Source: Rhodococcus marinonascens NBRC 14363
GTDB lineage: Bacteria > Actinomycetota > Actinomycetes > Mycobacteriales > Mycobacteriaceae
Reading direction: 5' to 3'
Length of the DNA stretch: 64,000 nt
Assembly: GCF_001894885.1 (NCBI RefSeq)
Contig: NZ_BCXB01000001.1
Location: forward strand, 310,001-374,000
Below, piece after piece: positions 1 to 64,000 of the stretch. Below the pieces are notes generated by a model. The model was not told the DNA's origin, searched no databases, and saw only the letters and a program-made list of their open reading frames with translations. The position numbers were made by a program, and so were the translations under genes. Numbering within the stretch: the stretch's first letter is position 1; each line of letters opens with the position of its first letter.

Positions 1-535
1 CCGCGAAGATGGTCGGCAGGCTCTCGGCGAACTGGTAGCCAATCTTCTCGCGGGTGACTCCCGCCGAGACGAGGCCGACGATCCGGCCCCCGTCGTAGAC
101 CGGAGCGACCGTTCGGACCGATGGTCCGAGCGAACCGGTGTACGTCTCGGTGAATGTCTCCCCTGCGCGTGCGCGTTCGGTGTTCCCGGAGAAAGTGCCG
201 CCGATCATCTGCGGATTGGTGTGGGTGTATCTGACGGCTGCGGGTGTCATCACGACGATGAAATCGATGCCGGTGGCGAGGCGGATCCGCTCGGTCTCGG
301 GCTGTAGAACCGCCGTCGGGTCGGGGGTTCGCAACGCCTCGACCGTGCCGTCCGACAGCGCGAGCGTCGTGGCGACGGCCGTCACCGCGCGCTGAGCGGA
401 TTCATCACTCTCGTGGCGCTGGTCTATGACGGCAAGTGCCGTTCCCGCTCCGATGACCAGCACCAATACGACCAGTTGCAGGAGGAAGAGCTGCCCGGCC
501 ATGCTCATCGGCCGTCTTGCCGGATGGTGGGGCAC
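1..535 (-). CDS. CitA/DcuS-type sensor histidine kinase, N-terminal part (cut by window edge)
   Basis: Only about 178 N-terminal residues are visible and the gene runs off the left edge. The visible part has a membrane helix at about residues 15-35 (QLVVLVLVIGAGTALAV), followed by an extracytoplasmic sensor region with the motifs FIVVMTP, RYTHTNPQ and GRIVGLVSAGVTREKI. These are typical of the Cache/PDC domain of citrate and C4-dicarboxylate sensor kinases. I chose the GTG at 535 because AGGAG lies 7 nt upstream; an ATG at 508 is the alternative. It is divergent from the dicarboxylate symporter gene at 668, so it probably senses the substrate and, through a response regulator outside the window, controls that gene. 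The kinase domain itself cannot be seen. Confidence 0.85.
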   Translation of the reverse strand, partial: MPHHPARRPMSMAGQLFLLQLVVLVLVIGAGTALAVIDQRHESDESAQRAVTAVATTLALSDGTVEALRTPDPTAVLQPETERIRLATGIDFIVVMTPAAVRYTHTNPQMIGGTFSGNTERARAGETFTETYTGSLGPSVRTVAPVYDGGRIVGLVSAGVTREKIGYQFAESLPTIFA

Positions 536-667
536 TGCAGTTCTCCTGAACGTAATGAACACAACCTTGCTCGAGCGGGGCGGTGACCTACAAGATTTCC
601 CACGACGTGATCGCGGTCACTACCGGGCTCACCGTTCAGCTTGCCATTCGAATTGGAGGACGAACCC

Positions 668-2068
668 GTGAGTGACGAACGCTCGAGTATCGCGACAGGA
701 CTAGTGAAGAAGCGCGACCGCACACACTGGTTGTACATGGGTGTCATCCTCGCCGTGGTGGCGGGCATCTTGGTCGGATGGCTCGCGCCTGGGGTCGGCA
801 AGTCGGTCGGCGTGCTCGGCACGATGTTCGTGGACCTGATCAAGATGATGATCAGCCCGGTCATCTTCTGCACGATCGTGCTGGGTATCGGCTCGGTGAA
901 GGCAGCAGCCAAGGTCGGCAAGGTTGGTGGGCTGGCCCTCACCTACTTCATCGGTATGTCCACCGTTGCCCTCGGCATCGGATTGCTGGTAGGCAATCTG
1001 CTTCATGCAGGTTCCGGGCTGAAGATCAGCGCGGACGTCGCCGGAACCAGTGCGCAACTCGCGGAGCAGTCTCACGGCGCCGGCGGCACCATGGACTTCG
1101 TCTCGTCGATCATCCCGACTTCGCTGCTGTCTTCGCTGACCGCGGGCAGCGTCCTGCAGACGCTGTTCGTCGCCTTGCTCGTCGGCTTCGGAGTGCAGGC
1201 CCTGGGCAAGCAGGGAGAACCGATCCTGCGCGGTGTCGGCTACGTCCAGAAGCTCGTCTTCAAGATTCTGTCGATGATCCTGTGGCTGGCACCGATCGGA
1301 GCCTTCGGTGCCATCGCGAACGTAGTTGGCCAGACCGGTCTCGCCGCGGTTGTCCAGCTCGCAACCCTGATGCTCGGCTTCTACCTGACCTGCCTGATCT
1401 TCGTGTTCGGTGTTCTCGGATCGATCCTCCGAGTCGTTGCCGGTGTCTCCATCTTCAAGCTGGTGAGATACCTGGCACGCGAGTACCTGCTGATCTTCGC
1501 CACGTCCTCGTCCGAGTCGGCGCTGCCCCGTCTGATCGCGAAAATGGAACATATCGGTGTCGAGCGCACCACAGTCGGCATCGTCGTTCCCACCGGCTAC
1601 TCGTTCAACCTCGACGGCACCGCTATCTACTTGACCATGGCGTCGCTCTTCATCGCGGACGCCATGGGCCGGCCGCTCTTCTTCACTGAACAGTTGTCGC
1701 TGCTGCTGTTCATGATCATCGCGTCAAAGGGTGCTGCCGGAGTCAGCGGTGCCGGTCTCGCCACGCTCGCCGGCGGGTTGCAGAGCCACCGCCCCGAACT
1801 ACTCGACGGTGTCGGTCTCATCGTCGGTATCGACCGGTTCATGTCCGAGGCTCGCGCGGTCACGAACTTCTCCGGCAACGCTGTTGCCACCCTGCTCGTC
1901 GGTTCGTGGACCCATACCGTCGACGCCGAGCGCGTCCGTACCGTCCTCGACGGCACACTGCCGTTCGACGAGTCGATGATGGTCGACGAGGGCCACGGTG
2001 AGTCCGTCGAAGAGTTGGCTGTCGAGGACCCTGCCATCAGCGAGCAGCGCATCCTCACGAGGATCTGA
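668..2068 (+). CDS. dctA: C4-dicarboxylate:cation symporter DctA
   Basis: This is a DAACS-family symporter that imports succinate, fumarate or malate with cations. Family signatures are all present: VDLIKMMISPVIFCTIVLGI near the N terminus, TSSSESALPRLIAKMEHIGV in the re-entrant loop region, GYSFNLDGTAIYL, and SKGAAGVSGAGLATLAGGL. The length of 466 aa is normal for DctA. I chose the GTG at 668 because GGAGG lies 8 nt upstream; an in-frame ATG at 641 would add nine residues without a better ribosome site. The divergent sensor-kinase gene at 535 suggests two-component induction by dicarboxylates from the shared 130-bp intergenic region. Confidence 0.93.
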   Translation: MSDERSSIATGLVKKRDRTHWLYMGVILAVVAGILVGWLAPGVGKSVGVLGTMFVDLIKMMISPVIFCTIVLGIGSVKAAAKVGKVGGLALTYFIGMSTVALGIGLLVGNLLHAGSGLKISADVAGTSAQLAEQSHGAGGTMDFVSSIIPTSLLSSLTAGSVLQTLFVALLVGFGVQALGKQGEPILRGVGYVQKLVFKILSMILWLAPIGAFGAIANVVGQTGLAAVVQLATLMLGFYLTCLIFVFGVLGSILRVVAGVSIFKLVRYLAREYLLIFATSSSESALPRLIAKMEHIGVERTTVGIVVPTGYSFNLDGTAIYLTMASLFIADAMGRPLFFTEQLSLLLFMIIASKGAAGVSGAGLATLAGGLQSHRPELLDGVGLIVGIDRFMSEARAVTNFSGNAVATLLVGSWTHTVDAERVRTVLDGTLPFDESMMVDEGHGESVEELAVEDPAISEQRILTRI

Positions 2069-2186
2069 CACCGACCCCCCGAGGTAAACTTCTGTGCGCC
2101 CGGGCGATTCGACGTCCGGGACACAGAGTTTCCTCAGCGCACAGGGTCTTCTGAACGCACATGTTTTGTGGGCTACGTTGGTTCGC

Positions 2187-2681
2187 ATGACGACTCCTGT
2201 TCAGAACATCAGCATCAACACCCTCGGCGGCACGCCGACCTCGCTCGGCGAGTATGACGGCCGCGCCGTCCTAGTCGTGAACGTTGCCTCGAAGTGCGGG
2301 CTCACCCCTCAGTACGGGGGCCTCGAGAAGCTGGCCACCGACTACGCCGACCGCGGACTGACCGTGGTCGGCATTCCGTGCAACCAGTTCATGGGGCAAG
2401 AGCCCGGCACCGCAGAGGAGATCGAGACCTTCTGCTCCACGAGTTACGGCGTCACGTTCCCGTTGCTCGAGAAAATCGAGGTGAATGGTGAGAATCGACA
2501 TCCGCTGTATGGCGAGCTGACGAAGGCCGAGGACGGCGAGGGCGCCGCGGGCGACATTCAGTGGAACTTCGAGAAGTTTCTCGTCGCCCCCGACGGCACT
2601 GTCGTGAACCGGTTCCGCCCCCGCACCGAACCTGATGCTCCCGAGGTCGTCGCCGCGATCGAGGCGGTCCTGCCGCGGTAG
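2187..2681 (+). CDS. glutathione peroxidase-type thiol peroxidase
   Basis: The protein is a 164-aa member of the GPx/BsaA family, which reduces peroxides. The peroxidatic cysteine is in VNVASKCGLTPQY, the conserved Gln region is GIPCNQFMGQEPG, and the Trp motif is DIQWNFEKFLV, so the Cys/Gln/Trp set is complete and no selenocysteine is needed. Rhodococci use mycothiol rather than glutathione, so the physiological reductant is more likely thioredoxin or mycothiol (inference). TACGTT at 2174-2179 lies 7 nt upstream of the ATG and there is no clear ribosome site, suggesting a leaderless message. The frame is open upstream to 2094, but that part does not resemble the family. Confidence 0.9.
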   Translation: MTTPVQNISINTLGGTPTSLGEYDGRAVLVVNVASKCGLTPQYGGLEKLATDYADRGLTVVGIPCNQFMGQEPGTAEEIETFCSTSYGVTFPLLEKIEVNGENRHPLYGELTKAEDGEGAAGDIQWNFEKFLVAPDGTVVNRFRPRTEPDAPEVVAAIEAVLPR

Positions 2682-2690
2682 GTAGTCCGA

Positions 2691-2737
2691 CAGTCGTGCC
2701 CCCTTTCCCGTAGTGCAGTCGTGCACGCTTTCCCGTA
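2691..2737. repeat. short imperfect direct repeat downstream of the peroxidase gene
   Basis: Two copies of CAGTCGTGC followed by CTTTCCCGTAG occur at 2691-2713 and 2716-2737. They lie just after the peroxidase stop codon and before the DUF2334-like gene. The function is unknown; it may be a small intergenic duplication. Confidence 0.6.
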
Positions 2738-2788
2738 GCGACCCTCTGGGTTGGTTCCTCGTTCACGTCTTCCTGCCAGAGTGGCGTC

Positions 2789-3511
2789 ATGACCGGACAG
2801 CTGATCGTGTCGGTGTCGGGAATCAAGGATGAGACGCGCGACTTCACGGCCTCGTTCGCGGAGGAGATGGACTCGCGGGGCGTGCCGCTGTCGCTGCTCG
2901 TGGCCCCGCGACTGAAGGACAAGTATCGACTCGTCAACGATCCTGAGACGCAGAATTGGCTCCGCAAGCGCAGGTCTCTCGGTGACGCCGTCCTCTTGCA
3001 CGGATACGACCAGGCTGCGACGAAGCGTCGTCGGGCCGAGTTTGCAACGCTGCCTGAACATGAAGCGCGACTACGTCTGCTCGCGGCGGATCGCGTGATG
3101 GAGCAGACCGGTCTGCGCACTCGACTGTTCGCCCCGCCGCGATGGCTGGCATCGCAGGGCGCGGTTGCGGCACTGCCGTCCGTGGGGTTCCGGTTACTGG
3201 CCGGGAAGACCGCTATACATGACCTCACGCGCAGAACGGACCTCACGTGCGAGACGTCCGTGCGCTCGCGCGTGCTGAGGATCGATGGGGGATTCCGCGC
3301 CGAACCGTTGTGGTGCCGGGCACTTCTCCTCGGCATCGGACGAACCGCCAAGAGCGGTGGATTGGTGCGCCTCGCCGTCACCGCCAAGCAGTTGGGTGTG
3401 TGCGGACCTCGACAGGCTTTGCTCGACGCCGTCGACCTCGCACTCGACCACAGTGCGCACCCGGTGGTGTATCGGTGGCGCCCACGGACCCCGCACGTCG
3501 GCGCCGCCTGA
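2789..3511 (+). CDS. DUF2334 / polysaccharide deacetylase-like protein
   Basis: The 240-aa protein begins LIVSVSGIKDETRDFTASFAEEM and contains a sequence typical of deacetylase-like barrels: a variable central part with LLHGYDQ (His near the expected metal site) and then LFAPPRWLASQGAVAALPSVGFRLLAG. This pattern matches the DUF2334 branch of the NodB-like superfamily in actinobacteria. No signal peptide is evident, so it is probably cytoplasmic. The substrate cannot be inferred. It is a monocistronic-looking gene, tail to tail with the MBL-fold gene at 3528. Confidence 0.7.
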   Translation: MTGQLIVSVSGIKDETRDFTASFAEEMDSRGVPLSLLVAPRLKDKYRLVNDPETQNWLRKRRSLGDAVLLHGYDQAATKRRRAEFATLPEHEARLRLLAADRVMEQTGLRTRLFAPPRWLASQGAVAALPSVGFRLLAGKTAIHDLTRRTDLTCETSVRSRVLRIDGGFRAEPLWCRALLLGIGRTAKSGGLVRLAVTAKQLGVCGPRQALLDAVDLALDHSAHPVVYRWRPRTPHVGAA

Positions 3512-3527
3512 GTTACCGCCGTTGGGA

Positions 3528-4175
3528 TCAGGCGACCTCGATGCTCGACTCTTCGGGCATCGTGCGGAAGTCGGTTCCATCGGCGGCCATGTCCGCGAAG
3601 CGGGCGTAGAAGATCCCGGTGGCCTCGTTCGCGATGATGGCCTGGTGAATGGGCACCGCGACGCGCGGCGCCACGGCACGCAGGTAGTCGATGGTCTCGG
3701 ACATCTTCATCCACGGAGCAGCTGCGGGCAGGGCGAGGACGTCGACCTTCTGCTCGGGGACGAATAGCGAGTCGCCCGGATGCATCAGTCGAGCGGGATT
3801 ATCGGCGTCGCCGAGCAGGAATGCCGTGTTGTCGATCACCGGGATGTCGGGGTGGATGACAGCGTGCGTCCCGCCGGTTCCTGTGACATGGACTCCGCCG
3901 ACCTGGAATTCGTCACCGGCATGCACTCCCCGCCACCCGCCGCCGAGTTGGGTCGCGGTCTGCGGGTCCGAGTAGAGCGCTGCCCCGGGGTTCGCCTCGA
4001 CGAGTGCGGGTAGTCGTTGCTGATCGGCGTGGTCAGCGTGTTGGTGGGTCACGAGGATCGCGTCCAGGCCGGTGATGCCTTCGAATCCGTGGGAGAAGCT
4101 GCCGGGGTCGATGAGAATGGTCGATCCGTTCAACTCGACGAGAACGCAACTGTGGCCGAAGTGAGTCAGTCTCAT
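3528..4175 (-). CDS. MBL-fold metallo-hydrolase (UlaG-like)
   Basis: A 215-aa metallo-beta-lactamase fold hydrolase. The metal-binding motif is THQHADHAD, further ligands appear to be in HPGDSLF and PIHQAI, and the N terminus ([22 protein letters not shown]) is the usual beta-sandwich start of the UlaG/YhfI-like group. The enzymes of this group act on phosphoesters or lactones, but the substrate here is unknown. CATACT on the minus strand ends 7 nt before the ATG, so the mRNA is probably leaderless. It is divergent from purS but shows no functional link to purine synthesis. Confidence 0.85.
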
Positions 4176-4306
4176 GCATTCGAGTATGCGCCCGCGCGCA
4201 TGGCTCGTCCCGTTCGTCCGATGCGGACCCCAATCAGATAGCCCGGTAAACTTCCGGGTGCCCGGTGCTCCGCCCTGGGCTCGCGTACAACTACCGAGGA
4301 GAGCAC

Positions 4307-4546
4307 GTGGCCCGTGTCGTCGTCGAAGTCATGCCCAAGGCCGAGATTCTCGACCCCCAGGGGCAGGCCATTGCCGGAGCGCTACCCCGGCTCGGCTTCG
4401 CTGGAGTTTCCGATGTCCGTCAGGGCAAGAGGTTCGAACTAGAGGTCGACGGCAGCGTCGACGACGCTCAGCTCGAGAAAATCGCCGAGGCACTGCTGGC
4501 CAACACGGTGATCGAGGACTGGACCATCAGGCGCGTCGAGGCATGA
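4307..4546 (+). CDS. purS: phosphoribosylformylglycinamidine synthase subunit PurS
   Basis: A 79-aa protein that bridges PurQ and PurL in the three-subunit FGAM synthase, step 4 of purine biosynthesis. Typical residues are [19 protein letters not shown] at the start and [12 protein letters not shown] in the middle. The start is the GTG at 4307, with GAGGAG about 6 nt upstream; the frame is open to 4265 but the extra residues do not fit the family. The stop overlaps the purQ start as ATGA at 4543-4546, so the two genes are translationally coupled. Confidence 0.95.
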
Positions 4547-5220
4547 GCGCCCGCGTCGGAGTCATCACTTTTCCCGGCACCCTCGACGACGTCGACGCCG
4601 CACGCGCGGTGAACCTCGCCGGCGGCGAGGCAGTGAGCCTGTGGCACGGCGACGCCGACCTCAGAGGCGTCGACGCCGTCATCGTGCCCGGCGGTTTCTC
4701 CTACGGCGACTACCTGCGTGCCGGTGCCATCGCGCGATTCGCCCCCGTGATGGGCAAGGTCGTACAGGCAGCGCAGGGTGGCATGCCAGTCCTGGGTATC
4801 TGCAACGGGTTCCAAATTCTGTGCGAAGCGGGCCTGCTGCCAGGCGCACTCACCCGCAACCAGGGCCTGCACTTCATCTGCCGCGACGAATGGCTGAAGG
4901 TGGAGTCCACCTCCACCGCGTGGACGTCCCGCTACGAGTCGGGCGCAGAGATCCTTGTCCCGCTCAAGTCCGGTGAGGGCAACTATCAGGCATCGGAGAA
5001 CGTCCTCGACCAACTCGAAGGTGATGGCCGTGTGGTGTTCCGGTACGCGGGCGAAAACCAGAACGGCTCTCAGCGAGGCATCGCCGGCATCGCCTCGGCC
5101 AACGGTCGTGTCGTCGGTCTCATGCCGCACCCCGAGCATGCCACCGAGGCCCTCACCGGACCCAGTGACGACGGACTCGGCATGTTCTACTCCGTCCTCG
5201 ACAGTGTCATCTCGGCCTGA
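4543..5220 (+). CDS. purQ: phosphoribosylformylglycinamidine synthase glutaminase subunit PurQ
   Basis: This 225-aa class I glutamine amidotransferase supplies ammonia to PurL. The nucleophile cysteine is in [11 protein letters not shown] and the His-Glu pair is in [25 protein letters not shown] is also diagnostic. It overlaps purS by four bases. The synthetase gene purL is not adjacent: four kilobases with a VOC protein, an aminopeptidase and a secreted protein separate them, as in related genomes where the pur genes are dispersed. The last 15 bases are part of a 16-bp tandem repeat that runs beyond the stop codon. Confidence 0.97.
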
Positions 5221-5252
5221 GGTCATCTCGGCCTGAGGTCGTCTCGGCCTGA
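5206..5252 (+). repeat. 16-bp tandem repeat across the purQ stop codon
   Basis: The unit GGTCATCTCGGCCTGA is present about three times (5206-5220, 5221-5236, 5237-5252, the last with a G for A), followed by a partial copy. Each unit contains a TGA, and the first TGA is the purQ stop codon. It looks like replication slippage that duplicated the C-terminal codons without changing the protein. Confidence 0.9.
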
Positions 5253-5326
5253 GGTCGTCACCTGAGCCGGTCAGGCGGGTCGAGGTTCGGCAGAAAGATG
5301 TCGGTGGTCACCTCTACCGTGCGGGC

Positions 5327-5683
5327 ATGGCACTCACACTAGGCATGATCACGTTCGACACCACGGATCCCAAGCCGCTCGCGGCCTGGTGGGCTAAGCA
5401 CACGGCGGGGACGGTCGAGGAGGAGAACGACGGCTGGTTCTGCATCGTCGGCCTTCCGAAGTCCCCGCAGAAACTCGCTTTCCAGAAGATCGACGACCCC
5501 ACCCCGGGTAAGAACCGCATCCACCTCGACCTCTTGTGTGACAACCTCGACGAGGAAATGAACCAGCTGACCTCGGACGGCGCGACTGTGGTCGGGCAGC
5601 ACGAGCTGAACGGCGGTTTCCGCTGGGTCACGCTCGCCGATCCGGACGGCAATCAGTTCTGCATCTCGGGTCCGGAGGTGTAA
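5327..5683 (+). CDS. VOC family (glyoxalase-like) protein
   Basis: A 118-aa single-domain vicinal-oxygen-chelate protein. The order of elements ([20 protein letters not shown], then [19 protein letters not shown], then [16 protein letters not shown]) is the beta-alpha-beta-beta-beta pattern of the glyoxalase-like family. The His of IHLDL and the acidic residue of DPDGNQF could serve as metal ligands. Proteins of this type include resistance and dioxygenase homologues, and no substrate can be named. TACCGT at 5315-5320 sits 6 nt before the ATG with no ribosome site, indicating a leaderless message. Confidence 0.85.
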
Positions 5684-5712
5684 GCAGCCGTGGGGCGGGC
5701 ATGATTGGCGCC

Positions 5713-6996
5713 ATGCCTTCCACAACGTGGGCCGACGCCCAGGGACTGTGTACCTTCGTCGATGCGTCACCGTCGCCGTTCCACGTGTGCGCGACGGTGT
5801 CGACGTCACTCACCGGCAACGGTTTCACCGAGTTGTACGAAACAGATTCGTGGCCCGGCGAACCCGGTCGCTACTTCCTGGTGCGCGGCGGATCGCTCAT
5901 CGCGTGGAGTACCGAGCAGGTCAGTCGGACAGCGCCGTTCCGTATCGTCGGTGGCCATACCGACAGCCCGAACCTGCGCGTCAAGCAACATCCCGATCTG
6001 CCGTCGGCCGGGTGGCAGATGGTGGGTCTCGAACCGTACGGGGGTGCCTGGCTCAACTCGTGGCTCGACCGCGACCTGGGCATCTCGGGCCGGCTCAGTG
6101 TGCGGGTGGGTAACACGGTGGAACAGAAGCTGGTCCACATCGATGAGCCGATCCTGCGGGTGCCGCAATTGGCGATCCATCTCTCGGAGGATCGCAAGGG
6201 CGTGCACCTCGATCCGCAACGTCACCTCAACGCGGTGTGGGGCGTCGGCAACGAGCGGCGATCGTTCATCGACTTCGTGGCGACCGCGGCGGAGGTGTCC
6301 GCAGACTCGGTGCTCGGGTGGGAACTGATGACCCACGACCTCGCCCCCAGCACACTGGTTGGTGCCGAGCAGGACCTCGTCAGCGCTCCGAGGCTCGATA
6401 ACCAGGGCACCTGTTATGCCGGAACCCAGGCACTGCTGGCGGTGGCCGAGAACCCGGGCACCCACGTCCCGGTACTCGCGCTGTTCGACCATGAGGAAGT
6501 GGGCAGCATGTCGGATCGCGGGGCGTTCTCGGATCTGCTGAACACGGTCCTCGAGCGGATAGTGCTCGGGCGCGGAGGCGGACGAGAAGAATTTCTACAG
6601 GCAATGGCAGGGTCGGTGTGTGCGTCCGGAGACATGGCGCACGCGACGCACCCCAACTACCCGGATCGACACGAACCGGCCCACCGGATCGCCGTCAACG
6701 GGGGGCCGGTACTCAAGGTCAACCAGAACCTGCGATACGCCACCGACGCGGCCGGAGCAGGCGCGTTCGCATTGGCCTGCGACCAGGCGGGGGTGCCCAT
6801 GCAGAGGTACGTGCACCGAGCAGATCTGCCGTGCGGATCCACCATCGGTCCGATCACCGCGTCGCGGACCGGGCTGAGCACCGTCGACGTCGGCGCTGCC
6901 CAGTTGGGGATGCACTCCTCGCGGGAACTCATGGGCGCCCGTGACGTACGGGGGTATTCCGATGCACTTGCCGCCTTCCTGACCCCGGCGGGCTAG
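5713..6996 (+). CDS. apeB: M18 family aminopeptidase
   Basis: A 427-aa zinc aminopeptidase of the M18 (aspartyl aminopeptidase) family, which removes N-terminal residues from peptides in the cytoplasm. Motifs include [10 protein letters not shown] at the N terminus, [16 protein letters not shown] (first metal ligand His-Thr-Asp), [16 protein letters not shown] (catalytic Glu pair), and [14 protein letters not shown] near the end (final His). The length is normal. An in-frame ATG at 5701 is the alternative start; 5713 is preferred from the family's usual N terminus. Confidence 0.93.
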
Positions 6997-7048
6997 CATC
7001 GCTCGGTCGCCGTTCGCGATGTGGTCGACGCACAATCGGCACGGCGAT

Positions 7049-7094
7049 GTTACTTGCAACTGACAACAATTGTCACATCAGCCGCTACAGTAAC
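7049..7094. promoter_or_regulatory. nested inverted repeats in the upstream region of the DUF4185 gene
   Basis: A perfect inverted repeat TGACAA-N3-TTGTCA lies at 7061-7075 and is itself framed by GTTACT (7049-7054) and AGTAAC (7089-7094). The sites are about 70-115 bp before the GTG start of the secreted protein, where an operator would be expected. The cognate regulator is not identified. Confidence 0.45.
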
Positions 7095-7164
7095 AATTTG
7101 CTCGTGTTTGCTGGGCCTGGCTCCCTCTTGCGTCCACGTGTCGAATCTTGAAAGGACCTTGTCT

Positions 7165-8514
7165 GTGCATCCCGTGAAGCGGTCTTGGCCGGCGACGTTG
7201 TCTGCGACCGCGGTCGCACTCTTACTCTCGGCGTCAGCGGTCTCGGCGGCCCCAGCTCTGGGGGGACCGTGTGGTCAGGGCGGATCGGGAAGTTCGAGCG
7301 GCAGCAGTGGGTCCAGCGGTAGCAGCGGTAGCCTCCGTGTGCTGGCTGCGGCCATGCCCTGGATCATCGGCCCGCCCGACGGCGGAGTCCCGCAACTGAC
7401 CGGCAAGACCAAGGCGATCGAGATGGTCACCGGTCCGGGAAGCCCGAACGACACCATCGCACGCTTCAACGTCTCGGGCACCGACCTGGGCATCATGTGG
7501 GACAACGGCGGCGCCCTCGGCCGCGACGACGTGCTCATGGCCTTCGGCGACACCGTCGGCGACTGTGATGCCGCAGGCGATGATTGGCGCAGCAACGTGC
7601 TGTTCCGCAGCTCCGACACGGTGCTGCGCGACGGCATGAGCATCGACACTTCACCGCTGAACGGGCCGAACAACTCGAAGGAGATCATCCCCGGTTTCGG
7701 CATCCCGGGCGAGTTCACGACCATTCCCACCGCCGGCATCGCGGTGGACGGGGTTCAATACGTCCGGTTCATGTCGGTGCGTTCCTGGGACCAGCCGGGT
7801 TACTGGACCACTAACTACTCGGCCATCGCACATTCGGAGGACAACGGCGAGACCTGGACCGCCGATCCCGCGACCGTCCGCGCCAACATCGAGGGCATCG
7901 ACATCCCGGGAATCCCGGCGGTTACCCCCGGTAACTCGCAGTTCCAGCAGAGCGCCTTCGTCCACGGCAGAGACGCCGACGGCAACGACGACGGTTACGT
8001 CTACGAGTTCGGTACCCCGTCCGGCCGTCAGGGCAGCGCGCTACTCGCACGGGTTCTCGGTCCGCAGATCCGCGATCTGAACGCCTACGAGTACTGGGAC
8101 GGCATCGACTGGACCCCCGACTTGAAGCTCGCGGTGCCGGTGATCGAATCACCGGTCAGTGAGCTGGGCGTCCAGTGGAACGACTACCTGGGCAAGTACG
8201 TGGCGATGTACACCGACGCCTCGAACTCGCTCGTGATCCGGCAGGCTGACAGCCTCCAGGGGCAGTGGAGCGGGACGCAGACCATTCTGAGCGAGCAGCT
8301 GGTGCCCTCGCTCTACGGCGGCTTCATGCATCCGTGGGCTAGCGGCCAATACCTCGAGTTCGTGGCCACTACCTGGGACCGCTACAACGTCATCTACATG
8401 CGTACCGACCTGGACGGCCTGCAGATGGCGTCGACCGACAAGGCGAACCGGCCGGACCCCGCGACCACCGGCGAGTCGAAACTGTTGAAGGTCGAATACC
8501 CGGACGAACAGTGA
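7165..8514 (+). CDS. secreted DUF4185 protein, candidate endo-D-arabinanase (GH183-like)
   Basis: The protein is about 449 aa with a clear signal peptide (ATLSATAVALLLSASAVSAA, then APALG), then a Ser-Gly-rich linker and a beta-propeller-like domain. The motifs GIMWDNGG, LMAFGDTVGDC, WRSNVLFRSSDTVL and the repeated AHSEDNGETW, SNSLVIRQADSLQGQWSG pattern match the DUF4185 family. Members of this family from mycobacteria have been reported as endo-D-arabinanases (GH183) acting on arabinogalactan or lipoarabinomannan. That activity is inferred here from family membership. The GTG at 7165 was chosen because AAAGGA precedes it by about 9 nt and it places the signal peptide at the N terminus. Confidence 0.8.
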   Translation: MHPVKRSWPATLSATAVALLLSASAVSAAPALGGPCGQGGSGSSSGSSGSSGSSGSLRVLAAAMPWIIGPPDGGVPQLTGKTKAIEMVTGPGSPNDTIARFNVSGTDLGIMWDNGGALGRDDVLMAFGDTVGDCDAAGDDWRSNVLFRSSDTVLRDGMSIDTSPLNGPNNSKEIIPGFGIPGEFTTIPTAGIAVDGVQYVRFMSVRSWDQPGYWTTNYSAIAHSEDNGETWTADPATVRANIEGIDIPGIPAVTPGNSQFQQSAFVHGRDADGNDDGYVYEFGTPSGRQGSALLARVLGPQIRDLNAYEYWDGIDWTPDLKLAVPVIESPVSELGVQWNDYLGKYVAMYTDASNSLVIRQADSLQGQWSGTQTILSEQLVPSLYGGFMHPWASGQYLEFVATTWDRYNVIYMRTDLDGLQMASTDKANRPDPATTGESKLLKVEYPDEQ

Positions 8515-8654
8515 CCCGCCGACCCAAGTCCGACATCATCGATGGGGTTTGCGGCCAGTCGGTGTGGGAACGGGCCGCCGGATAGACTGGCGACCGGCAT
8601 GCCGCCGCCAAGGCGTGCCGTTTCGACTCCCGCAGAGAAGGGACTCCACCTCCA

Positions 8655-10931
8655 GTGTCAGCACACCCGGTCGATACCGTCATCGCCGCAGCCGCGACTC
8701 CTGAAGTCGCACAGCCTTTCAAGGAACTCGGACTCAAGGACGACGAGTACGCCAGCATCAGGGAGATCCTCGGCCGTCGACCCACCGAAGCCGAACTCGC
8801 GATGTACTCGGTGATGTGGAGTGAGCATTGCTCCTACAAGTCGTCCAAGGTGCACCTGAAGTATTTCGGTGAGACCACGACGGACGAGATGCGCTCGTCG
8901 ATGCTCGCGGGGATCGGCGAGAACGCCGGTGTCGTGGACATCGGCGACGGCTGGGCCGTCACCTTCAAGGTGGAGAGCCACAACCACCCGTCGTACGTCG
9001 AGCCCTACCAGGGTGCGGCCACCGGTGTCGGCGGCATCGTCCGCGACATCATGGCAATGGGCGCCAGGCCCATCGCCGTCATGGACCAGCTGCGCTTCGG
9101 CGCGGCGGACGCCCCCGACACCCGTCGCGTTGTCGACGGCGTGGTGCGCGGCGTCGGCGGATACGGCAATTCGCTCGGCTTGCCCAACGTCGGCGGCGAG
9201 ACCGTGTTCGACGAGTCCTACGCGGGTAACCCCCTGGTCAACGCGCTGTGTGCCGGAGCGATGCGCGTCGAGGACTTGCATCTGGCGTTCGCGTCGGGTG
9301 CAGGCAACAAGATCATTCTGTTCGGTGCCCGCACCGGGCTCGACGGCATCGGCGGCGTCTCCGTCCTCGCGTCGGAAACTTTCGACGAGTCGCAGGGGCG
9401 CAAGAAGCTCCCGGCAGTCCAGGTCGGCGATCCGTTCACCGAGAAGGTGCTCATCGAGTGCTGCCTCGAGCTGTACTCGGCCAGGCTCGTGGTCGGCATC
9501 CAGGACCTCGGTGGCGCCGGCCTGTCCTGCGCCACCTCCGAGCTGGCGGCGGCGGGCGATGGCGGCATGCATATCAACCTTGAGCAGGTTCCGATGCGCG
9601 CCACCGGCATGACCGCAGCCGAGGTGCTCTCCAGCGAGTCGCAGGAGCGCATGTGCGCCGTCGTCACCCCCGAGAACGTCGACGCGTTCATGGAGGTCTG
9701 CAAGAAGTGGGATGTCCTCGCCACCGTCATCGGGGAGGTCACCGACGGCGAGCGTCTCGTCGTCGACTGGCACGGCGAGACCGTCGTCGACGTCCCGCCG
9801 CGCACCGTTGCCCACGAAGGCCCGGTGTACGAGCGCCCCGTGCAGCGGCCGGCGAGCCAGGATGCTCTGATCGCGAACACCACCGTGAGCCTGAAGCGTC
9901 CCGAATCGCCCGAGGAGCTGAAGGCGACCCTGCTGAAGATGCTCGCGTCGCCGGCGTTGTGCAGTCGCAAGTGGATCACCGAACAGTACGACCGCTATGT
10001 GCGTGGCAACACAGTTCTGGCGGAGAACGCCGACTCCGGTGTGATCCGGGTCGACGAAAAGACCGGTCGCGGAATTGCGCTCGCTACCGACGCATCCGGC
10101 CGATACACGTTCCTCGATCCGTACACCGGCGCGCAACTCGCGCTCGCCGAGGCCTTCCGCAACGTTGCCGTCACCGGGGCCACCCCCAAGGCCGTCAGCA
10201 ACTGCCTCAACTTCGGTTCGCCGGAGGATCCGGGTGTCATGTGGCAGTTCCAGCAGGCCGTACGCGGACTGGCGGACGGATGCGCGACACTCGGTATCCC
10301 CGTCACCGGCGGTAACGTCAGCTTCTACAACCAGACCGGCTCGACCGCGATCCTGCCCACCCCGGTGGTGGCCGTGCTCGGAGTTATCGACGACGTGCAT
10401 CGGCGCATCCCCACCGGCCTCGGACTCGAACCCGGCGAGACGCTGATCCTGCTCGGCGATACTCACGACGAGTTCGACGGGTCGATCTGGTCGCAGGTGG
10501 AGCACGGTCACCTCGGTGGCGTGCCGCCGAAGGTCGACCTCGAGCGCGAGCAGTTGCTGGCCGACATCCTGCTCGCTGCGTCGCGGGACGGTCTGGTGTC
10601 CGCCGCCCACGACCTCTCCGAGGGTGGACTCGCGCAGACCGTCGTCGAGGCAGCACTCGCCGGTGAGACAGGTTGCCGCATCTTGCTTCCCGAAGAGACC
10701 GACCCGTTCGTCACGTTGTTCTCCGAGTCGTCGGGCCGCGTGCTCGTCGCTGTTCCGCGTACAGAGGAAACTCGCTTCACCGGGATGTGCACGGCCCGCG
10801 GTCTTCCGTGGGTGCGCATCGGCGTGGTCGACGAAGGGTCGGATTCTGTCGAGGTCCAGGGGCAATTCTCGGTGACACTGGCGGAACTGCGCGAGACCTT
10901 CGAACGGACTCTACCGGCATTGTTCGGGTGA
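8655..10931 (+). CDS. purL: phosphoribosylformylglycinamidine synthase subunit PurL
   Basis: A 758-aa small-type PurL, the synthetase subunit that works with PurS and PurQ to make FGAM using ATP. Diagnostic segments are [19 protein letters not shown] at the N terminus, [38 protein letters not shown] and [12 protein letters not shown], with [11 protein letters not shown] in the C-terminal half. The GTG start at 8655 fits the family. It ends 3 nt before the alpha/beta-hydrolase gene, so these may be cotranscribed. Confidence 0.97.
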
Positions 10932-10934
10932 TGA

Positions 10935-12704
10935 ATGGTCGAATCGAGGGCACTGGACGGGGTTGACATCGAGTCGCGGGAGCGCCCGCGACTGGTGGAT
11001 CCTGCTCGGCTCCACGGTCCTCGACTCGACCGTACCTGGCGCTTCCTGCGCTTGGACTTCACCGGAATCGCTTGTGCGACGCTGTTTTTCTGCTGGTCGC
11101 TGACACCGTCGCTGCTGCCCCGTGACTGGTTGTTCCAAGGTCCCATCGGCGGCATCAACGGGGCGATCGGGTACACGGTCGGAGCAGCCATCGGTTGGGT
11201 TGTGGGCCGGTACGTCCTGCGGCGACGATCCTGGTGGCCGCCACCGGAACCGTGGGCCACAGGGCTGAAAGTCCTCGTTGTTCTCACCTGCGTATTCGCG
11301 AGCATCGTGATGCTCGCCTACTCCGCGGCGTGGCAACGGGAACTCGCCGCGCTGATGGGCGCCGAGGGGACCACAACCACCGGCTACATTCGCACCGGCG
11401 GCCTGAGCATGCTCGTGGGGGCCGCGATCGTCTCGGTGTGGCGGCTGCTGCGTGAACTGGTGCGATGGATCGCGGGACGACTCATCCGACGCTGGCGCCT
11501 CACGATCCCGACGGCCACCACGGCGGGCATCCTCATCGTGACGGTGCTGTTCTTCCTTCTCGTCGACGGCGTCCTCAGGCGAGGCATCTACGCCGCTACC
11601 AACGAGGCATTCAGCCTGCAGAACTCGACCACCCGGAACGGCGCCGAACAGCCCGTCGACTCAGGAAAGTCGGGCAGCCCCGAGTCGTACGCACCTTGGG
11701 ACACACTGGGTTTCGAGGGTCGTAACTTCGTGTCCCGGGGTCTCGACGCCGCCGAACTCAGCGCGGCGAACGGTGCACCCGCGAAGAATCCGATCCGCGT
11801 CTACGCTGGCCTGGATACGGTGGGGGACGCCGACGCGCGGATGGATATCGTCATCGATGAACTCGAGCGCACCGGCGCGTTCGAACGGGAGATTCTCGTC
11901 GTCATCCCAACCACCGGCACAGGCTGGGTCAATCCGACTGCGGCCCAGGCGATTGAGCTGGTTCACAACGGTGACACGGCGTTGGTGGCGAGCCAGTACT
12001 CGTTCCTGCCGAGCTGGATCTCGTTCCTCGCTGACCGTGACAAGGCCGAAGAGGCGGGGAAGATGCTGATCGGCCGGGTGCATGAGCGATGGTTGCAGGA
12101 GCCGGAGGCGACCCGCCCCAAGCTGATGGTCTACGGCGAGAGTCTCGGCACCCAGGCGGGGGAGGGCGCCTTCGGCACACTGGCAGATATCCGGCAGACC
12201 GTCGACGGCGTGCTGTGGGTCGGGCCTCCCAACGAGAACCGGTTGTGGGGAGACCTGGTTCGGAATAGAGATCCGGGAAGCACGGAGGTCGAACCCGTGT
12301 ACGGGGGAGGTCTGGTGGTGCGGTTCGCCGACAACTCCGCAGACATGGTCGAGAACGCCGAGCAGTGGAGTTCGCCGCGCATCCTGTATGTCCAGTTCCC
12401 GTCCGACCCAGTGGTGTGGTGGTCGCCGGACCTCGCGTTCACCCGGCCGGACTGGCTGACGGAACCACCCGGCCAGGATCGTTCGCCGTCCATGAAATGG
12501 TTTCCGTTCGTGACGTTTTGGCAGGTGTCGGCCGATCTCACGAATGCCGCCGGGGTGCCGGACGGGCATGGACACAACTACGGGACAATCGTCCTCGACG
12601 GTTGGATCGCCGTCGCCCAACCAGAAGGGTGGACCGCCGTCGACACCGAACGGGTCCGGTCGACGCTCGAATCTCTCATCGGGACAGAGGGGCCGGAGAA
12701 GTGA
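10935..12704 (+). CDS. membrane-anchored alpha/beta-hydrolase (Abhydrolase_9 type)
   Basis: A 589-aa protein with several membrane segments in the N-terminal third (TGIACATLFFCWSLTPSLL, GAIGYTVGAAIGWVVG, VLVVLTCVFASIVML, ILIVTVLFFLLVDGVL). A long catalytic domain follows, with nucleophile motif VYGESLGTQAG near residue 400 and PSDPVVWWSPDLAF and GHGHNYG in the C-terminal part. This two-part architecture is that of the actinobacterial alpha/beta-hydrolase family PF15420/PF10081. The substrate is unknown; an envelope lipid ester is possible. It starts 3 nt after purL and overlaps the CPBP gene by four bases. Confidence 0.85.
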   Translation: MVESRALDGVDIESRERPRLVDPARLHGPRLDRTWRFLRLDFTGIACATLFFCWSLTPSLLPRDWLFQGPIGGINGAIGYTVGAAIGWVVGRYVLRRRSWWPPPEPWATGLKVLVVLTCVFASIVMLAYSAAWQRELAALMGAEGTTTTGYIRTGGLSMLVGAAIVSVWRLLRELVRWIAGRLIRRWRLTIPTATTAGILIVTVLFFLLVDGVLRRGIYAATNEAFSLQNSTTRNGAEQPVDSGKSGSPESYAPWDTLGFEGRNFVSRGLDAAELSAANGAPAKNPIRVYAGLDTVGDADARMDIVIDELERTGAFEREILVVIPTTGTGWVNPTAAQAIELVHNGDTALVASQYSFLPSWISFLADRDKAEEAGKMLIGRVHERWLQEPEATRPKLMVYGESLGTQAGEGAFGTLADIRQTVDGVLWVGPPNENRLWGDLVRNRDPGSTEVEPVYGGGLVVRFADNSADMVENAEQWSSPRILYVQFPSDPVVWWSPDLAFTRPDWLTEPPGQDRSPSMKWFPFVTFWQVSADLTNAAGVPDGHGHNYGTIVLDGWIAVAQPEGWTAVDTERVRSTLESLIGTEGPEK

Positions 12705-13345
12705 GCAGATTCTCCTCCATTGCGGGTGCAGCGGCGACGGTGGTGTGGAACAACGCGATACTTCCGCGATCGGGTCTGGGCGCGACCGGGCGCGCCGTCG
12801 CGGGCGGGGCGTTCGGACAGGCGGCCGTGGCCTTCGCCCGAGCGTCGGGGTATGGCGTCGACGAACTCGGCCTGTCTGCGTCGAAGGTGCCGATGGGGCT
12901 GAGATACGGCGCTCTGGCTTCGGTGGTCCCGCTCGCCGGATACGCGACCGTGCTGAGCGTGCCCGCGCTGCGGAAGCGGGTTCCGCAAGGGCAGACATCC
13001 CGGGATCTCTCCGGGTGGGTGGGGTTTCGGATACCAGTGGGAACCGTGATCCATGAGGAACTGGTGTTCCGCAGTGTCCTGTCGGCGATGCTCGGACGGT
13101 ATTGGCAATCCACGACGGCCCGCGTCCTGCATGCGACGACATTCGGGTTGTGGCACGTGCGCGCCGCACGGATCGCAGGCGACTCAGTCGCCGCGACAAT
13201 GCTGTTCACTGCTGTATCCGGATGGCTGCTCGACTGGTTGCGCCGACGCAGCGGCAGCGTCTTAGCTCCCGCACTACTGCATCTTTCGGTCAATGTCGGA
13301 GGGGTAGTGGCAGCCGAGGTGGCACGGGCGCGCCCAGTAGATTGA
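12701..13345 (+). CDS. CPBP family intramembrane metalloprotease
   Basis: A 214-aa integral membrane protein of the CAAX-protease and bacteriocin-processing (CPBP/Abi) family. The three motifs are HEELVFRSVL (the EExxxR metal motif), HATTFGLWH (FxxxH type) and PALLHLSVN (HxxxN). The GTG start at 12701 overlaps the hydrolase stop codon (GTGA), giving translational coupling; the frame is open upstream but that region is inside the hydrolase gene. Such proteins cleave prenylated or membrane substrates, and the partner is unknown. Confidence 0.87.
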   Translation: MSRFSSIAGAAATVVWNNAILPRSGLGATGRAVAGGAFGQAAVAFARASGYGVDELGLSASKVPMGLRYGALASVVPLAGYATVLSVPALRKRVPQGQTSRDLSGWVGFRIPVGTVIHEELVFRSVLSAMLGRYWQSTTARVLHATTFGLWHVRAARIAGDSVAATMLFTAVSGWLLDWLRRRSGSVLAPALLHLSVNVGGVVAAEVARARPVD

Positions 13346-13349
13346 GTCC

Positions 13350-13736
13350 ATGCCGTCGCGTCGTGCCGTAGATCCTGCCGAACTCAGAGCCGCTGTCCTC
13401 GAGGTCGGTCCGTGGCTGCGCGGCGACACCGACGAAGTGCCGGCGCGTGCCCAGTTGGCCGCTGCGGTCCGACTCAGTGCGCGCACCCTCGAACAGGTGG
13501 CTCCCGGTTCTAGCGTCGAGGTGCGGGTCCCACCGTTCGTGGCGGTGCAGTGCATTGAAGGTCCGCGACATACCCGTGGCACGCCGCCAAACGTCGTCGA
13601 AACAGATCCGCGTACCTGGCTGCTGATGGTCGTCGGGCGGCTCGACTTCGACCAGGCGAGTGCAGTTGGGGCCCTGTCTGTGTCGGGAAGCCGAGCGGGC
13701 GAGATCGCGCACTGGCTGCCGCTGCTGCCGCTCTAG
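13350..13736 (+). CDS. bacterial sterol-carrier-like protein (SCP_3 type)
   Basis: A 128-aa soluble protein resembling the mycobacterial SCP-orthologue family (PF17844): DPAELRAAVLEVGPWLRGD at the N terminus, SVEVRVPPFVAVQC and WLLMVVGRLDFDQASAVG in the second half. Family members occur near purL/purF in mycobacteria. The function is not known; lipid binding is inferred from the fold. TAGATT at 13338-13343 is 6 nt upstream of the ATG, indicating a leaderless start. It converges with the methyltransferase gene, overlapping it by four bases. Confidence 0.75.
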   Translation: MPSRRAVDPAELRAAVLEVGPWLRGDTDEVPARAQLAAAVRLSARTLEQVAPGSSVEVRVPPFVAVQCIEGPRHTRGTPPNVVETDPRTWLLMVVGRLDFDQASAVGALSVSGSRAGEIAHWLPLLPL

Positions 13737-15040
13737 GCTCCGGCCTCACTCAGCCACTGTTGGCGAGTGCGGGGGAGCCCACTGGTCCCGTCGTCCGCGG
13801 GGCGCACGGCGAGAACCTGGTGGATGGTGAGACGGCCGCGCTCCTCGAACCCCAGTGCACTGGCCGCGAGATAGAGCAACCACGTGCGGGCCCGCTCCGC
13901 TCCGACGAGTTGGACCGCATCGTCCCAGGAGTCGCGCAGTCGGCCTACCCACGCCCGCAAAGTGAGCGCGTAGTGCTCGCGCAGCGCCTCGGTGTCGCGG
14001 ACTTCGAGCCCTGCCCGTTCGAACGCGTCGAGCGTTCTGCTCAATGGCAGCACCTCGCCGTCGGGGAAAATGTAGTTCTCGATGAGTCCGGGCTGCGCGT
14101 CGTCGTCCCGGCGAGCACCGACCGCCGCGATGGCGTGGTTTAGCAGTCGCCCCTGCGGCTGCAGCAGGCTTTCCAATTTCGTGGCGTACAGTCCGAGCGC
14201 GGCATCGCCCACGTGCTCGGACATACCAATGCTCGAGATGGCGTCGAACCGTCCGTCGTCGACGTCCCGGTAGTCCTGTACCCGGATCTCGATCTGCTTC
14301 GCCAGACCCGCCTCAGCGGCGCGCCTGCGAGCCCAGATCGCCTGTTCTTGGCTCAGCGTGATCCCCACGACATCGACGCCGTAGTTCTTGGCAGCGTGGA
14401 TCGCCATCGACCCCCACCCACACCCGACATCGAGCAGACGCATGCCGGCGCGAAGGCCGAGTTTGCGGCATACCAGGTCGAGTTTGTCGTGCTGGGCGGC
14501 GTAGAGGTTGCCGTCCGCCGTCACGTCCCAGTACCCACACGAATAGACCATGCTCGGCCCGAGGAAGAGCCGGTAGAACTCGTTGCCGACGTCGTAGTGA
14601 TGGGACACCGACGCCGCGTCCCTGGCTTTGCTGTGCTTGCGCCCGCGGTGTTTGGGGACTTCTACCGCCGGTGGCCGCGGACGCCACCCGAGCCCGCCGA
14701 GCCGCACCAGCGACCAGACGGCGCTCGTGGTCGCACGGGTGTCGCGTACCGCGGCGGTCCCGACGCGGTCGACGAGGTCTGGTACCGACAGCAGCGCGAA
14801 CACGTCGCCGTCGATGTCGAGGTCGCCGGAAACATACGCGCGGACCAAGCCCAGTTCGCCCGGAGACCACAGCACGTGGCGGATCGCCCGGCGGTTGCGG
14901 AACACGATGGTGACCGGTGACTCGGGCCCAGACTCCGAGCCGTCCCAGCACCGCACGTGGAGGGGAAGCGGAATGCCCAGAATCCCCTCGAACGCGTCCA
15001 GAACTCTCGCTGCGGCGGTTCGTGTCGTCTCTGCACCCAT
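13733..15040 (-). CDS. cyclopropane-fatty-acyl-phospholipid synthase family methyltransferase (UfaA1-like)
   Basis: A 435-aa SAM-dependent methyltransferase that modifies unsaturated acyl chains in membrane lipids. The SAM-binding motif is LLDVGCGWGSMAIHAAKNYG, preceded by HHYDVGNEFYRLFLGPSMVYSC, and followed by GITLSQEQ and VQDYRDVDDGRFDAISSIGM, all canonical for the CFA synthase family. The extra N-terminal domain of about 150 aa fits UfaA1/CfaB rather than the short mycolic-acid methyltransferases. In this family the product may be a cyclopropyl or 10-methyl chain, which the sequence does not resolve. It is tail to tail with the SCP-like gene. Confidence 0.9.
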   Translation of the reverse strand: MGAETTRTAAARVLDAFEGILGIPLPLHVRCWDGSESGPESPVTIVFRNRRAIRHVLWSPGELGLVRAYVSGDLDIDGDVFALLSVPDLVDRVGTAAVRDTRATTSAVWSLVRLGGLGWRPRPPAVEVPKHRGRKHSKARDAASVSHHYDVGNEFYRLFLGPSMVYSCGYWDVTADGNLYAAQHDKLDLVCRKLGLRAGMRLLDVGCGWGSMAIHAAKNYGVDVVGITLSQEQAIWARRRAAEAGLAKQIEIRVQDYRDVDDGRFDAISSIGMSEHVGDAALGLYATKLESLLQPQGRLLNHAIAAVGARRDDDAQPGLIENYIFPDGEVLPLSRTLDAFERAGLEVRDTEALREHYALTLRAWVGRLRDSWDDAVQLVGAERARTWLLYLAASALGFEERGRLTIHQVLAVRPADDGTSGLPRTRQQWLSEAGA

Positions 15041-15759
15041 AGCTCGAAAGTAACCCGAACGCCGCCGACCGCGCTCGAAGAACGCGGGTTCGAAGGCGAG
15101 TCGCCCCTCGCGTCGGTGATGTGTTGTGCAATATCTTGTTCAGCTCTTCGACGTCGCAGCACTGCTTTACCGAGCGTCGTACCCGGCCTATCTCCGCAAC
15201 CGCAACCGCCGCATCCACTGTTCTCACCTGGCCGTGGCCCAGTGATCCACCCGACAACCCCGAGACACCTCTCGCACTAGGAGCCCACTTTCGGCGCGAC
15301 AAAATGCGACTCCGGTCATGAACGCCCCGCAGTGAGGGCGCGGATCCGGGAGTCTTGCTCGCCCGAACTCTGGACTCGTTCGCCACAGGTCTCGGTGCAC
15401 TTCGGATCAACGAAACTGTCCAACCCGGGCGGCTGAATCTGAGCAAGACGTTCCGGTGCCGGAAACCTTGGTTTGAGTCCCGACCCAAAATCGCATGACA
15501 CTTTGCCCACGTCTTCGAGTCGCGTGGGCAAGCCGCTTGGTGAAGAACGCCCGCACCGACTCCGGTAACGCCTCCACGTCGGTATCTGTCTCTCTCGAAC
15601 CCACCAAGTCCGCGGATTTGGGCGTAGACGAGCCACCCCACTTACGGCATAATCATAATCACCGACACCAGAGGACACACGCTCAACGATTTCACCACTC
15701 CACGGGGCTTTATCCAGGGGCGACTGTGCTGGGCCTGCTATTTTGATTGGAAGATCTGT
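15041..15759. other. 719-bp intergenic stretch without a convincing gene
   Basis: It holds the promoter of the methyltransferase at the left end, a diverged ~90-bp repeat at 15220-15310, and the promoter of the gluB-like gene at the right end. Long open frames on the minus strand at 15316-15774 and 15407-15607 have no recognisable domain, and the first runs over the gluB-like start, so I do not call them. The content suggests an old insertion or decayed sequence. Confidence 0.5.
15220..15310 (+). repeat. diverged ~90-bp interspersed repeat, copy 1
   Basis: It begins GTTCTCACCTGG and ends GGCGCGACAAAATGC. The same sequence occurs in inverted orientation at 23690-23775, with about two thirds of the bases shared. 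Both copies keep a block encoding something like TPLAxxxHFxRDxM in one frame. Copy 1 lies about 450 bp before the gluB-like gene. Confidence 0.6.
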
Positions 15760-16599
15760 ATGAAGATCAATCACTCGATTCGTGTGGGAATCGGCGTCAT
15801 GGCGCTCGCCGTCGTCGCATCCGCATCCGCATGCGGCGGAGGTGAGCCGAGGAGCGCATTGCGGAGCGCGTCCGAGGGAACCCTCACCGTCGGCATCAAG
15901 TACGACCAGCCCGGCCTAGGGTTGCGCAACCCCGATAGGTCCTTCACCGGCTTCGACGTCGAGGTTGCCGAGTATGTCGCCGGCAAACTGGGAGTCGCGC
16001 CCGAGAACATCACGTTCAAGGAGTCCCCGTCGGCTCAGCGCGAGACGCTGATCCAGAACGGCGAGGTCGACTTCGTCGCCGCGACCTACACGATCAGCGA
16101 TGCGCGCAAGGACAAGGTCGACTTCGCCGGGCCCTATTTCATCGCCGGACAGTCACTCCTGGTGCAGTCCGACAACACAGAGATCACCGGCCCCGATTCA
16201 CTCAACGACGCCAAGAAGCTGTGCTCGGTCACCGGCTCCACACCTGCGCAGACGGTCAAGGACAACTACGCCCAGGACGTGCAACTGCAGGAGTTCGACA
16301 CGTACTCCGCATGTGTCGAGGCACTGCGTAACGGCGCAGTCGATGCCGTGACAACCGACGACATCATCCTCGCCGGATACGCCGTGCGATACCCCGGCGA
16401 ACTGAAGGTCGTCGGCCAGCCCTTCACTCAGGAGCCCTACGGAATCGGCCTCGCCAAGGGCGACGACGAGACCCGTTCCAAGATCAACGACGCCATCGAC
16501 GAGATGATCAAGGACGGCTCGTGGGAGCGCGCGTTCAACGACACCGTCGGCGCATCGGGATACCCGATCCCAGCGCCGCCGACCGTCGATCGGTACTGA
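15760..16599 (+). CDS. glutamate-type ABC transporter substrate-binding lipoprotein (GluB-like), orphan
   Basis: A 279-aa periplasmic-type binding protein: a signal peptide with lipobox (ASASACGG, Cys near residue 25), then the SBP_bac_3 fold with LTVGIKYDQPGLG, FTGFDVEVAEYVAGKLGV, ETLIQNGEVDFVAATYTIS, VDFAGPYFIAGQSLLV and CVEALRNGAVDAVTTDDIIL. This matches glutamate or related amino-acid binding proteins. The permease and ATPase genes that normally form gluABCD are absent from both sides, so it either serves a transporter elsewhere or is a solitary binding or sensing lipoprotein. The flanks are repeat-rich accessory DNA. Confidence 0.88.
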   Translation: MKINHSIRVGIGVMALAVVASASACGGGEPRSALRSASEGTLTVGIKYDQPGLGLRNPDRSFTGFDVEVAEYVAGKLGVAPENITFKESPSAQRETLIQNGEVDFVAATYTISDARKDKVDFAGPYFIAGQSLLVQSDNTEITGPDSLNDAKKLCSVTGSTPAQTVKDNYAQDVQLQEFDTYSACVEALRNGAVDAVTTDDIILAGYAVRYPGELKVVGQPFTQEPYGIGLAKGDDETRSKINDAIDEMIKDGSWERAFNDTVGASGYPIPAPPTVDRY

Positions 16600-16869
16600 A
16601 CAACTCACGCATCCGGGTCGGACGGTTCCCCTGATTCCTGCGATGGCTGCTAGACACGACCGACCTGGACTACCCACCCCACGTCCTCGACGCGATGGGC
16701 CCGCGCCCAGGAAGCCTCGGACCGGGCCGCCGCGGCCGATAACACCGGTGATGCTCGAGCAGGGCCGACGCCAGCGCGCACAGGCGATGCCCGCCCTCGC
16801 CGGGCCGGGCCGCCGCCCGCGCCGTCGCCGACCGGTGTGCCCGCCGGCCACGCGGTTAGGGTGTCCGAC

Positions 16870-17325
16870 GTGTCCATACTCAATCCCGCGCTTCCCGGCC
16901 GAGTCTTCACCACCGCAGGCCCGTACCAGGTCGGCCGCGAAAAGATCCGCGAGTTCGCCCGCGCCGTGTCCGCGACGCACCCAATCCATCACGACCCGGC
17001 CGCAGCCAGGGCGGCCGGGCACCCCGACGTCGTCGCACCCCCCACATTCACCACCGTCGTGCAGGGCGGCGCGGTGCACCAACTGACCACCGACCCCGAC
17101 ACCGGCATCGACCCCGCCCGGCACATCCCGGTCCACACCACCGAGAAACTCGACTTCACCCGGCACATCGTCGCCGGCGACGAACTCACCACCACACTGA
17201 CCGTCACCGGGCTCACCGAACGCGCCAACGCGGCGATCCTGAACACCACCAGCGAGATCCGCGACCACAACGGCCACCATGTCGTCACCATCACCTCCAC
17301 GCTGCTGATCGGAGCACCCCAATGA
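16870..17325 (+). CDS. HadA-like MaoC-type dehydratase subunit
   Basis: About 151 aa of the N-terminal MaoC/FAS1-dehydratase type: ILNPALPGRVFTTAGPYQV, then GREKIREFARAVSATHP, then PDVVAPPTFTTVVQGG and KLDFTRHIVAGDELTTTLTV. This is the pattern of HadA/HadC, the non-catalytic partner of the FAS-II (3R)-hydroxyacyl-ACP dehydratase. It is followed at once by a HadB-like subunit with a four-base overlap. The start is uncertain: GTG at 16870 is chosen, with GTG 16861 and ATG 16837 as alternatives in the same frame. Codon choice is strongly biased to C-ending ACC and CCC, more so than its neighbours. Confidence 0.8.
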   Translation: MSILNPALPGRVFTTAGPYQVGREKIREFARAVSATHPIHHDPAAARAAGHPDVVAPPTFTTVVQGGAVHQLTTDPDTGIDPARHIPVHTTEKLDFTRHIVAGDELTTTLTVTGLTERANAAILNTTSEIRDHNGHHVVTITSTLLIGAPQ

Positions 17326-17762
17326 CCCAGGCACAGACCCTTACCCGCACCCCCGGCGGCCAGTTCACCAAGGGTGAGGTCGTCGCCGAGACCACCCACC
17401 ACATCACCCGCGAGAGCCTCGTCCGGTACGCGGGCGCGGCCGGCGACTTCAACACCATCCACTACAACGACTCCGCCGCCGAAGACGCCGGACTGCCCGG
17501 GGTCCTCGCCCACGGAATGCTCACCGCCGCACTCGCACTACACACCGTCACCGACTGGCTCGGCGGCGACACAACCCGCATCCGCAGCTACGAGACCCGT
17601 TTCACCCGCCCCGTCGTTGTCGACCCGGTCGCCGGCGCCCACGTCGTCGTCACCGCCAAGGTCGGCAAAGTCGACACCGACACTCTCCGCATCGACCTCA
17701 CGGTCACCTGCGAGGACACCACCGTGCTCGGAAAAACCCAAGCCACGATCACCTTCCCCTGA
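17322..17762 (+). CDS. HadB-like MaoC-family dehydratase, catalytic subunit
   Basis: A 146-aa hot-dog protein with the hydratase-2 catalytic motif: YAGAAGDFNTIHYNDSAAED (the D-x4-H active site) and GVLAHGMLTAALALH. It resembles HadB, the catalytic subunit of the mycolic-acid FAS-II dehydratase. The start overlaps the HadA-like stop as ATGA, so a heterodimer is expected. Housekeeping hadAB(C) normally lies near rpmG and secE, so this accessory pair is likely a paralogue with its own acyl substrate (inference). Confidence 0.85.
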   Translation: MTQAQTLTRTPGGQFTKGEVVAETTHHITRESLVRYAGAAGDFNTIHYNDSAAEDAGLPGVLAHGMLTAALALHTVTDWLGGDTTRIRSYETRFTRPVVVDPVAGAHVVVTAKVGKVDTDTLRIDLTVTCEDTTVLGKTQATITFP

Positions 17763-17850
17763 CGATCGCGGTGTCGCACAACTACCGGAATTGAGACGCC
17801 CGGCCTGAGCCCCGCTGCCGTATATATCGACCGGTCACGGCTTCCTGAAA

Positions 17851-18030
17851 GTGGTTATGGATGAGTACTACGATTGGCCTGCCAACATGACGGGGCCCGA
17901 TCGGGATCATCTAGTCCAGGAGGACGTTTCGGTAGGATTGATCACCACTTACTGCGACGGATATGACGGCTTTTGCCCGGCTGACATCAACGACTGGATC
18001 CACTTCCCGCAGCCCGAACTCTGGACGTGA
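17851..18030 (+). CDS. small acidic hypothetical protein (59 aa)
   Basis: An unrecognised 59-codon ORF starting GTG (17851) or ATG (17857): MDEYYDWPANMTGPDRDHL, then GLITTYCDGYDGFCPADIND, ending HFPQPELWT. It is very acidic and rich in aromatic residues, with two cysteines. The frame is open upstream only to 17809, and no ribosome site is strong, so it may be a genuine small protein or the tail of a lost gene. A hairpin at 18069-18111 follows closely and would fit as its terminator. No domain was recognised. Confidence 0.45.
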   Translation: MVMDEYYDWPANMTGPDRDHLVQEDVSVGLITTYCDGYDGFCPADINDWIHFPQPELWT

Positions 18031-18068
18031 CTATGGGTTCTCACGCTGCGGTTGATCTCCGTGGGTGA

Positions 18069-18111
18069 TGTAAGCGGGTCGGCGCCACTCCGTAGCGTCG
18101 ACCCGCTTACA
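18069..18111. terminator. strong hairpin after the 59-aa ORF
   Basis: TGTAAGCGGGTCG (18069-18081) pairs perfectly with CGACCCGCTTACA (18099-18111), with further inner pairing and 3-4 bp of extension. There is no T-run. The apical part GGGTCGGCGCCAC is shared with the hairpin at 24556-24590. Confidence 0.65.
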
Positions 18112-18306
18112 TTCACGCCCGGCTCAGTCAGGGGAGTGACAATACATTCCCCCGAACGCCAGATCACGGCCGCGACCGACTGACTGCCCGAGCGGAAAGA
18201 GCACAGGAGTACACTCCAGCTGTCGCTCGGTCTCCAGGACCGAGCGAACAGCTGGGAGGAAAACGGGGGAAGCGGTGCCCGACAGCGAGGCATCCGAGAG
18301 GACAAC

Positions 18307-18762
18307 ATGGGTTTCTGGGATCAGCTCAAAGCGAAGACACACGAGTTGAATGGACAGCTCCAGACGAAGACTGCGCAGTTCAAGAACAAGGAGTTCGCCA
18401 ACGGCGCCATGGCGATGTGCGCGCTCATCGCGGCCGCGGACGGTCGCATCGATGCTTCGGAACGGCAGAAGACGGCCGCCCTGATCATGTCCAACGAAGC
18501 GCTCAAAGTGTTTGCACCGGAAGAGCTTCGACAGAAGTTCGACTGGTTCTGCGACAAGCTTCAGGGCGACTACGATTTCGGCAAGGTGGAGGCCACGGCA
18601 ACGATAGGCAAGCTGAAGGCGAAACCCGAGCAGGCGCGGGCCGTGATTCAGGTCGGCATCATCATCGGCGGCGCCGACGGTAACTTCGACGCCGACGAGA
18701 AGAAGGCGGTCAAGGAAGCGTGCTTTGCCGTGAGTATCAACCCGGGCGAGTTCGACCTTTGA
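18307..18762 (+). CDS. TerB family tellurite-resistance-type protein
   Basis: A 151-aa TerB-domain protein. MCALIAAADGRIDASERQK and IGGADGNFDADEKKAV are the two acidic, calcium-like motifs typical of TerB. It opens the ter cluster (TerB, TerD, DUF475, TerD-like). Ter proteins are linked to tellurite and oxidative stress tolerance and to membrane or phage defence, but no precise biochemical role is established. The gene is separated by about 190 bp from terD. Confidence 0.9.
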   Translation: MGFWDQLKAKTHELNGQLQTKTAQFKNKEFANGAMAMCALIAAADGRIDASERQKTAALIMSNEALKVFAPEELRQKFDWFCDKLQGDYDFGKVEATATIGKLKAKPEQARAVIQVGIIIGGADGNFDADEKKAVKEACFAVSINPGEFDL

Positions 18763-18955
18763 GTCGACCGGCGCGCGCGTCGGTCATCACTCGTCCGGAT
18801 CCTTTTCGGCGGCAGTAGCTCTGTTTCATGCCGCAACCTGAACGGTGACATCTAGGCTTCGGTCCGATCGCCGGAACCTGCCGGAAATCGACCACAGACC
18901 CCGATTACCGGAACCGTCGGGGCTCGACACAGCAACAAGTCCAGGAGGACCAAAC

Positions 18956-19531
18956 ATGGGCGTGAGCCTGACCAAGGGTGGAAATATCTCGTTGACCAAG
19001 GAAGCGCCCGGTTTGACCGCGGTCGCCGTCGGTCTCGGCTGGGATCTTCGCACCACGACCGGGCAGGACTTCGACCTCGACGGTTCCGCGATTGCGCTGG
19101 GCGCCGACAAGAAGGCTATGTCCGGCAAGCACTTCGTGTTCTACAACAACCTCGAGTCGCCAGAGGGCGCGATCAAGCACACCGGTGACAACCTGACCGG
19201 TGAGGGAGCCGGCGACGACGAGATCATCAACGTCGACCTCGCTGCCGTACCGGCGAACATCGAGTCCATCGTGTTCCCGGTTGCGATCTACGACGCCGAC
19301 AACCGCTCGCAGTCGTTCGGCCAGGTCAGCAACGCGTTCATCCGCATCGTCAATCAGGCAGACAACTCGGAGCTCGCACGCTACGACCTGTCTGAGGACG
19401 CTTCCACCGAAACCGCGATGGTGTTCGGCGAGCTCTACCGCCACGGCTCGGACTGGAAGTTCCGCGCTGTCGGTCAGGGCTACGCATCGGGTCTGGAGGG
19501 CATCGCCCGCGACTACGGCGTCAACGCCTAG
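18956..19531 (+). CDS. TerD family protein
   Basis: A 191-aa calcium-binding Ter protein: [20 protein letters not shown] at the start, then [41 protein letters not shown] and [19 protein letters not shown], the classic TerD layout. The ATG at 18956 is set by an excellent AGGAGG at 18943-18948, 7 nt upstream. The truncated DUF475 gene follows after 9 nt and is in the same reading frame, separated by the single TAG stop of terD. Confidence 0.93.
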
Positions 19532-19540
19532 ACCTTCACC

Positions 19541-20122
19541 TTGTACGGCGGCGCACTGATCGCACCAGACGACAAGACCGCGACGGTCATGATCGCCGGC
19601 GCGCTGGGCATGATCAGCTACATCGCCGTCAACGCTCTCGGTGAACTGTTCACCGCCACCGCCACCGCAGACGAGCCGCCCGGCCATTCCGGACCGACCC
19701 AGCTGGCCACGGCAACGGGTAAAGCAGGGTTCTTCCTGTTCCTGTACCTCGAGGTCCTGGACGCATCGTTCTCGTTCGACGGCGTGATCGGCGCCTTCGC
19801 TATCATCGCGGACCCGCTCATCATCGCTCTCGGCTTGGGCTTCATCGGTGCGATGTTCGTCCGCTCGCTCACGGTGTACCTGGTGCGCAAGGGAACCCTG
19901 ACGGAATACGTCTACCTCGAACACGGCGCACACTACGCGATCGGTGCGCTCGCATTGATCCTGTTCTACTCCATCGGTACTCACGTCTCGGAAATCTTCA
20001 CCGGCCTCGTCGGCGTCGTACTGATCCTCGCAGCACTGATCACCAGCATCATCCGTAGCAAGCGCAACCCGGACGCCGCCGACGACCGCGACAGCGCCGA
20101 GCAAGTGCCTGTGAACGCCTGA
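19541..20122 (+). pseudogene. TerC-like DUF475 membrane protein, N-terminal half missing
   Basis: The 193-aa frame carries the C-terminal half of a DUF475/TerC-like protein: FFLFLYLEVLDASFSFDGVI, IALGLGFIGAMFVRSLTVYL, YVYLEHGAHYAIGALALIL. Homologues in this group are about 370 aa with two pseudo-symmetric halves, the first holding a LSFDNAVVNA-type motif. That half is absent, and the remaining sequence begins 9 nt after the terD stop. A TTG at 19541 and an ATG at 19590 are possible starts. It is either a pseudogene or a half-size protein that could pair as a homodimer; an intact half-open frame of this length suggests recent loss or continued use. Confidence 0.7.
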
Positions 20123-20134
20123 CCAACCCGAGCT

Positions 20135-20166
20135 GTTGCGCCCCGCTCCCATGAGCGGGGCGCAAC
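20135..20166 (+). terminator. perfect hairpin between the DUF475 remnant and the second TerD gene
   Basis: GTTGCGCCCCGCTC (20135-20148) pairs perfectly with GAGCGGGGCGCAAC (20153-20166) around a 4-nt loop. It lies just after the DUF475 stop and just before the ribosome site of the next gene, so it could limit read-through into that gene. Confidence 0.8.
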
Positions 20167-20189
20167 CCCTATCACAAGGAGAACCAATC

Positions 20190-20819
20190 ATGGCGATCAA
20201 CCTCAACAAGGTCACCCTCGACAAGTCCACACCCACCGTTTCTCTGGCCAAGTCCGGTGACGGACAAGGCACGATGCGGGTCAACCTCAACTGGACCGCG
20301 CGCGCTGCAACGCCGGACAAAGGATTCCTCGCCAAGCTCAAGGCTGCGGCGACGCCGGGCATCGATCTGGATCTGGGCGCGATGTACGAGCTGGCCGACG
20401 GCACCAAGGGGGTAGTGCAGGCACTCGGGAACTCGTTCGGTGCGCTCAACGAGCCGCCGTTCATCTACCTCGACGGGGACGACCGCAGCGGCGGCAACAC
20501 TGCTGGAGAGAACCTGCACATCAACCTCGCCGACATCACCAAGTTCCGTCGGATCCTGATCTTCGCCTTCATCTACCAAGGTGTCCCGAACTGGTCGCAG
20601 GCCAACGGTGTTGTGACTCTCTTCCCCACCTCCGGCCCGCAGGTCGAGGTCGAACTCGACTCGGCGGACAACCAGGCCCTCTCCTGTGCGATCGCGATGC
20701 TGGAGAGCAATGGCCGGGAACTGACCGTCACCCGCGAGGTCCGCTACATCCGCGGCGGGCAGCAGGAGATCGATCAGGCCTACGGATTCGGCATGGAATG
20801 GACGGCGGGCAGTAAGTAG
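20190..20819 (+). CDS. TerD/TerA-like family protein, second copy
   Basis: A 209-aa Ter-fold protein that differs from the first TerD: MAINLNKVTLDKSTPTVSL, GTMRVNLNWTARA, then TPGIDLDLGAMYELADGTKG and FIYLDGDDRSGGNTAGENL. The ATG at 20190 has AAGGAG about 8 nt upstream. Length and motif order fit the TerD-superfamily variants that accompany TerB/TerC. A hairpin stands in front of it, so it may be expressed from its own promoter or at reduced level. Confidence 0.85.
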   Translation: MAINLNKVTLDKSTPTVSLAKSGDGQGTMRVNLNWTARAATPDKGFLAKLKAAATPGIDLDLGAMYELADGTKGVVQALGNSFGALNEPPFIYLDGDDRSGGNTAGENLHINLADITKFRRILIFAFIYQGVPNWSQANGVVTLFPTSGPQVEVELDSADNQALSCAIAMLESNGRELTVTREVRYIRGGQQEIDQAYGFGMEWTAGSK

Positions 20820-20867
20820 CCGACCACCGGCTGACGATCCCGCATGTTGATCCGGCATAGGTTGCTT

Positions 20868-21062
20868 TTACCGGACCCCCTGAGCGGAATTCGTGCGCCA
20901 CTTCTTAATCCAGGGCTTCGCGGCGATGTACGTTCCGACGACGAACAAGCCGATGGAAATGGGTAGTGGAGCGGAGAGGAGGTATCCGATGCCGACTGCA
21001 ACGAAACCGACGCCCACTACGAAGTGCCCGATCCACCCCATCTGGCTTGTATCTTCGTCCAT
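20868..21062 (-). CDS. small two-helix membrane protein (64 aa)
   Basis: A 64-aa protein with two membrane segments, WIGHFVVGVGFVAVGIGYLL and ISIGLFVVGTYIAAKPWI, and a basic C terminus (KKWRTNSAQG). It resembles small hypothetical membrane proteins common in rhodococci. No function can be assigned. It converges with the second TerD gene across 48 bp. Confidence 0.6.
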   Translation of the reverse strand: MDEDTSQMGWIGHFVVGVGFVAVGIGYLLSAPLPISIGLFVVGTYIAAKPWIKKWRTNSAQGVR

Positions 21063-21499
21063 ATCTACGACTTTAGTTCAGCGCATGGACTTCATCTCAG
21101 GAGCGGCCGGTTTGTTCGATGGCAGCGTTCAGCAACCGATGATGGTCAGTGCTGCACCAAGTCCTGTTACCCATGTGGGGGGCTGAAGGCTGCTATGGCC
21201 AACCCGCCGGCACACGACGAACGGCTCATGACGTCCGTTGGATCAGGACCCGCCACGCCTGGTGGGCTGATGTTATTTCCGTCTGCGTCGATAAACGTCG
21301 GGTCTATGCCGACGTTGCGGATGTGGAAGGTCTCCGCGAGCCAAAATACGGGAACCCGATGGTCACCAGGTCAATATGTCGAGCAGACGCAGATCCGTCA
21401 CCGATGTAAAGTCCTGGAGGTTCGTGGTCTCGGCCGCAGCCGCCCGGACAGCATCCCAGGCTACCCGCTCAAAATTGAAGAGCCGGATTTAGGAGAACG
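21063..21499. other. 437-bp stretch with no convincing gene
   Basis: Overlapping frames on the plus strand have no recognisable domain and low coding character. A 38-codon ORF starting at 21379 is rich in Arg and Ala but has no ribosome site. I see no terminator, repeat or RNA gene here. It separates the ter cluster from the small-membrane-protein and IS-remnant region. Confidence 0.4.
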
Positions 21500-21646
21500 A
21501 TGCCTCAAGTTTCATGGCGGGGAGAGCCTCTCAACCAAATTTTCAGGAACTCGTTGCAGTACCTCCGCCATAAAGCGCCCTGGGGGTCAGTGATCCTTGT
21601 TATTGCCGGATTGGCGCTTTGGGTCAATTCGATGTTGAGTCGATGA
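21500..21646 (+). CDS. tiny membrane peptide (48 aa)
   Basis: A 48-codon ORF starting ATG at 21500 with AGGAGAACG directly upstream (AGGAG, 4 nt spacing), ending at 21646. The N-terminal part is polar (QVSWRGEPLNQIFRNSLQYL), followed by one hydrophobic helix VILVIAGLALWV. It resembles no family I recognise. Support comes from the ribosome site and the clear helix; the 3' end abuts an IS481-type transposase remnant. Confidence 0.45.
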   Translation: MPQVSWRGEPLNQIFRNSLQYLRHKAPWGSVILVIAGLALWVNSMLSR

Positions 21647-21649
21647 AAA

Positions 21650-21815
21650 TCCCCGAACACCACGTGCGGGCGTAGAGGAAGTCCTCGGCCAGGATGCGGT
21701 TGTACCGCTCCACTTTGTCGTTGTGGCGTGGGGTGTACGGGGGTGATCCGCTGGTGTCGTGCCCCCGCGCAGAACTCGCGCGAAGTCTTTCGCCCGGTAG
21801 CAAGACCCTGGAACG
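21650..21815 (-). pseudogene. IS481-type transposase fragment, frameshifted
   Basis: On the minus strand, SCYRAKDFARVLRGG is followed after a +1 shift by PYTPRHNDKVERYNRILAED then FLYARTW. This matches the DDE-region of IS481/IS3-like transposases (usual form GSCYRSKAFA ... PQTNGKVERFHRTLADEWAYAR). Only about 55 codons remain, and no terminal inverted repeat was seen. Confidence 0.7.
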
Positions 21816-21894
21816 GAGCTCGAGATCAACTGGGGGAACCCCTTTTAACCTGAGGATCTATGAGTTCAAGTGCATGTGATGATGGAGGTACCTG

Positions 21895-22110
21895 TTGAAG
21901 CGCTATATCAGTGAGACTTGGCGTGCAGTCTCGCGGCGAGGCCTCAGAGCTGTAATCGCCTACGTCATCATCGCGACGGGTGGCATCTGGGCGGCGGGCT
22001 GGGGCTTCAGCGTGGCCGCGGGCGGCTTCGTGGCAGGCATGACATGTGGGGCCGTGGCTCTGCTGCTTATCGCCCGTGCATCGGTGAACTCGGCGGGTCC
22101 TGAACGCTAG
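21895..22110 (+). CDS. small membrane protein (71 aa)
   Basis: A 71-aa protein starting TTG at 21895, supported by GGAGG about 7 nt upstream. The membrane segments are AVIAYVIIATGGIWAAGWGF and FVAGMTCGAVALLLIARA. The N terminus is basic (KRYISETWRAVSRRGLR). No family is recognised. It overlaps the tail of the minus-strand 78-aa ORF by four bases. Confidence 0.5.
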   Translation: MKRYISETWRAVSRRGLRAVIAYVIIATGGIWAAGWGFSVAAGGFVAGMTCGAVALLLIARASVNSAGPER

Positions 22111-22343
22111 TTAGTTCCAGAACTACTGGGCATTGCAAGCAATGCCCCCGCATACGTTCCGAGTTCGAGGTCGATGCGGGCGCGAGAGCGCTCGCGAATG
22201 TGGCCGAGTTCCCCGACGAACGCGAGTGCGGTGGTGTAGTCGTCGTCGGTCAGTGGTGGCAGGTCGTGGCGGTAGGCCGGGTACTCCCGAGCGTGTCCCA
22301 GGGTGCAAGTTGGCTCGGGTTTTCCGACGTTGATTCCCAACAC
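22107..22343 (-). CDS. hypothetical protein (78 aa)
   Basis: An unrecognised soluble ORF of 78 codons: LGINVGKPEPTCTLGHAREY, then LPPLTDDDYTTALAFVGELG and RSRARIDLELGTYAGALLAM. Its composition looks coding, with GC-rich third positions and no low-complexity sequence. It could be the C-terminal part of a longer, lost gene because the first residues read as an internal segment. Neighbours are all small ORFs in a decayed region. Confidence 0.4.
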   Translation of the reverse strand: MLGINVGKPEPTCTLGHAREYPAYRHDLPPLTDDDYTTALAFVGELGHIRERSRARIDLELGTYAGALLAMPSSSGTN

Positions 22344-22373
22344 GGGTTGTCGACAAGCACCAGGCCTACTCGG

Positions 22374-22640
22374 TCAGCTACTACGGATCTTCCGATTGTG
22401 TACATGGAGAACCGCCTGGTGCAGGGCCGGTAGTAGGAGCCCGGTAGCAAGAAACACGATCATGAACGCATAGTCCGTGTTGGCCACGAACCACACCAGC
22501 AATCCGAGCACCAGCACCAGAATCACCGAGCCGATCGCGCGTGTCGTCGCGCCGACGCGGGATTGCCGAATCCAGCGCATCGACAAGAACGTGACCATGT
22601 ATGCCAATGCGGCTAGCACGATTCCCCCGGCGACTGTCAT
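22374..22640 (-). CDS. small membrane protein (88 aa)
   Basis: An 88-aa protein with three predicted membrane stretches: GGIVLAALAYMVTFLSM, AIGSVILVLVLGLLVWFV and YAFMIVFLATGLLLPAL, with short basic loops (RWIRQSRVG). The ATG is at 22640. Domain unknown. It has an operon-like position behind unassigned sequence at 22643-22780. Confidence 0.55.
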   Translation of the reverse strand: MTVAGGIVLAALAYMVTFLSMRWIRQSRVGATTRAIGSVILVLVLGLLVWFVANTDYAFMIVFLATGLLLPALHQAVLHVHNRKIRSS

Positions 22641-22830
22641 GATCAGCTCCCGGTGTTCAGCTCGACGCAGTTGCCGTCAGAGTAGGTCGCTGCAACTCTC
22701 TCACGCCGGCCCGTTGCTGCGGCGAGGTTTGATGATCCGAATCTCGAAGCGAGTGCGGGGCTGGTCCCGATCATGGGCATTGGCGCGCACACAGGACTGT
22801 GGCCTGGGGATCTATCGGACGAACACCTGA

Positions 22831-23160
22831 CTATAGGGATGTGTATTCGCGGATTTTCCCGCGGGTGTGGGGGCGGTGGTCGCCGAGTCGGATTCCGAGG
22901 GTGGGGAATTGGGTGGCGATCTGCAGGTCGGTCAAGGGTGGGGTGAGTGGGATGTCGGCGTAGCCGCGGTCGTCGTGGTCCCAGTGGCCGTCGGGGTCGA
23001 CGGCTCGGACCCGGGCCACCATGCCGTCGACGATGTAGATGATCGCTTTGAGGCGGGTTCGGCGGGTTCGGCGGGCGGCGGCGACCGGCCACCATTTGCG
23101 GTCCGCGTCGAGTTGGGCGCGTTCCACCCACCTCGTGCTCACTGCGTTGTGGCTCATCAT
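22831..23160 (-). CDS. hypothetical protein (109 aa), actinobacterial type
   Basis: A 109-aa soluble protein: WVERAQLDADRKWWPVAAAR, TRLKAIIYIVDGMVARVRAV, then PLTDLQIATQFPTLGIRLGD and RPHTRGKIREYTSL. The pattern of basic residues, a beta-strand core and RGKIREY at the end recalls a small family seen in rhodococcal accessory DNA, but I cannot name a function. It is adjacent to the broken nuclease-like gene at 23254-23644 on the same strand. Confidence 0.5.
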   Translation of the reverse strand: MMSHNAVSTRWVERAQLDADRKWWPVAAARRTRRTRLKAIIYIVDGMVARVRAVDPDGHWDHDDRGYADIPLTPPLTDLQIATQFPTLGIRLGDHRPHTRGKIREYTSL

Positions 23161-23253
23161 GCCGTCAATTGATCACGGCCCCCGGATACGGGAACACCCT
23201 CCGGGGCCTCGTGGGTGTTGGGTGCAGGCGATTACTCGGCGACTTCTGCACTG

Positions 23254-23644
23254 TCAGCGTTTGAGGGAGGCCCCGGCCTCGAAGGCATCGTCGAGGATCA
23301 ATCTCTCGATTCGTTCAATGTCCCGCCAGGTCTTCGCGGCGTCGACATCAGGGGCGCCCGAGGCTGGCAGATCGAACACCTTGCCGCCGATACTCGCCCG
23401 CAGTCGCTTCTTCGGATACTTCAACTCCAGCGCGATCCGGTGTCCGTCCAGCACCCCCAGCACGTCGAGAGACAGTCGACTCCGTCCTCCCCACCGACAG
23501 CTTCTTCTCCAACCGCAACTGCGTAACGTTGTCGGCAAGCACCAGCGCGAGAGCATGCTGGAAGTCGCTTTCCGAGTGGAACAGTGGACGCTGGCGAGCA
23601 AGCTTGTCCGTCCATGACTGCACGTACACCGCAAGATCTAGCAC
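23254..23644 (-). pseudogene. PD-(D/E)XK nuclease-like protein, frameshifted
   Basis: The reading frame starts GTG at 23644 with AGGAGG just upstream and reads LDLAVYVQSWTDKLA, SDFQHALALVLADN, VTQLRLEKKLSVG. After a one-base shift near 23485 it continues SRLSLDVLGVLDGHRIALEL, KYPKKRL, ASIGGKVFDLPASGAPDVDA, TWRDIERIERLILDDAF. The D...ELKY arrangement (LDVLG ... ALELKYPKK) is that of the PD-(D/E)XK nuclease core (D, then E-x-K). The full protein would be about 130 aa. With one apparent missing base it is probably inactive. A diverged repeat lies just upstream. Confidence 0.6.
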
Positions 23645-23689
23645 CCGTCCTCCTGTCAGGTAACCCACAGAACCAGTACCAGAAGGCAT

Positions 23690-23782
23690 TTCGTCGCGCC
23701 AAAAATGCACCCATGGTGCAAGAGGTGTGTCGGCATTTCGGGCTGCATCAACCGGGCCGCAGCCAGGAGAGAACAACGGCAC
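23690..23782 (-). repeat. diverged ~90-bp interspersed repeat, copy 2
   Basis: On the minus strand it begins GTTCTCTCCTGG at 23775 and ends GGCGCGACGAAATGC at about 23687, matching copy 1 at 15220-15310. It stands immediately upstream of the nuclease-like gene, about 50 bp from its ribosome site. Confidence 0.6.
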
Positions 23783-23785
23783 GCA

Positions 23786-23997
23786 AGTTGCGGGATCGGC
23801 TGCGGGAGGTAGGCCGGGGACGGCACACGTTGGGGGAGTTCGGTTTCACGCATTCGCCAGGGTGTCGTCTGCCGCCGGCGCCGGCGGCATTTCGGTGGCG
23901 CTGGCCTTATGGGTTCGCCGCGGGCTTCTTCTTGCGCCGGCGCTTTCTGCCGGAGGTGGCCGCGGTGACGGCTGGTTCGCTCTGAGCCTTGTCCGTC
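23786..23997. other. unassigned sequence between repeat copy 2 and a terminator
   Basis: It contains a plus-strand frame with no recognisable domain, and on the minus strand a lysine- and arginine-rich tail (GRKRRRKKKPAANP) followed by a stop. That tail looks like the C terminus of some lost basic protein. No start codon or ribosome site supports a gene. Confidence 0.3.
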
Positions 23998-24023
23998 AGG
24001 CCCTTCCCGATCGGGAAGGGCCT
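23998..24023. terminator. perfect 26-bp palindrome
   Basis: AGGCCCTTCCCGA (23998-24010) followed directly by its reverse complement (24011-24023). It would act as a bidirectional terminator; it stands before the secreted-protein gene and after the decayed block. Confidence 0.7.
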
Positions 24024-24203
24024 CCAAACTTCGATCGATCGTTAACTTATGGTAGGCCGAGCCGATATCGGCCAGTGCACGATAAGTAATTCATGAGTCT
24101 GGAGATGAAGCGAAGCAATGAGACGCCTATTCAAGATCGCAAGCTTGCCCTTCCGCAACGCTGGATACGCCCCGACTTACGGCTACATAGGAAGCTGACC
24201 ATC

Positions 24204-24533
24204 ATGCGACTCACCTTGACCCGATCCGCAATCCTGACCGCGGGGCTATTCCTGGCCGCAGCCCCTGCAGCCGCCCACGCCCAAGACTCCATCGGTGGCG
24301 GGAGCCTTCCCGCAGGCAGCTATGTCCAGTCGGATTCCGCTGATGCCCTCTGGGAGGCTAATCGATTCCCTCGGACCTACACCCCGGAGCAGATCACTGA
24401 GTGTAGGGAAGCTGCCGCAGGCGGCGTCTCAACCGGCCTGGGCCCGTGCCCCACGGCACCGATCACCGCTCTGGACCTCGCTGCATCACGCCTGATGTTC
24501 GGCTCCATGGAGCTGGTGTTCGGCGGCTCCTAG
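24204..24533 (+). CDS. small secreted protein (109 aa)
   Basis: A 109-aa protein with a clean signal peptide (MRLTLTRSAILTAGLFLAAA, PAAAHAQD). The mature part is short and contains two cysteines (ITECREAAAG, GLGPCPTAP), probably a disulfide. The ATG at 24204 was chosen for the signal peptide and an AGGAAG about 10 nt upstream, over a frame open to 24093. No family is recognised; it resembles rhodococcal hypothetical exported proteins. Confidence 0.7.
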   Translation: MRLTLTRSAILTAGLFLAAAPAAAHAQDSIGGGSLPAGSYVQSDSADALWEANRFPRTYTPEQITECREAAAGGVSTGLGPCPTAPITALDLAASRLMFGSMELVFGGS

Positions 24534-24555
24534 GGTTGATTCAGCGCACCGCCTT

Positions 24556-24590
24556 TCGGGTCGGCGCCACGTCCTGTGGTGTCGACCCGA
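24556..24590. terminator. hairpin after the secreted-protein gene
   Basis: TCGGGTCG (24556-24563) pairs with CGACCCGA (24583-24590) and GCGCCAC pairs with GTGGTGT inside. The core GGGTCGGCGCCAC is shared with the hairpin at 18069-18111. Confidence 0.65.
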
Positions 24591-24716
24591 TCGGTCACCG
24601 CAGCGAGGCAACTGCAGACGAGGGTGCCGCCATACCGAAGAACAACGAGGACACCAGGCCGAATCCGGCTGAGCGGAATCGCAACAACCCGCCAGCGAAG
24701 AACTGATCTCGAGAAC

Positions 24717-24751
24717 GGCTGTGCCCCCGGATTAGCTCCGGGGGCACAGCC
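24717..24751. terminator. perfect long hairpin terminator
   Basis: GGCTGTGCCCCCGGA (24717-24731) pairs perfectly with TCCGGGGGCACAGCC (24737-24751) around a 5-nt loop. It closes the secreted-protein region before the IS3 remnant. Confidence 0.75.
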
Positions 24752-24838
24752 CTGTCTGGCGTGTTCCCCGTGAATCGGTCCGGCTGGTTTTTGAGTCCTG
24801 ATTGCCTGGGTGAGGGCGTGGAAGGGGCGATAGGGATC

Positions 24839-24895
24839 ATGGCTGGCCGCAAACGGCACTCGGCGGAGGATGTGGTGCGTAAAGTTGCGGCGGGA
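24839..24895 (+). pseudogene. IS3-family orfA N-terminal fragment
   Basis: The frame reads MAGRKRHSAEDVVRKVAAG from ATG 24839, which is the start of an IS3-group OrfA (usual form MAGKRRHSAEEIVRKLRxA, with the helix-turn-helix following). It is cut off after about 19 codons and the rest of the element is missing. No terminal repeats were identified. Confidence 0.6.
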
Positions 24896-25017
24896 TCAGA
24901 AGATCTCTGCACAACCGCCCGTTCGCCCAGCACATCGTGCAGTCGACTTCTGAAATTGACACCGGTGGCCTCTTGTATCGATTTCCGGGTGCTCGCTGGT
25001 GTCTCGGAATCGAACCC

Positions 25018-25137
25018 TTCCGGGACACCCCGACCCCGCTGCGAACGGACCGGTGCGACCTCAAGCTTTCCTGTCCCAAAAAACTGTCCCACCGCCCATG
25101 TCTCGCTCCGGAGCCGTGTCGGTGGGTTCCGGGACAC
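25018..25137. repeat. res-like repeated motif upstream of a serine-recombinase remnant
   Basis: The motif TTCCGGGACAC occurs at 25018-25028 and 25127-25137, and TGTCCC occurs twice more at about 25070-25090 in the opposite sense. Repeats of this type bind resolvases upstream of their own genes, as expected for the recombinase remnant at 25146. Confidence 0.4.
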
Positions 25138-25145
25138 TGCCCGGT

Positions 25146-25350
25146 GTGAACGATCTCCTCGGCTACGCCAGCGTCTCCACCGCCGATCAGGACCAGGCCC
25201 GGCAGCACGACACCCTCACCGCTGCCGGCCTCGAGTGTGGACTCACACCGCCATCGGATCGAACATCAAGCAACCCGAACTCGACGCCCTCCGCCTCCGG
25301 CGACGGCTTCCCCGTCCAGCGCCTCGACCGCCCTCCCGGTCCCGCCTGAT
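25146..25350 (+). pseudogene. serine recombinase (resolvase) fragment, degraded
   Basis: From GTG 25146 the frame reads LLGYASVSTADQDQARQHD then TLTAAGLEC, the conserved N terminus of Tn3-type resolvases (YxRVSTxDQ with the catalytic Ser in VST). The reading frame then slips, and a later piece AIGSNIKQPELDAL resembles the ASG.K..RPELD segment. The catalytic domain is incomplete and no C-terminal DNA-binding domain remains. The promoter-like DNA of purF starts just after it. Confidence 0.65.
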
Positions 25351-25509
25351 CGCGTGCGGTGCGCTCCCAACCGCGATGATCTCGATTGGCGCCCGAATGA
25401 CGAGGAATGCCGTGTGCCCGCGGTTCAATCGGCACCGTGGACGAAGCGCCGGCGGATGGCACGTAGACTGACCTTGCCCCTCACACGCCCATCCCCAGGG
25501 AGCACCCCG

Positions 25510-27087
25510 GTGACCAGAGCCGATCTGTCGGTCCACAGTCCAAATCTCCTCTCCTCGAGCCCGTCCGACGAGGACGAGAACGAGCCCCGCGAAGAATGCG
25601 GGGTGTTCGGCGTTTGGGCGCCCGGAGAAGATGTCGCGAAACTCACCTACTACGGACTTTATGCGCTACAGCACCGCGGACAGGAGGCGGCAGGCATCGC
25701 CGTCGCCGACGGCTCGCAGGTGCTGGTCTTCAAGGACATCGGGTTGGTCAGCCAAGTGTTCGACGAGCAGACCCTGGCAGCAATGCCCGGTCACGTCGCG
25801 GTGGGCCACTGTCGTTACTCGACTACGGGTTCGTCCACGTGGGACAACGCGCAGCCGATCTTCCGTACCACCGCCGCGGGTAGTGGTATTGCTCTCGGGC
25901 ACAACGGCAATTTGGTCAACACGGCAGAGCTTGCTCAACGCGCGCGTGCAGCGGGACTGATCAACGACAAGCGCCCCGGCGGCGCCACGTCCGACTCGGA
26001 CATCGTCGGTGCGCTCCTTGCCCACGCCGCCGCCGACACGACCATTGAGCAGGCGGCTATGACGCTGCTGCCGACGCTGCGCGGCGCCTTTTGCTTCACG
26101 TTCATGGACGAGCACACGCTCTACGCGGCTCGTGATCCGCACGGCATCCGCCCGCTGTGCCTAGGGCGCCTGGACCGCGGCTGGGTGGTGGCGAGCGAGA
26201 CAGCAGCCCTCGACATCGTGGGCGCGTCCTTCGTCCGCGACATCGAGCCCGGCGAACTCCTCGCCATCGACGCCGACGGTGTCCGCTCCTCACGTTTCGC
26301 GAACCCGGAGCCGAAGGGCTGTGTGTTCGAATACGTGTATCTCGCGCGCCCAGACAGCGTCATCGGAGGACGGTCGGTGCACTCCACCCGTGTCGAGATC
26401 GGCCGCCGTCTCGCCACCGAGCATCCCGCCGACGGCGATCTGGTCATACCGGTACCGGAGTCGGGCACCCCCGCAGCAGTCGGATACGCGCAGGGGTCGG
26501 GCATTCCCTACGGCCAGGGTCTGATGAAGAACGCCTACGTCGGCCGAACATTCATCCAGCCGTCCCAGACGATTCGCCAGCTGGGTATCCGCCTCAAGCT
26601 CAACCCGCTCAGGGAAGTCATTCGAGGCAAGCGACTTGTGGTGGTGGACGACTCCATCGTCCGCGGCAATACTCAGCGCGCGCTCATCCGGATGCTCCGG
26701 GAGGCCGGTGCGCTGGAGATCCACGTCCGGATCGCGTCGCCGCCGGTCAAGTGGCCCTGCTTCTACGGCATCGATTTCGCCTCCCCGGCGGAGCTGATTG
26801 CCAACGGCGCGACAGGCGGCTCAGAGCCCAGCAGCTTCGACGAGATGCTCGACGGTATCCGCCGCTCCATCGGTGCGGACACCCTCGGCTACATCTCCAC
26901 CGACAGCATGATCGCGGCCACGGAGCAGCCGGCGTCGCGACTGTGTGCGGCCTGCTTCGACGGCACGTACCCCATCGCGGTCCCCACGGAGATCGGCAAG
27001 AACGTTCTCGAAGGAATGCTCGAAAGCGCTGCGGGAAGTCCCGCGACCCGGGAGAACGACAATGCGAGTGCCCTCAGCCGACCGTAG
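25510..27087 (+). CDS. purF: amidophosphoribosyltransferase PurF
   Basis: A 525-aa enzyme of the first committed step of purine synthesis (PRPP + Gln to phosphoribosylamine). A propeptide precedes the nucleophile Cys in EPREECGVFGVWA; cleavage would expose it. The glutaminase domain has LQHRGQEAAGIA and GHCRYSTTGSSTWDNAQP, and the phosphoribosyltransferase domain has GKRLVVVDDSIVRGNTQRAL (the PRPP loop). The C-terminal Cys residues in CAACFDG fit the iron-sulfur type of PurF. The GTG at 25510 was chosen as family-consistent; the frame is open to 25237, but that region is recombinase debris. Confidence 0.97.
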   Translation: MTRADLSVHSPNLLSSSPSDEDENEPREECGVFGVWAPGEDVAKLTYYGLYALQHRGQEAAGIAVADGSQVLVFKDIGLVSQVFDEQTLAAMPGHVAVGHCRYSTTGSSTWDNAQPIFRTTAAGSGIALGHNGNLVNTAELAQRARAAGLINDKRPGGATSDSDIVGALLAHAAADTTIEQAAMTLLPTLRGAFCFTFMDEHTLYAARDPHGIRPLCLGRLDRGWVVASETAALDIVGASFVRDIEPGELLAIDADGVRSSRFANPEPKGCVFEYVYLARPDSVIGGRSVHSTRVEIGRRLATEHPADGDLVIPVPESGTPAAVGYAQGSGIPYGQGLMKNAYVGRTFIQPSQTIRQLGIRLKLNPLREVIRGKRLVVVDDSIVRGNTQRALIRMLREAGALEIHVRIASPPVKWPCFYGIDFASPAELIANGATGGSEPSSFDEMLDGIRRSIGADTLGYISTDSMIAATEQPASRLCAACFDGTYPIAVPTEIGKNVLEGMLESAAGSPATRENDNASALSRP

Positions 27088-27120
27088 TCGGGTGAGAGTG
27101 TCGGGGGCTTCGCCTCCGGG

Positions 27121-27143
27121 GAATCGGCTCGCTGAGCCGATTC
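27121..27143 (+). terminator. hairpin downstream of purF
   Basis: GAATCGGCTC (27121-27130), loop GCT, GAGCCGATTC (27134-27143). It lies 33 bp after the purF stop codon and before the purM promoter region, so purF and purM are probably not one simple transcript. Confidence 0.7.
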
Positions 27144-27322
27144 GAGGAATCGCGAAAAGGGAGCGGTCGTATTCGGTGTTCACCGCTGTCCGCTGATCGG
27201 GATTCGCACACTCAACTGGGGATTGATCTGTCGATTCCGGTACCGTAAGGACGCAATCACAGCACTCGATTGCCCGACCCGCAAGATTTTGACGAGCAAC
27301 AGAAGGCTGGAGTAACAACCCC

Positions 27323-28402
27323 ATGACCGAGGATCCGACAAGTCGCCCTGGCGCGTCCTACGCCGACGCAGGAGTGGATATCGCCGCAGGTGATCGGGCG
27401 GTGGAACTCTTCGCTCCCTTGGCCAAGAGAGCCAGTCGCCCCGAGGTTCTCGGTGGCCTCGGTGGATTCGCGGGTCTGTTCGCGCTCAAGGGTGACTACA
27501 AGGAACCGCTGCTGGCGGCCTCCACCGACGGTGTGGGCACCAAACTCGCGATCGCGCAGGCGCTCGACAAACACGACACTGTGGGCCTCGATCTGGTCGC
27601 AATGGTGGTCGACGACCTCGTTGTGTGCGGTGCCGAGCCGCTTTTCCTGCAGGACTACATCGCCGTCGGGCGTGTCGTCCCGGAGCGCGTCGCGGAACTC
27701 GTCAACGGCATCGCCGAAGGTTGCATCCAGGCTGGTTGCGCTCTGCTCGGTGGCGAGACGGCCGAGCACCCCGGCGTGATGGCCGACGGCGACTACGACC
27801 TCTCGGCGACCGGAGTCGGCGTCGTCGAGGCCGATCAGGTACTTGGACCCGACCGCGTGCGTCCGGGCGACGTCGTGATCGCCATGGGGTCGTCCGGACT
27901 GCATTCCAACGGTTACTCGCTGGCCCGCAAGGTCCTGCTCGAGATCGGCCACATGAGCCTGACGGCGCATGTCGACGAGTTCAGTCGGACGCTGGGCGAG
28001 GAGATGCTCGAGCCCACCAAGATCTACGCGAAGGACTGCCTGGCGCTCGCCGCTGAGACCGACGTGCGAACGTTCTGCCACGTCACAGGTGGTGGACTTG
28101 CCGGCAATCTTGCGCGCGTCATGCCCAAGGGCCTGGTCGCCGAACTTGATCGCGGCACCTGGAGTCCGGCTCCGATCTTCGCGATGATCGCACAGCGCGG
28201 ACGGGTCGAGCGGACAGAGATGGAGCAGACCTTCAACATGGGTGTCGGCATGGTCGCCGTGGTGGCGCCCGAGGACGTCGATCGTGCGCTGGCCGTCCTG
28301 ACGGCGCGACACATCGATTGCTGGACGCTGGGCAGCATCAAGAAGTCGCAGGACGTGTCGGCTGTGCGCGCCGTTCTTGCCGGCGATCACCCAAGGTTCT
28401 GA
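27323..28402 (+). CDS. purM: phosphoribosylformylglycinamidine cyclo-ligase PurM
   Basis: A 359-aa AIR synthetase, converting FGAM to AIR with ATP. Segments LLAASTDGVGTKLAIAQAL, DLVAMVVDDLVVCGAEPLFL, LLGGETAEHPGVM and GLHSNGYSLARKVL are all family-conserved. The ATG at 27323 follows GGAG about 12 nt upstream. Two long hairpins at 28434-28472 and 28501-28535 end the transcript. With purF, purS, purQ and purL in this window, four of the early steps of the pathway are covered. Confidence 0.96.
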   Translation: MTEDPTSRPGASYADAGVDIAAGDRAVELFAPLAKRASRPEVLGGLGGFAGLFALKGDYKEPLLAASTDGVGTKLAIAQALDKHDTVGLDLVAMVVDDLVVCGAEPLFLQDYIAVGRVVPERVAELVNGIAEGCIQAGCALLGGETAEHPGVMADGDYDLSATGVGVVEADQVLGPDRVRPGDVVIAMGSSGLHSNGYSLARKVLLEIGHMSLTAHVDEFSRTLGEEMLEPTKIYAKDCLALAAETDVRTFCHVTGGGLAGNLARVMPKGLVAELDRGTWSPAPIFAMIAQRGRVERTEMEQTFNMGVGMVAVVAPEDVDRALAVLTARHIDCWTLGSIKKSQDVSAVRAVLAGDHPRF

Positions 28403-28433
28403 CCAGCGCAGATTCTGGGGGTCTGCACCCCAT

Positions 28434-28472
28434 ACGTCGGTCCGGGGCGAGCTAGTCGCCCCGGACCGACGT
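28434..28472 (+). terminator. perfect 17-bp-stem terminator after purM
   Basis: ACGTCGGTCCGGGGCGA (28434-28450) pairs perfectly with TCGCCCCGGACCGACGT (28456-28472) around a 5-nt loop. Confidence 0.85.
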
Positions 28473-28500
28473 CTGAAAGGGGCCTGCGCCCAAAAAGGCG

Positions 28501-28535
28501 GAAATGAGGGGGAGCCTTCGGCTCCCCCTCATTTC
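28501..28535. terminator. perfect bidirectional terminator between purM and the DUF3073 gene
   Basis: GAAATGAGGGGGAGCC (28501-28516) pairs perfectly with GGCTCCCCCTCATTTC (28520-28535). It can serve purM from one side and the convergent DUF3073 gene from the other. Confidence 0.85.
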
Positions 28536-28549
28536 GCTGTCGTCAGCTC

Positions 28550-28750
28550 TCAGTGCCGCCAGTCGTCGTCGTCCTCCCGGGAGTGACCCTCCCTGTCGGC
28601 ACGCTGGTCGGCGAAGACCTCGTCCCGTTGCGAGGTAGACGACCCACCCGAGAGCTCCCTTTGCAGGCTGTCAAAATCCGTGGTCGGTACGCTGTATTTT
28701 AGCTCGCGTGCAACCTTGGTCTGCTTTGCCTTAGCCCGGCCGCGGCCCAT
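28550..28750 (-). CDS. DUF3073 domain protein
   Basis: A 66-aa actinobacterial protein beginning MGRGRAKAKQTKVARELKYS, the standard DUF3073 N terminus, followed by an acidic C terminus (REDDDDWRH). The ATG at 28750 is preferred over the in-frame upstream start at 28828 because the conserved MGRGRAKAKQ begins there. The order purM then DUF3073 (opposite strand) is kept in M. tuberculosis (Rv0809, Rv0810c). Its role is unknown. Confidence 0.9.
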   Translation of the reverse strand: MGRGRAKAKQTKVARELKYSVPTTDFDSLQRELSGGSSTSQRDEVFADQRADREGHSREDDDDWRH

Positions 28751-28932
28751 GGCTGACCCCCTCGCGCTTTCGCGGGGCGGCCTGGGGAATTTGGCGGCCC
28801 CGTTTGAGTGTGTAAGTTCCTGACCCACACTCTAGCGTGCAAAAGTCGCTCGCGCTCCCATCCCCACCCCAAAGGCGTGTCAGTTAAGTCTCATCGGGCT
28901 CGCGAGCAGCCCCGATGAAGGGCATTTTGCGT

Positions 28933-29886
28933 TCAAAAGACTCCTGGGATTGCGCAGACGGTGCCCACCCGGACCCCGCCGCCGAGTACTGGCTGTGATG
29001 CGAGTGCCGCCAGATCTTCCGTCCACAAGACCCCCATGCGGCGGAGAAGTGCTGTGGCAAGCGGCAACCGGGCACGCTCGTGACCGTCGTCGATCTTGAG
29101 CGCGAACGCCGAACCGTCCGGCATCGCGCCTGCGTAGACACCATCGGCGCCCGCTTTCGAAAGCAATCCGGGTACGACCGGCATCAATCGCGCGTCGTCC
29201 TTGCCGCTTCCCGACACGAGGTAGGGGTGCTCGCGGATGGCGTCGGCGACGGCGAGTTCGGGAGAGTCGGATTCCGCGGTCACGAGCCGGGCGAACGCGC
29301 GAGCCAGGTGCGTCAGCGACAGCGGGACGATCGGTAGCCCGCATCCGTCGATTCCGAGTTCGGCGTCGACGTCGCCGCTGATGGAGCCGAGCGTCTCCAC
29401 GATCGCGAGTTGCAGTGGATGCGTCGGCTCGAGGTAGTTGTCCACGGGCCAGTCGTTGATCAGGCAGGTCGCGAGCATCGCGGCGTGCTTGCCCGAGCAG
29501 TTCATGTACACCGGCCGGGGAAGCTCACCCGCGGCCAGCAGCTCAGCCCGGGCGAGCTCGTTGGAGGGCAGATCGGCCGGGCAGCCGAGCTGGGCATCGT
29601 CGAGGCCGTGGCGGATGAGGAGCCGCTCGACGAGTTCGATGTGATCCGATTCACCCTCGTGGGAAGCCGTCGCGATCGCGAGTTCTTCGGAACTGGACGG
29701 CACGAAGCCGTTCCGCAACATCGTCACGGCCTGCCAGGGCTTGTTCGAAGATCGAGGGTAGATCGGTGTGTGCACCTCACCGAGGCTGAGCGCGATCTCG
29801 CCGTCCGCGCGCAGGATCACCGCGGAACCACGGTGAACGCACTCCCTGAATCCTGAACGCACGACCTCGACCAGTTCAATGCTCAC
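28933..29886 (-). CDS. asparaginase II-family protein
   Basis: A 317-aa protein of the type II asparaginase-like family (PF06089): VVRSGFRECVHRGSAVIL at the N terminus, IYPRSSNKPWQAVTMLRNGF, ATASHEGESDHIELVERLL, VYMNCSGKHAAMLATCLIND and GIDGCGLPIVPLSLTHLARA. The GTG at 29886 overlaps the stop of the upstream MOSC gene by one base. The longer frame to 30222 is inside the MOSC gene. Expected activity is asparagine hydrolysis, but substrate choice in the family is broad. Confidence 0.88.
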   Translation of the reverse strand: MSIELVEVVRSGFRECVHRGSAVILRADGEIALSLGEVHTPIYPRSSNKPWQAVTMLRNGFVPSSSEELAIATASHEGESDHIELVERLLIRHGLDDAQLGCPADLPSNELARAELLAAGELPRPVYMNCSGKHAAMLATCLINDWPVDNYLEPTHPLQLAIVETLGSISGDVDAELGIDGCGLPIVPLSLTHLARAFARLVTAESDSPELAVADAIREHPYLVSGSGKDDARLMPVVPGLLSKAGADGVYAGAMPDGSAFALKIDDGHERARLPLATALLRRMGVLWTEDLAALASQPVLGGGVRVGTVCAIPGVF

Positions 29887-30578
29887 TACTGCACCCGTAC
29901 TTCCAGTCCGGCGATCCACCGCCGGGCCGTCTCGACGACGGTCGGTGAGAGATTCGCCTGCTGTTCGAGCAGCGCGACGAGTCGCTCTGGGTCGTGGCCG
30001 GTGAACAGATCGCGCACGGTGACACCGTGGGCGGGCACGTGGAGTCGGTGGACTGCGGCGCCCGCGGTGACCGATCCCTCCGTTACCACCCGCAAGTACG
30101 CACCCGTGTCTGCGCGCTGAGTGAAGCGTTTGACCCACCGCGGTTCGGCGGCCCACACCCCGAACGTGCCGCACGGCGTCCGGGGGCCCGTCACCTCCAG
30201 TTCGGTCGTGCCGATCCGCCACCGCTCGCCGATCACGGCGTCGGTCGTGGCGATCTGGTCGAGGCGCAGGTTCTCGCCGAACCAGCCCGGGGGAAGCTCG
30301 CGCCCGAGTTCCGATTCCCAGCGCCTCGCTTCGGCGTCCTGGTAGGCGTAGACGGCCTTGAACGGGCCGCCGTGAAATTTTGTGTCACAGACGTGGTCAC
30401 CGGACAGTCCGGTGGTCGTCACACGCACAGCGCCGTCGAGGGGTCGCTTGTCGATCGCTGTGCGGGTCACCCGCCCGGTCCCGCTGCTGCGTTCGGTGTG
30501 CAGGACGCAGACGGTCAGTACCTTCCCGGGCGCCACCTTCTCGGTCGACTTCCCGGTCGACACGTTGGCGGTGTTCAT
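29886..30578 (-). CDS. MOSC domain protein (YiiM-like)
   Basis: A 230-aa protein with a MOSC domain, which in other members handles sulfur carried by the molybdenum cofactor or detoxifies hydroxylated N-compounds. Motifs are GLSGDHVCDTKFHGGPFKAV (the GD-x-H region), NLRLDQIATTDAVIGERWRI and TGPRTPCGTFGVW with the conserved Cys, then a C-terminal three-helix part. It sits in a tight run (YgfZ-like, MOSC, asparaginase) with one- to four-base overlaps, so the genes are probably coexpressed. Confidence 0.87.
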   Translation of the reverse strand: MNTANVSTGKSTEKVAPGKVLTVCVLHTERSSGTGRVTRTAIDKRPLDGAVRVTTTGLSGDHVCDTKFHGGPFKAVYAYQDAEARRWESELGRELPPGWFGENLRLDQIATTDAVIGERWRIGTTELEVTGPRTPCGTFGVWAAEPRWVKRFTQRADTGAYLRVVTEGSVTAGAAVHRLHVPAHGVTVRDLFTGHDPERLVALLEQQANLSPTVVETARRWIAGLEVRVQ

Positions 30579-31696
30579 CGGCCCCTCAGGCGATCGACAG
30601 CGGCACGGCCGGCCTGGATCCGATCGTCCTCGATCACCGAGTCGGGATCGATGGAAGCGGCGCAGGGTCCAGCGACCAATTCGGTGTCGACGGGGATGGA
30701 GCGTTTGACGAGGGCCAGCGCGATGGGTCCGAGGTCGTGATGGTCGATCACGGTGCCGATCCGCCCGACCGTGCGGCCGCTTACCGTCACCGGGTCCCCG
30801 GCATTCGGCCTGCCCTCGGCGCTGCCGTCGAGGTGTAGCAGAACCAGATGGCGAGGCGGTTTACCGAGATTGTGAACCCGGGACACCGTCTCCTGTCCGC
30901 GGTAGCAGCCCTTCTCGAGGTGTACCGCGCCGTGTTCGGCGGGGCCGCCGATCCAGCGCACCTCGTGCGGGATGGTCCGGTCGTCGGTATCGAGACCGAT
31001 CCGGGGTCGCACCGCGGCGACCCGCAGCGCCTCGAACGCCCAGGTTCCGGCGGGGGCGGCTCCGGCCGCGGTGAGCCGAGCCCACCAGTCGGCGAGATGC
31101 TCGCGCGGAATGAGGAGATCGAACGAATGCGCGGTCGGCCACGGCATGCGTCGGACGAAGCCTCCGCCGGGTACCGAGACAACTGCGTACGGCTCCACGG
31201 GAGCGGTGACGCCGGCTCGGTCGAGTACCGACGCCGTGTCGGGTCCGATCATGCTGAGGACCGCCAGTTCGCTGCCGTTGCGGGGCTCGGCTTTGGACCA
31301 GAACACCATCTTGGTGAGGAACGTGAGCAGATCCGGTCCGCGATCTGCCTCGGTGTCGATCCACGTGAGGCCGTTCAAGTCGGTCTGTATGAAGTGGTGT
31401 TCGACGCGTCCGTTAACGTCGAGGCTGAGGTTCTCGGCGCTCGTGGCGTCGGGGAGGGCGGAGACGTGCTGGCTCGAGATGGTGTGCAGCCAGGTGAGCC
31501 GTTCGGGTCCGCCGATCGCGATGACGAACCGGTTCGACCGGTCGACGACTACAGCGGAGCGTTCGGCCTTGCGCTGTTCACCGAGGGGATCGCCGTAGTG
31601 CCAGGCGACGCCGGTGTCGGGGGAGTCCGCAGGCGCAGGGACCGCGCCCGCAACGTTGAGGAGTGGACTGGGTGAGACGGGCAGTGTGTCGACCAC
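30575..31696 (-). CDS. YgfZ/GcvT-like folate-binding protein
   Basis: A 373-aa protein with the YgfZ signature KGCYRGQETVSRVHNLGKPP near residue 290 and an N-terminal GcvT-like domain (VVVDRSNRFVIAIGGPERL, TWLHTISSQHVSAL). YgfZ proteins help iron-sulfur cluster repair through folate binding. The orthologue in M. tuberculosis is Rv0811c in the same order. It overlaps the MOSC gene by four bases (ATGA) and is divergent from the aminotransferase gene. Confidence 0.9.
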   Translation of the reverse strand: MVDTLPVSPSPLLNVAGAVPAPADSPDTGVAWHYGDPLGEQRKAERSAVVVDRSNRFVIAIGGPERLTWLHTISSQHVSALPDATSAENLSLDVNGRVEHHFIQTDLNGLTWIDTEADRGPDLLTFLTKMVFWSKAEPRNGSELAVLSMIGPDTASVLDRAGVTAPVEPYAVVSVPGGGFVRRMPWPTAHSFDLLIPREHLADWWARLTAAGAAPAGTWAFEALRVAAVRPRIGLDTDDRTIPHEVRWIGGPAEHGAVHLEKGCYRGQETVSRVHNLGKPPRHLVLLHLDGSAEGRPNAGDPVTVSGRTVGRIGTVIDHHDLGPIALALVKRSIPVDTELVAGPCAASIDPDSVIEDDRIQAGRAAVDRLRGR

Positions 31697-31757
31697 TCAA
31701 CCAGTCTAGGGATCATGACCCGGCGGTGGCGGAGTGCAGGGTCGATAGGCTGGCCGC

Positions 31758-32630
31758 ATGTCTGATCAAGTGTTGGTGACGTTGGACCACAAAGTGCGAG
31801 ACGCCGATGTCCCGCTGCTGCACGCGGACGATCTGGCAGTGGTACGTGGCGACGGAGTTTTCGAGACGCTGCTGGTGCGCGGCGGTCGTGCACTCAAGTT
31901 GGAGCCGCATCTCACTCGGCTTGTGGCGTCGGCCCGTGCTCTCGGATTGTCCAACCCGGATCTGGACGAGTGGCGACTGGCCGCGGAGATGGCCGCGGAG
32001 GAATGGGGGGCCGAGCGGGAGGGTGCGCTGCGGCTCGTGCTCAGCCGCGGACGAGAGTCCGGTGGAGACGAGACGGCGTTCGCCACCGTCGGACCGGTGT
32101 CCGAACGGATCCTCGAGGCGCGGCGCGACGGGGTGTCGGTACTCATGCTGGCCCGGGGCTACTCGGTGGATCTGTCGGCGAGTGCGCCATGGCAACTGCT
32201 CGGCGCGAAGACGCTGTCCTATGCGACGAACATGGCGGCCTTACGGTATGCGGCCACATTCGGGGCCGAGGATGTGATCTTCGTCAGCAGTGAGGGCAAT
32301 GTGTTGGAAGGGCCACGTTCGACGGTGGTCATCACCCGTGGGAAGACGCTTCTTACGCCGCCTCCCGAGCACGGCATTCTGCCCGGCACCACGCAGCAGG
32401 CCCTCTACGAAGTGGCGTCAGGTAAAGGATTCCGTTGCGAGTACGCTGCCCTGCGTCCGGCAGACCTCATTACGGCGGACGGGGTTTGGCTGATTTCGAG
32501 CGTCACTACAGCCGCCCGAGTGCGTAAGATCGACGGGCTGGTCTTGCCCGCCGCGCCTCTGGCCGACGAGATTGTCGCGTTGGTCGACCTGGCGATCGAG
32601 ACGACGGGTACCGAGTCCGCCGCGGTTTGA
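31758..32630 (+). CDS. class IV aminotransferase (aminodeoxychorismate lyase-like)
   Basis: A 290-aa PLP enzyme of fold type IV, close to PabC: LAVVRGDGVFETLLVRGGRAL with HLTRL, then LGAKTLSYATNMAALRYAAT (the PLP Lys is in GAKTLSYAT) and VLEGPRSTVVITRGKTLLTP. PabC cleaves aminodeoxychorismate to p-aminobenzoate for folate synthesis; branched-chain or D-amino-acid aminotransferases are alternatives. Orthologue of Rv0812. TAGGCT at 31746-31751 sits 6 nt before the ATG, suggesting a leaderless message. Confidence 0.85.
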   Translation: MSDQVLVTLDHKVRDADVPLLHADDLAVVRGDGVFETLLVRGGRALKLEPHLTRLVASARALGLSNPDLDEWRLAAEMAAEEWGAEREGALRLVLSRGRESGGDETAFATVGPVSERILEARRDGVSVLMLARGYSVDLSASAPWQLLGAKTLSYATNMAALRYAATFGAEDVIFVSSEGNVLEGPRSTVVITRGKTLLTPPPEHGILPGTTQQALYEVASGKGFRCEYAALRPADLITADGVWLISSVTTAARVRKIDGLVLPAAPLADEIVALVDLAIETTGTESAAV

Positions 32631-32634
32631 CACT

Positions 32635-32655
32635 GCTACTACATTTCGTAGTAGC
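32635..32655. promoter_or_regulatory. perfect palindrome between the aminotransferase gene and cydA
   Basis: GCTACTAC (32635-32642), ATTTC, GTAGTAGC (32648-32655). It lies 109 bp before cydA and just after the aminotransferase stop. The half-site TACTAC/GTAGTA is the type bound by BlaI/MecI-family repressors. A terminator role is possible too, but there is no T-run and the stem is short. Confidence 0.55.
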
Positions 32656-32763
32656 GATGCACTGCGGGCAGAGTGGGCCCACAGTACGTTGTTTTCAGGG
32701 TTCGGGCGCAAGCCCACGTACCGGCCTTGGAGTCTGTCCCACGGGCCTAGTTTCGGAGTAGAC

Positions 32764-34260
32764 ATGGATGCCTTGGATGTCTCCCGGTGGCAGTTCGGCA
32801 TAACCACCGTCTATCACTTCATCCTCGTTCCGCTGACGATCGGGCTCGCCCCGTTGATCGCCGTCATGCAGACGATGTGGGTGGTCACCAAAAAGGACCA
32901 CTGGTATCGGCTCACCAAGTTCTTCGGGAAGCTCTTCCTGATCAACTTCGCTCTGGGCGTTGCCACCGGCATCGTGCAGGAGTTCCAGTTCGGCATGAAC
33001 TGGAGCGAGTACTCGCGCTTCGTCGGTGACGTGTTCGGCGCTCCGCTCGCTCTCGAAGGTCTCGTCGCATTCTTTCTCGAGTCGACGTTCCTCGGGCTCT
33101 GGATCTTCGGGTGGGGACGGCTGCCCAAACTCGTCCATCTCGCCACCATCTGGCTGGTGGCGATCGGGGTGAACGCGTCCGCGTACTTCATCATCACCGC
33201 CAACTCCTTCATGCAGCACCCGGTGGGCGCGGATTTCAATCCCGAGACCGGGCGCGCGGAACTCACCAGTATCTGGGCGCTGCTCACCAACAACACTGCG
33301 CTGGCAGCCTTCCCTCACGTCTTGGCGGGGGCATTTCTCACCGCAGGTACCTTCGTGGCCGGCGTCGGCGGCTGGTGGATGGTGCGCAACATGCGCAGGT
33401 CCAAGGAAGCCACCGAACTGGCTGTGGCGCAGAAACATGAAGAAACTGCAAGGACGATGTTCCGTCCGATCACCATCTTCGCCCTCTGGGTCATGGTGGC
33501 GTCCGGTGTCGGGCTGGCCATCACCGGCGACATCCAGGCCAAGCTGATGTTCGAGCAGCAACCCATGAAGATGGCTTCGGCGGAATCGCTCTGCCACACC
33601 GAGACCGGGGCAGACTTCTCGATACTCACCGTGGGCACCCAGAATAATTGCGAGAACATCACTCAGCTCATCAAGATTCCGGGGCTGACCTCGTTTCTGG
33701 CCAACGGCGACTTCAACTCCACCATCGACGGCGTCACCGAGATCCAGGCGCAATACGAGGAGATGTACGGGCCAGGTGACTACAAGCCCAACCTGTTCGT
33801 CACCTACTGGACCTTCCGGGCGATGATCGGCTGGGCGGCCGGCGCGGCACTACTCGCCGTCGTCGGGCTGTGGATGACCCGCGGGGGGCGTGTCCCGGAA
33901 AAGAAGTGGTTCGGCTGGTTGTCCATCCTCATGATCCCGACGCCCTTCCTCGGGAACAGCGCCGGATGGGTGTTCACCGAGATGGGCCGTCAACCGTGGG
34001 TCGTGGCACCCAACCCGACCGGCGTGGACATGATCCGGCTGACGGTCGACCAGGGCGTCTCGAATCACTCCGCGTGGACTGTCTGGGTCTCTCTGATCAC
34101 GTTCACGATCGTCTACGGGGCACTGGCCGTCGTGTGGTTCGGACTGATCCGCCGCTACACCGTCGAGGGCCCACTCGAACACGACGCGCATCCACCGGGC
34201 GACGACCATGACGAGCCCGAAGAACCGGGTTCGCCCAAACCACTGTCGTTCGCGTACTAG
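32764..34260 (+). CDS. cydA: cytochrome bd ubiquinol oxidase subunit I
   Basis: A 498-aa membrane protein, the main haem-bearing subunit of the high-affinity, oxygen-scavenging terminal oxidase. Conserved stretches are SRWQFGITTVYHFILVPLTI (with haem ligand His), GIVQEFQFGMNWSEYSRFVG, LALEGLVAFFLESTFLGLWI, and WVFTEMGRQPWVV. The Q-loop is short, as in actinobacteria. The ATG at 32764 is right for the family. cydA is followed by cydB, cydD and cydC with small gaps or overlaps, so the oxidase and its maturation exporter are one operon. Confidence 0.97.
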   Translation: MDALDVSRWQFGITTVYHFILVPLTIGLAPLIAVMQTMWVVTKKDHWYRLTKFFGKLFLINFALGVATGIVQEFQFGMNWSEYSRFVGDVFGAPLALEGLVAFFLESTFLGLWIFGWGRLPKLVHLATIWLVAIGVNASAYFIITANSFMQHPVGADFNPETGRAELTSIWALLTNNTALAAFPHVLAGAFLTAGTFVAGVGGWWMVRNMRRSKEATELAVAQKHEETARTMFRPITIFALWVMVASGVGLAITGDIQAKLMFEQQPMKMASAESLCHTETGADFSILTVGTQNNCENITQLIKIPGLTSFLANGDFNSTIDGVTEIQAQYEEMYGPGDYKPNLFVTYWTFRAMIGWAAGAALLAVVGLWMTRGGRVPEKKWFGWLSILMIPTPFLGNSAGWVFTEMGRQPWVVAPNPTGVDMIRLTVDQGVSNHSAWTVWVSLITFTIVYGALAVVWFGLIRRYTVEGPLEHDAHPPGDDHDEPEEPGSPKPLSFAY

Positions 34261-34271
34261 GGGAGACGGTC

Positions 34272-35309
34272 ATGGGACTTCAACAGATTTGGTTCATTCT
34301 GATCGCGGTGTTCTTCATAGGGTACTTCCTGCTGGAGGGATTCGACTTCGGCGTCGGGATGCTGATGCCCGTGCTGGGCAGGCGCAAGGACCCGAAGGGT
34401 GACACCCGCCGGCGGGTGGTGCTCAACACCATCGGCCCCGTGTGGGACGGCAACGAAGTGTGGCTCATCACCGGCGGTGGTGCGTTGTTCGCGGCCTTCC
34501 CCGAGTGGTATGCCACCTTGTTCTCGGGCTTCTACCTACCGCTGCTGATCATCCTCGTTGCGCTCATCGTCCGAGTCTGTGCCATCGAGTACCGCGGCAA
34601 GATCGACGACGACAGGTGGCGAAGGCGCTGCGACTGGGGCATCGTGTTCGGCTCGTGGGTACCCGCCGTGCTCTGGGGTGTCGCATTCGCGAACATCGTG
34701 AGGGGCGTCGACATCGATGCCGACAAGCAGGTCACCGCGAGTTTCTTTGATCTGCTCAATCCCTACGCGCTGCTGGGCGGTCTCACGACCGCTCTCGTCT
34801 TCGCGTTGCACGGCGCGGTATTTCTGGCACTGAAGACGGCGGACGAAGTACGCGCGGATGCTGTTGCATTGGCGTCCCGGTTGGCCGTTCCAGCCATTCC
34901 TGTCGCTGGAGGCTTCGTGTTGTGGACGCAGTTGGCGTACGGCAAGGGTTGGACATGGATTCTCGTCGTGGCGGCCGCCGCTGCGCTCCTCGGGGTCGTC
35001 GCGCTCACCCGCGCCGAGCGTGAGGGATGGGCCTTCCTGTTCACGTCAGTCGCTGTCGTCGGTACGGTCGCCCTGCTGTTCGGTTCACTGTTCCCCAACG
35101 TTATGCCGTCTACGCTGGATGCTGCCTACAGCCTGACCATCGAGAACGCGTCGTCGAGTCACTACACATTGACGGTGATGACGTGGGCCGCGGCCTTCCT
35201 CACCCCGGTGGTGCTGATCTACCAGGGCTGGACGTATTGGGTGTTCCGTCAACGGATTTCGACCAAGCACATCCCGCCGTCGATCGGGCTCCCGTCGAAG
35301 CGCACATGA
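34272..35309 (+). CDS. cydB: cytochrome bd ubiquinol oxidase subunit II
   Basis: A 345-aa membrane protein: IWFILIAVFFIGYFLLEGFD, TIGPVWDGNEVWLITGGGAL, YATLFSGFYLPLLIILVALI and FRQRISTKHIPPS are typical of CydB, which completes the bd oxidase with CydA. It starts 11 nt after cydA. Its stop codon overlaps the cydD start as ATGA, so the downstream exporter is coupled to it. Confidence 0.96.
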   Translation: MGLQQIWFILIAVFFIGYFLLEGFDFGVGMLMPVLGRRKDPKGDTRRRVVLNTIGPVWDGNEVWLITGGGALFAAFPEWYATLFSGFYLPLLIILVALIVRVCAIEYRGKIDDDRWRRRCDWGIVFGSWVPAVLWGVAFANIVRGVDIDADKQVTASFFDLLNPYALLGGLTTALVFALHGAVFLALKTADEVRADAVALASRLAVPAIPVAGGFVLWTQLAYGKGWTWILVVAAAAALLGVVALTRAEREGWAFLFTSVAVVGTVALLFGSLFPNVMPSTLDAAYSLTIENASSSHYTLTVMTWAAAFLTPVVLIYQGWTYWVFRQRISTKHIPPSIGLPSKRT

Positions 35310-37009
35310 CGATAGAGGTGGGCGACGCTCCCGTACCGGCGCAGGTAAGTCCAGGCGGGGAGCGCGCCTCCCGGCGGCCCGTCGATCCACGTCTGTGGCG
35401 CTATTCGGCCGCAGCCCGCGGGTATCTCGTTCTCACGGTCGGATTGTCGCTCGTCAACGTCGCGATGGTCATCGTGTCGGCGCTTATGATCGGGCGGGTG
35501 CTCGGTGGCGTGATCGTCAATGGCGCCACCGATCTCGGCCAGTGGTCCACCGAACTGGTTGTGCTCGCGATCGCCGTGGGCGTACGGGCGGTCGGTACCT
35601 GGCTACAGTCCCGGTTCGCGCACCGGGCCGCCACGCGCGTCGTAGCAGAACTGCGGGGCGAGGTTCTGGGTGTCGCCACCCGGATGCAACCGCGCGAGCT
35701 CGATCCGCGGCGAGACGAGATCGCGACCGTCCTCACCCGTGGAATCGATGGCCTGCTGCCGTACCTCATCGGCTATCTGCCCGCGCTGGTCCTCGCGGCG
35801 ACGCTTACCCCGGCAACGTTGGTGGTCATCGCCTTTCAGGATCTGACGTCGGCAGCGATCATCTTTGTCACGTTGCCGCTGATCCCGATCTTCATGATCC
35901 TCATCGGCTTGCTCACCAAGGGCAAGGCCGCGAAGACCCTGACTGCAATGACCACGCTGTCCTCGCAACTGCTCGACCTCCTGGCTGGGTTGCCAACACT
36001 GCGCGCACTCGGACGTGAGCAGGGCCCGGCGATGCGGATACGGGAACTCGGCGATGCCCACCGCCGCACTACGATGTCGGCGCTGCGGGTGGCGTTCCTG
36101 TCCTCGATGGTGCTCGAATTGTTGGCAACCCTGTGCGTGGCACTCGTCGCTGTCAGCATCGGACTGCGGTTGGTGTACGGAGACATGGGACTGGAAGCGG
36201 GGATCGTGGCACTGATCCTGGCGCCCGAGGTGTATCTCCCGCTGCGGATGGTGGGTACCCAGTTCCATGCCGCCGAAGACGGAATGGCTGCGGCGAGCAG
36301 GGCCTTCGCGGTCATCGATGCCGACCGGGACGATTCTGGCCACGGCACCGAGATCGTCGAGTTTGCCGGTGCGCGTATTGAATTCGAGGATGTGGACGTT
36401 CGGTCCCGCTACGGTAGCGCGCCTCACGGGTTGACCGGTGCCCTCGAACCCGGTGCGGTGTCCGTGTTGACCGGACCGAACGGATCCGGGAAATCGACCG
36501 CGGTGCAAGCTCTTCTCGGCCTCATCGACGTGGACCACGGTGAAGTGCGGGTCGCAGGCAAGGCTGTCGGGGCACTCGACCGGTCTTCGTGGTGGGCGCA
36601 GGTGGCGTGGCTCCCGCAGCATCCCGTTCTGGTTCCCGGAACCCTGGACGAGAACCTTCGGCTGATCGGCGAGGTACTCGATCTCGAGGAGGCCTGCGCA
36701 GCAACTGGTTTCGATGTGGTGCTCGCCGAACTGCCCGACGGATGGGGCACTCGGGTAGGAGCAGGGGGAGTGGGGCTGTCGCTTGGCCAGCGGCAGCGAC
36801 TCGCTCTGACCAGGGTTCTGTCGACCCGCAGGCCGGTTCTGGTGCTGGACGAACCCACCGCGCACCTCGACGACAATTCCGAGCGGACCGTACTCGACTC
36901 GCTACGACGTTTGGCCGCCGCGGGGCGGACCGTTGTGGTCGTCGGGCACCGTCCGACCCTTTTGGCGGCCGCCGATCGGGTGATCGAGGTGAGCGCCGAT
37001 GTCGCGTGA
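35306..37009 (+). CDS. cydD: thiol reductant ABC exporter subunit CydD
   Basis: A 567-aa ABC half-transporter needed for assembly of cytochrome bd; in E. coli CydDC exports cysteine and glutathione. The N-terminal membrane domain is followed by an ATPase with Walker A LTGPNGSGKSTAVQALLGL, signature LSLGQRQRLALTRVL (LSLGQ rather than LSGGQ) and Walker B VLVLDEPTAHLD. It overlaps cydB by four bases and cydC by eleven. Confidence 0.94.
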   Translation: MTIEVGDAPVPAQVSPGGERASRRPVDPRLWRYSAAARGYLVLTVGLSLVNVAMVIVSALMIGRVLGGVIVNGATDLGQWSTELVVLAIAVGVRAVGTWLQSRFAHRAATRVVAELRGEVLGVATRMQPRELDPRRDEIATVLTRGIDGLLPYLIGYLPALVLAATLTPATLVVIAFQDLTSAAIIFVTLPLIPIFMILIGLLTKGKAAKTLTAMTTLSSQLLDLLAGLPTLRALGREQGPAMRIRELGDAHRRTTMSALRVAFLSSMVLELLATLCVALVAVSIGLRLVYGDMGLEAGIVALILAPEVYLPLRMVGTQFHAAEDGMAAASRAFAVIDADRDDSGHGTEIVEFAGARIEFEDVDVRSRYGSAPHGLTGALEPGAVSVLTGPNGSGKSTAVQALLGLIDVDHGEVRVAGKAVGALDRSSWWAQVAWLPQHPVLVPGTLDENLRLIGEVLDLEEACAATGFDVVLAELPDGWGTRVGAGGVGLSLGQRQRLALTRVLSTRRPVLVLDEPTAHLDDNSERTVLDSLRRLAAAGRTVVVVGHRPTLLAAADRVIEVSADVA

Positions 37010-38678
37010 TCCGTTGATGCGGGCGCTGCCGCTCCTCGCTCTGCAACCAGGGCGTGTAATGCGCGCAATCGGCGCCGGAGTCGCCACGTTGGGCAGTGCG
37101 CTCGCGTTGGCGGCGCTGTCGGCGTGGTTGATCACGCGGGCGTGGCAGATGCCGCCGGTTCTGGACCTCAGCGTGGCCGTCGTGGCGGTGCGGGCGCTCG
37201 GTATCTCTCGCGGAGTATTCCGCTATCTCGAACGGTTGGCCACTCACGACACCGCGTTGCGCGGGACCACCTCCGCCCGCACCCAGTTGTACCAGCGACT
37301 GGCCGATGGAGAACCCGCGGCAGCGGCGGGCCTGCGTCGCGGCGAACTCCTCGCCCGCACCGGCTCGGACGTCGACACCCTCGGCGATGTCGTGGTGCGC
37401 GCACTCGTCCCCATCGCCGTCGCCGTCATCTTGGCCGTGGCGGCCGTCGGCACACTCGCGTTCATTTCCCCTGCCGCAGCCTTGGTGCTTGCTGTCGCGC
37501 TCGCGGTGTCGGGGGTGGCGGCGCCCTGGTTGTCTGCGCGGGCCGCTAGCACAGCCGAGACGTCCAGCGCGCAGGCGCGGGCCCGATTCAGCGAGAACGC
37601 CGTCACTGCGCTCGATCACGCCGCGGAGCTCCGGGTAGCCGGTCGGATCGACAGGACAGTGTCGCGGGCCGTGGACGCCGATCGCGCCGCCGTGGCCGGT
37701 ACCGACCGCGCCGCCGTACCGACCGCATTCGCGGACGCGGCAACCCCCCTTGCGACCGGGGTGAGCGTGATCGCCTCACTGCTCATCGGCATGAACCTCT
37801 ACTCCTCCGGGACGATGAGTCCGATGGCGGTGGGAATCCTGGTGCTGCTGCCGCTTTCGGCATTCGAGGCCACGACCGCACTGCCCGCTGCGGCGGTGGC
37901 GCTCACCCGGGCCAGGATCGCGTCGAGTCGCATCCTCGCCGTTCTGGACGCAGCGGTCGCTGATCCGCGCACAGGAGATCGCGATCTGGATGGTCCGACC
38001 GAGATCGTCGCGGAGGCGCTGCGATGCGGGTGGCCACGTGGTTCTATCACCGCACCTCTCGACCTTGACCTCCAGCCAGGTGCCCGCGTTGCAGTGGTCG
38101 GGCGCAGCGGCGCCGGAAAGACCGCCACTCTGATGACGGTCGCCGGACTGCTTCCACCGATCTCGGGGACCGTCCGAGTCGACGACATGGATCTGCGCCG
38201 CGTGGAGTCCGGCGCTCTCCGCCGGAACGTCGGCTTCTTCGCCGAGGACGCACACCTATTCGATACTTCGGTGCTCGAGAATCTGCGGGTGGCGCGCGGC
38301 GGTATTCAGGAAGCGGAGGCACTCGACGTCCTGGGTGCCGTCGGACTCGGGGCCTGGGTATCCGGGCTACCGCGGGGCCTGCAGACGACGCTCGCCGGCG
38401 GTGCCAGGGCGGTGTCGGGTGGGCAGCGCCGCCGACTGCTCCTGGCCCGGGCTCTCCTGTCGCCCGCGCGGGTGCTGTTGCTCGACGAACCGACCGAACA
38501 CCTCGATGCAGTCGAGGGCGCGGACCTCCTCCGAAGACTGCTCGCCCGCGACGGCGGACTAGTGTCGCCGCACCGCACAGTCGTGGTGGTCACCCACCAA
38601 CTTCCCGAAGATACCAGTGCTGACCTGGTGATACGAGTCGAGAATTTGCAGAGCGAAAATACATTGCCCGCTGCGTGA
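36999..38678 (+). CDS. cydC: thiol reductant ABC exporter subunit CydC
   Basis: A 559-aa partner of CydD, with an N-terminal membrane domain (ALSAWLITRAWQMPPVLDLS) and an ATPase domain: Walker A VVGRSGAGKTATLMTVAGLL, signature VSGGQRRRLLLARALLS, Walker B VLLLDEPTEHLD. Its ATG overlaps the end of cydD. The operon ends here, before a long hairpin at 38825-38892. In M. tuberculosis cydABDC lies at Rv1620c-1623c, so its position in this neighbourhood is a lineage difference. Confidence 0.94.
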   Translation: MSRDPLMRALPLLALQPGRVMRAIGAGVATLGSALALAALSAWLITRAWQMPPVLDLSVAVVAVRALGISRGVFRYLERLATHDTALRGTTSARTQLYQRLADGEPAAAAGLRRGELLARTGSDVDTLGDVVVRALVPIAVAVILAVAAVGTLAFISPAAALVLAVALAVSGVAAPWLSARAASTAETSSAQARARFSENAVTALDHAAELRVAGRIDRTVSRAVDADRAAVAGTDRAAVPTAFADAATPLATGVSVIASLLIGMNLYSSGTMSPMAVGILVLLPLSAFEATTALPAAAVALTRARIASSRILAVLDAAVADPRTGDRDLDGPTEIVAEALRCGWPRGSITAPLDLDLQPGARVAVVGRSGAGKTATLMTVAGLLPPISGTVRVDDMDLRRVESGALRRNVGFFAEDAHLFDTSVLENLRVARGGIQEAEALDVLGAVGLGAWVSGLPRGLQTTLAGGARAVSGGQRRRLLLARALLSPARVLLLDEPTEHLDAVEGADLLRRLLARDGGLVSPHRTVVVVTHQLPEDTSADLVIRVENLQSENTLPAA

Positions 38679-38824
38679 GCGCGGCGTACTTTCTTCAGTA
38701 CACGAGGAAGGAGGTGGTCTGAAATTGAATGACAAACGGACACGTGAGGTGGCTGCCGGCTAGCCGCTACCGCTGATGGAATTCACTGACCGCGCGAGCG
38801 ACGAGCGAATCCCAGGCAGCTACC

Positions 38825-38892
38825 CGGCCCCTGAGCCCCCGGTCTGGTCCAGATCGGGCCCGGTGCGACATGCACCGGAGGCTCGGGGGCCG
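38825..38892 (+). terminator. long hairpin after cydC
   Basis: CGGCCCCTGAGCCCCCGG (38825-38842) pairs with CCGGAGGCTCGGGGGCCG (38875-38892) with two mismatches, with an inner loop of about 32 nt. Confidence 0.6.
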
Positions 38893-38918
38893 ATCGGCGT
38901 CCGTGAGTACTAGTCGAC

Positions 38919-38950
38919 ATTCCTCTGCAAGAGTGTGCTTGCAGAGGAAT
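38919..38950 (-). terminator. perfect hairpin at the end of the nitrobindin gene
   Basis: ATTCCTCTGCAAG (38919-38931) pairs perfectly with CTTGCAGAGGAAT (38938-38950). The right arm touches the stop codon of the minus-strand nitrobindin gene. Confidence 0.8.
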
Positions 38951-39672
38951 CAGCCGATGTAGCGGGCGAGCCGCGCGGAGAGGTGGGGGAGGAGTTCACC
39001 GTCCGCGTTGACGCGTTCCTCGACGTAGGCCAAGTCGCCGCCCTCGACGATGCCGTAGAGACGCTTGGCGCCGCCGACGAGGGCACCGGAGGTGCTGCGG
39101 ATCACGACGTCGGTCGTGAGTTCCCACGACGACTGCGTGAGGGCGCGACCGTAGAACAATTCGACGATGCCGGAACTGTGGGTGAGGAGCAGTTCGACGA
39201 CTTCTTCGTTGGTGCTGCCAGGGATGCCGTCTCCGCTGATCCGCCAGAAGCCGGATTCGCGGAGGTCGGGACGCACGTACTCGCCTTCGGCATCGAGAAG
39301 CCAGGACCGCGATTCCCAGCTGAGGTAGTTGCCACCGTTGTGGGAGACGATGATCTGCTGGCCGAAGCGGTAGTCGCCCGTGCCAGCGTCCTGACCTTCT
39401 CCTTCGCCGCGCCACACGCCCACCAGGGGCAGTACTGCGAGGAGTTCGTTGTTCAGATCCGGGCCGAGACGGAGATTGGCCGTGTCCTCGGACAACGGAA
39501 GGTCCGGAAGCTGAGGTAAGTTCCGCGAGGCCGTCGTCTTGGAACGCTCGATCGCATCGGCAACGGCCGCATCGCCGCTACCACGACGCGCACCAGGGGT
39601 GCCCCCGGCCGAAGCTTCGGAAGTCGGCTGCTCGGGAGAGGGATCTGCGCCTGCGTCCGGGGTTCGACTCAC
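38950..39672 (-). CDS. nitrobindin-type heme-binding protein
   Basis: A 240-aa beta-barrel protein with a long variable N terminus. The core holds [58 protein letters not shown] and [20 protein letters not shown]; the conserved His near the end ([15 protein letters not shown]) is the heme ligand in the family. It is the orthologue of Rv0813c. The GTG at 39672 overlaps the stop codon of a 32-aa membrane peptide (GTGA), so translation is coupled; an in-frame ATG at 39894 would give an unlikely N terminus. Confidence 0.87.
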
Positions 39673-39767
39673 GACTCGTCGGTGACCAGGCGGTAGATCG
39701 TGTACAGGGAGAACCACGTGATCAACACCGCGGCAAGGACAAGAAGTACCTCGAATAAGATAACCAC
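39669..39767 (-). CDS. 32-aa single-helix membrane peptide upstream of nitrobindin
   Basis: The ORF GTG 39767 to stop 39669-39671 gives a peptide with one hydrophobic helix ([20 protein letters not shown], then IYRLVTDES). AGGA about 8 nt upstream supports the start, and its stop codon overlaps the nitrobindin GTG in GTGA. It fits a conserved small membrane protein type, but I cannot name it. Coupling suggests it affects nitrobindin translation or acts with it. Confidence 0.6.
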
Positions 39768-39895
39768 GGTGCCATCCTAAACCGAGGCCGCCGAACGCCC
39801 GAAACGGGAGACATATTCCCGAGACTTCGGCCAGGCCCTGCACCTCCACCCCAAAAAAGGCAACCAGTGGGTTGGTTTCGGCGCTCTCGCACACC

Positions 39896-39930
39896 GAAAG
39901 GGCCCGCTCCGAATCGGAACGGGCCCTTTC
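39896..39930 (-). terminator. hairpin downstream of the DUF1416 gene
   Basis: GAAAGGGCCCG (39896-39906) pairs with CGGGCCCTTTC (39920-39930). It lies just beyond the stop codon of the minus-strand DUF1416 gene. Confidence 0.8.
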
Positions 39931-39949
39931 GCGTGTATCGGCTCGTGAT

Positions 39950-40255
39950 TTACTCGCCGACGATGACGTCGACGTTGAGCACGCCGGCGCCGGTCGGGCT
40001 CACCGTGGAGGTGCCGTTGCCTGAACTGGACAACGCACGCACGGTCCAGTCGCCGGGTGCGGCGAAGAAACGGAAGTCTCCGGTGCCCGATGCGACGACC
40101 TCGGCGGTGAACTCTCCACCACCGTCGAGGAGCCGGACGAACGCTCCACCGATCGGCTGGCCGTCAGCGGCGAGGACGCGGCCGGTGATGACCGTTTCCT
40201 TCTCCACGTCCACGCCCGCGGGCAGGGTCTGGGTCTGTACTGGTGCTCCGCACAT
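39950..40255 (-). CDS. DUF1416 protein (SseC-like)
   Basis: A 101-aa protein: [40 protein letters not shown], a transthyretin-like beta-sandwich repeat of the DUF1416 family, corresponding to SseC in M. tuberculosis (Rv0814c, Rv3118). It is always found next to a thiosulfate sulfurtransferase; here only 3 bp separate its start from the sulfurtransferase stop, so they form one operon. Its biochemical role is unknown. Confidence 0.87.
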
Positions 40256-40258
40256 GAT

Positions 40259-41095
40259 TCAGTGAACCTCCAACTCGATTGGTGCGCCGACGAGTGAGCC
40301 GTATTCGACCCAGCTGCCGTCGTAATTCTTGACGTCGGACTTGCCGAGGATTTCCTTGAGCACGAACCAGGTGTGGCTGGAGCGCTCGCCTATACGGCAG
40401 TACGCGATGGTGGGCTTGGACTCGTCGTAGCCCTTCTCCGCGTAGAGCTTCTCGAGGGCCTCGTCCGACTTGAAGGTGCCGTCCTCGTTGGCGGTGGTGC
40501 TCCAAGGGATGTTGATCGCGCTCGGGACGTGTCCACGCTGCTGAGCCTGCTCCTGCGGCAGGTGCGCCGGCGCGAGGATCTTGCCGGAGAACTCGTCGGG
40601 TGAACGGACGTCGATGAGGTTCTTGTTCCCGATGGCGTCGATTACCTCGTCGCGGAACGCTCGGATCGACAGATTGGGCGCTTTGGCCTCGTACTTGGTG
40701 GTCTCGCGGATGACGGCCTCGCGTGAGAGGGGGCGCCCGTCAAGCTCCCACTTCTTGCGGCCACCGTCGATCAGCTTGACATCATCGTGGCCGTACAGCT
40801 TGAAGTACCAGTATGCGTAGGCGGCGAACCAGTTGTTGTTGCCACCGTAGAGAACGATGGTGTCGTCGTTGGCGACGCCTTTGGCGGACAGGAGATCGGA
40901 GAACTGCTGCTGGTTCAGGAAGTCGCGGCGGACGCCGTCCTGCAGGTCCTTCCGCCAGTCGAGGCGAATGGCACCTTCGATGTGGCCGCCGTCGTATGCG
41001 CTGGTGTCCTCGTCCACCTCGACGAAAACGGTCTTGGGGGTGTTGAGGTTCTGCTCAGCCCAGTCGGCGGAGACTAGGACATCGGAGCGAGCCAT
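40259..41095 (-). CDS. thiosulfate sulfurtransferase (rhodanese), CysA2/SseA type
   Basis: A 278-aa two-domain rhodanese. The C-terminal active-site loop is TIAYCRIGERSSHTWFVLKE with the catalytic Cys, and the N-terminal domain has VFVEVDEDTSAYDGGHIEGA and NNNWFAAYAYWYFKLYGHDD. The start is the ATG at 41095, preceded by AAAGGAA; longer frames upstream run through four 15-bp repeats. It is the orthologue of Rv0815c. A polycysteine leader ORF and the repeats upstream suggest regulation by cysteine supply. Confidence 0.92.
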   Translation of the reverse strand: MARSDVLVSADWAEQNLNTPKTVFVEVDEDTSAYDGGHIEGAIRLDWRKDLQDGVRRDFLNQQQFSDLLSAKGVANDDTIVLYGGNNNWFAAYAYWYFKLYGHDDVKLIDGGRKKWELDGRPLSREAVIRETTKYEAKAPNLSIRAFRDEVIDAIGNKNLIDVRSPDEFSGKILAPAHLPQEQAQQRGHVPSAINIPWSTTANEDGTFKSDEALEKLYAEKGYDESKPTIAYCRIGERSSHTWFVLKEILGKSDVKNYDGSWVEYGSLVGAPIELEVH

Positions 41096-41107
41096 GGTGT
41101 TCCTTTC

Positions 41108-41167
41108 GGTGCGTATTTGCACGGTGCGTATTTGCACGGTGCGTATTTGCACGGTGTGTACTTGCTC
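41108..41167. repeat. four 15-bp tandem repeats upstream of the sulfurtransferase gene
   Basis: The unit GGTGCGTATTTGCAC is perfect at 41108-41122, 41123-41137 and 41138-41152, with a diverged fourth copy at 41153-41167. They lie 12-72 bp before the gene start, in the presumed 5' untranslated region. In the gene's own orientation they also keep an open frame. Confidence 0.9.
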
Positions 41168-41374
41168 GGTTCGGGTGGTGGTGACCAACGCCACGAAGCG
41201 GAGGCCACGGATGCCGACCCTCAGGGCGTCGAGTGAGGTGAACATATGAAGCGATCCTGCGTAAGTCCGCAATGCCGGCTTGGCGCCGAGAAACGATGGA
41301 AGTGCGTCATCATCGTCGGTCTCGATCACGTGCGTGGAGTCTGCGGTGTCAGCAGAGAGCGACAGCCCTGGTGA

Positions 41375-41440
41375 TCAGCGGCAGATACAGCAACAAGCCC
41401 CGAGGCGACACAGATCGACCGTGCGGCGTCGGGTGAGCAT
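41375..41440 (-). CDS. polycysteine leader ORF (21 aa)
   Basis: A minus-strand ORF from ATG 41440 to TGA 41375 with the sequence MLTRRRTVDLCRLG then ACCCICR, five cysteines out of 21 residues, three in a row. Peptides of this form are cysteine-responsive attenuator uORFs upstream of sulfur-metabolism genes in mycobacteria. AGGAG lies 3 nt upstream, and a -10-like TAAACT lies 28 nt upstream, so here it may not be leaderless. It is 280 bp before the sulfurtransferase gene on the same strand. Confidence 0.75.
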   Translation of the reverse strand: MLTRRRTVDLCRLGACCCICR

Positions 41441-41468
41441 GAGCTCCTGGCTGGATTGCACGGGCGCC

Positions 41469-41474
41469 AGTTTA
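41469..41474 (-). promoter_or_regulatory. -10-like element before the polycysteine leader
   Basis: TAAACT on the minus strand, 28 nt upstream of the leader start, with TTCAAG about 16 bp further upstream as a possible -35. Confidence 0.35.
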
Positions 41475-41683
41475 CCCCGTTTTCCGGGAACTTGAAGCCC
41501 GGGGGGTCGACTGCGGGATTTCGGAGCGGTTCGCAGAGCGGCCGGGGTGGATGCTCCGGCTATCCGGAAGTGCGGACGCAAGATGGAGCCGGGAATGGAG
41601 TTCCCGACAGCGGTACTTGCGAGTTCCCTAGGGAGAGATCAGTATTCGGCGACTACGAATCCTCCTCCGGTGGTGGTTGCCAG

Positions 41684-42463
41684 CTATCTTCTCTGTAACC
41701 CGTCCAGGTTGATCGTGACGTTGTCACCCACACCTTCGATGACGATCTGCGACCCCTCCGCATAAACCTCTGTCGGCTGCACACCGAACGGGAGTTCCCG
41801 GGGGTCGATCGTCCGGGTGAAGAGACCGAGGACTGCGTGAGCCAGCGGATCCGGGATGGCGAAGTCGGCCTCGCCCTCCGGCCCGAAATAGAAATCGCTA
41901 GCGACAATCTTCACCTGGCCGCCGTCGAGCACCAGGTCGGCCTGAACGCTGACCGTCGTCTCGAGGGGCCCGACCGGGACCGTGCCAGTAAGGACTACTC
42001 CGCCCGCGGTGGGCGTGCCCGAACCGCCGGAACCGCCGGTGCCGTCCGACCTGCTGGCAGGCGGGGCCGAAACCTGAAGGTCTGCAATGTCGAGAAACTG
42101 GCCCAAGTCGGTGGCATCGATGAGCATCCTGCCGGAGAGGTGATCGACAGGAACGGTCGCCACGGTGCCGTTCACCAACTCGGACAGGGGTGCAGAGACA
42201 CCCTGTAAGGTGGATTCGATCGTCACCTCACCTACCTCGTCGCTCTGCACCCCCTGGGCGCGAATCTCGATGTCGTCATATTTTCCTTCCCACGCTTGGA
42301 TGAGAAACGGGAAACCGTGCACCGTGACCTCGGGATCTGCTGTGAGCGACGCGCCCGCCCTCAGTTCCCTCGAGATCCGGTACTCCGCGTACGCCGCCGA
42401 GCCGAAGTCGACGACGAGACCGAGAGCAACGAGGAATACCATTCCAATGATGAGTTTCCGCAC
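41684..42463 (-). CDS. DUF2993 lipoprotein-like envelope protein (LmeA-like)
   Basis: A 259-aa protein with an N-terminal membrane helix ([20 protein letters not shown]), a TULIP/DUF2993 domain ([40 protein letters not shown]) and an Ala-Gly-Ser-rich low-complexity stretch near residue 145. In mycobacteria the orthologue LmeA (Rv0817c) activates lipomannan mannosyl transfer. It is divergent from glnR and about 600 bp from the sulfurtransferase leader. The thioredoxin-like gene found at this position in M. tuberculosis (Rv0816c) is absent here. Confidence 0.8.
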
Positions 42464-42600
42464 GGCCCCATTGTGGCCGACGCCGTTCCGCGGAATGTCG
42501 GCGCGATGCGCCTGCGCCGGGTTGCGGGGGTTCGGCGCAACGGGCCCCGACTCCGGCGCGCTACTCTGTGACCGACAAGACTGTCGAGATGGGAGGTCGT

Positions 42601-43374
42601 GTGGAGTTACTGCTTCTTACCTCCGACCCCAATCCTGAGGCGGTCTTGCCTGCCCTCGCGCTGCTGGCGCATTCGGTGCGGCCTGCCCCGAAGGAGGTCT
42701 CGTCCCTCCTCGAAGCGCACTCGGCCGACATTGCTCTGGTGGACGCACGCATCGACCTCGCAGCGGCCCGCGGTCTCTGCAGGCTATTGGGTAGCACGGG
42801 TTCCGCGGTTCCGGTGGTGGCGGTACTTACCGAGGGCGGCCTGGTGGCCGTCAACTCCGACTGGGGGCTCGACGACATCCTGCTCCCGGACAGCGGGCCG
42901 GCCGAAGTGGACGCCCGCCTCCGACTGCTGTTGGGGCGCAGCGGCGGCGGCGCGAACCCGGAGGCTTCGGGCACGATTACGCTCGGCGAACTGGTCATCG
43001 ACGAGGGCACTTACACGGCCCGACTTCGTGGGCGTCCCCTCGACCTCACCTACAAAGAGTTCGAACTCCTCAAATATCTTGCGCAACATGCGGGACGAGT
43101 CTTCACTCGTGCGCAGTTGCTGCAGGAGGTGTGGGGATACGACTTCTTCGGCGGTACCCGCACGGTCGACGTCCACGTGCGCCGCCTGCGCGCCAAACTG
43201 GGCAGCGAGTACGAATCCTTGATCGGCACGGTACGCAACGTCGGCTACAAGGCGGTGCGTCCCGCTCGCAGCAAGTCGGGCGCGTCCGGTAATTCGGCGG
43301 CGACGGTGGCACCCGGGGACGACCTCGATGATGAGGGTGTCGAATTCGAATCCTCGGAAGGGCCGATCCGATGA
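42601..43374 (+). CDS. glnR: OmpR-family response regulator GlnR
   Basis: A 257-aa regulator of nitrogen metabolism: an atypical receiver ([40 protein letters not shown]) and a winged-helix C terminus ([53 protein letters not shown]). It matches Rv0818/GlnR, which controls glutamine synthetase and ammonium genes. The GTG at 42601 was chosen because homologues start there and GGGAGG precedes it. It overlaps mshD by four bases. Confidence 0.9.
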
Positions 43375-44291
43375 CGATTCCCGTGCAGTCTTGGTCGGCG
43401 CGACTCGAACCCCGACAGGTGGCTGGCGTGTCCGCTCTCCTGGATCGGGCGGCGGCGGCGGACGGTACCGCCCCAGTGTCGGAGCAGGGAGTCCACGCTG
43501 TGTCCAGCTACGGCGGCGAGGGTGGTGTGCGTCACCTGGTATGGACCGATGCCGACCGGATCATCGGATATGCCCAGTTGCAGCCGGGGCACGAGGATCA
43601 TCCCGCCATGGCCGAACTGGTGGTGGACCCCGAGGCACGCGGTCGGGGCATCGGCGGCAGGCTAGTGTCCGAGGCATTGTCCGAGGGAGGGCCGGATGCG
43701 AGAGTCTGGGCGCACGGAAATCTGCCGGCGGCACAGGCGGTAGCGCGGCGACTCGAGCTCACCGGCGCGCGCGAACTGCTGCAGTTGCGACGCCCGCTCG
43801 CCGGTGCTGATCTTCCGGAATGTGTTGTGCCGGAAGGCGTTTCGCTTCGTGTGTACCGAGGGGTCGAGGATGATTCCGAGGTACTGCGCGTCAACGGTGC
43901 CGCATTCGTCTGGCACCCTGAGCAGGGGTCGTGGACCGAGCGTGAAATGGCCGAGCGCCGTGCGGAGGCCTGGTTCGATCCCGCTGGATTGTTCATGGCG
44001 TTTTCCACCGCGGACGAAAACAGGCTCCTCGGGTTCCACTGGACCAAGGTGCACCCGAAGCAGGGCGGCGACCCGGCAATCGGAGAGGTCTATGTCGTGG
44101 CCATCGGCCCCGACGCGCAGGGGCGGGGTCTCGGCCGGTTGCTGACACTCGCCGGATTGCACTATCTCCGTGACCGCGGGCTCGGTGCGGTGCTGCTCTA
44201 TGTGGAAGGCGACAATACTCCCGCACTGCGCACGTACGACCGTCTCGGGTTCGAGAAGTTCCACGTCGATATGGCGTATGCGCGTGCGTGA
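43371..44291 (+). CDS. mshD: mycothiol synthase MshD
   Basis: A 306-aa protein made of two GNAT domains that acetylates desacetylmycothiol, the last step of mycothiol synthesis. Acetyl-CoA motifs are [20 protein letters not shown] in the N-terminal domain and [20 protein letters not shown] in the C-terminal domain. The pair glnR-mshD is conserved in mycobacteria (Rv0818, Rv0819). Mycothiol is the main thiol of this lineage, so the gene also supports the organism assignment. Confidence 0.92.
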
Positions 44292-44371
44292 CGCCGCGCA
44301 CGTCCACTGAGACCTCCTGCAGGCGTCGGCACCAGGCGTTCGTGTCGGAAATGTGGATAGATACTTGCGCT

Positions 44372-44393
44372 GTTCACTTTCCGTTCACCAATC
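44372..44393 (+). promoter_or_regulatory. PHO box upstream of pstS
   Basis: Two 11-bp direct repeats starting GTTCAC: GTTCACTTTCC (44372-44382) and GTTCACCAATC (44383-44393). Such repeats are bound by PhoP/RegX3-type regulators. It lies about 135 bp before the pstS start. Confidence 0.7.
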
Positions 44394-44527
44394 GTGGTCC
44401 AGCTGGTAATCGGCTCCCCCTATTTTTCTTTGTGGGCAACGCCGTGTTGCCCGGTGCAGGAGTGTCTTGTGCCGCGCCCCAAGTCGCCCCCCGTTTTCCG
44501 GGCGTGACGGTATTTCCGGAGGACTAG

Positions 44528-45646
44528 GTGAATTTCAAGCGCAGCGGAACCGTATTCGGTGCAGTGGCCGTGGGGGCACTGACCCTGGCCGCGTGTGGAA
44601 GCGACAACAACGCCACGTTGAGTGGCGTCGACGCCTCCGCGTCGAACGCCACCTGCGAAGGCAAAGCCAACCTCTCTTCTGCTGGTTCCACGGCACAGAA
44701 GAATGCCATGGACCAGTTCGTGTCCACCTACATCGCCGTCTGTCAGGAAAAGGGCAAGCAAGTCAACGTCGCGTACAACCCCAGTGGTTCGGGTGATGGA
44801 CGCACCCAGTTCGTCGCCGGCCAGACCGACTTCGGTGGCTCCGATTCGGCGATCACGGGCGAGCAGGCCGAGCTGGCGACGGCCCGCTGCGTCGGCGGCG
44901 AGGCCTGGAACCTTCCCCTCGTCTTCGGTCCCGTCGCCATGGCGTACAACCTCGACGGGATCGACAACCTGGTGCTCGACGGCGAGGTTGTAGCCGAGAT
45001 CTTCAACGGAACCATCAACACCTGGAACGATCCGGCCATCGCCGCACTCAACGAGGGCGTCACGCTGCCCGACCAGAGCATCACCCCGGTTTTCCGCTCC
45101 GATTCCTCCGGGACCACCGACAACTTCCAGCTGTACCTGGAGGCTGCGTCTAACGGCGCGTGGACCTCCGGTGCGGGTTCCGACTTCACCGGCGGTACCG
45201 GTGAGGGTGCCAGGGGCTCGGCGGGCGTCGCGCAGGCCGTGTCCGCTGATGCCGGCTCGATCACATACGTCGAGAAGTCCTTCGCGGACCAGAATAATCT
45301 GTCGGTCGCGCAGATCGACAACGGCTCCGGCCCTGTCGAATTGACTACCGAGTCCGCGTCGAGGGCCATCGAGGGTGCACAGTACGCGGGTTCGGGCGAG
45401 GGGGATATGGCCCTCGACCTCGACTCGATTTATGGCACCGCCGAGCCCGGCGCATACCCGTTGGTACTGGTGACCTACGAAATCGTGTGTTCGAACGGCT
45501 ACGCGGCCGACACCTCCGCCGCGGTGAAGTCGTTCCTGACGAGTGCCGCGAACGAGGGGCAGAACAATCTCGGCGAGCTGGGTTATATTCCGCTGCCCGA
45601 GACCATGCGGTCGAAGCTGAGTGAGTCAATCAACGCTATCGCCTGA
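44528..45646 (+). CDS. pstS: phosphate ABC transporter substrate-binding lipoprotein PstS
   Basis: A 372-aa phosphate-binding lipoprotein. The lipobox is LTLAACGS, the phosphate-binding stretches are SAGSTAQKNAMDQFVSTYIA, VAYNPSGSGDGRTQFVAGQT and VFRSDSSGTTDNFQLYLEAA. The GTG start follows GGAGGA. It leads the pstSCAB operon, with a PHO box about 135 bp upstream; a hairpin at 45749-45773 lies between it and pstC, so the binding protein may be made in excess. Confidence 0.94.
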   Translation: MNFKRSGTVFGAVAVGALTLAACGSDNNATLSGVDASASNATCEGKANLSSAGSTAQKNAMDQFVSTYIAVCQEKGKQVNVAYNPSGSGDGRTQFVAGQTDFGGSDSAITGEQAELATARCVGGEAWNLPLVFGPVAMAYNLDGIDNLVLDGEVVAEIFNGTINTWNDPAIAALNEGVTLPDQSITPVFRSDSSGTTDNFQLYLEAASNGAWTSGAGSDFTGGTGEGARGSAGVAQAVSADAGSITYVEKSFADQNNLSVAQIDNGSGPVELTTESASRAIEGAQYAGSGEGDMALDLDSIYGTAEPGAYPLVLVTYEIVCSNGYAADTSAAVKSFLTSAANEGQNNLGELGYIPLPETMRSKLSESINAIA

Positions 45647-45748
45647 TCGCCCACCGCTGGCTCGGATCGCCCGGGTCCCAGATACTCTGATGAGGGAGAA
45701 TGCCAGCGCGAATGAGTGACGCGCCCATCGAATCAGTACCGCGCACTT

Positions 45749-45773
45749 CCGGCCCCGCTTCCAGTGGGGCCGG
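45749..45773 (+). terminator. hairpin between pstS and pstC
   Basis: CCGGCCCC (45749-45756), a 9-nt loop, GGGGCCGG (45766-45773). It is well placed to attenuate or stabilise transcripts, giving more PstS than channel protein, as in other binding-protein transporters. Confidence 0.55.
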
Positions 45774-45806
45774 GCTGGGCGGTCCGAACGGCACCCGGAG
45801 GCCGAG

Positions 45807-46790
45807 TTGAGTTCCCCCCAGACACAGACCCAGGCGCCGGGACCGAAGGTCGCGTTGCGTGGCAAGTCGGCCACCCGTCTCGGGGACCGCGTCTTTTCCG
45901 GAGCCGCATCGAGTGCGGCCGTATTCATCTCCTTACTCATCGCCGCGATCGGCGTATTCCTCGTATGGCGCGCAGTCCCCGCGCTGAGCCGGAACCAGGC
46001 GAACTTCCTGACCAGCCGCGAGTGGTTCACATTCGACATCAACGACATGGCGTTCGGCGTCCTGGACCTGTTCCAGGTCACCGTGATGGTCTCGCTGTTC
46101 GCGCTGGTTCTCGCCATGCCTGTCGCGCTCGGTATCGCGATCTTCCTTGCGGCGTACTCGCCGGACTGGCTCAAGCGACCCTTGGCGTACATGATCGACC
46201 TGCTGGCCGCGGTCCCTTCCGTCGTCTATGGGCTGTGGGGTCTGCTCGTGATGGAACCGGTGATTCAGCCACTCGCCGTCTGGCTCAACGAGAATCTCGG
46301 CTGGTTCCCTCTGTTCGCGACAGGCACCAGTTCGATTACCGGTGGCGGCACCATCTTCACCGCTGGCATCGTGCTCGCGGTGATGATCCTTCCCATCATC
46401 ACCGCGGTGACCCGTGAGGTGTTCGTACAGACGCCTAGATCTCACATCGAGGCTGCGCTCGCCCTGGGCGCCACCCGGTGGGAGGTGGTGCGCACCACGA
46501 TCATTCCGTTCGGCAAGTCCGCTTACGTCAGCGGTTCGATGCTCGGCCTGGGCCGCGCTCTCGGGGAGACGATGGCGCTCTACCTGATCCTGCGAACCAC
46601 TTCACAGGCCTTCGGATGGTCGTTGTTCGACGGCGGCGCCACCATCGCATCCAAGATCGCCCTTGGCTACGCGGAGTTCAACAACGACATCCAGGCGGGT
46701 GCCTACATCGCGGCCGGCCTGGTGCTCTTCGTGCTCACGTTCGTCGTGAACGCCGCTGCGCGTGCCGCGATCGCGGGAAAGAGGAACTGA
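45807..46790 (+). CDS. pstC: phosphate ABC transporter permease PstC
   Basis: A 327-aa membrane permease. The EAA-loop region reads EAALALGATRWEVVRTTIIP, with further segments AYMIDLLAAVPSVVYGLWGL and GLGRALGETMALYLILRTTS. The TTG at 45807 is chosen because GGAGG precedes it; no ATG or GTG fits better. It ends 3 nt before pstA. Confidence 0.93.
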   Translation: MSSPQTQTQAPGPKVALRGKSATRLGDRVFSGAASSAAVFISLLIAAIGVFLVWRAVPALSRNQANFLTSREWFTFDINDMAFGVLDLFQVTVMVSLFALVLAMPVALGIAIFLAAYSPDWLKRPLAYMIDLLAAVPSVVYGLWGLLVMEPVIQPLAVWLNENLGWFPLFATGTSSITGGGTIFTAGIVLAVMILPIITAVTREVFVQTPRSHIEAALALGATRWEVVRTTIIPFGKSAYVSGSMLGLGRALGETMALYLILRTTSQAFGWSLFDGGATIASKIALGYAEFNNDIQAGAYIAAGLVLFVLTFVVNAAARAAIAGKRN

Positions 46791-46793
46791 CCG

Positions 46794-47702
46794 ATGACCG
46801 CAACACTCGACACGCCGGTCAAGACGCCAACCTTCCGAGGGGTCGGTACCCGCCGGCGAATCACCGATCTCGTGGCCACCGTCATGGTTACCCTGGCGGT
46901 GCTCGTGGCGCTGGTCCCGCTCCTGTGGGTGCTACTTACCGCGATAACGAAGGGCCTCCCCGCACTGACGTCCGCCACGTGGTTCACCAACTCGCTCAGC
47001 GGGTTGTCGGCTTCGGCGCCGGGTGGTGGTATCTACCACGCACTGGTGGGCACGATCATGCAAGGACTCGTGGCCTCGGTGATGTCTATCCCGCTCGGGC
47101 TCTTCGTCGCGATCTATCTCGTCGAGTACGCCGATCGGAAGTCGCCCCTGGCCAGGCTGACCACCTTCATGGTCGATATCCTCAGTGGTGTCCCGTCCAT
47201 TGTCGCCGCCCTGTTCATCTACGCGCTGTGGATCACGACGTTCGGCTTCCCCAAGTCGGGATTCGCGGTGTCGCTCGCGCTGGTCCTGCTGATGGTTCCG
47301 GTCGTAGTCCGCAGCACGGAGGAGATGCTCCGCATCGTTCCGCAAGATCTGCGCGAAGCGTCGTACGCCCTGGGAGTTCCGAAGTGGAAGACGGTTGTCA
47401 AGATCGTGCTTCCCACCGCACTTCCCGGAATCATCACCGGTATCATGTTGGCGCTCGCCCGAGTGATGGGTGAGGCCGCCCCGCTCCTGATCCTCGTGGG
47501 ATATGCGCCGTTCATCAACTTCGACCTCTTCAACGGCGAGATGGGCACGCTGCCCGGGGTCATGGTGGCCGAGATGAGCAATCCCACTGAGGCGGGTACC
47601 AACCGAATCTGGGGTGCGGCGCTGACATTGATCCTCCTCATCGCATTGCTCAATGTGGTGGCCAAGGTTGTCGGCCACTTCTCGCAGATACGTACCAAGT
47701 GA
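46794..47702 (+). CDS. pstA: phosphate ABC transporter permease PstA
   Basis: A 302-aa second permease of the phosphate transporter: VVPLLWVLLTAITKG-type N terminus, LTTFMVDILSGVPSIVAALF, and the EAA loop EASYALGVPKWKTVVKIVLP. It begins 3 nt after pstC, so the two channel subunits are coupled. Six membrane helices can be counted. Confidence 0.93.
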   Translation: MTATLDTPVKTPTFRGVGTRRRITDLVATVMVTLAVLVALVPLLWVLLTAITKGLPALTSATWFTNSLSGLSASAPGGGIYHALVGTIMQGLVASVMSIPLGLFVAIYLVEYADRKSPLARLTTFMVDILSGVPSIVAALFIYALWITTFGFPKSGFAVSLALVLLMVPVVVRSTEEMLRIVPQDLREASYALGVPKWKTVVKIVLPTALPGIITGIMLALARVMGEAAPLLILVGYAPFINFDLFNGEMGTLPGVMVAEMSNPTEAGTNRIWGAALTLILLIALLNVVAKVVGHFSQIRTK

Positions 47703-47745
47703 CACATACACTCGACATTGATCACCAATCAGTAGGGAGCCGGTA

Positions 47746-48522
47746 ATGGCCAAGCGTCTGGATCTCAAGGACGTCAACATCTATTACGGCAAGTTTCAGG
47801 CCGTCGCAGATGTTCGGCTGTCCGTTCCCCCGCGGAATGTGACCGCCTTCATCGGCCCCTCCGGTTGCGGCAAGTCGAGCGTCCTGCGCTCGCTGAACCG
47901 GATGCACGAGGTGACTCCCGGTGCGCGCGTGGAGGGTTCGATCCTGCTCGACGGTGAGGACATTTATGGCTCCGGCATCGACCCGGTCGGTGTCCGCAAG
48001 ACGATCGGCATGGTGTTCCAGCGGCCCAACCCGTTCCCCACGATGTCCATCAAGGACAACGTGGTCGCTGGACTCAAACTGCAGGGTGAGCGCAACAAGA
48101 AGCGACTCGAAGAGGTGGCGGAACAGTCGTTGCGCGGGGCCAACCTGTGGAACGAAGTCAAGGACCGTCTAGACAAGCCGGGTGGGGGGCTCTCCGGTGG
48201 GCAGCAGCAGCGTCTGTGCATCGCCCGTGCCATCGCTGTGTCACCCGACGTGCTGCTGATGGACGAGCCTTGTTCGGCTCTCGACCCTATCTCGACCCTT
48301 GCGATCGAAGACCTCATAACGGAGTTGAAGAAGGACTTCACCATCGTGATCGTCACTCACAACATGCAACAGGCAGCACGGGTGAGTGACCAGACCGCGT
48401 TCTTCAATCTGAATGCGACGGGCGAGCCGGGACGTCTCGTGGAGATCGACGATACACAGAAGGTTTTCTCCAATCCGACACAGAAGGCCACCGAAGACTA
48501 CATTTCGGGCCGGTTCGGATAG
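47746..48522 (+). CDS. pstB: phosphate ABC transporter ATP-binding protein PstB
   Basis: A 258-aa ATPase that powers phosphate import. Walker [21 protein letters not shown], signature [20 protein letters not shown], Walker [21 protein letters not shown]. The orthologue in M. tuberculosis is phoT (Rv0820). A hairpin at 48530-48577 ends the operon on one side and the convergent phoU on the other. Confidence 0.95.
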
Positions 48523-48529
48523 AGCAGTT

Positions 48530-48577
48530 GCAGAAAAGTGCCCAGACCGGACCCCTTCGGTCGGGGCGCTTTTCTGC
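48530..48577. terminator. hairpin between pstB and phoU
   Basis: GCAGAAAAG (48530-48538) pairs with CTTTTCTGC (48569-48577), with inner pairing around GACCGGACC. It can end both convergent genes. Confidence 0.8.
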
Positions 48578-48592
48578 ATATGAGTGGAGTTC

Positions 48593-49291
48593 TTACGATT
48601 CCGGGTACGCAGTGAGGCTGTCGGCATCCACTGCGGGGGTCTCCGGCTCGTCGGGCAGTTTGCCGGTGACGAGGAAGATTACCCGACGTCCCACCTCGAC
48701 TGCATGGTCGGCGAAGCGCTCGTAGAAGCGGCCCAGAAGCGTGACATCGACGGCGGCGGCCACGCCGTGGCTCCATTCGCGGTCCATCAGCACTGTGAAC
48801 AGGTGCCGGTGGAGGTCGTCCATCGCTTCGTCCTCCTCGCGAAGGCGCGCGGCCCGTTCGGGGTCACGAGTCTCGAGAACCTCGCGGGCAGCGGCACCGA
48901 TGGACACGGCGATCTTCCCCATCTCGGCGAAATATCCGTTGACCTCTTCGGGAAGCACATGGTTGGGGTGCCGACGGCGCGCGATCTTCGCGACATGGAG
49001 AGCCAGCGCCCCCATACGGTCGATGTCGGCGACGATCTGGATCCCACTGACGACGGAGCGGAGATCACGGGCAACCGGTGCCTGTAGGGCGAGGAGGGCG
49101 AAGGCCCGCTCCTCGCAGATGGTGCTGAGCTCGGTGACTTTGTCGTGCTCGCCGATCACCTGCTCGGCGAGGGAGAGATCGGCTTGGAGTAGCGACTGGG
49201 TGGCTCGCTCCATGGCGACCCCCACAACCGCCGCCATCTCACCGAGCAGGTCGGCGAGCTCGGTCATCTGTTCGTTGTAAGCCACACGCAT
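48593..49291 (-). CDS. phoU: phosphate signalling regulator PhoU
   Basis: A 232-aa all-helical protein with two PhoU repeats: [60 protein letters not shown], then [20 protein letters not shown] and [20 protein letters not shown]. PhoU proteins dampen the phosphate two-component system when phosphate is high. It is the orthologue of PhoY2 (Rv0821c). TAGGGT ends 8 nt before the ATG (minus strand), suggesting a leaderless message. Confidence 0.93.
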
Positions 49292-49385
49292 GAAATGACA
49301 CCCTACGGCGGATGGGAAGCCAAGTCATTATTTACGGTAGACGGCACGGTGAACTCGGGGTGAATGAATTCCCTGATGGGCGCTC

Positions 49386-51404
49386 TCAATAGCAGGACAC
49401 GTCGCCCGCGTTCACGACTGCGAGATCGGTCGGGATTTCCACGTCCTCCGGTTCGCCGACACGAACGTCCGACACGCTGACCGGAGTGTCGGACGCGAGC
49501 GGTGTCTGCACGGTTCCGGAGAAGTTCGAACCGAGTACGACCTCGACGACTGTGCCGAGTCCCTTGGCCGACTCGAGGACCGCGCCAGGGAACGACGACG
49601 CAACGGTGGCCGCCTCGTCGTCGTTCGCGGGCGAGAACCGGACAACGGTGTCGTCGGTGGTACCCGCCGCGTAGTTGCCGACATCGTAGATCTCGAAGCC
49701 CTCGGCTGCCAGCGAGGCCGCGACTGTCGCCGCCAGCCCCGATTCACCTGACGCGTTCGAGACCTGCACATTCACGCTGGAAGGGTCGACGGTCTGCACG
49801 GATTGTGGCTGCGGTTCGGGTACGGACTGGGGGAGGGGTTCCGCGCGCTTCTCGCCGGGCAGGTCGTCGTCGTCGATGATGGCGCGGAAGATCGACTTGA
49901 TGTCGTCGGTGCGGGGAATCTCGTTTCCCCACTCGTTGGTGCCCGCGGTGGGCACCGTCAGGAAAGTGACTGCGTCCGCGTCGACATTCTGCAGTGAGCG
50001 TCCCAGCGTGACCAGCGACTCGGTGTCGATGTTCTCGACGAAGGTTTCGCTGGTGAACGCATTGATCAGCCCGTTGAGTTTTGCGGGATTGAGCAACACC
50101 TCACTCGACAGTGCACCTCGGAGCAGTGAGGACAGAAATTTCTGCTGACGATTGATCCGTCCGTAGTCGCCGTTGCCTTCCGATTCCACGTGTCGGGCAC
50201 GAACGAAGTTCAGCGCAGTATTTCCGTCCAGTACATGCGTGCCCGCTTCCGGCAGCACGGTGCCGAGTATTCCGTCTTCGAGCGGTTGCGGGGTGCACAC
50301 CTGCACGCCGCCGATCTCGTCGACCATCGTCTCGAAGCCGGCGAAGTCCATGCCCACGAAGTGTCCAATTTTCAGTCCGGACATCTTCTGAATCACCTTG
50401 ACCAGGCATTTCGGTCCACCGAGCGCGTAGGTGGCGTTCAGTTTGTCGCCGTAGGCGGCGGGGTATTTCTCATCCACATATGTGCCGGCGTCGTTGTCCC
50501 AGCCTTGGCAGGCCGGGCGCTCGACATCGAGGTCGCGGGGGAACGACACCGTGACCACCCTGCTGCGGTCGGCGGGGATGTTGACAAGCATTACCACATC
50601 AGCCCGCGCGCCCTCGGCGTCCTCGACTGTTCCGGCGCCGACCGCGCCGCTTGCGCCTGCCCGGGTGTCGGTGCCGACGATCAGATACGTCTCGTCGCCC
50701 ATCTGCCCGAGCGCGTCGACGATGTCCGTCGACTCCGTGTCGAGGGCCGCGATCTGGCCGAATTTGCCCATGGTGGAGTGGAGGTAACCCCAGACGGTGC
50801 CGGTTCCGACGAGCGCGCCCACTGCCACCATCGCAACGGCGGCGCGACCGGCCGTGCGGAGGCGTTTACGCCGTCGGGACCTGTTCAATGCCAGGCGCGT
50901 GACCCCGGGATTGCCAACCGCCCTGGGTGCGGACATGTTTCCGGGCATTGGCGACTGCTGCTTATCAACGGCGGGAATGATCTCGGTCTTGTCCGGATCG
51001 TCCGGCCTGTGCGAATCGTCTCCGGAGACCTTCTTCACCAGGTTTGCGACGGAGACTGCAGTGGGTCCACCCGCGGCACGGCGGGCATTTCGGCCGCTGT
51101 CCTGGTTGGCGGACGCGGTGGGTTCTACCTGCGAGGGAGGCCCGGTTGGGACAGGATGTTCGGGAGGTGGCTGTCGCGGTGGAACCGGGCCCTGCCGACC
51201 CGGGCGGGCTTCTCGATAGCTTCGGTCCGCGAGTGGGCGCTCCCAGGGGGCGCGGGATCCGGGAGTGGGTGGTTCCGAACTGTGATCATCACCCACCGAT
51301 TCAACCTGACCCTTCTTGCTTACTCGAGCATCCGTCGGCCCCGACAGATTCCAGTAATGATACTTATTGATGTTCGAGGCTTCATCGATGACGCGATGTG
51401 ACAC
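49386..51404 (-). CDS. LytR-CpsA-Psr (LCP) family cell-wall ligase
   Basis: A 672-aa protein with a long disordered Pro-rich N terminus of about 180 aa, one membrane helix (AGRAAVAMVAVGALVGTGTV), then the LCP domain (VSFPRDLDVERPACQGWDND, KLNATYALGGPKCLVKVIQK, NTALNFVRARHVESEGNGDY) and a C-terminal LytR_C domain. LCP proteins attach arabinogalactan or teichoic-type polymers to peptidoglycan. The orthologue is Rv0822c. The N terminus is unsure because several upstream codons could serve; 51404 leaves 12 bp to the dus gene. Confidence 0.87.
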   Translation of the reverse strand: MSHRVIDEASNINKYHYWNLSGPTDARVSKKGQVESVGDDHSSEPPTPGSRAPWERPLADRSYREARPGRQGPVPPRQPPPEHPVPTGPPSQVEPTASANQDSGRNARRAAGGPTAVSVANLVKKVSGDDSHRPDDPDKTEIIPAVDKQQSPMPGNMSAPRAVGNPGVTRLALNRSRRRKRLRTAGRAAVAMVAVGALVGTGTVWGYLHSTMGKFGQIAALDTESTDIVDALGQMGDETYLIVGTDTRAGASGAVGAGTVEDAEGARADVVMLVNIPADRSRVVTVSFPRDLDVERPACQGWDNDAGTYVDEKYPAAYGDKLNATYALGGPKCLVKVIQKMSGLKIGHFVGMDFAGFETMVDEIGGVQVCTPQPLEDGILGTVLPEAGTHVLDGNTALNFVRARHVESEGNGDYGRINRQQKFLSSLLRGALSSEVLLNPAKLNGLINAFTSETFVENIDTESLVTLGRSLQNVDADAVTFLTVPTAGTNEWGNEIPRTDDIKSIFRAIIDDDDLPGEKRAEPLPQSVPEPQPQSVQTVDPSSVNVQVSNASGESGLAATVAASLAAEGFEIYDVGNYAAGTTDDTVVRFSPANDDEAATVASSFPGAVLESAKGLGTVVEVVLGSNFSGTVQTPLASDTPVSVSDVRVGEPEDVEIPTDLAVVNAGDVSCY

Positions 51405-51416
51405 TCGTTCGACCGG

Positions 51417-52565
51417 CTAGCCCCCTGAATGCGGCATGTCGGCGCCGGCGGGAACCAGGCAGTCCTCGGGGTCGTCGAGCCAACCCTCAGGAAGCGCGAC
51501 TGTGCCGGGTGATCCCTGACGTCCGCGCGGCCCCTCAGCGTCCCTGGGAAACGGGATGGTTGGGTCGAGCTGGACGAGGAGAGCGTCGAGCTCGGTGAGA
51601 GTGCTTACCATGGCCATCGCGACTCGCAGTTCGGACCCGACGGGGAAGCCCCGCAAATACCAGGACACGTGCTTGCGCAGTTCACGGAGGCCCTTGTCCT
51701 CACCGTGGTGGGCGGCGAGAAGTTCAGCGTGACGGCGGACGATGGCGGCAACCTCTCCGAGGGTGGGAGGAATGGGTGGCGGGTTACCGTTCAGTGCGGC
51801 GCTCAATTCGGCGAACAGCCACGGTCGGCCGAGGCAGCCGCGGCCGACAACGACACCGTCACAGCCGGTCTGCGTCATCATCCGGGCCGCATCCTCGGCG
51901 GCGAAGATGTCGCCGTTTCCGAGTACCGGTACGTCCGTGACGTGCTCCTTGAGGCGGGCGATCTCGTTCCAGTCGGCGGTACCGGAATACCGCTGAGCTG
52001 CGGTTCGTGCATGCAGTGCGATCGCCGCCGCGCCCTCGTCGGCGGCGATCCGCCCGGTATCGAGATGGGTGTGGTGCTCCGCGTCGATTCCGACACGGAA
52101 CTTCACGGTTACCGGGATGTCGGTGCCCTCGGTGGCCTTCACAGCAGCGGCGACGATCCGAGCGAACAGTGCACGCTTGTACGGCAGCGCCGCACCGCCA
52201 CCCTTCCGCGTCACCTTGGGGACCGGGCAGCCGAAGTTCATGTCGATGTGATCGGCCATGTTCTCATCCACGATCATCTTGGCAGCGGCGTACGTGGTGT
52301 CCGGATCGACGGTGTACAACTGCAGGGACCGCGGGGTCTCGGTCGGGCCGAACGTGGTCATGTGCAGGGTCGCGGGCTGACGCTCGACAAGCGCGCGTGC
52401 AGTCACCATCTCGCAGACATACAGGCCGGACGTGCTGCCCGCGCGCTCCGTCTCGAGCTCACGACACAGCGTGCGGAACGCGACATTGGTGATGCCGGCC
52501 ATGGGGGCCAGAACCACGGGGCTGCGCAGCTCGAGTGATCCGATACGAAGCGATGACATTGACAA
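51417..52565 (-). CDS. dus: tRNA-dihydrouridine synthase
   Basis: A 382-aa FMN-dependent enzyme that reduces uridine in tRNA. Motifs are VVLAPMAGITNVAFRTLCRE, IDMNFGCPVPKVTRKGGGAA (catalytic Cys), VTVKFRVGIDAEHHTH and DGVVVGRGCLGRPWLFAELS. The orthologue is Rv0823c. The C-terminal tail after about residue 330 is longer than in E. coli DusB. Confidence 0.92.
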   Translation of the reverse strand: MSMSSLRIGSLELRSPVVLAPMAGITNVAFRTLCRELETERAGSTSGLYVCEMVTARALVERQPATLHMTTFGPTETPRSLQLYTVDPDTTYAAAKMIVDENMADHIDMNFGCPVPKVTRKGGGAALPYKRALFARIVAAAVKATEGTDIPVTVKFRVGIDAEHHTHLDTGRIAADEGAAAIALHARTAAQRYSGTADWNEIARLKEHVTDVPVLGNGDIFAAEDAARMMTQTGCDGVVVGRGCLGRPWLFAELSAALNGNPPPIPPTLGEVAAIVRRHAELLAAHHGEDKGLRELRKHVSWYLRGFPVGSELRVAMAMVSTLTELDALLVQLDPTIPFPRDAEGPRGRQGSPGTVALPEGWLDDPEDCLVPAGADMPHSGG

Positions 52566-52637
52566 CCTCTGGGAAAGTGCAGGAACAAAATGCGCCCGGC
52601 ACCGAATCCGGTACCGGGCACAGGATAACTGTTTACG

Positions 52638-53594
52638 CTACGAAACCCGCTGCTCGCGCTTCTTGGCCTCACGGGCGAGCATGCGGTCGCGCTGCTCCTC
52701 GAACTTGGTGGCTTGGGCATCGAGGTTCTCCAAAAACTTGCCCAGGCCCTCGCGGATCTCTTCTCCGCGGGCGGTGAAATCGTTCCGCTCGAAGACGTTC
52801 CACTTGCGGACGACGGGCATGACAACCTCCTCGAGGTGCTGGCGGAGGTCGTAGATGCCGTGCTTGGCCATCAGCACCCCGTTGCGCCGGAAGTTTGGCA
52901 TGCCTGCGCCGGGCATCTGGAAGTTCTGGACGACATGGTCGATGGCTTCGAGTACTTGATCGGGCGCGAGGTCGAGAGCCGCACCGCACATATTGCGGTA
53001 AAAGATCATGTGCAGGTTCTCGTCGGCCGCGATGCGCTGGAGCATCTTGTCCGCGATCGGCTCGTTGCACGCCTTACCAGTGTTTCGGTGGCTGACACGG
53101 GTGGCCAGCTCCTGAAAGGTCACGTAAGCGACGGAGTGGAGGAAGCCCGCCTCCACTCCGGAAGGGGAGGAGAAGCCGTTGGTCATGTGCTCCATACGGA
53201 ACTGCTCGAGCTGGACGGGGTCGACGGCACGGGTCACGACAAGGTAGTCGCGCATCACGATGCCGTGACGGTTCTCCTCAGCGGTCCAGCGACCGACCCA
53301 CGTGCCCCAGGCGCCGTCCTGCGAGAAATTCTCGGCGATCTCACGGTGGTAGGAGGGCAGGTTGTCCTCGGTGAGGAGGTTGGTGATCATCGCAGCCTTG
53401 GCGACCTCGTCGAGCCGGGACTGCGCGGGATCCCAGTCGATGCCGCCCAACTCGGCGAAGTTGCGTCCTTCGTCCCACGGGACGTAGTCGTGGGGGTGCC
53501 ATTCCTTGGCCATGGAGAGGTGGCGGTTGACGTTCTCTTCCGCAACCGGCAACAGCTCCTGGAGCAGTTCGAGTTGGGTCAGATCCCTCGCCAT
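52638..53594 (-). CDS. acyl-ACP desaturase DesA-like
   Basis: A 318-aa soluble diiron desaturase. The first helix pair carries the ligand motif RWTAEENRHGIVMRDYLVVT (EENRHG) and the second IAADENLHMIFYRNMCGAAL (DENLH), with the earlier Glu in VAEENVNRHLSMAKEW. It matches DesA1 of M. tuberculosis (Rv0824c), involved in mycolic-acid precursor unsaturation. The ATG at 53594 has GGAGG 8 nt upstream; an in-frame ATG at 53609 is less likely. Confidence 0.9.
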   Translation of the reverse strand: MARDLTQLELLQELLPVAEENVNRHLSMAKEWHPHDYVPWDEGRNFAELGGIDWDPAQSRLDEVAKAAMITNLLTEDNLPSYHREIAENFSQDGAWGTWVGRWTAEENRHGIVMRDYLVVTRAVDPVQLEQFRMEHMTNGFSSPSGVEAGFLHSVAYVTFQELATRVSHRNTGKACNEPIADKMLQRIAADENLHMIFYRNMCGAALDLAPDQVLEAIDHVVQNFQMPGAGMPNFRRNGVLMAKHGIYDLRQHLEEVVMPVVRKWNVFERNDFTARGEEIREGLGKFLENLDAQATKFEEQRDRMLAREAKKREQRVS

Positions 53595-53799
53595 GTGTAA
53601 TGCCTCCATGTAGCTGATTCGGCTGTAGCTCGATTTGACTGTGGCCTGATTTGACTTCGCTCAGCGTACGGCACCGTAAGTAGATTGGTAAACGCCACCG
53701 GAGGCCCGGAAACCCGTTGGAATTGCTATCCCGTAGTCGAGTTGTCCGGTGTCCCGCCGCACGCGCCCAGCTATTCCGACACAGCGTACCGAACGGTGT

Positions 53800-54220
53800 G
53801 TGCGTGTATTGCCCAGCGTAATCGTTCCGGCGGTTATCGGCTGGGCGCCGCGCCGCCCTCTCGGTGTCGTTGACCTAAAGGCCTCCCGTGCGGCGATGTG
53901 CTGCTACGTCGCCGAGGCGACCATCGGCGGTCTGATGGGGTGCGTTGCACCGTCCGTGGTCGGCGACATCAGCCCGCAGCGTTGGGCAATGGCAGCCCAG
54001 GCCGACCTGGGATTGGTGTTCGCGGTGGTGATGATCCGGACGCTTCCCGCCCGCTGCTCTCTCGGCCGCAACCCCTCGAACTATGTGCCGTGGAGTCGAA
54101 TGTGTTTGTACACCTGTGCGACCCGGCATCGAGGGCGCTGCTCTCGCTGGCCTTCATTCTGATGGGCGGATTTGTCTCGGTCTACAACCTGTCCTTCCCG
54201 AATTGTCCGGTCCCTCAAAA
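53800..54220 (+). pseudogene. MFS transporter remnant (YnfM-like), frameshifted
   Basis: In one frame: VVDLKASRAAMCCYVAEATI, GGLMGCVAPSVVGDISPQRW, AMAAQADLGLVFAVVMIRTL. After a shift near 54070, the second frame reads HLCDPASRALLSLAFILMGG, FVSVYNLSFP. These pieces match the middle helices of YnfM/arabinose-efflux type transporters (usual form GIYVAGTTIGGLxGR ... FxLMGGFVSVYNYLSFRL). The N-terminal and C-terminal parts are missing, so the gene is dead. Confidence 0.65.
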
Positions 54221-54360
54221 TATTCCGAAGGAAAGTGTTTGATTGCGGTGGTGCCCGCCATCAACGGAGTACGACCACCACCGCCGCCGGAACCTCTGGC
54301 CGAATTCAGGGTGTCCCACATGTCTGTTGCGGTCTGCCGGGTTGCTCCCGACAATCGGTA

Positions 54361-54505
54361 CATGGGCAACAACATGAGCAGACTGGAAGGGATCCCCGCA
54401 GAGTTGCCCGAAGCCGTGCGCGTGGACGTCGAACGATGGGAAGGTTGTCCGACTTTCCGGGTGCTGGATTTAGGAGCGTTGCAGACTGAGGGAGACAGAT
54501 CATGA
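54361..54505 (+). CDS. small hypothetical ORF upstream of the 183-aa membrane protein
   Basis: An ORF of about 47 codons from ATG 54361 (alternatives ATG 54321, 54373): MSRLEGIPAELPEAVRVDVE, RWEGCPTFRVLDLGALQTEG. Its stop TGA overlaps the next ATG (ATGA at 54502-54505), so it may be coupled to it. No ribosome site is convincing and no domain is recognised; it may be a decayed 3' end. Confidence 0.35.
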
Positions 54506-55053
54506 CGGCTGGGAACAGTTCATCCACCTCTACACCGGCGAAGTCGGGACTCCCGGCGTGGAGTAAAAAGGTCATTGGCGTCGTCGTTCTCCTGGTGGTG
54601 GTAGTCATTGCCTACCTCATCCTCTCGGCGTATTTTCCGCGGGCGTGGGCTCAGAACGTCGGTGGTCTGGCCAACGGTAGTTTCGGCGGCGGGATCTTGT
54701 GGGGGCTGTTGTTCGGCTTCGTGTGCACACTCGTTCCGTTGCTGCTGTTCTACGGAGCCTGGCGATTGCTGCGCCGGCGACGCTTCAGACCGATGCAGAT
54801 CGGGTTGTTGATCGTCGGGATCCTGGTGCTCCTTCCCAACATTCTGACGCTGAGCGTGGTGCTCGGCGTCAACAGTGCGGCGCACGCGGGGGAGCGGATT
54901 ATGGACGTGGACGCACCCGGATTCCGTGGCGCGTCCCTGGCCGGAGGGATCATCGGCGCGGTGGTGTTCCTTGGTGGAATCGGGGTCGGTTGCACCTACC
55001 GCAAACGAGGCGAGGACCTTGCTCAAATTCGCAAGGATGCGAACGACAAGTAG
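54502..55053 (+). CDS. four-helix membrane protein (183 aa)
   Basis: A 183-aa membrane protein with segments VIGVVVLLVVVVIAYLILSA, GGILWGLLFGFVCTLVPLLL, MQIGLLIVGILVLLPNILTL and GGIIGAVVFLGGIGVGC. The polar stretch between helices 2 and 3 is basic (GAWRLLRRRRFRP). It resembles hypothetical actinobacterial permease-like proteins. GGGAG precedes the ATG. Confidence 0.6.
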   Translation: MTAGNSSSTSTPAKSGLPAWSKKVIGVVVLLVVVVIAYLILSAYFPRAWAQNVGGLANGSFGGGILWGLLFGFVCTLVPLLLFYGAWRLLRRRRFRPMQIGLLIVGILVLLPNILTLSVVLGVNSAAHAGERIMDVDAPGFRGASLAGGIIGAVVFLGGIGVGCTYRKRGEDLAQIRKDANDK

Positions 55054-55279
55054 GCCCAGCCGGGCCCAGACCTGCCGCCGGCCGGATCACAGCGCCGGCG
55101 CGCGCCGACTACGAGCAGGGATTTCGTGCTCTCCACCGTTTGCCGGACAGACTTTTTGAGCGTAGACCCGATCCCATGCCGTCCGCATCTAATGGCTTCC
55201 GCTGTGATCATCGTCGGAGTGGCGCCCCCGCCGTGCCGAAACATCATTCCCGACTGCCACACGCTGCTTGCGGTCAACT

Positions 55280-56629
55280 ATGAGCACAACCGCAAGGGTC
55301 GCCGAAGGCGATTCGCGCCCAGGGTCTTCTACGCCGAACCGACTGACGGTGTTATTCGGAACTGGTGCTGGCAATGCGATGGAATCGTTCGACTGGAGCA
55401 TCTACACGACCTTTGCCGTGTTCTTTGCTCCGCAGTTCTTCAACAGCGGCAGTGCGGTTTCCGATCTCCTCAGCACTCTGGCCGTCTTCGCTGTGGGATT
55501 TGTGGCCCGCCCGTTCGGCGGCTTCCTCTTCGGTTGGCTGGCTGACCGACGAGGCCGTCAGTTGTCCATGGCCCTGACGGTCGGGGTGGGCGCGGCGGGC
55601 AGTCTGGTGATCGGCCTGACACCAACCCATGCCACCATCGGAACCTGGGCGGCGTTTGTCCTGCTGGTTGGTCGGCTGCTTCAGAGCCTTGCGTTCAGCG
55701 GTGAATTGCCAGCAGCGCAGACATACATCAGCGAGGTGGCGCCGCGTGAGCGGCGAGGACTGTGGTCGAGCCTGATCTACGTCTCCGGCACCGTCGGCCT
55801 CATCACAGGCACCCTGCTGGCTGCAGTGCTGTCCTCGGTACTGACCCCCGCGCAGATGAACGACTTCGGCTGGCGGATCCCGTTCATCCTTGGGGGCCTG
55901 TTCGGCTTATTCGCGCTCTACATACGTTCGAGACTGCCAGAAACCGAGACCTTCACCAAGGCGCTGGAAGCAGCGAATGCTGAACCGGGTCATGGATCAG
56001 TGTTGAAGAAGATGTGGCAACGTCCGGGGCTGTTGTTGCGGGTCATCGGCATCACTGTCGGTGGGACAGTCGTCTTCTTCGTGTGGGTAGCGGCGGCTCC
56101 AGCCTACGCGATCAGCGTTCGAGGTGTGCCCGCGACGGGAGCGCTATGGGCCGGCGTTTTCGCCAACCTGGTGCTTCTGGCTGCGCTTCCGTTCTGGGGC
56201 ATCATCTCCGACAAGATCGGGCGAAAGCCCGTCCTGATCTTTGGCACGGTGACGCTGATGCTTGTGCTGTTTCCGCTCAACGCGATCATCAAAGGGCAGG
56301 CGTGGCAGCTGTTCATCGCGATGGCCATCGCGATGATCCTGATCGCGTCTACCGTCTCCATCCTGCCCGCGGTGTATGCGGAAATGTTCCCGACCGGAAT
56401 CCGGGCCACCGCGCTCGCCGTCCCTTACTCGATCGCAGTCGCGTTGTTCGGCGGCACGGCGCCATACCTGCAGACCTTCTTTGCGGACAACGAGATCCCC
56501 GATGCTTTCAACTGGTATGCGATCGGGATGATGGCCATCACCGTCGTCACCGTTGTCTTCATGCCCGAGACCAAAGCGCTGGACCTGACGAAGGAAGACG
56601 AACCCGACCTCGCAGTTCGCACGGCCTGA
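55280..56629 (+). CDS. MHS-family major facilitator transporter
   Basis: A 449-aa transporter with twelve predicted helices. The MHS (metabolite:H+ symporter) family motifs are GNAMESFDWSIYTTFAVFFA, VARPFGGFLFGWLADRRGRQ, VGRLLQSLAFSGELPAAQTY and EVAPRERRGLWSSLIYVSGT. The family includes shikimate, proline-betaine and citrate transporters; the substrate here is not clear. The ATG at 55280 is preferred to a TTG at 55268. Confidence 0.87.
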   Translation: MSTTARVAEGDSRPGSSTPNRLTVLFGTGAGNAMESFDWSIYTTFAVFFAPQFFNSGSAVSDLLSTLAVFAVGFVARPFGGFLFGWLADRRGRQLSMALTVGVGAAGSLVIGLTPTHATIGTWAAFVLLVGRLLQSLAFSGELPAAQTYISEVAPRERRGLWSSLIYVSGTVGLITGTLLAAVLSSVLTPAQMNDFGWRIPFILGGLFGLFALYIRSRLPETETFTKALEAANAEPGHGSVLKKMWQRPGLLLRVIGITVGGTVVFFVWVAAAPAYAISVRGVPATGALWAGVFANLVLLAALPFWGIISDKIGRKPVLIFGTVTLMLVLFPLNAIIKGQAWQLFIAMAIAMILIASTVSILPAVYAEMFPTGIRATALAVPYSIAVALFGGTAPYLQTFFADNEIPDAFNWYAIGMMAITVVTVVFMPETKALDLTKEDEPDLAVRTA

Positions 56630-56653
56630 CCGGGATGAACCTGGTCAGGAGAG

Positions 56654-56726
56654 TGCCCCCAGTAGGACTCGAACCTACGACCTGCGGATTAAAAGTCCGT
56701 AGCTCTACCAACTGAGCTATAGGGGC
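56654..56726 (-). tRNA. tRNA-Lys (anticodon TTT)
   Basis: The minus strand folds as a 73-nt tRNA from GCCCCTATAGCTCAG to GTTCGAGTCCTACTGGGGGC plus discriminator A. The anticodon loop is CTTTTAA with TTT in the centre. The 3' CCA is not encoded. It lies just after the MHS transporter gene. Confidence 0.95.
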
Positions 56727-56807
56727 GCGGGGTGAGAGTCTAATGTGCCGACGGAGACGGTCGGAACTGCACCCCCGGCACGGCGTGTTGAGCCGAAGGG
56801 GCAAAAG

Positions 56808-56847
56808 TCGGCTCGGGTGCGCACCCCCTGCAGTGCACCCGAGCCGA
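56808..56847. terminator. perfect hairpin between tRNA-Lys and the TetR-type gene
   Basis: TCGGCTCGGGTGC (56808-56820) pairs with GCACCCGAGCCGA (56835-56847). It is upstream of the tRNA on the minus strand, so it ends transcripts arriving from one side or acts as an insulator between the two genes. Confidence 0.6.
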
Positions 56848-56904
56848 GAGCAAATTATACCACTTGGTGTGTTTTGGTGGTGACCAACTCCAACTACACG
56901 CGGC

Positions 56905-56943
56905 TCTTCAAGTTTGTTAATCAGCCGAAGCAAGACTTGAAGA
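56905..56943. promoter_or_regulatory. inverted repeat upstream of the GBL-receptor-like gene
   Basis: TCTTCAAGT (56905-56913) and ACTTGAAGA (56935-56943) are perfect inverted copies with a 21-bp spacer, 110-150 bp upstream of the start. It may bind the regulator or form a hairpin in the leader. Confidence 0.4.
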
Positions 56944-57052
56944 CTGGTTTGTTGGTTTTTTCAAAACGGGGATACTGTTATGGAAGGACTCGGGCCTCAT
57001 CCTGGCAGGGTGATGGTAAGGAGTACCACACCTGGAAGAAGGATTCATTGCC

Positions 57053-57709
57053 ATGGCACGTCAACAGGAGCGTGCGCGTCGCACCCGCGCCGCGCTGGTG
57101 GAGTCGGCTGCGATCGAGTTTGCGAAGCGCGGGTATGCGGCCGCCTCGGTCAACACGATCCTCGAGGGCTCGAACGCCACCAAGGGGGCTATGTATTTCC
57201 ACTTCCAGTCCAAGGAAGATTTGGCCCGCGCCGTTCTCCAGGCCGGAGTCGAGCAATTCACTGCTCTGACGGATCGCTGGACACGTCGGACGGATATAGG
57301 GCCTTTCGAAGCGCTCCACGGCTTCGTGGTCGACCTCGCGAAGTTGTTCCACTTGTGCGTGATCGTCCGGGCCGAGTTCCGATTGATCGTCGAACCAGAG
57401 TTCTACCCCGACGTGCTCTCCGGCGGCTCGCAGGTGTGGGGTCGCACGGCGTACGAGTTCGCCGCCCGAGCCGAGAGCGAGGGGCTTCTGCGCGCCGACG
57501 CCGATCCCGAGAAGTTCACCCGCGTTCTGGCGGCATCCCTCGCCGGCCAGAGGTACATGTCAGACATGATTGCGCTCGAGGGCGACCTCGTTGAGCGGTT
57601 CGAGGAATCACTCGAAGTGGTCCTCGCGGCGATGGCATCGCAGGAATGGTTGGAGAAGTTCGAGGGGGAAGGATGGCCGGATTGCGGATCGGAACTGCCC
57701 GATTTGTAG
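57053..57709 (+). CDS. TetR-type regulator, gamma-butyrolactone receptor-like
   Basis: A 218-aa regulator. Its N terminus, QQERARRTRAALVESAAIEF, then AKRGYAAASVNTILEGSNAT and KGAMYFHFQSKEDLARAVLQ, is the HTH of ArpA/ScbR-like gamma-butyrolactone receptors. The ligand domain follows (FHLCVIVRAEFRLIVEPEFY). GGAAG precedes the ATG. Rhodococci are known to make such signals. Its target is not visible; it may regulate itself or an unlinked locus. Neighbours are tRNA genes. Confidence 0.82.
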   Translation: MARQQERARRTRAALVESAAIEFAKRGYAAASVNTILEGSNATKGAMYFHFQSKEDLARAVLQAGVEQFTALTDRWTRRTDIGPFEALHGFVVDLAKLFHLCVIVRAEFRLIVEPEFYPDVLSGGSQVWGRTAYEFAARAESEGLLRADADPEKFTRVLAASLAGQRYMSDMIALEGDLVERFEESLEVVLAAMASQEWLEKFEGEGWPDCGSELPDL

Positions 57710-57807
57710 TCTGAACTGGCGATTTGGGGATTTCTCGCTTGGTGTCCTAAGCTATCCAAGCTCCCAACGGAACGCCGTTGAGGTACTGGTTCGGAGAAAT
57801 CCGACGG

Positions 57808-57880
57808 GCCCCCTTCGTCTAGCGGCCTAGGACGCCGCCCTTTCAAGGCGGTAGCGCGGGTTCGAATCCCGTAGGGGGTA
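57808..57880 (+). tRNA. tRNA-Glu (anticodon TTC)
   Basis: A 73-nt tRNA from GCCCCCTTCGTCTAGCGGCC to GTTCGAATCCCGTAGGGGGT plus A, with loop CTTTCAA and anticodon TTC. No CCA is encoded. Confidence 0.96.
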
Positions 57881-57984
57881 CGTTTGGCCGGTGTTGAGCA
57901 TGCGGTATGGTTCGGCAGCAGTAAATGTGACAAGCAGGATCGCTTTACGACGTTTCGTTCGTAAAGCACAGTAGGACAAAGCAA

Positions 57985-58058
57985 GGCCCTGTGGCGCAGT
58001 TGGTTAGCGCGCCGCCCTGTCACGGCGGAGGTCGCGGGTTCGAGTCCCGTCAGGGTCG
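57985..58058 (+). tRNA. tRNA-Asp (anticodon GTC)
   Basis: A 74-nt tRNA, GGCCCTGTGGCGCAGTTGGT at the 5' end and GTTCGAGTCCCGTCAGGGTC at the 3' end plus G, with loop CTGTCAC and anticodon GTC. Confidence 0.96.
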
Positions 58059-58124
58059 CAAGAGTGGTGCCAGTATTCACTTCTGGCAACACATTGCGAT
58101 TGGCATTCGGTTCGGGTGCCGCCC

Positions 58125-58198
58125 GGCCAGGTAGCTCAGTTGGTACGAGCGTCCGCCTGAAAAGCGGAAGGTCGCCGGTTCGATCCCGGCCCTGGCCA
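58125..58198 (+). tRNA. tRNA-Phe (anticodon GAA); attachment site of the AICE-like element
   Basis: A 74-nt tRNA, GGCCAGGTAGCTCAGTTGGT at the 5' end and GTTCGATCCCGGCCCTGGCC at the 3' end plus A, followed by CCA. The anticodon loop CTGAAAA holds GAA. The integrase remnant lies directly downstream, so the 3' half is the likely att core; the other att copy is beyond the right edge. Confidence 0.95.
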
Positions 58199-58233
58199 CC
58201 ACGGTTGACCTGCACGGACACTGTGACTGCACT

Positions 58234-59329
58234 CTATGGTTGGTTGGTCTTGTCCGGTTCCTGTCCGTTCGCTTGGTTGGCTGCGGTGTCGTGGAGCCGG
58301 TCGAGGTTTGTGGCTACGTGGTCAAGTTCGTCGGAGTAGAGGTCGCTGCAGATGTTCGCGGTGACAGTGGGTGTGGAGTGCCCCATGGTCTTCTGGACAT
58401 AGCGGAGGTCAGCGCCGGAGGCCCGGGCGAGGCTGGCGTAGGTGTGTCGCGGTTCATGGATGGTGAGTGGCGCGAGTTGGGTTTTCTGAAGCACGCGGGA
58501 CCAGTGGGTGTGCCGGCGCCAGTTGTTTGATCTGAGAAAGCCGCCGTTCGGTGAGGTGATCGCTTGTTCGCTGCGTTCGTGGCCCGCGATCCGTGGCTTG
58601 AGCCCGAACTCGCCGACGGCGATCTGGGGGAGTGGGACGGTTCGTACGGCGGCACGGGTTTTTGGCGGACCGACGATGATGCGGCCTTCCACCTCGGGCG
58701 CGGGCTGACGGACATAGAGCCTGCGTGCCTGGTAGGTCGATGTCGCCCTGGTCGCCACATGCTGCCGCCAGGGCGGAGACTTCGGTGGCTGTGAGATAGC
58801 GGTGGCGTTCTCGGGCTGGTATCCACCCGGCCGACGCGCCTTGCGCCGGGTTGCTGTGGATTCGGCCGTCCTCGCGCGCCATGTCGAGGATCGACCGCAG
58901 GAGCCGAAGCGTGGCCACCTTGGCCCGAGGGCCGACGGTCAGGGATTCGATGAAGCTCTGGACGTCCGTGCGGGTGATCTCGTCGAGCGGGATGTGGCCG
59001 AATCGGGGGCTGATCCGCAGCTCCCAATGCTGGGTATAGCCGCTCCAGATCTTGGGCGATACCGCCCGTTTCACGGCGCTGTACTGGGTCCAGATTTTCG
59101 AGAGGGTGACACGGCTAAGTCGAGGGTCAAAGCGCCTTTTTCCGGTGGCTGCTTCACCATCGCGGTCAGCCTTGAAAGCCTTCGCTTCCCAGAGGGTGGA
59201 AACGGTCGATGACGTTTCAATCCATCCCGACGGCGAGTTGGGATCGCGCACCAGATGGCGCACTTGATAGCGAGGTTCGCCGGCTGCGTTGGGTCGCTTT
59301 CGGATGCCGCGGGGTACCGAACCGGCCAT
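58234..59329 (-). pseudogene. tyrosine integrase, inactivated
   Basis: N-terminal part: GIRKRPNAAGEPRYQVRHLV and RITRTDVQSFIESLTVG-like core-binding domain, then RHRYLTATEVSALAAACGDQ. The frame then shifts near 58740, and the catalytic part continues in the second frame, QARRLYVRQPAPEVEG, HEPRHTYASLARASGADLRY, TMGHSTPTVTANICSDLYS. Between the two parts the box that normally holds the first catalytic Arg (AYTGLRxGEL) is deleted, and the catalytic Tyr position reads Cys (NICSDLY where family members have VYADLF). The integrase should be inactive. Confidence 0.8.
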
Positions 59330-59562
59330 CTAGCGCCGCACCTCTGCAGCCATGCGCGGACTTCCGCTGCGTCCCAACGTCCCAACGCGGTGAGAAAGCG
59401 TATAGCACGGGGGCCCCGTGCCTCGCCGTGGTCGCGCAGCGCGCCCCAGTGGCAGACTGTCGCTGACGATACTCCGAGGAGGTCGGCAACTTGCTCTGCG
59501 GTGAGCAGCTCGGGAAAGTGGGTGGAATTCGCTGCCGCTGTGGCGAAATTCGAAGCTAGCAC
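59071..59562 (-). CDS. excisionase-type HTH DNA-binding protein, 3' end uncertain
   Basis: The N-terminal 90 residues are a MerR/Xis-type helix-turn-helix: PELLTAEQVADLLGVSSATV, CHWGALRDHGEARGPRAIRF and WDAAEVRAWLQRCG. Excisionases of AICEs look like this and precede int. The start GTG 59562 has GGGAA upstream. The frame runs on over the integrase start to 59071, with no domain after AWLQRCG; family members usually stop near there, so a small frameshift or read-through has probably extended it. Confidence 0.55.
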   Translation of the reverse strand: MLASNFATAAANSTHFPELLTAEQVADLLGVSSATVCHWGALRDHGEARGPRAIRFLTALGRWDAAEVRAWLQRCGARWPVRYPAASESDPTQPANLAIKCAIWCAIPTRRRDGLKRHRPFPPSGKRRLSRLTAMVKQPPEKGALTLDLAVSPSRKSGPSTAP

Positions 59563-59573
59563 TGCGGTTCCCG

Positions 59574-60239
59574 TTACTTGTTTCCGAACTTGGCGGCAAC
59601 CGCGCGGACAAGCGAGTCAGGCCAGTGGTCAGCACGAACGCAAAGGGCTGATCCGTCTTCGTCGACGGCGTAGCCGGTACCTGGGTTGTTCGGGTTTATG
59701 CAATGGGCGGGGGCTTTGTCGGCGAGGCCCTCGTCGAGCATCATGGCGACCTCTTCGCTTGAGCGCAGCCGCAGCGCAATGGTTTGGGTGAACAGGCCGC
59801 GCATCGGAAGGATCTCCGTGCGGGGGTCCTGCATGAAGGCGACCACCACGATGCCCAGTGCCCGGCCCTTGGTCAAGATGCGTGAAAGCGACTTCGCGAC
59901 CTCCTTTCGGAGTGTCTGGTCGCTCATGTGGGCGGTTAGGCCGGCCAGCTCGTCGATCATCAGGACGATCAGCGGCTCCGCGGCAGTGGCAGTGTGGTCA
60001 CGAGTCCTGCCAGCCATCCGCCGGCCGCGGTCGTCCATGATTTCCTCCACCTTGCGCAGCATCGTTGCCGCGTCCGCTTCCGTCGTTGCGACCGTTTCGA
60101 AAAGTGCTGAACCCATTGCGACTTCGATTCCGTACTTAAGGTCCACAGTCAGCAGCCGCGCCAAGCCTGCATTGACCGCTGGGCCAAATCCGCCTGCGGT
60201 CCCCCAGAAGATGGACCCCTTGCCCGATCCAGAGCAGCG
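59574..60239 (-). pseudogene. FtsK/SpoIIIE-type DNA translocase, 5'-truncated
   Basis: The frame begins in the Walker A segment (CSGSGKGSIFWGTAGG) and continues LARLLTVDLKYGIEVAMGSA, MIDELAGLTAHMSDQTLRKE (Walker B), KGRALGIVVVAFMQDPRTEI, and ends with LRSSEEVAMMLDEG and SLVRAVAAKFGNK. This is the conserved motor domain of AICE TraSA/FtsK proteins. Everything upstream of the P-loop is missing, because a TAA stop in foreign sequence stands immediately before. A TTG at 60164 could start a fragment that lacks the P-loop, so ATP hydrolysis would be lost. Confidence 0.75.
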
Positions 60240-60241
60240 TT

Positions 60242-60264
60242 AGTTTAAACTTTAAAGTCGATAC
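60242..60264. promoter_or_regulatory. second HxlR-type palindrome, at the FtsK breakpoint
   Basis: AGTTTAAA-C-TTTAAAGT (60242-60258) followed by CGATAC; the reverse complement matches 61174-61195 nearly base for base. It sits three bases from the truncated FtsK frame. Confidence 0.5.
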
Positions 60265-60494
60265 TCATCACGAAATGCACGGTTGAGGCTGTGGCGGCCT
60301 CGGCCCGCCGGAGAGGGTCAATCGTCGCAATGACAGTCAGCGTTGACCAGCGTCGCCGCGGCTGGATCGATGTCTACTCGGCAGCAACCTGGGCGCAGTT
60401 GCTCGCTTGGCGAGGCGAGCCCGCCTTTCAGAAGATGCTGCGGGGTAGGGGATCGAACGTGTCCTCCTCGGTGGGCCACGCCACCCGGTGAGGC

Positions 60495-61148
60495 TCACCG
60501 GGCGCCGAATGACCGCGCCGTGAGTCGCCAGAAATCGTTCATTGCCCGCTTGGAGCCGCGCTGAAGCTCGACGTGATTCCGTGTGTAATCGGAGAGGGCG
60601 ATGTCCCCGTCGCCGAGCGCGATGAGCGCCTCGTACTCGGTGGCGATGGCCAGCGGCGCGTCGGGGTATGGTTCGTATCGAACGCTGACTTCTCCGTCGG
60701 CAACGTCGATTGCGAAGTGCTCATCGTCGACGATCAGCTCGACGTGGACAGCGTCGTCTCTCACGACTCTGCGCAGTGCTTCCTTCAGGGTGACGACGAT
60801 GGTTCGGAGATTTCCCGGACGGCGGAGGTCGGTCGGCGCGGGATACTGAGCACCGAGGGTTGCTAGCTCGAACAGCAACGGAGCGGTGCGTTCTCCGTCT
60901 TCGGTCAGTGCGTAGACGACGACGCCATGGTTGGCGGTGCGCTTGATGATCAACCCGTCGTCTTGTAGTTGCTGCAAGCGGGTGGTCAGCAGGTTCGAAG
61001 CGATTCCGTTGAGGCCGGTGAGGAGGTCGCTGAAGCGCGCCGGACCCGCGTGGAGGTCACGCAGGATCAGTAAACTCCAGCGGTCGCCGACCTTGTCGAG
61101 CGCCCGGGTGATAGGGCAGAGCAGTCGATAGCTGCGGTGTTTGGGCAT
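60495..61148 (-). CDS. HxlR-family transcriptional regulator with C-terminal extra domain
   Basis: A 217-aa regulator. The HxlR winged helix is at the N terminus: CPITRALDKVGDRWSLLILR, DLHAGPARFSDLLTGLNGIA and SNLLTTRLQQLQDDGLI. A C-terminal part of about 110 aa follows (VHVELIVDDEHFAIDVADGE) that resembles the SCP2-like or sensory tail found in larger HxlR proteins. It is divergent from the NmrA-like gene across a palindromic operator, so it probably controls itself and that gene. Confidence 0.85.
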   Translation of the reverse strand: MPKHRSYRLLCPITRALDKVGDRWSLLILRDLHAGPARFSDLLTGLNGIASNLLTTRLQQLQDDGLIIKRTANHGVVVYALTEDGERTAPLLFELATLGAQYPAPTDLRRPGNLRTIVVTLKEALRRVVRDDAVHVELIVDDEHFAIDVADGEVSVRYEPYPDAPLAIATEYEALIALGDGDIALSDYTRNHVELQRGSKRAMNDFWRLTARSFGAR

Positions 61149-61172
61149 GCCGCCCAGCCCCTTTCGCGACGT

Positions 61173-61204
61173 AGTATTGACTTTAAAGTTTAAAGTGTAA
61201 TACT
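61173..61204 (+). promoter_or_regulatory. palindromic operator overlapping the divergent promoter
   Basis: The core ACTTTAAA-G-TTTAAAGT (61180-61196) is a perfect palindrome, framed by AGTATT (61173-61178) and AATACT (61199-61204). On the plus strand TTGACT (61177-61182) and TAATAC (61198-61203), spaced 15 bp, look like -35 and -10 boxes. The operator therefore lies between them, ideal for repression by the HxlR protein. Confidence 0.7.
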
Positions 61205-61245
61205 AGGTATGGCAGATGACACCCAACCCTAACCCAGGATCCACC

Positions 61246-62328
61246 ATGACTGCCCTCCCTCGCGTTCTCGTCACCGGCGCCACCGGCAAAACCGGCCGCG
61301 CAACTGTCCTGGCTCTGATCGAGCACCATTCCGACGTCGTCCAGACGCGGGCTCTGGTCCGAACAGACGACCACCGCGCCCGCGCACTTCGCGACGCTGG
61401 TGCCGAAGTTGTCATAGGTGATATGAGCGACATTCGAGATCTGCGCCGAGCCATGAGCGGCGTGCAGCGCGCCCATCTTGTCGTCGCTAACACCAACAAC
61501 TCACTCGACCACGCCCTGAACTTCGTGGTCGCCGCGGCGGCGGAACGCCTGGAGCACGTGGTGGCAATCGGGCAGTGGTTGGCGAGCGAAAGCCATCCGT
61601 CCTTGATGACCAGGCGAACCTCGCTGGTCGATCAGGTGCTCAGATGGATCCCAGAGGTCGACCACACGGTGATCAACGTCGGTTTCTTCGCCGACAACAT
61701 CATGTCTGGGCTTGGCATCGCCGCGCAGCTCGGCGTTCTCAGTCTTCCGCTTGGCAGGGGAGCAACTGCCGTCATCTCGAATGAGGACATCGGGCGCGTG
61801 GTCGCTGGCGTACTCAGCAACCCGGCGCCATACGCTGGTCGAACGCTCAGACCCACCGGACCGCAGGTTCTCACCCCAGAAGACATCGCCGCCGTGTTTG
61901 GCGAGGTGCTCGGTCGTGAGGTTCGGTACGTAGAGGCGTCCGAACGGATGGCGCTCAAGTCGTTGAGGGCGGAGGGAAGAAGGGCCCCCTTCGAGCAGGC
62001 TCAGGTCGTCCACTACCTTCGCGAGTATCGTCGCGGAACGTTCGCCGCAGGGGGAGCCACCAACGTCGTCGCGGAGGTGACGGGCAGGCCCGCCGAAGAC
62101 CTCACGACGATCGTCAGACGCTACGCCCTTTCGGATCCGCTTGCGCGGCGCTCACTGCCGAATTTGTTCCGCGCGGTGGCGCAAACCGCGAAGGTCATGC
62201 TAACGCGCCCTCTGGATCTGAAGCGTTGGGAGCGCGAGAACGACCTGCCTACGGTCGATGGCGAAGACAGCATCGACGTGGCCGAGTGGAACCGGACCCA
62301 CGCCGTCCCCAATGCCTTCGGGGTGTAG
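61246..62328 (+). CDS. NmrA-like NAD(P)-binding protein
   Basis: A 360-aa Rossmann-fold protein of the atypical SDR/NmrA group: VLVTGATGKTGRATVLALIE is the NAD(P) motif (GxxGxxG), followed by DAGAEVVIGDMSDIRDLRRA and VINVGFFADNIMSGLGIAAQ. Such proteins act as redox sensors or as reductases of quinones and related electrophiles. The ATG at 61246 has AGGA at a good distance; the ATG at 61216 lies closer to the operator. It is followed by the SRPBCC gene in the same direction. Confidence 0.85.
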   Translation: MTALPRVLVTGATGKTGRATVLALIEHHSDVVQTRALVRTDDHRARALRDAGAEVVIGDMSDIRDLRRAMSGVQRAHLVVANTNNSLDHALNFVVAAAAERLEHVVAIGQWLASESHPSLMTRRTSLVDQVLRWIPEVDHTVINVGFFADNIMSGLGIAAQLGVLSLPLGRGATAVISNEDIGRVVAGVLSNPAPYAGRTLRPTGPQVLTPEDIAAVFGEVLGREVRYVEASERMALKSLRAEGRRAPFEQAQVVHYLREYRRGTFAAGGATNVVAEVTGRPAEDLTTIVRRYALSDPLARRSLPNLFRAVAQTAKVMLTRPLDLKRWERENDLPTVDGEDSIDVAEWNRTHAVPNAFGV

Positions 62329-62473
62329 GTGAACAACGATGACCCATACGCTCCATGGTCGACCACGGGCTTTACGGCCGGCAGACCAAAACGACGGCGT
62401 ACTCGACGTCGTCAACGGGACAACCCCGCGAGATCGATCTGGCCGACAAGTACTCGAAAGAAGGACACCCGCC

Positions 62474-62968
62474 ATGTCGCATGAGGAAGAGATCATGAGC
62501 GTCACCATCGTCGATGCCGGACCCGGCCAGACAAGCCGATCCGTTGAGGTCGCCGCGCCAGCGGCCGAACTGTTCGCAATCGTGGCCGATCCGAGCCGTC
62601 ACCACGAACTCGACGGCTCCGGCACCGTCGGTGACAACATCGTCGCACCGCCGAAACTAGTCGCAGGATCACGTTTCGCCACCAAAATGCGGATGTTCGG
62701 CATGCCGTACCGCATCACCAGCACTATCACCGCACTCAAGCCAGACGAGCTAATCGAATGGCGACACCCCCTCGGCCACCACTGGCGGTGGGAGTTTACG
62801 GCGTTATCACCCAAACTCACCCGCGTTACCGAGACCTACGATTACCGCAACACCGGGTCGATCAAAGAGCGGTTGCGGTTCTACCAACGCACGGGTTTCG
62901 TGAAAAGTAACGCCGCCGGCATTGAAGCGACGCTGGCCAAACTTCGCAGCCGCCACCTTCACACGTAG
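62474..62968 (+). CDS. SRPBCC (START-like) family protein
   Basis: A protein of about 164 aa with the polyketide_cyc2 fold: [60 protein letters not shown] and [14 protein letters not shown] [26 protein letters not shown] proteins bind hydrophobic ligands in a large cavity and often work with redox enzymes. Two starts are plausible: ATG 62474 with AAAGGA upstream and ATG 62495 with GAGGAAGAG upstream. It ends the cassette, about 146 bp after the NmrA-like gene. Confidence 0.85.
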
Positions 62969-63005
62969 GCGTCTACGCAACGACCTAATGTACCCAACAG
63001 GGGCA

Positions 63006-64000
63006 CTATGAGCCGCCTGTCCTGTCCGGCGCTGCTTTGCAGGCGTGAACTGCACGTGGAGCGTGTTGGTAGGCGAAAGTGTCTGTCCCGCAAGATATGA
63101 ACAAGAGACCATCTGTCACTCGCACCACACCGAAAAGGGTTTGTCGTGGGTGCTTTCCCGCAGCGCTTAGGGTCCGCTGTCTCGTTTCTAAAGAAAAGAG
63201 ACAGCCGATCAGCGAATCGTTCACGAGGGCGTAGCCACCGGCAAGTCCGCCTTGGTTGCACAGGAGTCGTCGTCGGCGGACCCTGCGTTGGCGTAATTTC
63301 CCGGTCTGGCTGTCTACCCGTCGAACTACCCGGCGGGCCGTCCGTGGCAAGCACGTCGGTGGGAAAATTCCGTGCGATGCCGCCGTAGGTGGCCTGGGAC
63401 CGCGACCAGCGACGGAAGATCCGGCGGGCCGTCAGGTAGGCGTCCTGAGCGATCTCCACGACCGCAGTGGCTCGTTGCAATCCATGGACGCCCCAGAAGC
63501 GGCCCTGTCCGTGGCCCGGCTTGCGCCACGCGTCGGGCACGATGTGTTGATACTCCGTGTCGCCCTGGCGGTTTGGCGAAGAATGTTTGGTGAAGTAGAT
63601 CGCTAGACGTTTGGGATCGCATGCGCGCAACCCGTTGAGGACGTCGACAGCCGTGCCGGCGAGCAGATGGCGCGCGCGTTGCTCAGGGTTAGGGTGCGCA
63701 ACGATGTCGGCCCATTCCTGTGACAGCCACTCCCAGAATAGGCGCCCAGATCGTCCGGGGATCTGCGGTGGCGCCATCCACAGGTGAATGTGCGGGGCGC
63801 CACGTCGCTGAAATTCCAGCTTCCAGATGTGCCGGGCTGGCTCGCCCCATTCGCGTTGAAATCGCCTACGCCACAACACCATATGTCGCTTCACACTGGC
63901 GCCATCAGGGGGCACGCATTCCCAATCGTCGGGGTAGGTCAGGGTCACCATCGCTGGCACACGGCCGCACTCCACCAGTGGGGTGTAGTCGAGCTCGGCG
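63006..64000 (-). pseudogene. rolling-circle replication initiator (RepSA-like), frameshifted, cut by the right edge
   Basis: The first frame, open to the window edge, holds MVTLTYPDDWECVPPDGASV, WKLEFQRRGAPHIHLWMAPP (HUH motif with His-x-His) and RLAIYFTKHSSPNRQG (catalytic Tyr region). The natural C terminus, RRVDSQTGKLRQRRVRRRRL and GGLAGGYALVNDS, is in a different frame that starts near 63350, so a one-base shift lies around 63345-63400. The first frame instead runs on to 62959 without a domain. Replication activity is probably lost, though the N terminus is not in the window. Confidence 0.7.

Follow-up and report, generated by a model that had tools for sequence, protein, structure and literature searches.

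A probable leaderless polycysteine leader ahead of a sulfurtransferase-DUF1416 operon in Rhodococcus marinonascens

Cysteine leaders of mycobacteria and the rhodococcal locus

In Mycobacterium tuberculosis and M. smegmatis, a small open reading frame (ORF) with a C-terminal cluster of Cys codons lies upstream of cysA2 (Shell et al., 2015; PMC4633059). The same authors describe 70S ribosome occupancy of the Cys-rich ORF in M. smegmatis and suggest attenuation (Shell et al., 2015; PMC4633059). Excerpts of a review state that leaderless ORFs with Cys codons regulate downstream translation through the cysteine-dependent speed of elongation (PMC9031893), and translation attenuation of cysteine genes in mycobacteria is reported in a portion of a further article (PMC13236596). 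The excerpt of PMC9386245 holds nothing on the cysteine leader. Outside mycobacteria, no paper on the rhodococcal locus was recognized among the literature matches listed, from which subscription journals are mostly absent.

The locus considered here lies in a 64-kb stretch of R. marinonascens DNA, referred to as the window. An earlier note on this DNA had placed a polycysteine leader ahead of sulfurtransferase and DUF1416 genes, and this arrangement is borne out: both genes have Pfam matches, and the distance from the stop of the upstream ORF (uORF) to the sulfurtransferase ATG at 41095 measures 279 nt. The sulfurtransferase (40259..41095, minus strand, 278 aa) contains two rhodanese stretches (PF00581), has homologues at E ≤ 1e-60 in 55 of 61 genomes, and is preceded by a ribosome-site-like GAAAGGA (41101..41107, minus strand) that is the same or almost the same in relatives. 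The name CysA2 is given to this protein by the similarity of its place; NCBIfam gave no match over a cut-off for 40259-41095. The second gene of the presumed operon (39950..40255, minus strand) encodes a DUF1416 protein of the SseC type (PF07210, E 6.7e-42), and an LmeA-like gene (41684-42463) lies upstream of the uORF.

At gathering thresholds, Rfam has six matches in the window and none at the uORF locus. Two plus-strand matches are recorded as separate observations: Ms_IGR-5 (RF02471, 139 bits, 38700-38898), listed by Rfam as an sRNA of Actinobacteria, and ASdes (RF01781, 81 bits, 53209-53276), listed as a TB sRNA. A possible hydrophobic small protein of 32 aa (39669-39767, minus strand) has no match in NCBIfam or Pfam at E ≤ 0.001.

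The polycysteine uORF and its conservation

Positions 41440-41375 of the minus strand encode MLTRRRTVDLCRLGACCCICR followed by a stop. Five of these codons specify Cys, and four of the five lie within the last seven. The earlier note had taken this 21-codon stretch as the entire ORF; the five Cys codons stand, and the 5′ boundary moves, as the frame runs on to a GTG at 41461. The probable leaderless polycysteine uORF (41375..41461, minus strand) has 28 codons with a GTG start and reads (V/M)QSSQELMLTRRRTVDLCRLGACCCICR, with Cys codons at positions 18, 23, 24, 25, and 27 and the C-terminal end CRLGACCCICR.

The uORF is genuine and beyond chance. The window holds 1612 frames that end in a stop and have at least 14 codons, and among them it alone has at least five Cys in its last 12 codons. 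In 64-kb sequences generated by a first-order Markov model, the mean number of such Cys-rich ends was 0.05, and 5 of 100 runs produced one or more. Elsewhere in the window, a single further open stretch packs five Cys into seven codons, though not at the end of its frame. A search of the organism's own genome with the uORF at E ≤ 10 returned the uORF itself and no second copy. Scanning that genome with a raw Cys-run pattern was uninformative, yielding 38 matches vs 59 in the reversed control.

For comparison, 150 upstream regions of sulfurtransferase genes were assembled, of which 30 came from one homologue list, 40 were chosen among its remaining entries, and 80 were named (the best 80 of 592). 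Removal of the duplicate contigs L083-L085 left 147 loci, to which several genomes contribute two or three copies. The core pattern of the uORF is present in 122 of the 147 loci scanned. It is missing from 25 (L031, L043, L051, L054-L071, L109, L140, L161, and L162), among which L043 has a weaker version with one Cys and L065-L071 are the lower-identity copies in the homologue list.

Selection was examined in 46 distinct TRRR-type uORFs, each 87 nt long, a sample that excludes the mycobacterial TKRR type and others. Across 27 codons, variable sites number 11 at first, 9 at second, and 20 at third codon positions. All 46 encode Cys18, 23, 25, and 27; codon 24 specifies Cys in 44 of 46, Asp in L003, and Arg in L014. 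The change to Asp in L003 could reflect relaxed selection. It is this conservation that supports the cysteine-sensing part of the reading developed below. At the level of sequence, both the ORF and its Cys codons are seen to be conserved, as is the spacing between the −10 element and the start codon.

Start codon and promoter

The frame is open up to GTG 41461, and conservation starts at that codon rather than at ATG 41440. A −10 element, TAAACT (41469..41474, minus strand), ends 7 nt before the GTG, so that the transcript is predicted to begin at the start codon. Among the 122 uORF-bearing loci (of 147 scanned), 120 have TANNNT 6-8 nt before a start codon, with a spacing of 7 nt in 100, 6 nt in 16, and 8 nt in 4. 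The corresponding background in these sequences is 0.4% of positions, and the two loci without this layout are L038 and L041. The start codon is identical in position to GTG 41461 in 103 of the 120 (95 GTG, 8 ATG), and named loci sharing the layout come from Rhodococcus, Rhodococcoides, Nocardia, Mycolicibacterium, and Mycobacterium. A scan of 39500-42500 for the sigma-70 consensus, requiring both hexamers, found no site, including at the predicted promoter (0 found vs 0.3 expected by chance); the case for the promoter therefore rests on the −10 element and its conservation. Leaderless initiation at GTG 41461 is probable.

The earlier note had the uORF translated from the internal ATG (41438..41440, minus strand) by means of an AGGAG resembling a ribosome site, with the same cysteine sensing. 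Both motifs are indeed present, and the codon at the internal position is ATG in 71 of the 103 homologues that share the upstream start. However, the AGGAG (41448-41444) is just 3 nt from ATG 41440 and recurs upstream of the internal codon position in 3 of the 103, while 32 of the 103 have Leu, Val, Ser, Lys, Arg, or Gln at that position. Moreover, the upstream GTG, Glu6, and Leu7, all before the internal ATG, are invariant in the 46 distinct TRRR-type uORFs. Shine-Dalgarno-led initiation at ATG 41440 was rejected on this conservation and is given very little credence; the internal ATG is probably Met8 of the uORF, and the AGGAG is best read as an accident of the Gln-Glu codons. The AGGAG reported earlier is real, and its role as a ribosome site is unsupported. 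The contrast that had been drawn with the leaderless mycobacterial cases is likewise unsupported, since the start codon, the −10 element, and their spacing are common to Rhodococcus, Nocardia, and Mycobacterium loci.

The best explanation of the locus is a leaderless cysteine-sensing uORF upstream of the sulfurtransferase-DUF1416 operon, to which we assign a probability of roughly 0.72.

Family models and other cysteine leaders

The uORF shares with the mycobacterial cysA2/Msmeg_5788 uORF its short length, its C-terminal Cys cluster, and its position upstream of a cysA2-type gene. The likeness to mycobacterial Cys leaders proposed in the earlier note is upheld and amounts to homology in the same genomic place as the cysA2 uORF, given the core, the start, and a family-model match. 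Mycobacterium loci have the core LT-R-R-x-V-D-L-C-R and the start layout in common with the window; the same core and start occur upstream of the same gene in most of the Mycobacterium loci L105-L160, and none was found in L140, L161, or L162. The peptides differ at their ends, which read CCCICR in the window and CCCCCCSC in many Mycobacterium loci.

The NCBIfam model NF042933 (Ms5788A family Cys-rich leader peptide) matches uORF residues 6-27 with an E value of 2.1e-9, at 36.9 bits in the protein scan and 34.7 bits in the genome scan, below its curated cut-off of 45 bits, and the uORF is accordingly not assigned to the model as curated. The general model NF042934 gives the uORF 23 bits vs a cut-off of 27; NF042935 proved to be an unrelated model. 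When 246 genomes were drawn from across the class, 189 matched NF042933 at E ≤ 0.01 and 34 of these passed the cut-off; among 14 control genomes, 1 matched and none passed the cut-off.

Two further leaders were found in the R. marinonascens genome. An Ms4527A-type leader (NF042936; locus L081, contig C9:40847-40909, minus strand; 41.3 bits, under the cut-off of 45) precedes a gene for a sulfite/nitrite reductase, and 7 nt separate CACAAT from the ATG of the leader. An Ms4533A-type leader (NF042937; locus L186, C9:24358-24441, plus strand; 48.2 bits, over the cut-off of 31) ends in DIDCC and lies upstream of a gene for a solute-binding protein; here, 7 nt lie between TAAAGT and the GTG of the leader. 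These families differ from the uORF of the window in both their peptides and their downstream genes. The resulting set of three leaders looks like the mycobacterial cysteine-leader group.

Loss of the DUF4395 gene

The window differs from the mycobacterial cysA2 system in that the DUF4395 gene has been deleted. In 96 of the 122 uORF-bearing loci, a DUF4395-like motif pair lies between the uORF and the sulfurtransferase, and for one such gene, that of L004, Pfam confirmed the assignment. A further 22 loci (Gordonia, Williamsia, Tsukamurella, Modestobacter, and others) have a short leader of less than 330 nt without the motif, and 4 have neither. The DUF4395 model PF14340 has no match at E ≤ 0.001 across the whole R. 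marinonascens genome.

What is left of the gene is a remnant (41177..41260, minus strand), identified by alignment with L003 and L004, which comprises the old ribosome site GCAGGA (41260-41255), ATG 41245, and about 23 codons as counted on the alignment, followed by the deletion. The deletion is common to the window and its relative L003. Between the remnant and the sulfurtransferase start, Tandem Repeats Finder detected 4.3 copies of a 15-bp tandem repeat (41107..41170, minus strand) that is absent from L003. The leader of the window is an ordinary, genuine relative of the known mycobacterial system, with a lineage-specific loss of the usual next gene.

The remnant in the window is in frame with the sulfurtransferase gene with no stop between them, and ATG 41245 reads 50 codons in frame into the sulfurtransferase, passing through the 15-bp repeats, which are whole codons. 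The deletion may accordingly have put the attenuated DUF4395 ribosome site ahead of the sulfurtransferase, in which case the leader would control an N-terminally extended form and the normal form would be made from its own start. If true, the N-terminally extended sulfurtransferase would represent an attenuator re-aimed by gene loss. This possibility is improbable and is weakened by L003, where the same deletion is present, the remnant ATG is gone, and the remnant is out of frame.

RNA folding and the output step

In 2020, Canestrari et al. reportedly found that, in the mycobacterial system, uORF RNA occludes the ribosome site of the following gene and that ribosome stalling exposes that site. 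Of 62 leaders in which a DUF4395 gene comes first, 50 have a predicted probability P > 0.5 that the DUF4395 ribosome site pairs with the uORF. Mean pairing before and after synonymous shuffles is 0.59 and 0.59 for Rhodococcus, 0.69 and 0.59 for Mycobacterium, and 0.78 and 0.61 for Nocardia. Consensus folds of the three clades pair this ribosome site with the Cys tract in Nocardia and Mycobacterium and with the 5′ end of the uORF in Rhodococcus, a result that is suggestive only, since the control was a column shuffle. Coevolution between the uORF and the DUF4395 site is weak overall (191 of 5000 permutations were as good); by clade, it is weak in Nocardia (314/5000) and absent in Rhodococcus (3309/5000) and Mycobacterium (2881/5000). 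Rhodococcus uORFs bind the DUF4395 sites of other clades more strongly than their own. In relatives, control likely acts by freeing the DUF4395 ribosome site, which is able to pair with the uORF.

Binding ranks were compared with identical uORFs counted once and loci without a recognized first gene omitted. The share of leader stretches surpassing the first gene's ribosome site in uORF binding has a median of 0.22 for 77 DUF4395-first loci vs 0.78 for 16 cysA2-first loci; in the window, 63% of leader stretches outdo the sulfurtransferase site. With a model ribosome stalled on the uORF, the sulfurtransferase ribosome site has a predicted openness of 0.63-0.69, hardly different from the 0.66 obtained when free, and fold calculations for the window did not show that site to be under uORF control.

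With its likely pairing partner deleted and no switch predicted at the sulfurtransferase site, the uORF might be a fading relic that controls nothing and persists for lack of time. The two loci whose uORFs have lost Cys24, L003 and L014, the only such cases among the 46, both lack DUF4395, which would fit such decay. Against this, the window retains all five Cys codons along with an intact start and −10 element, and the 22 of 122 loci with a short leader and no DUF4395 motif have kept uORFs with 2 to 7 Cys, at least four in 13 of the 22. We consider the relic explanation unlikely.

Alternatively, the uORF could act on transcription, choosing between an intrinsic terminator and read-through, as a terminator-like hairpin right after the uORF stop in L014 might suggest. 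The leader of the window contains no terminator, and terminators are not enriched in leaders generally, with 16 of 116 having one vs 15.3 expected from shuffles; transcription attenuation is thus highly improbable here. The L014 hairpin (CCAGGT-TCCTT-ACCTGG, then GTTTTT) is of interest for its own lineage, which might attenuate transcription. A Rho-like C-rich leader was likewise rejected, as its maximum C/G in 78 nt is 2.07 and values elsewhere in the locus run up to 2.12.

Proposed mechanism and implications

Under the leaderless cysteine-sensing explanation, we infer where transcription begins, that the ribosome stalls, and how the operon responds to cysteine, as follows. RNA polymerase would start at GTG 41461, and the ribosome would initiate right at the 5′ end of the transcript. 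With ample Cys-tRNA, the ribosome would pass through the Cys tract (codons 18, 23, 24, 25, and 27) and be released, resulting in weak expression of the operon. Once Cys-tRNA becomes scarce, the ribosome would stall in the tract, the leader RNA would refold, and operon expression would rise. As a working guess, the output step in the window may be refolding of the 279-nt leader, or else a change in message decay or early termination of the message. Cysteine-responsive control of the operon is likely, judging from the conserved features of the leader.

Rhodococci and nocardiae would thereby share the logic of the mycobacterial cysteine leader, including its leaderless-type start, and the NF042933 matches suggest that related leaders exist across the class. 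Lineages that have the uORF and lack DUF4395 offer a natural test of whether control occurs through masking of the ribosome site of the next gene or by another route.
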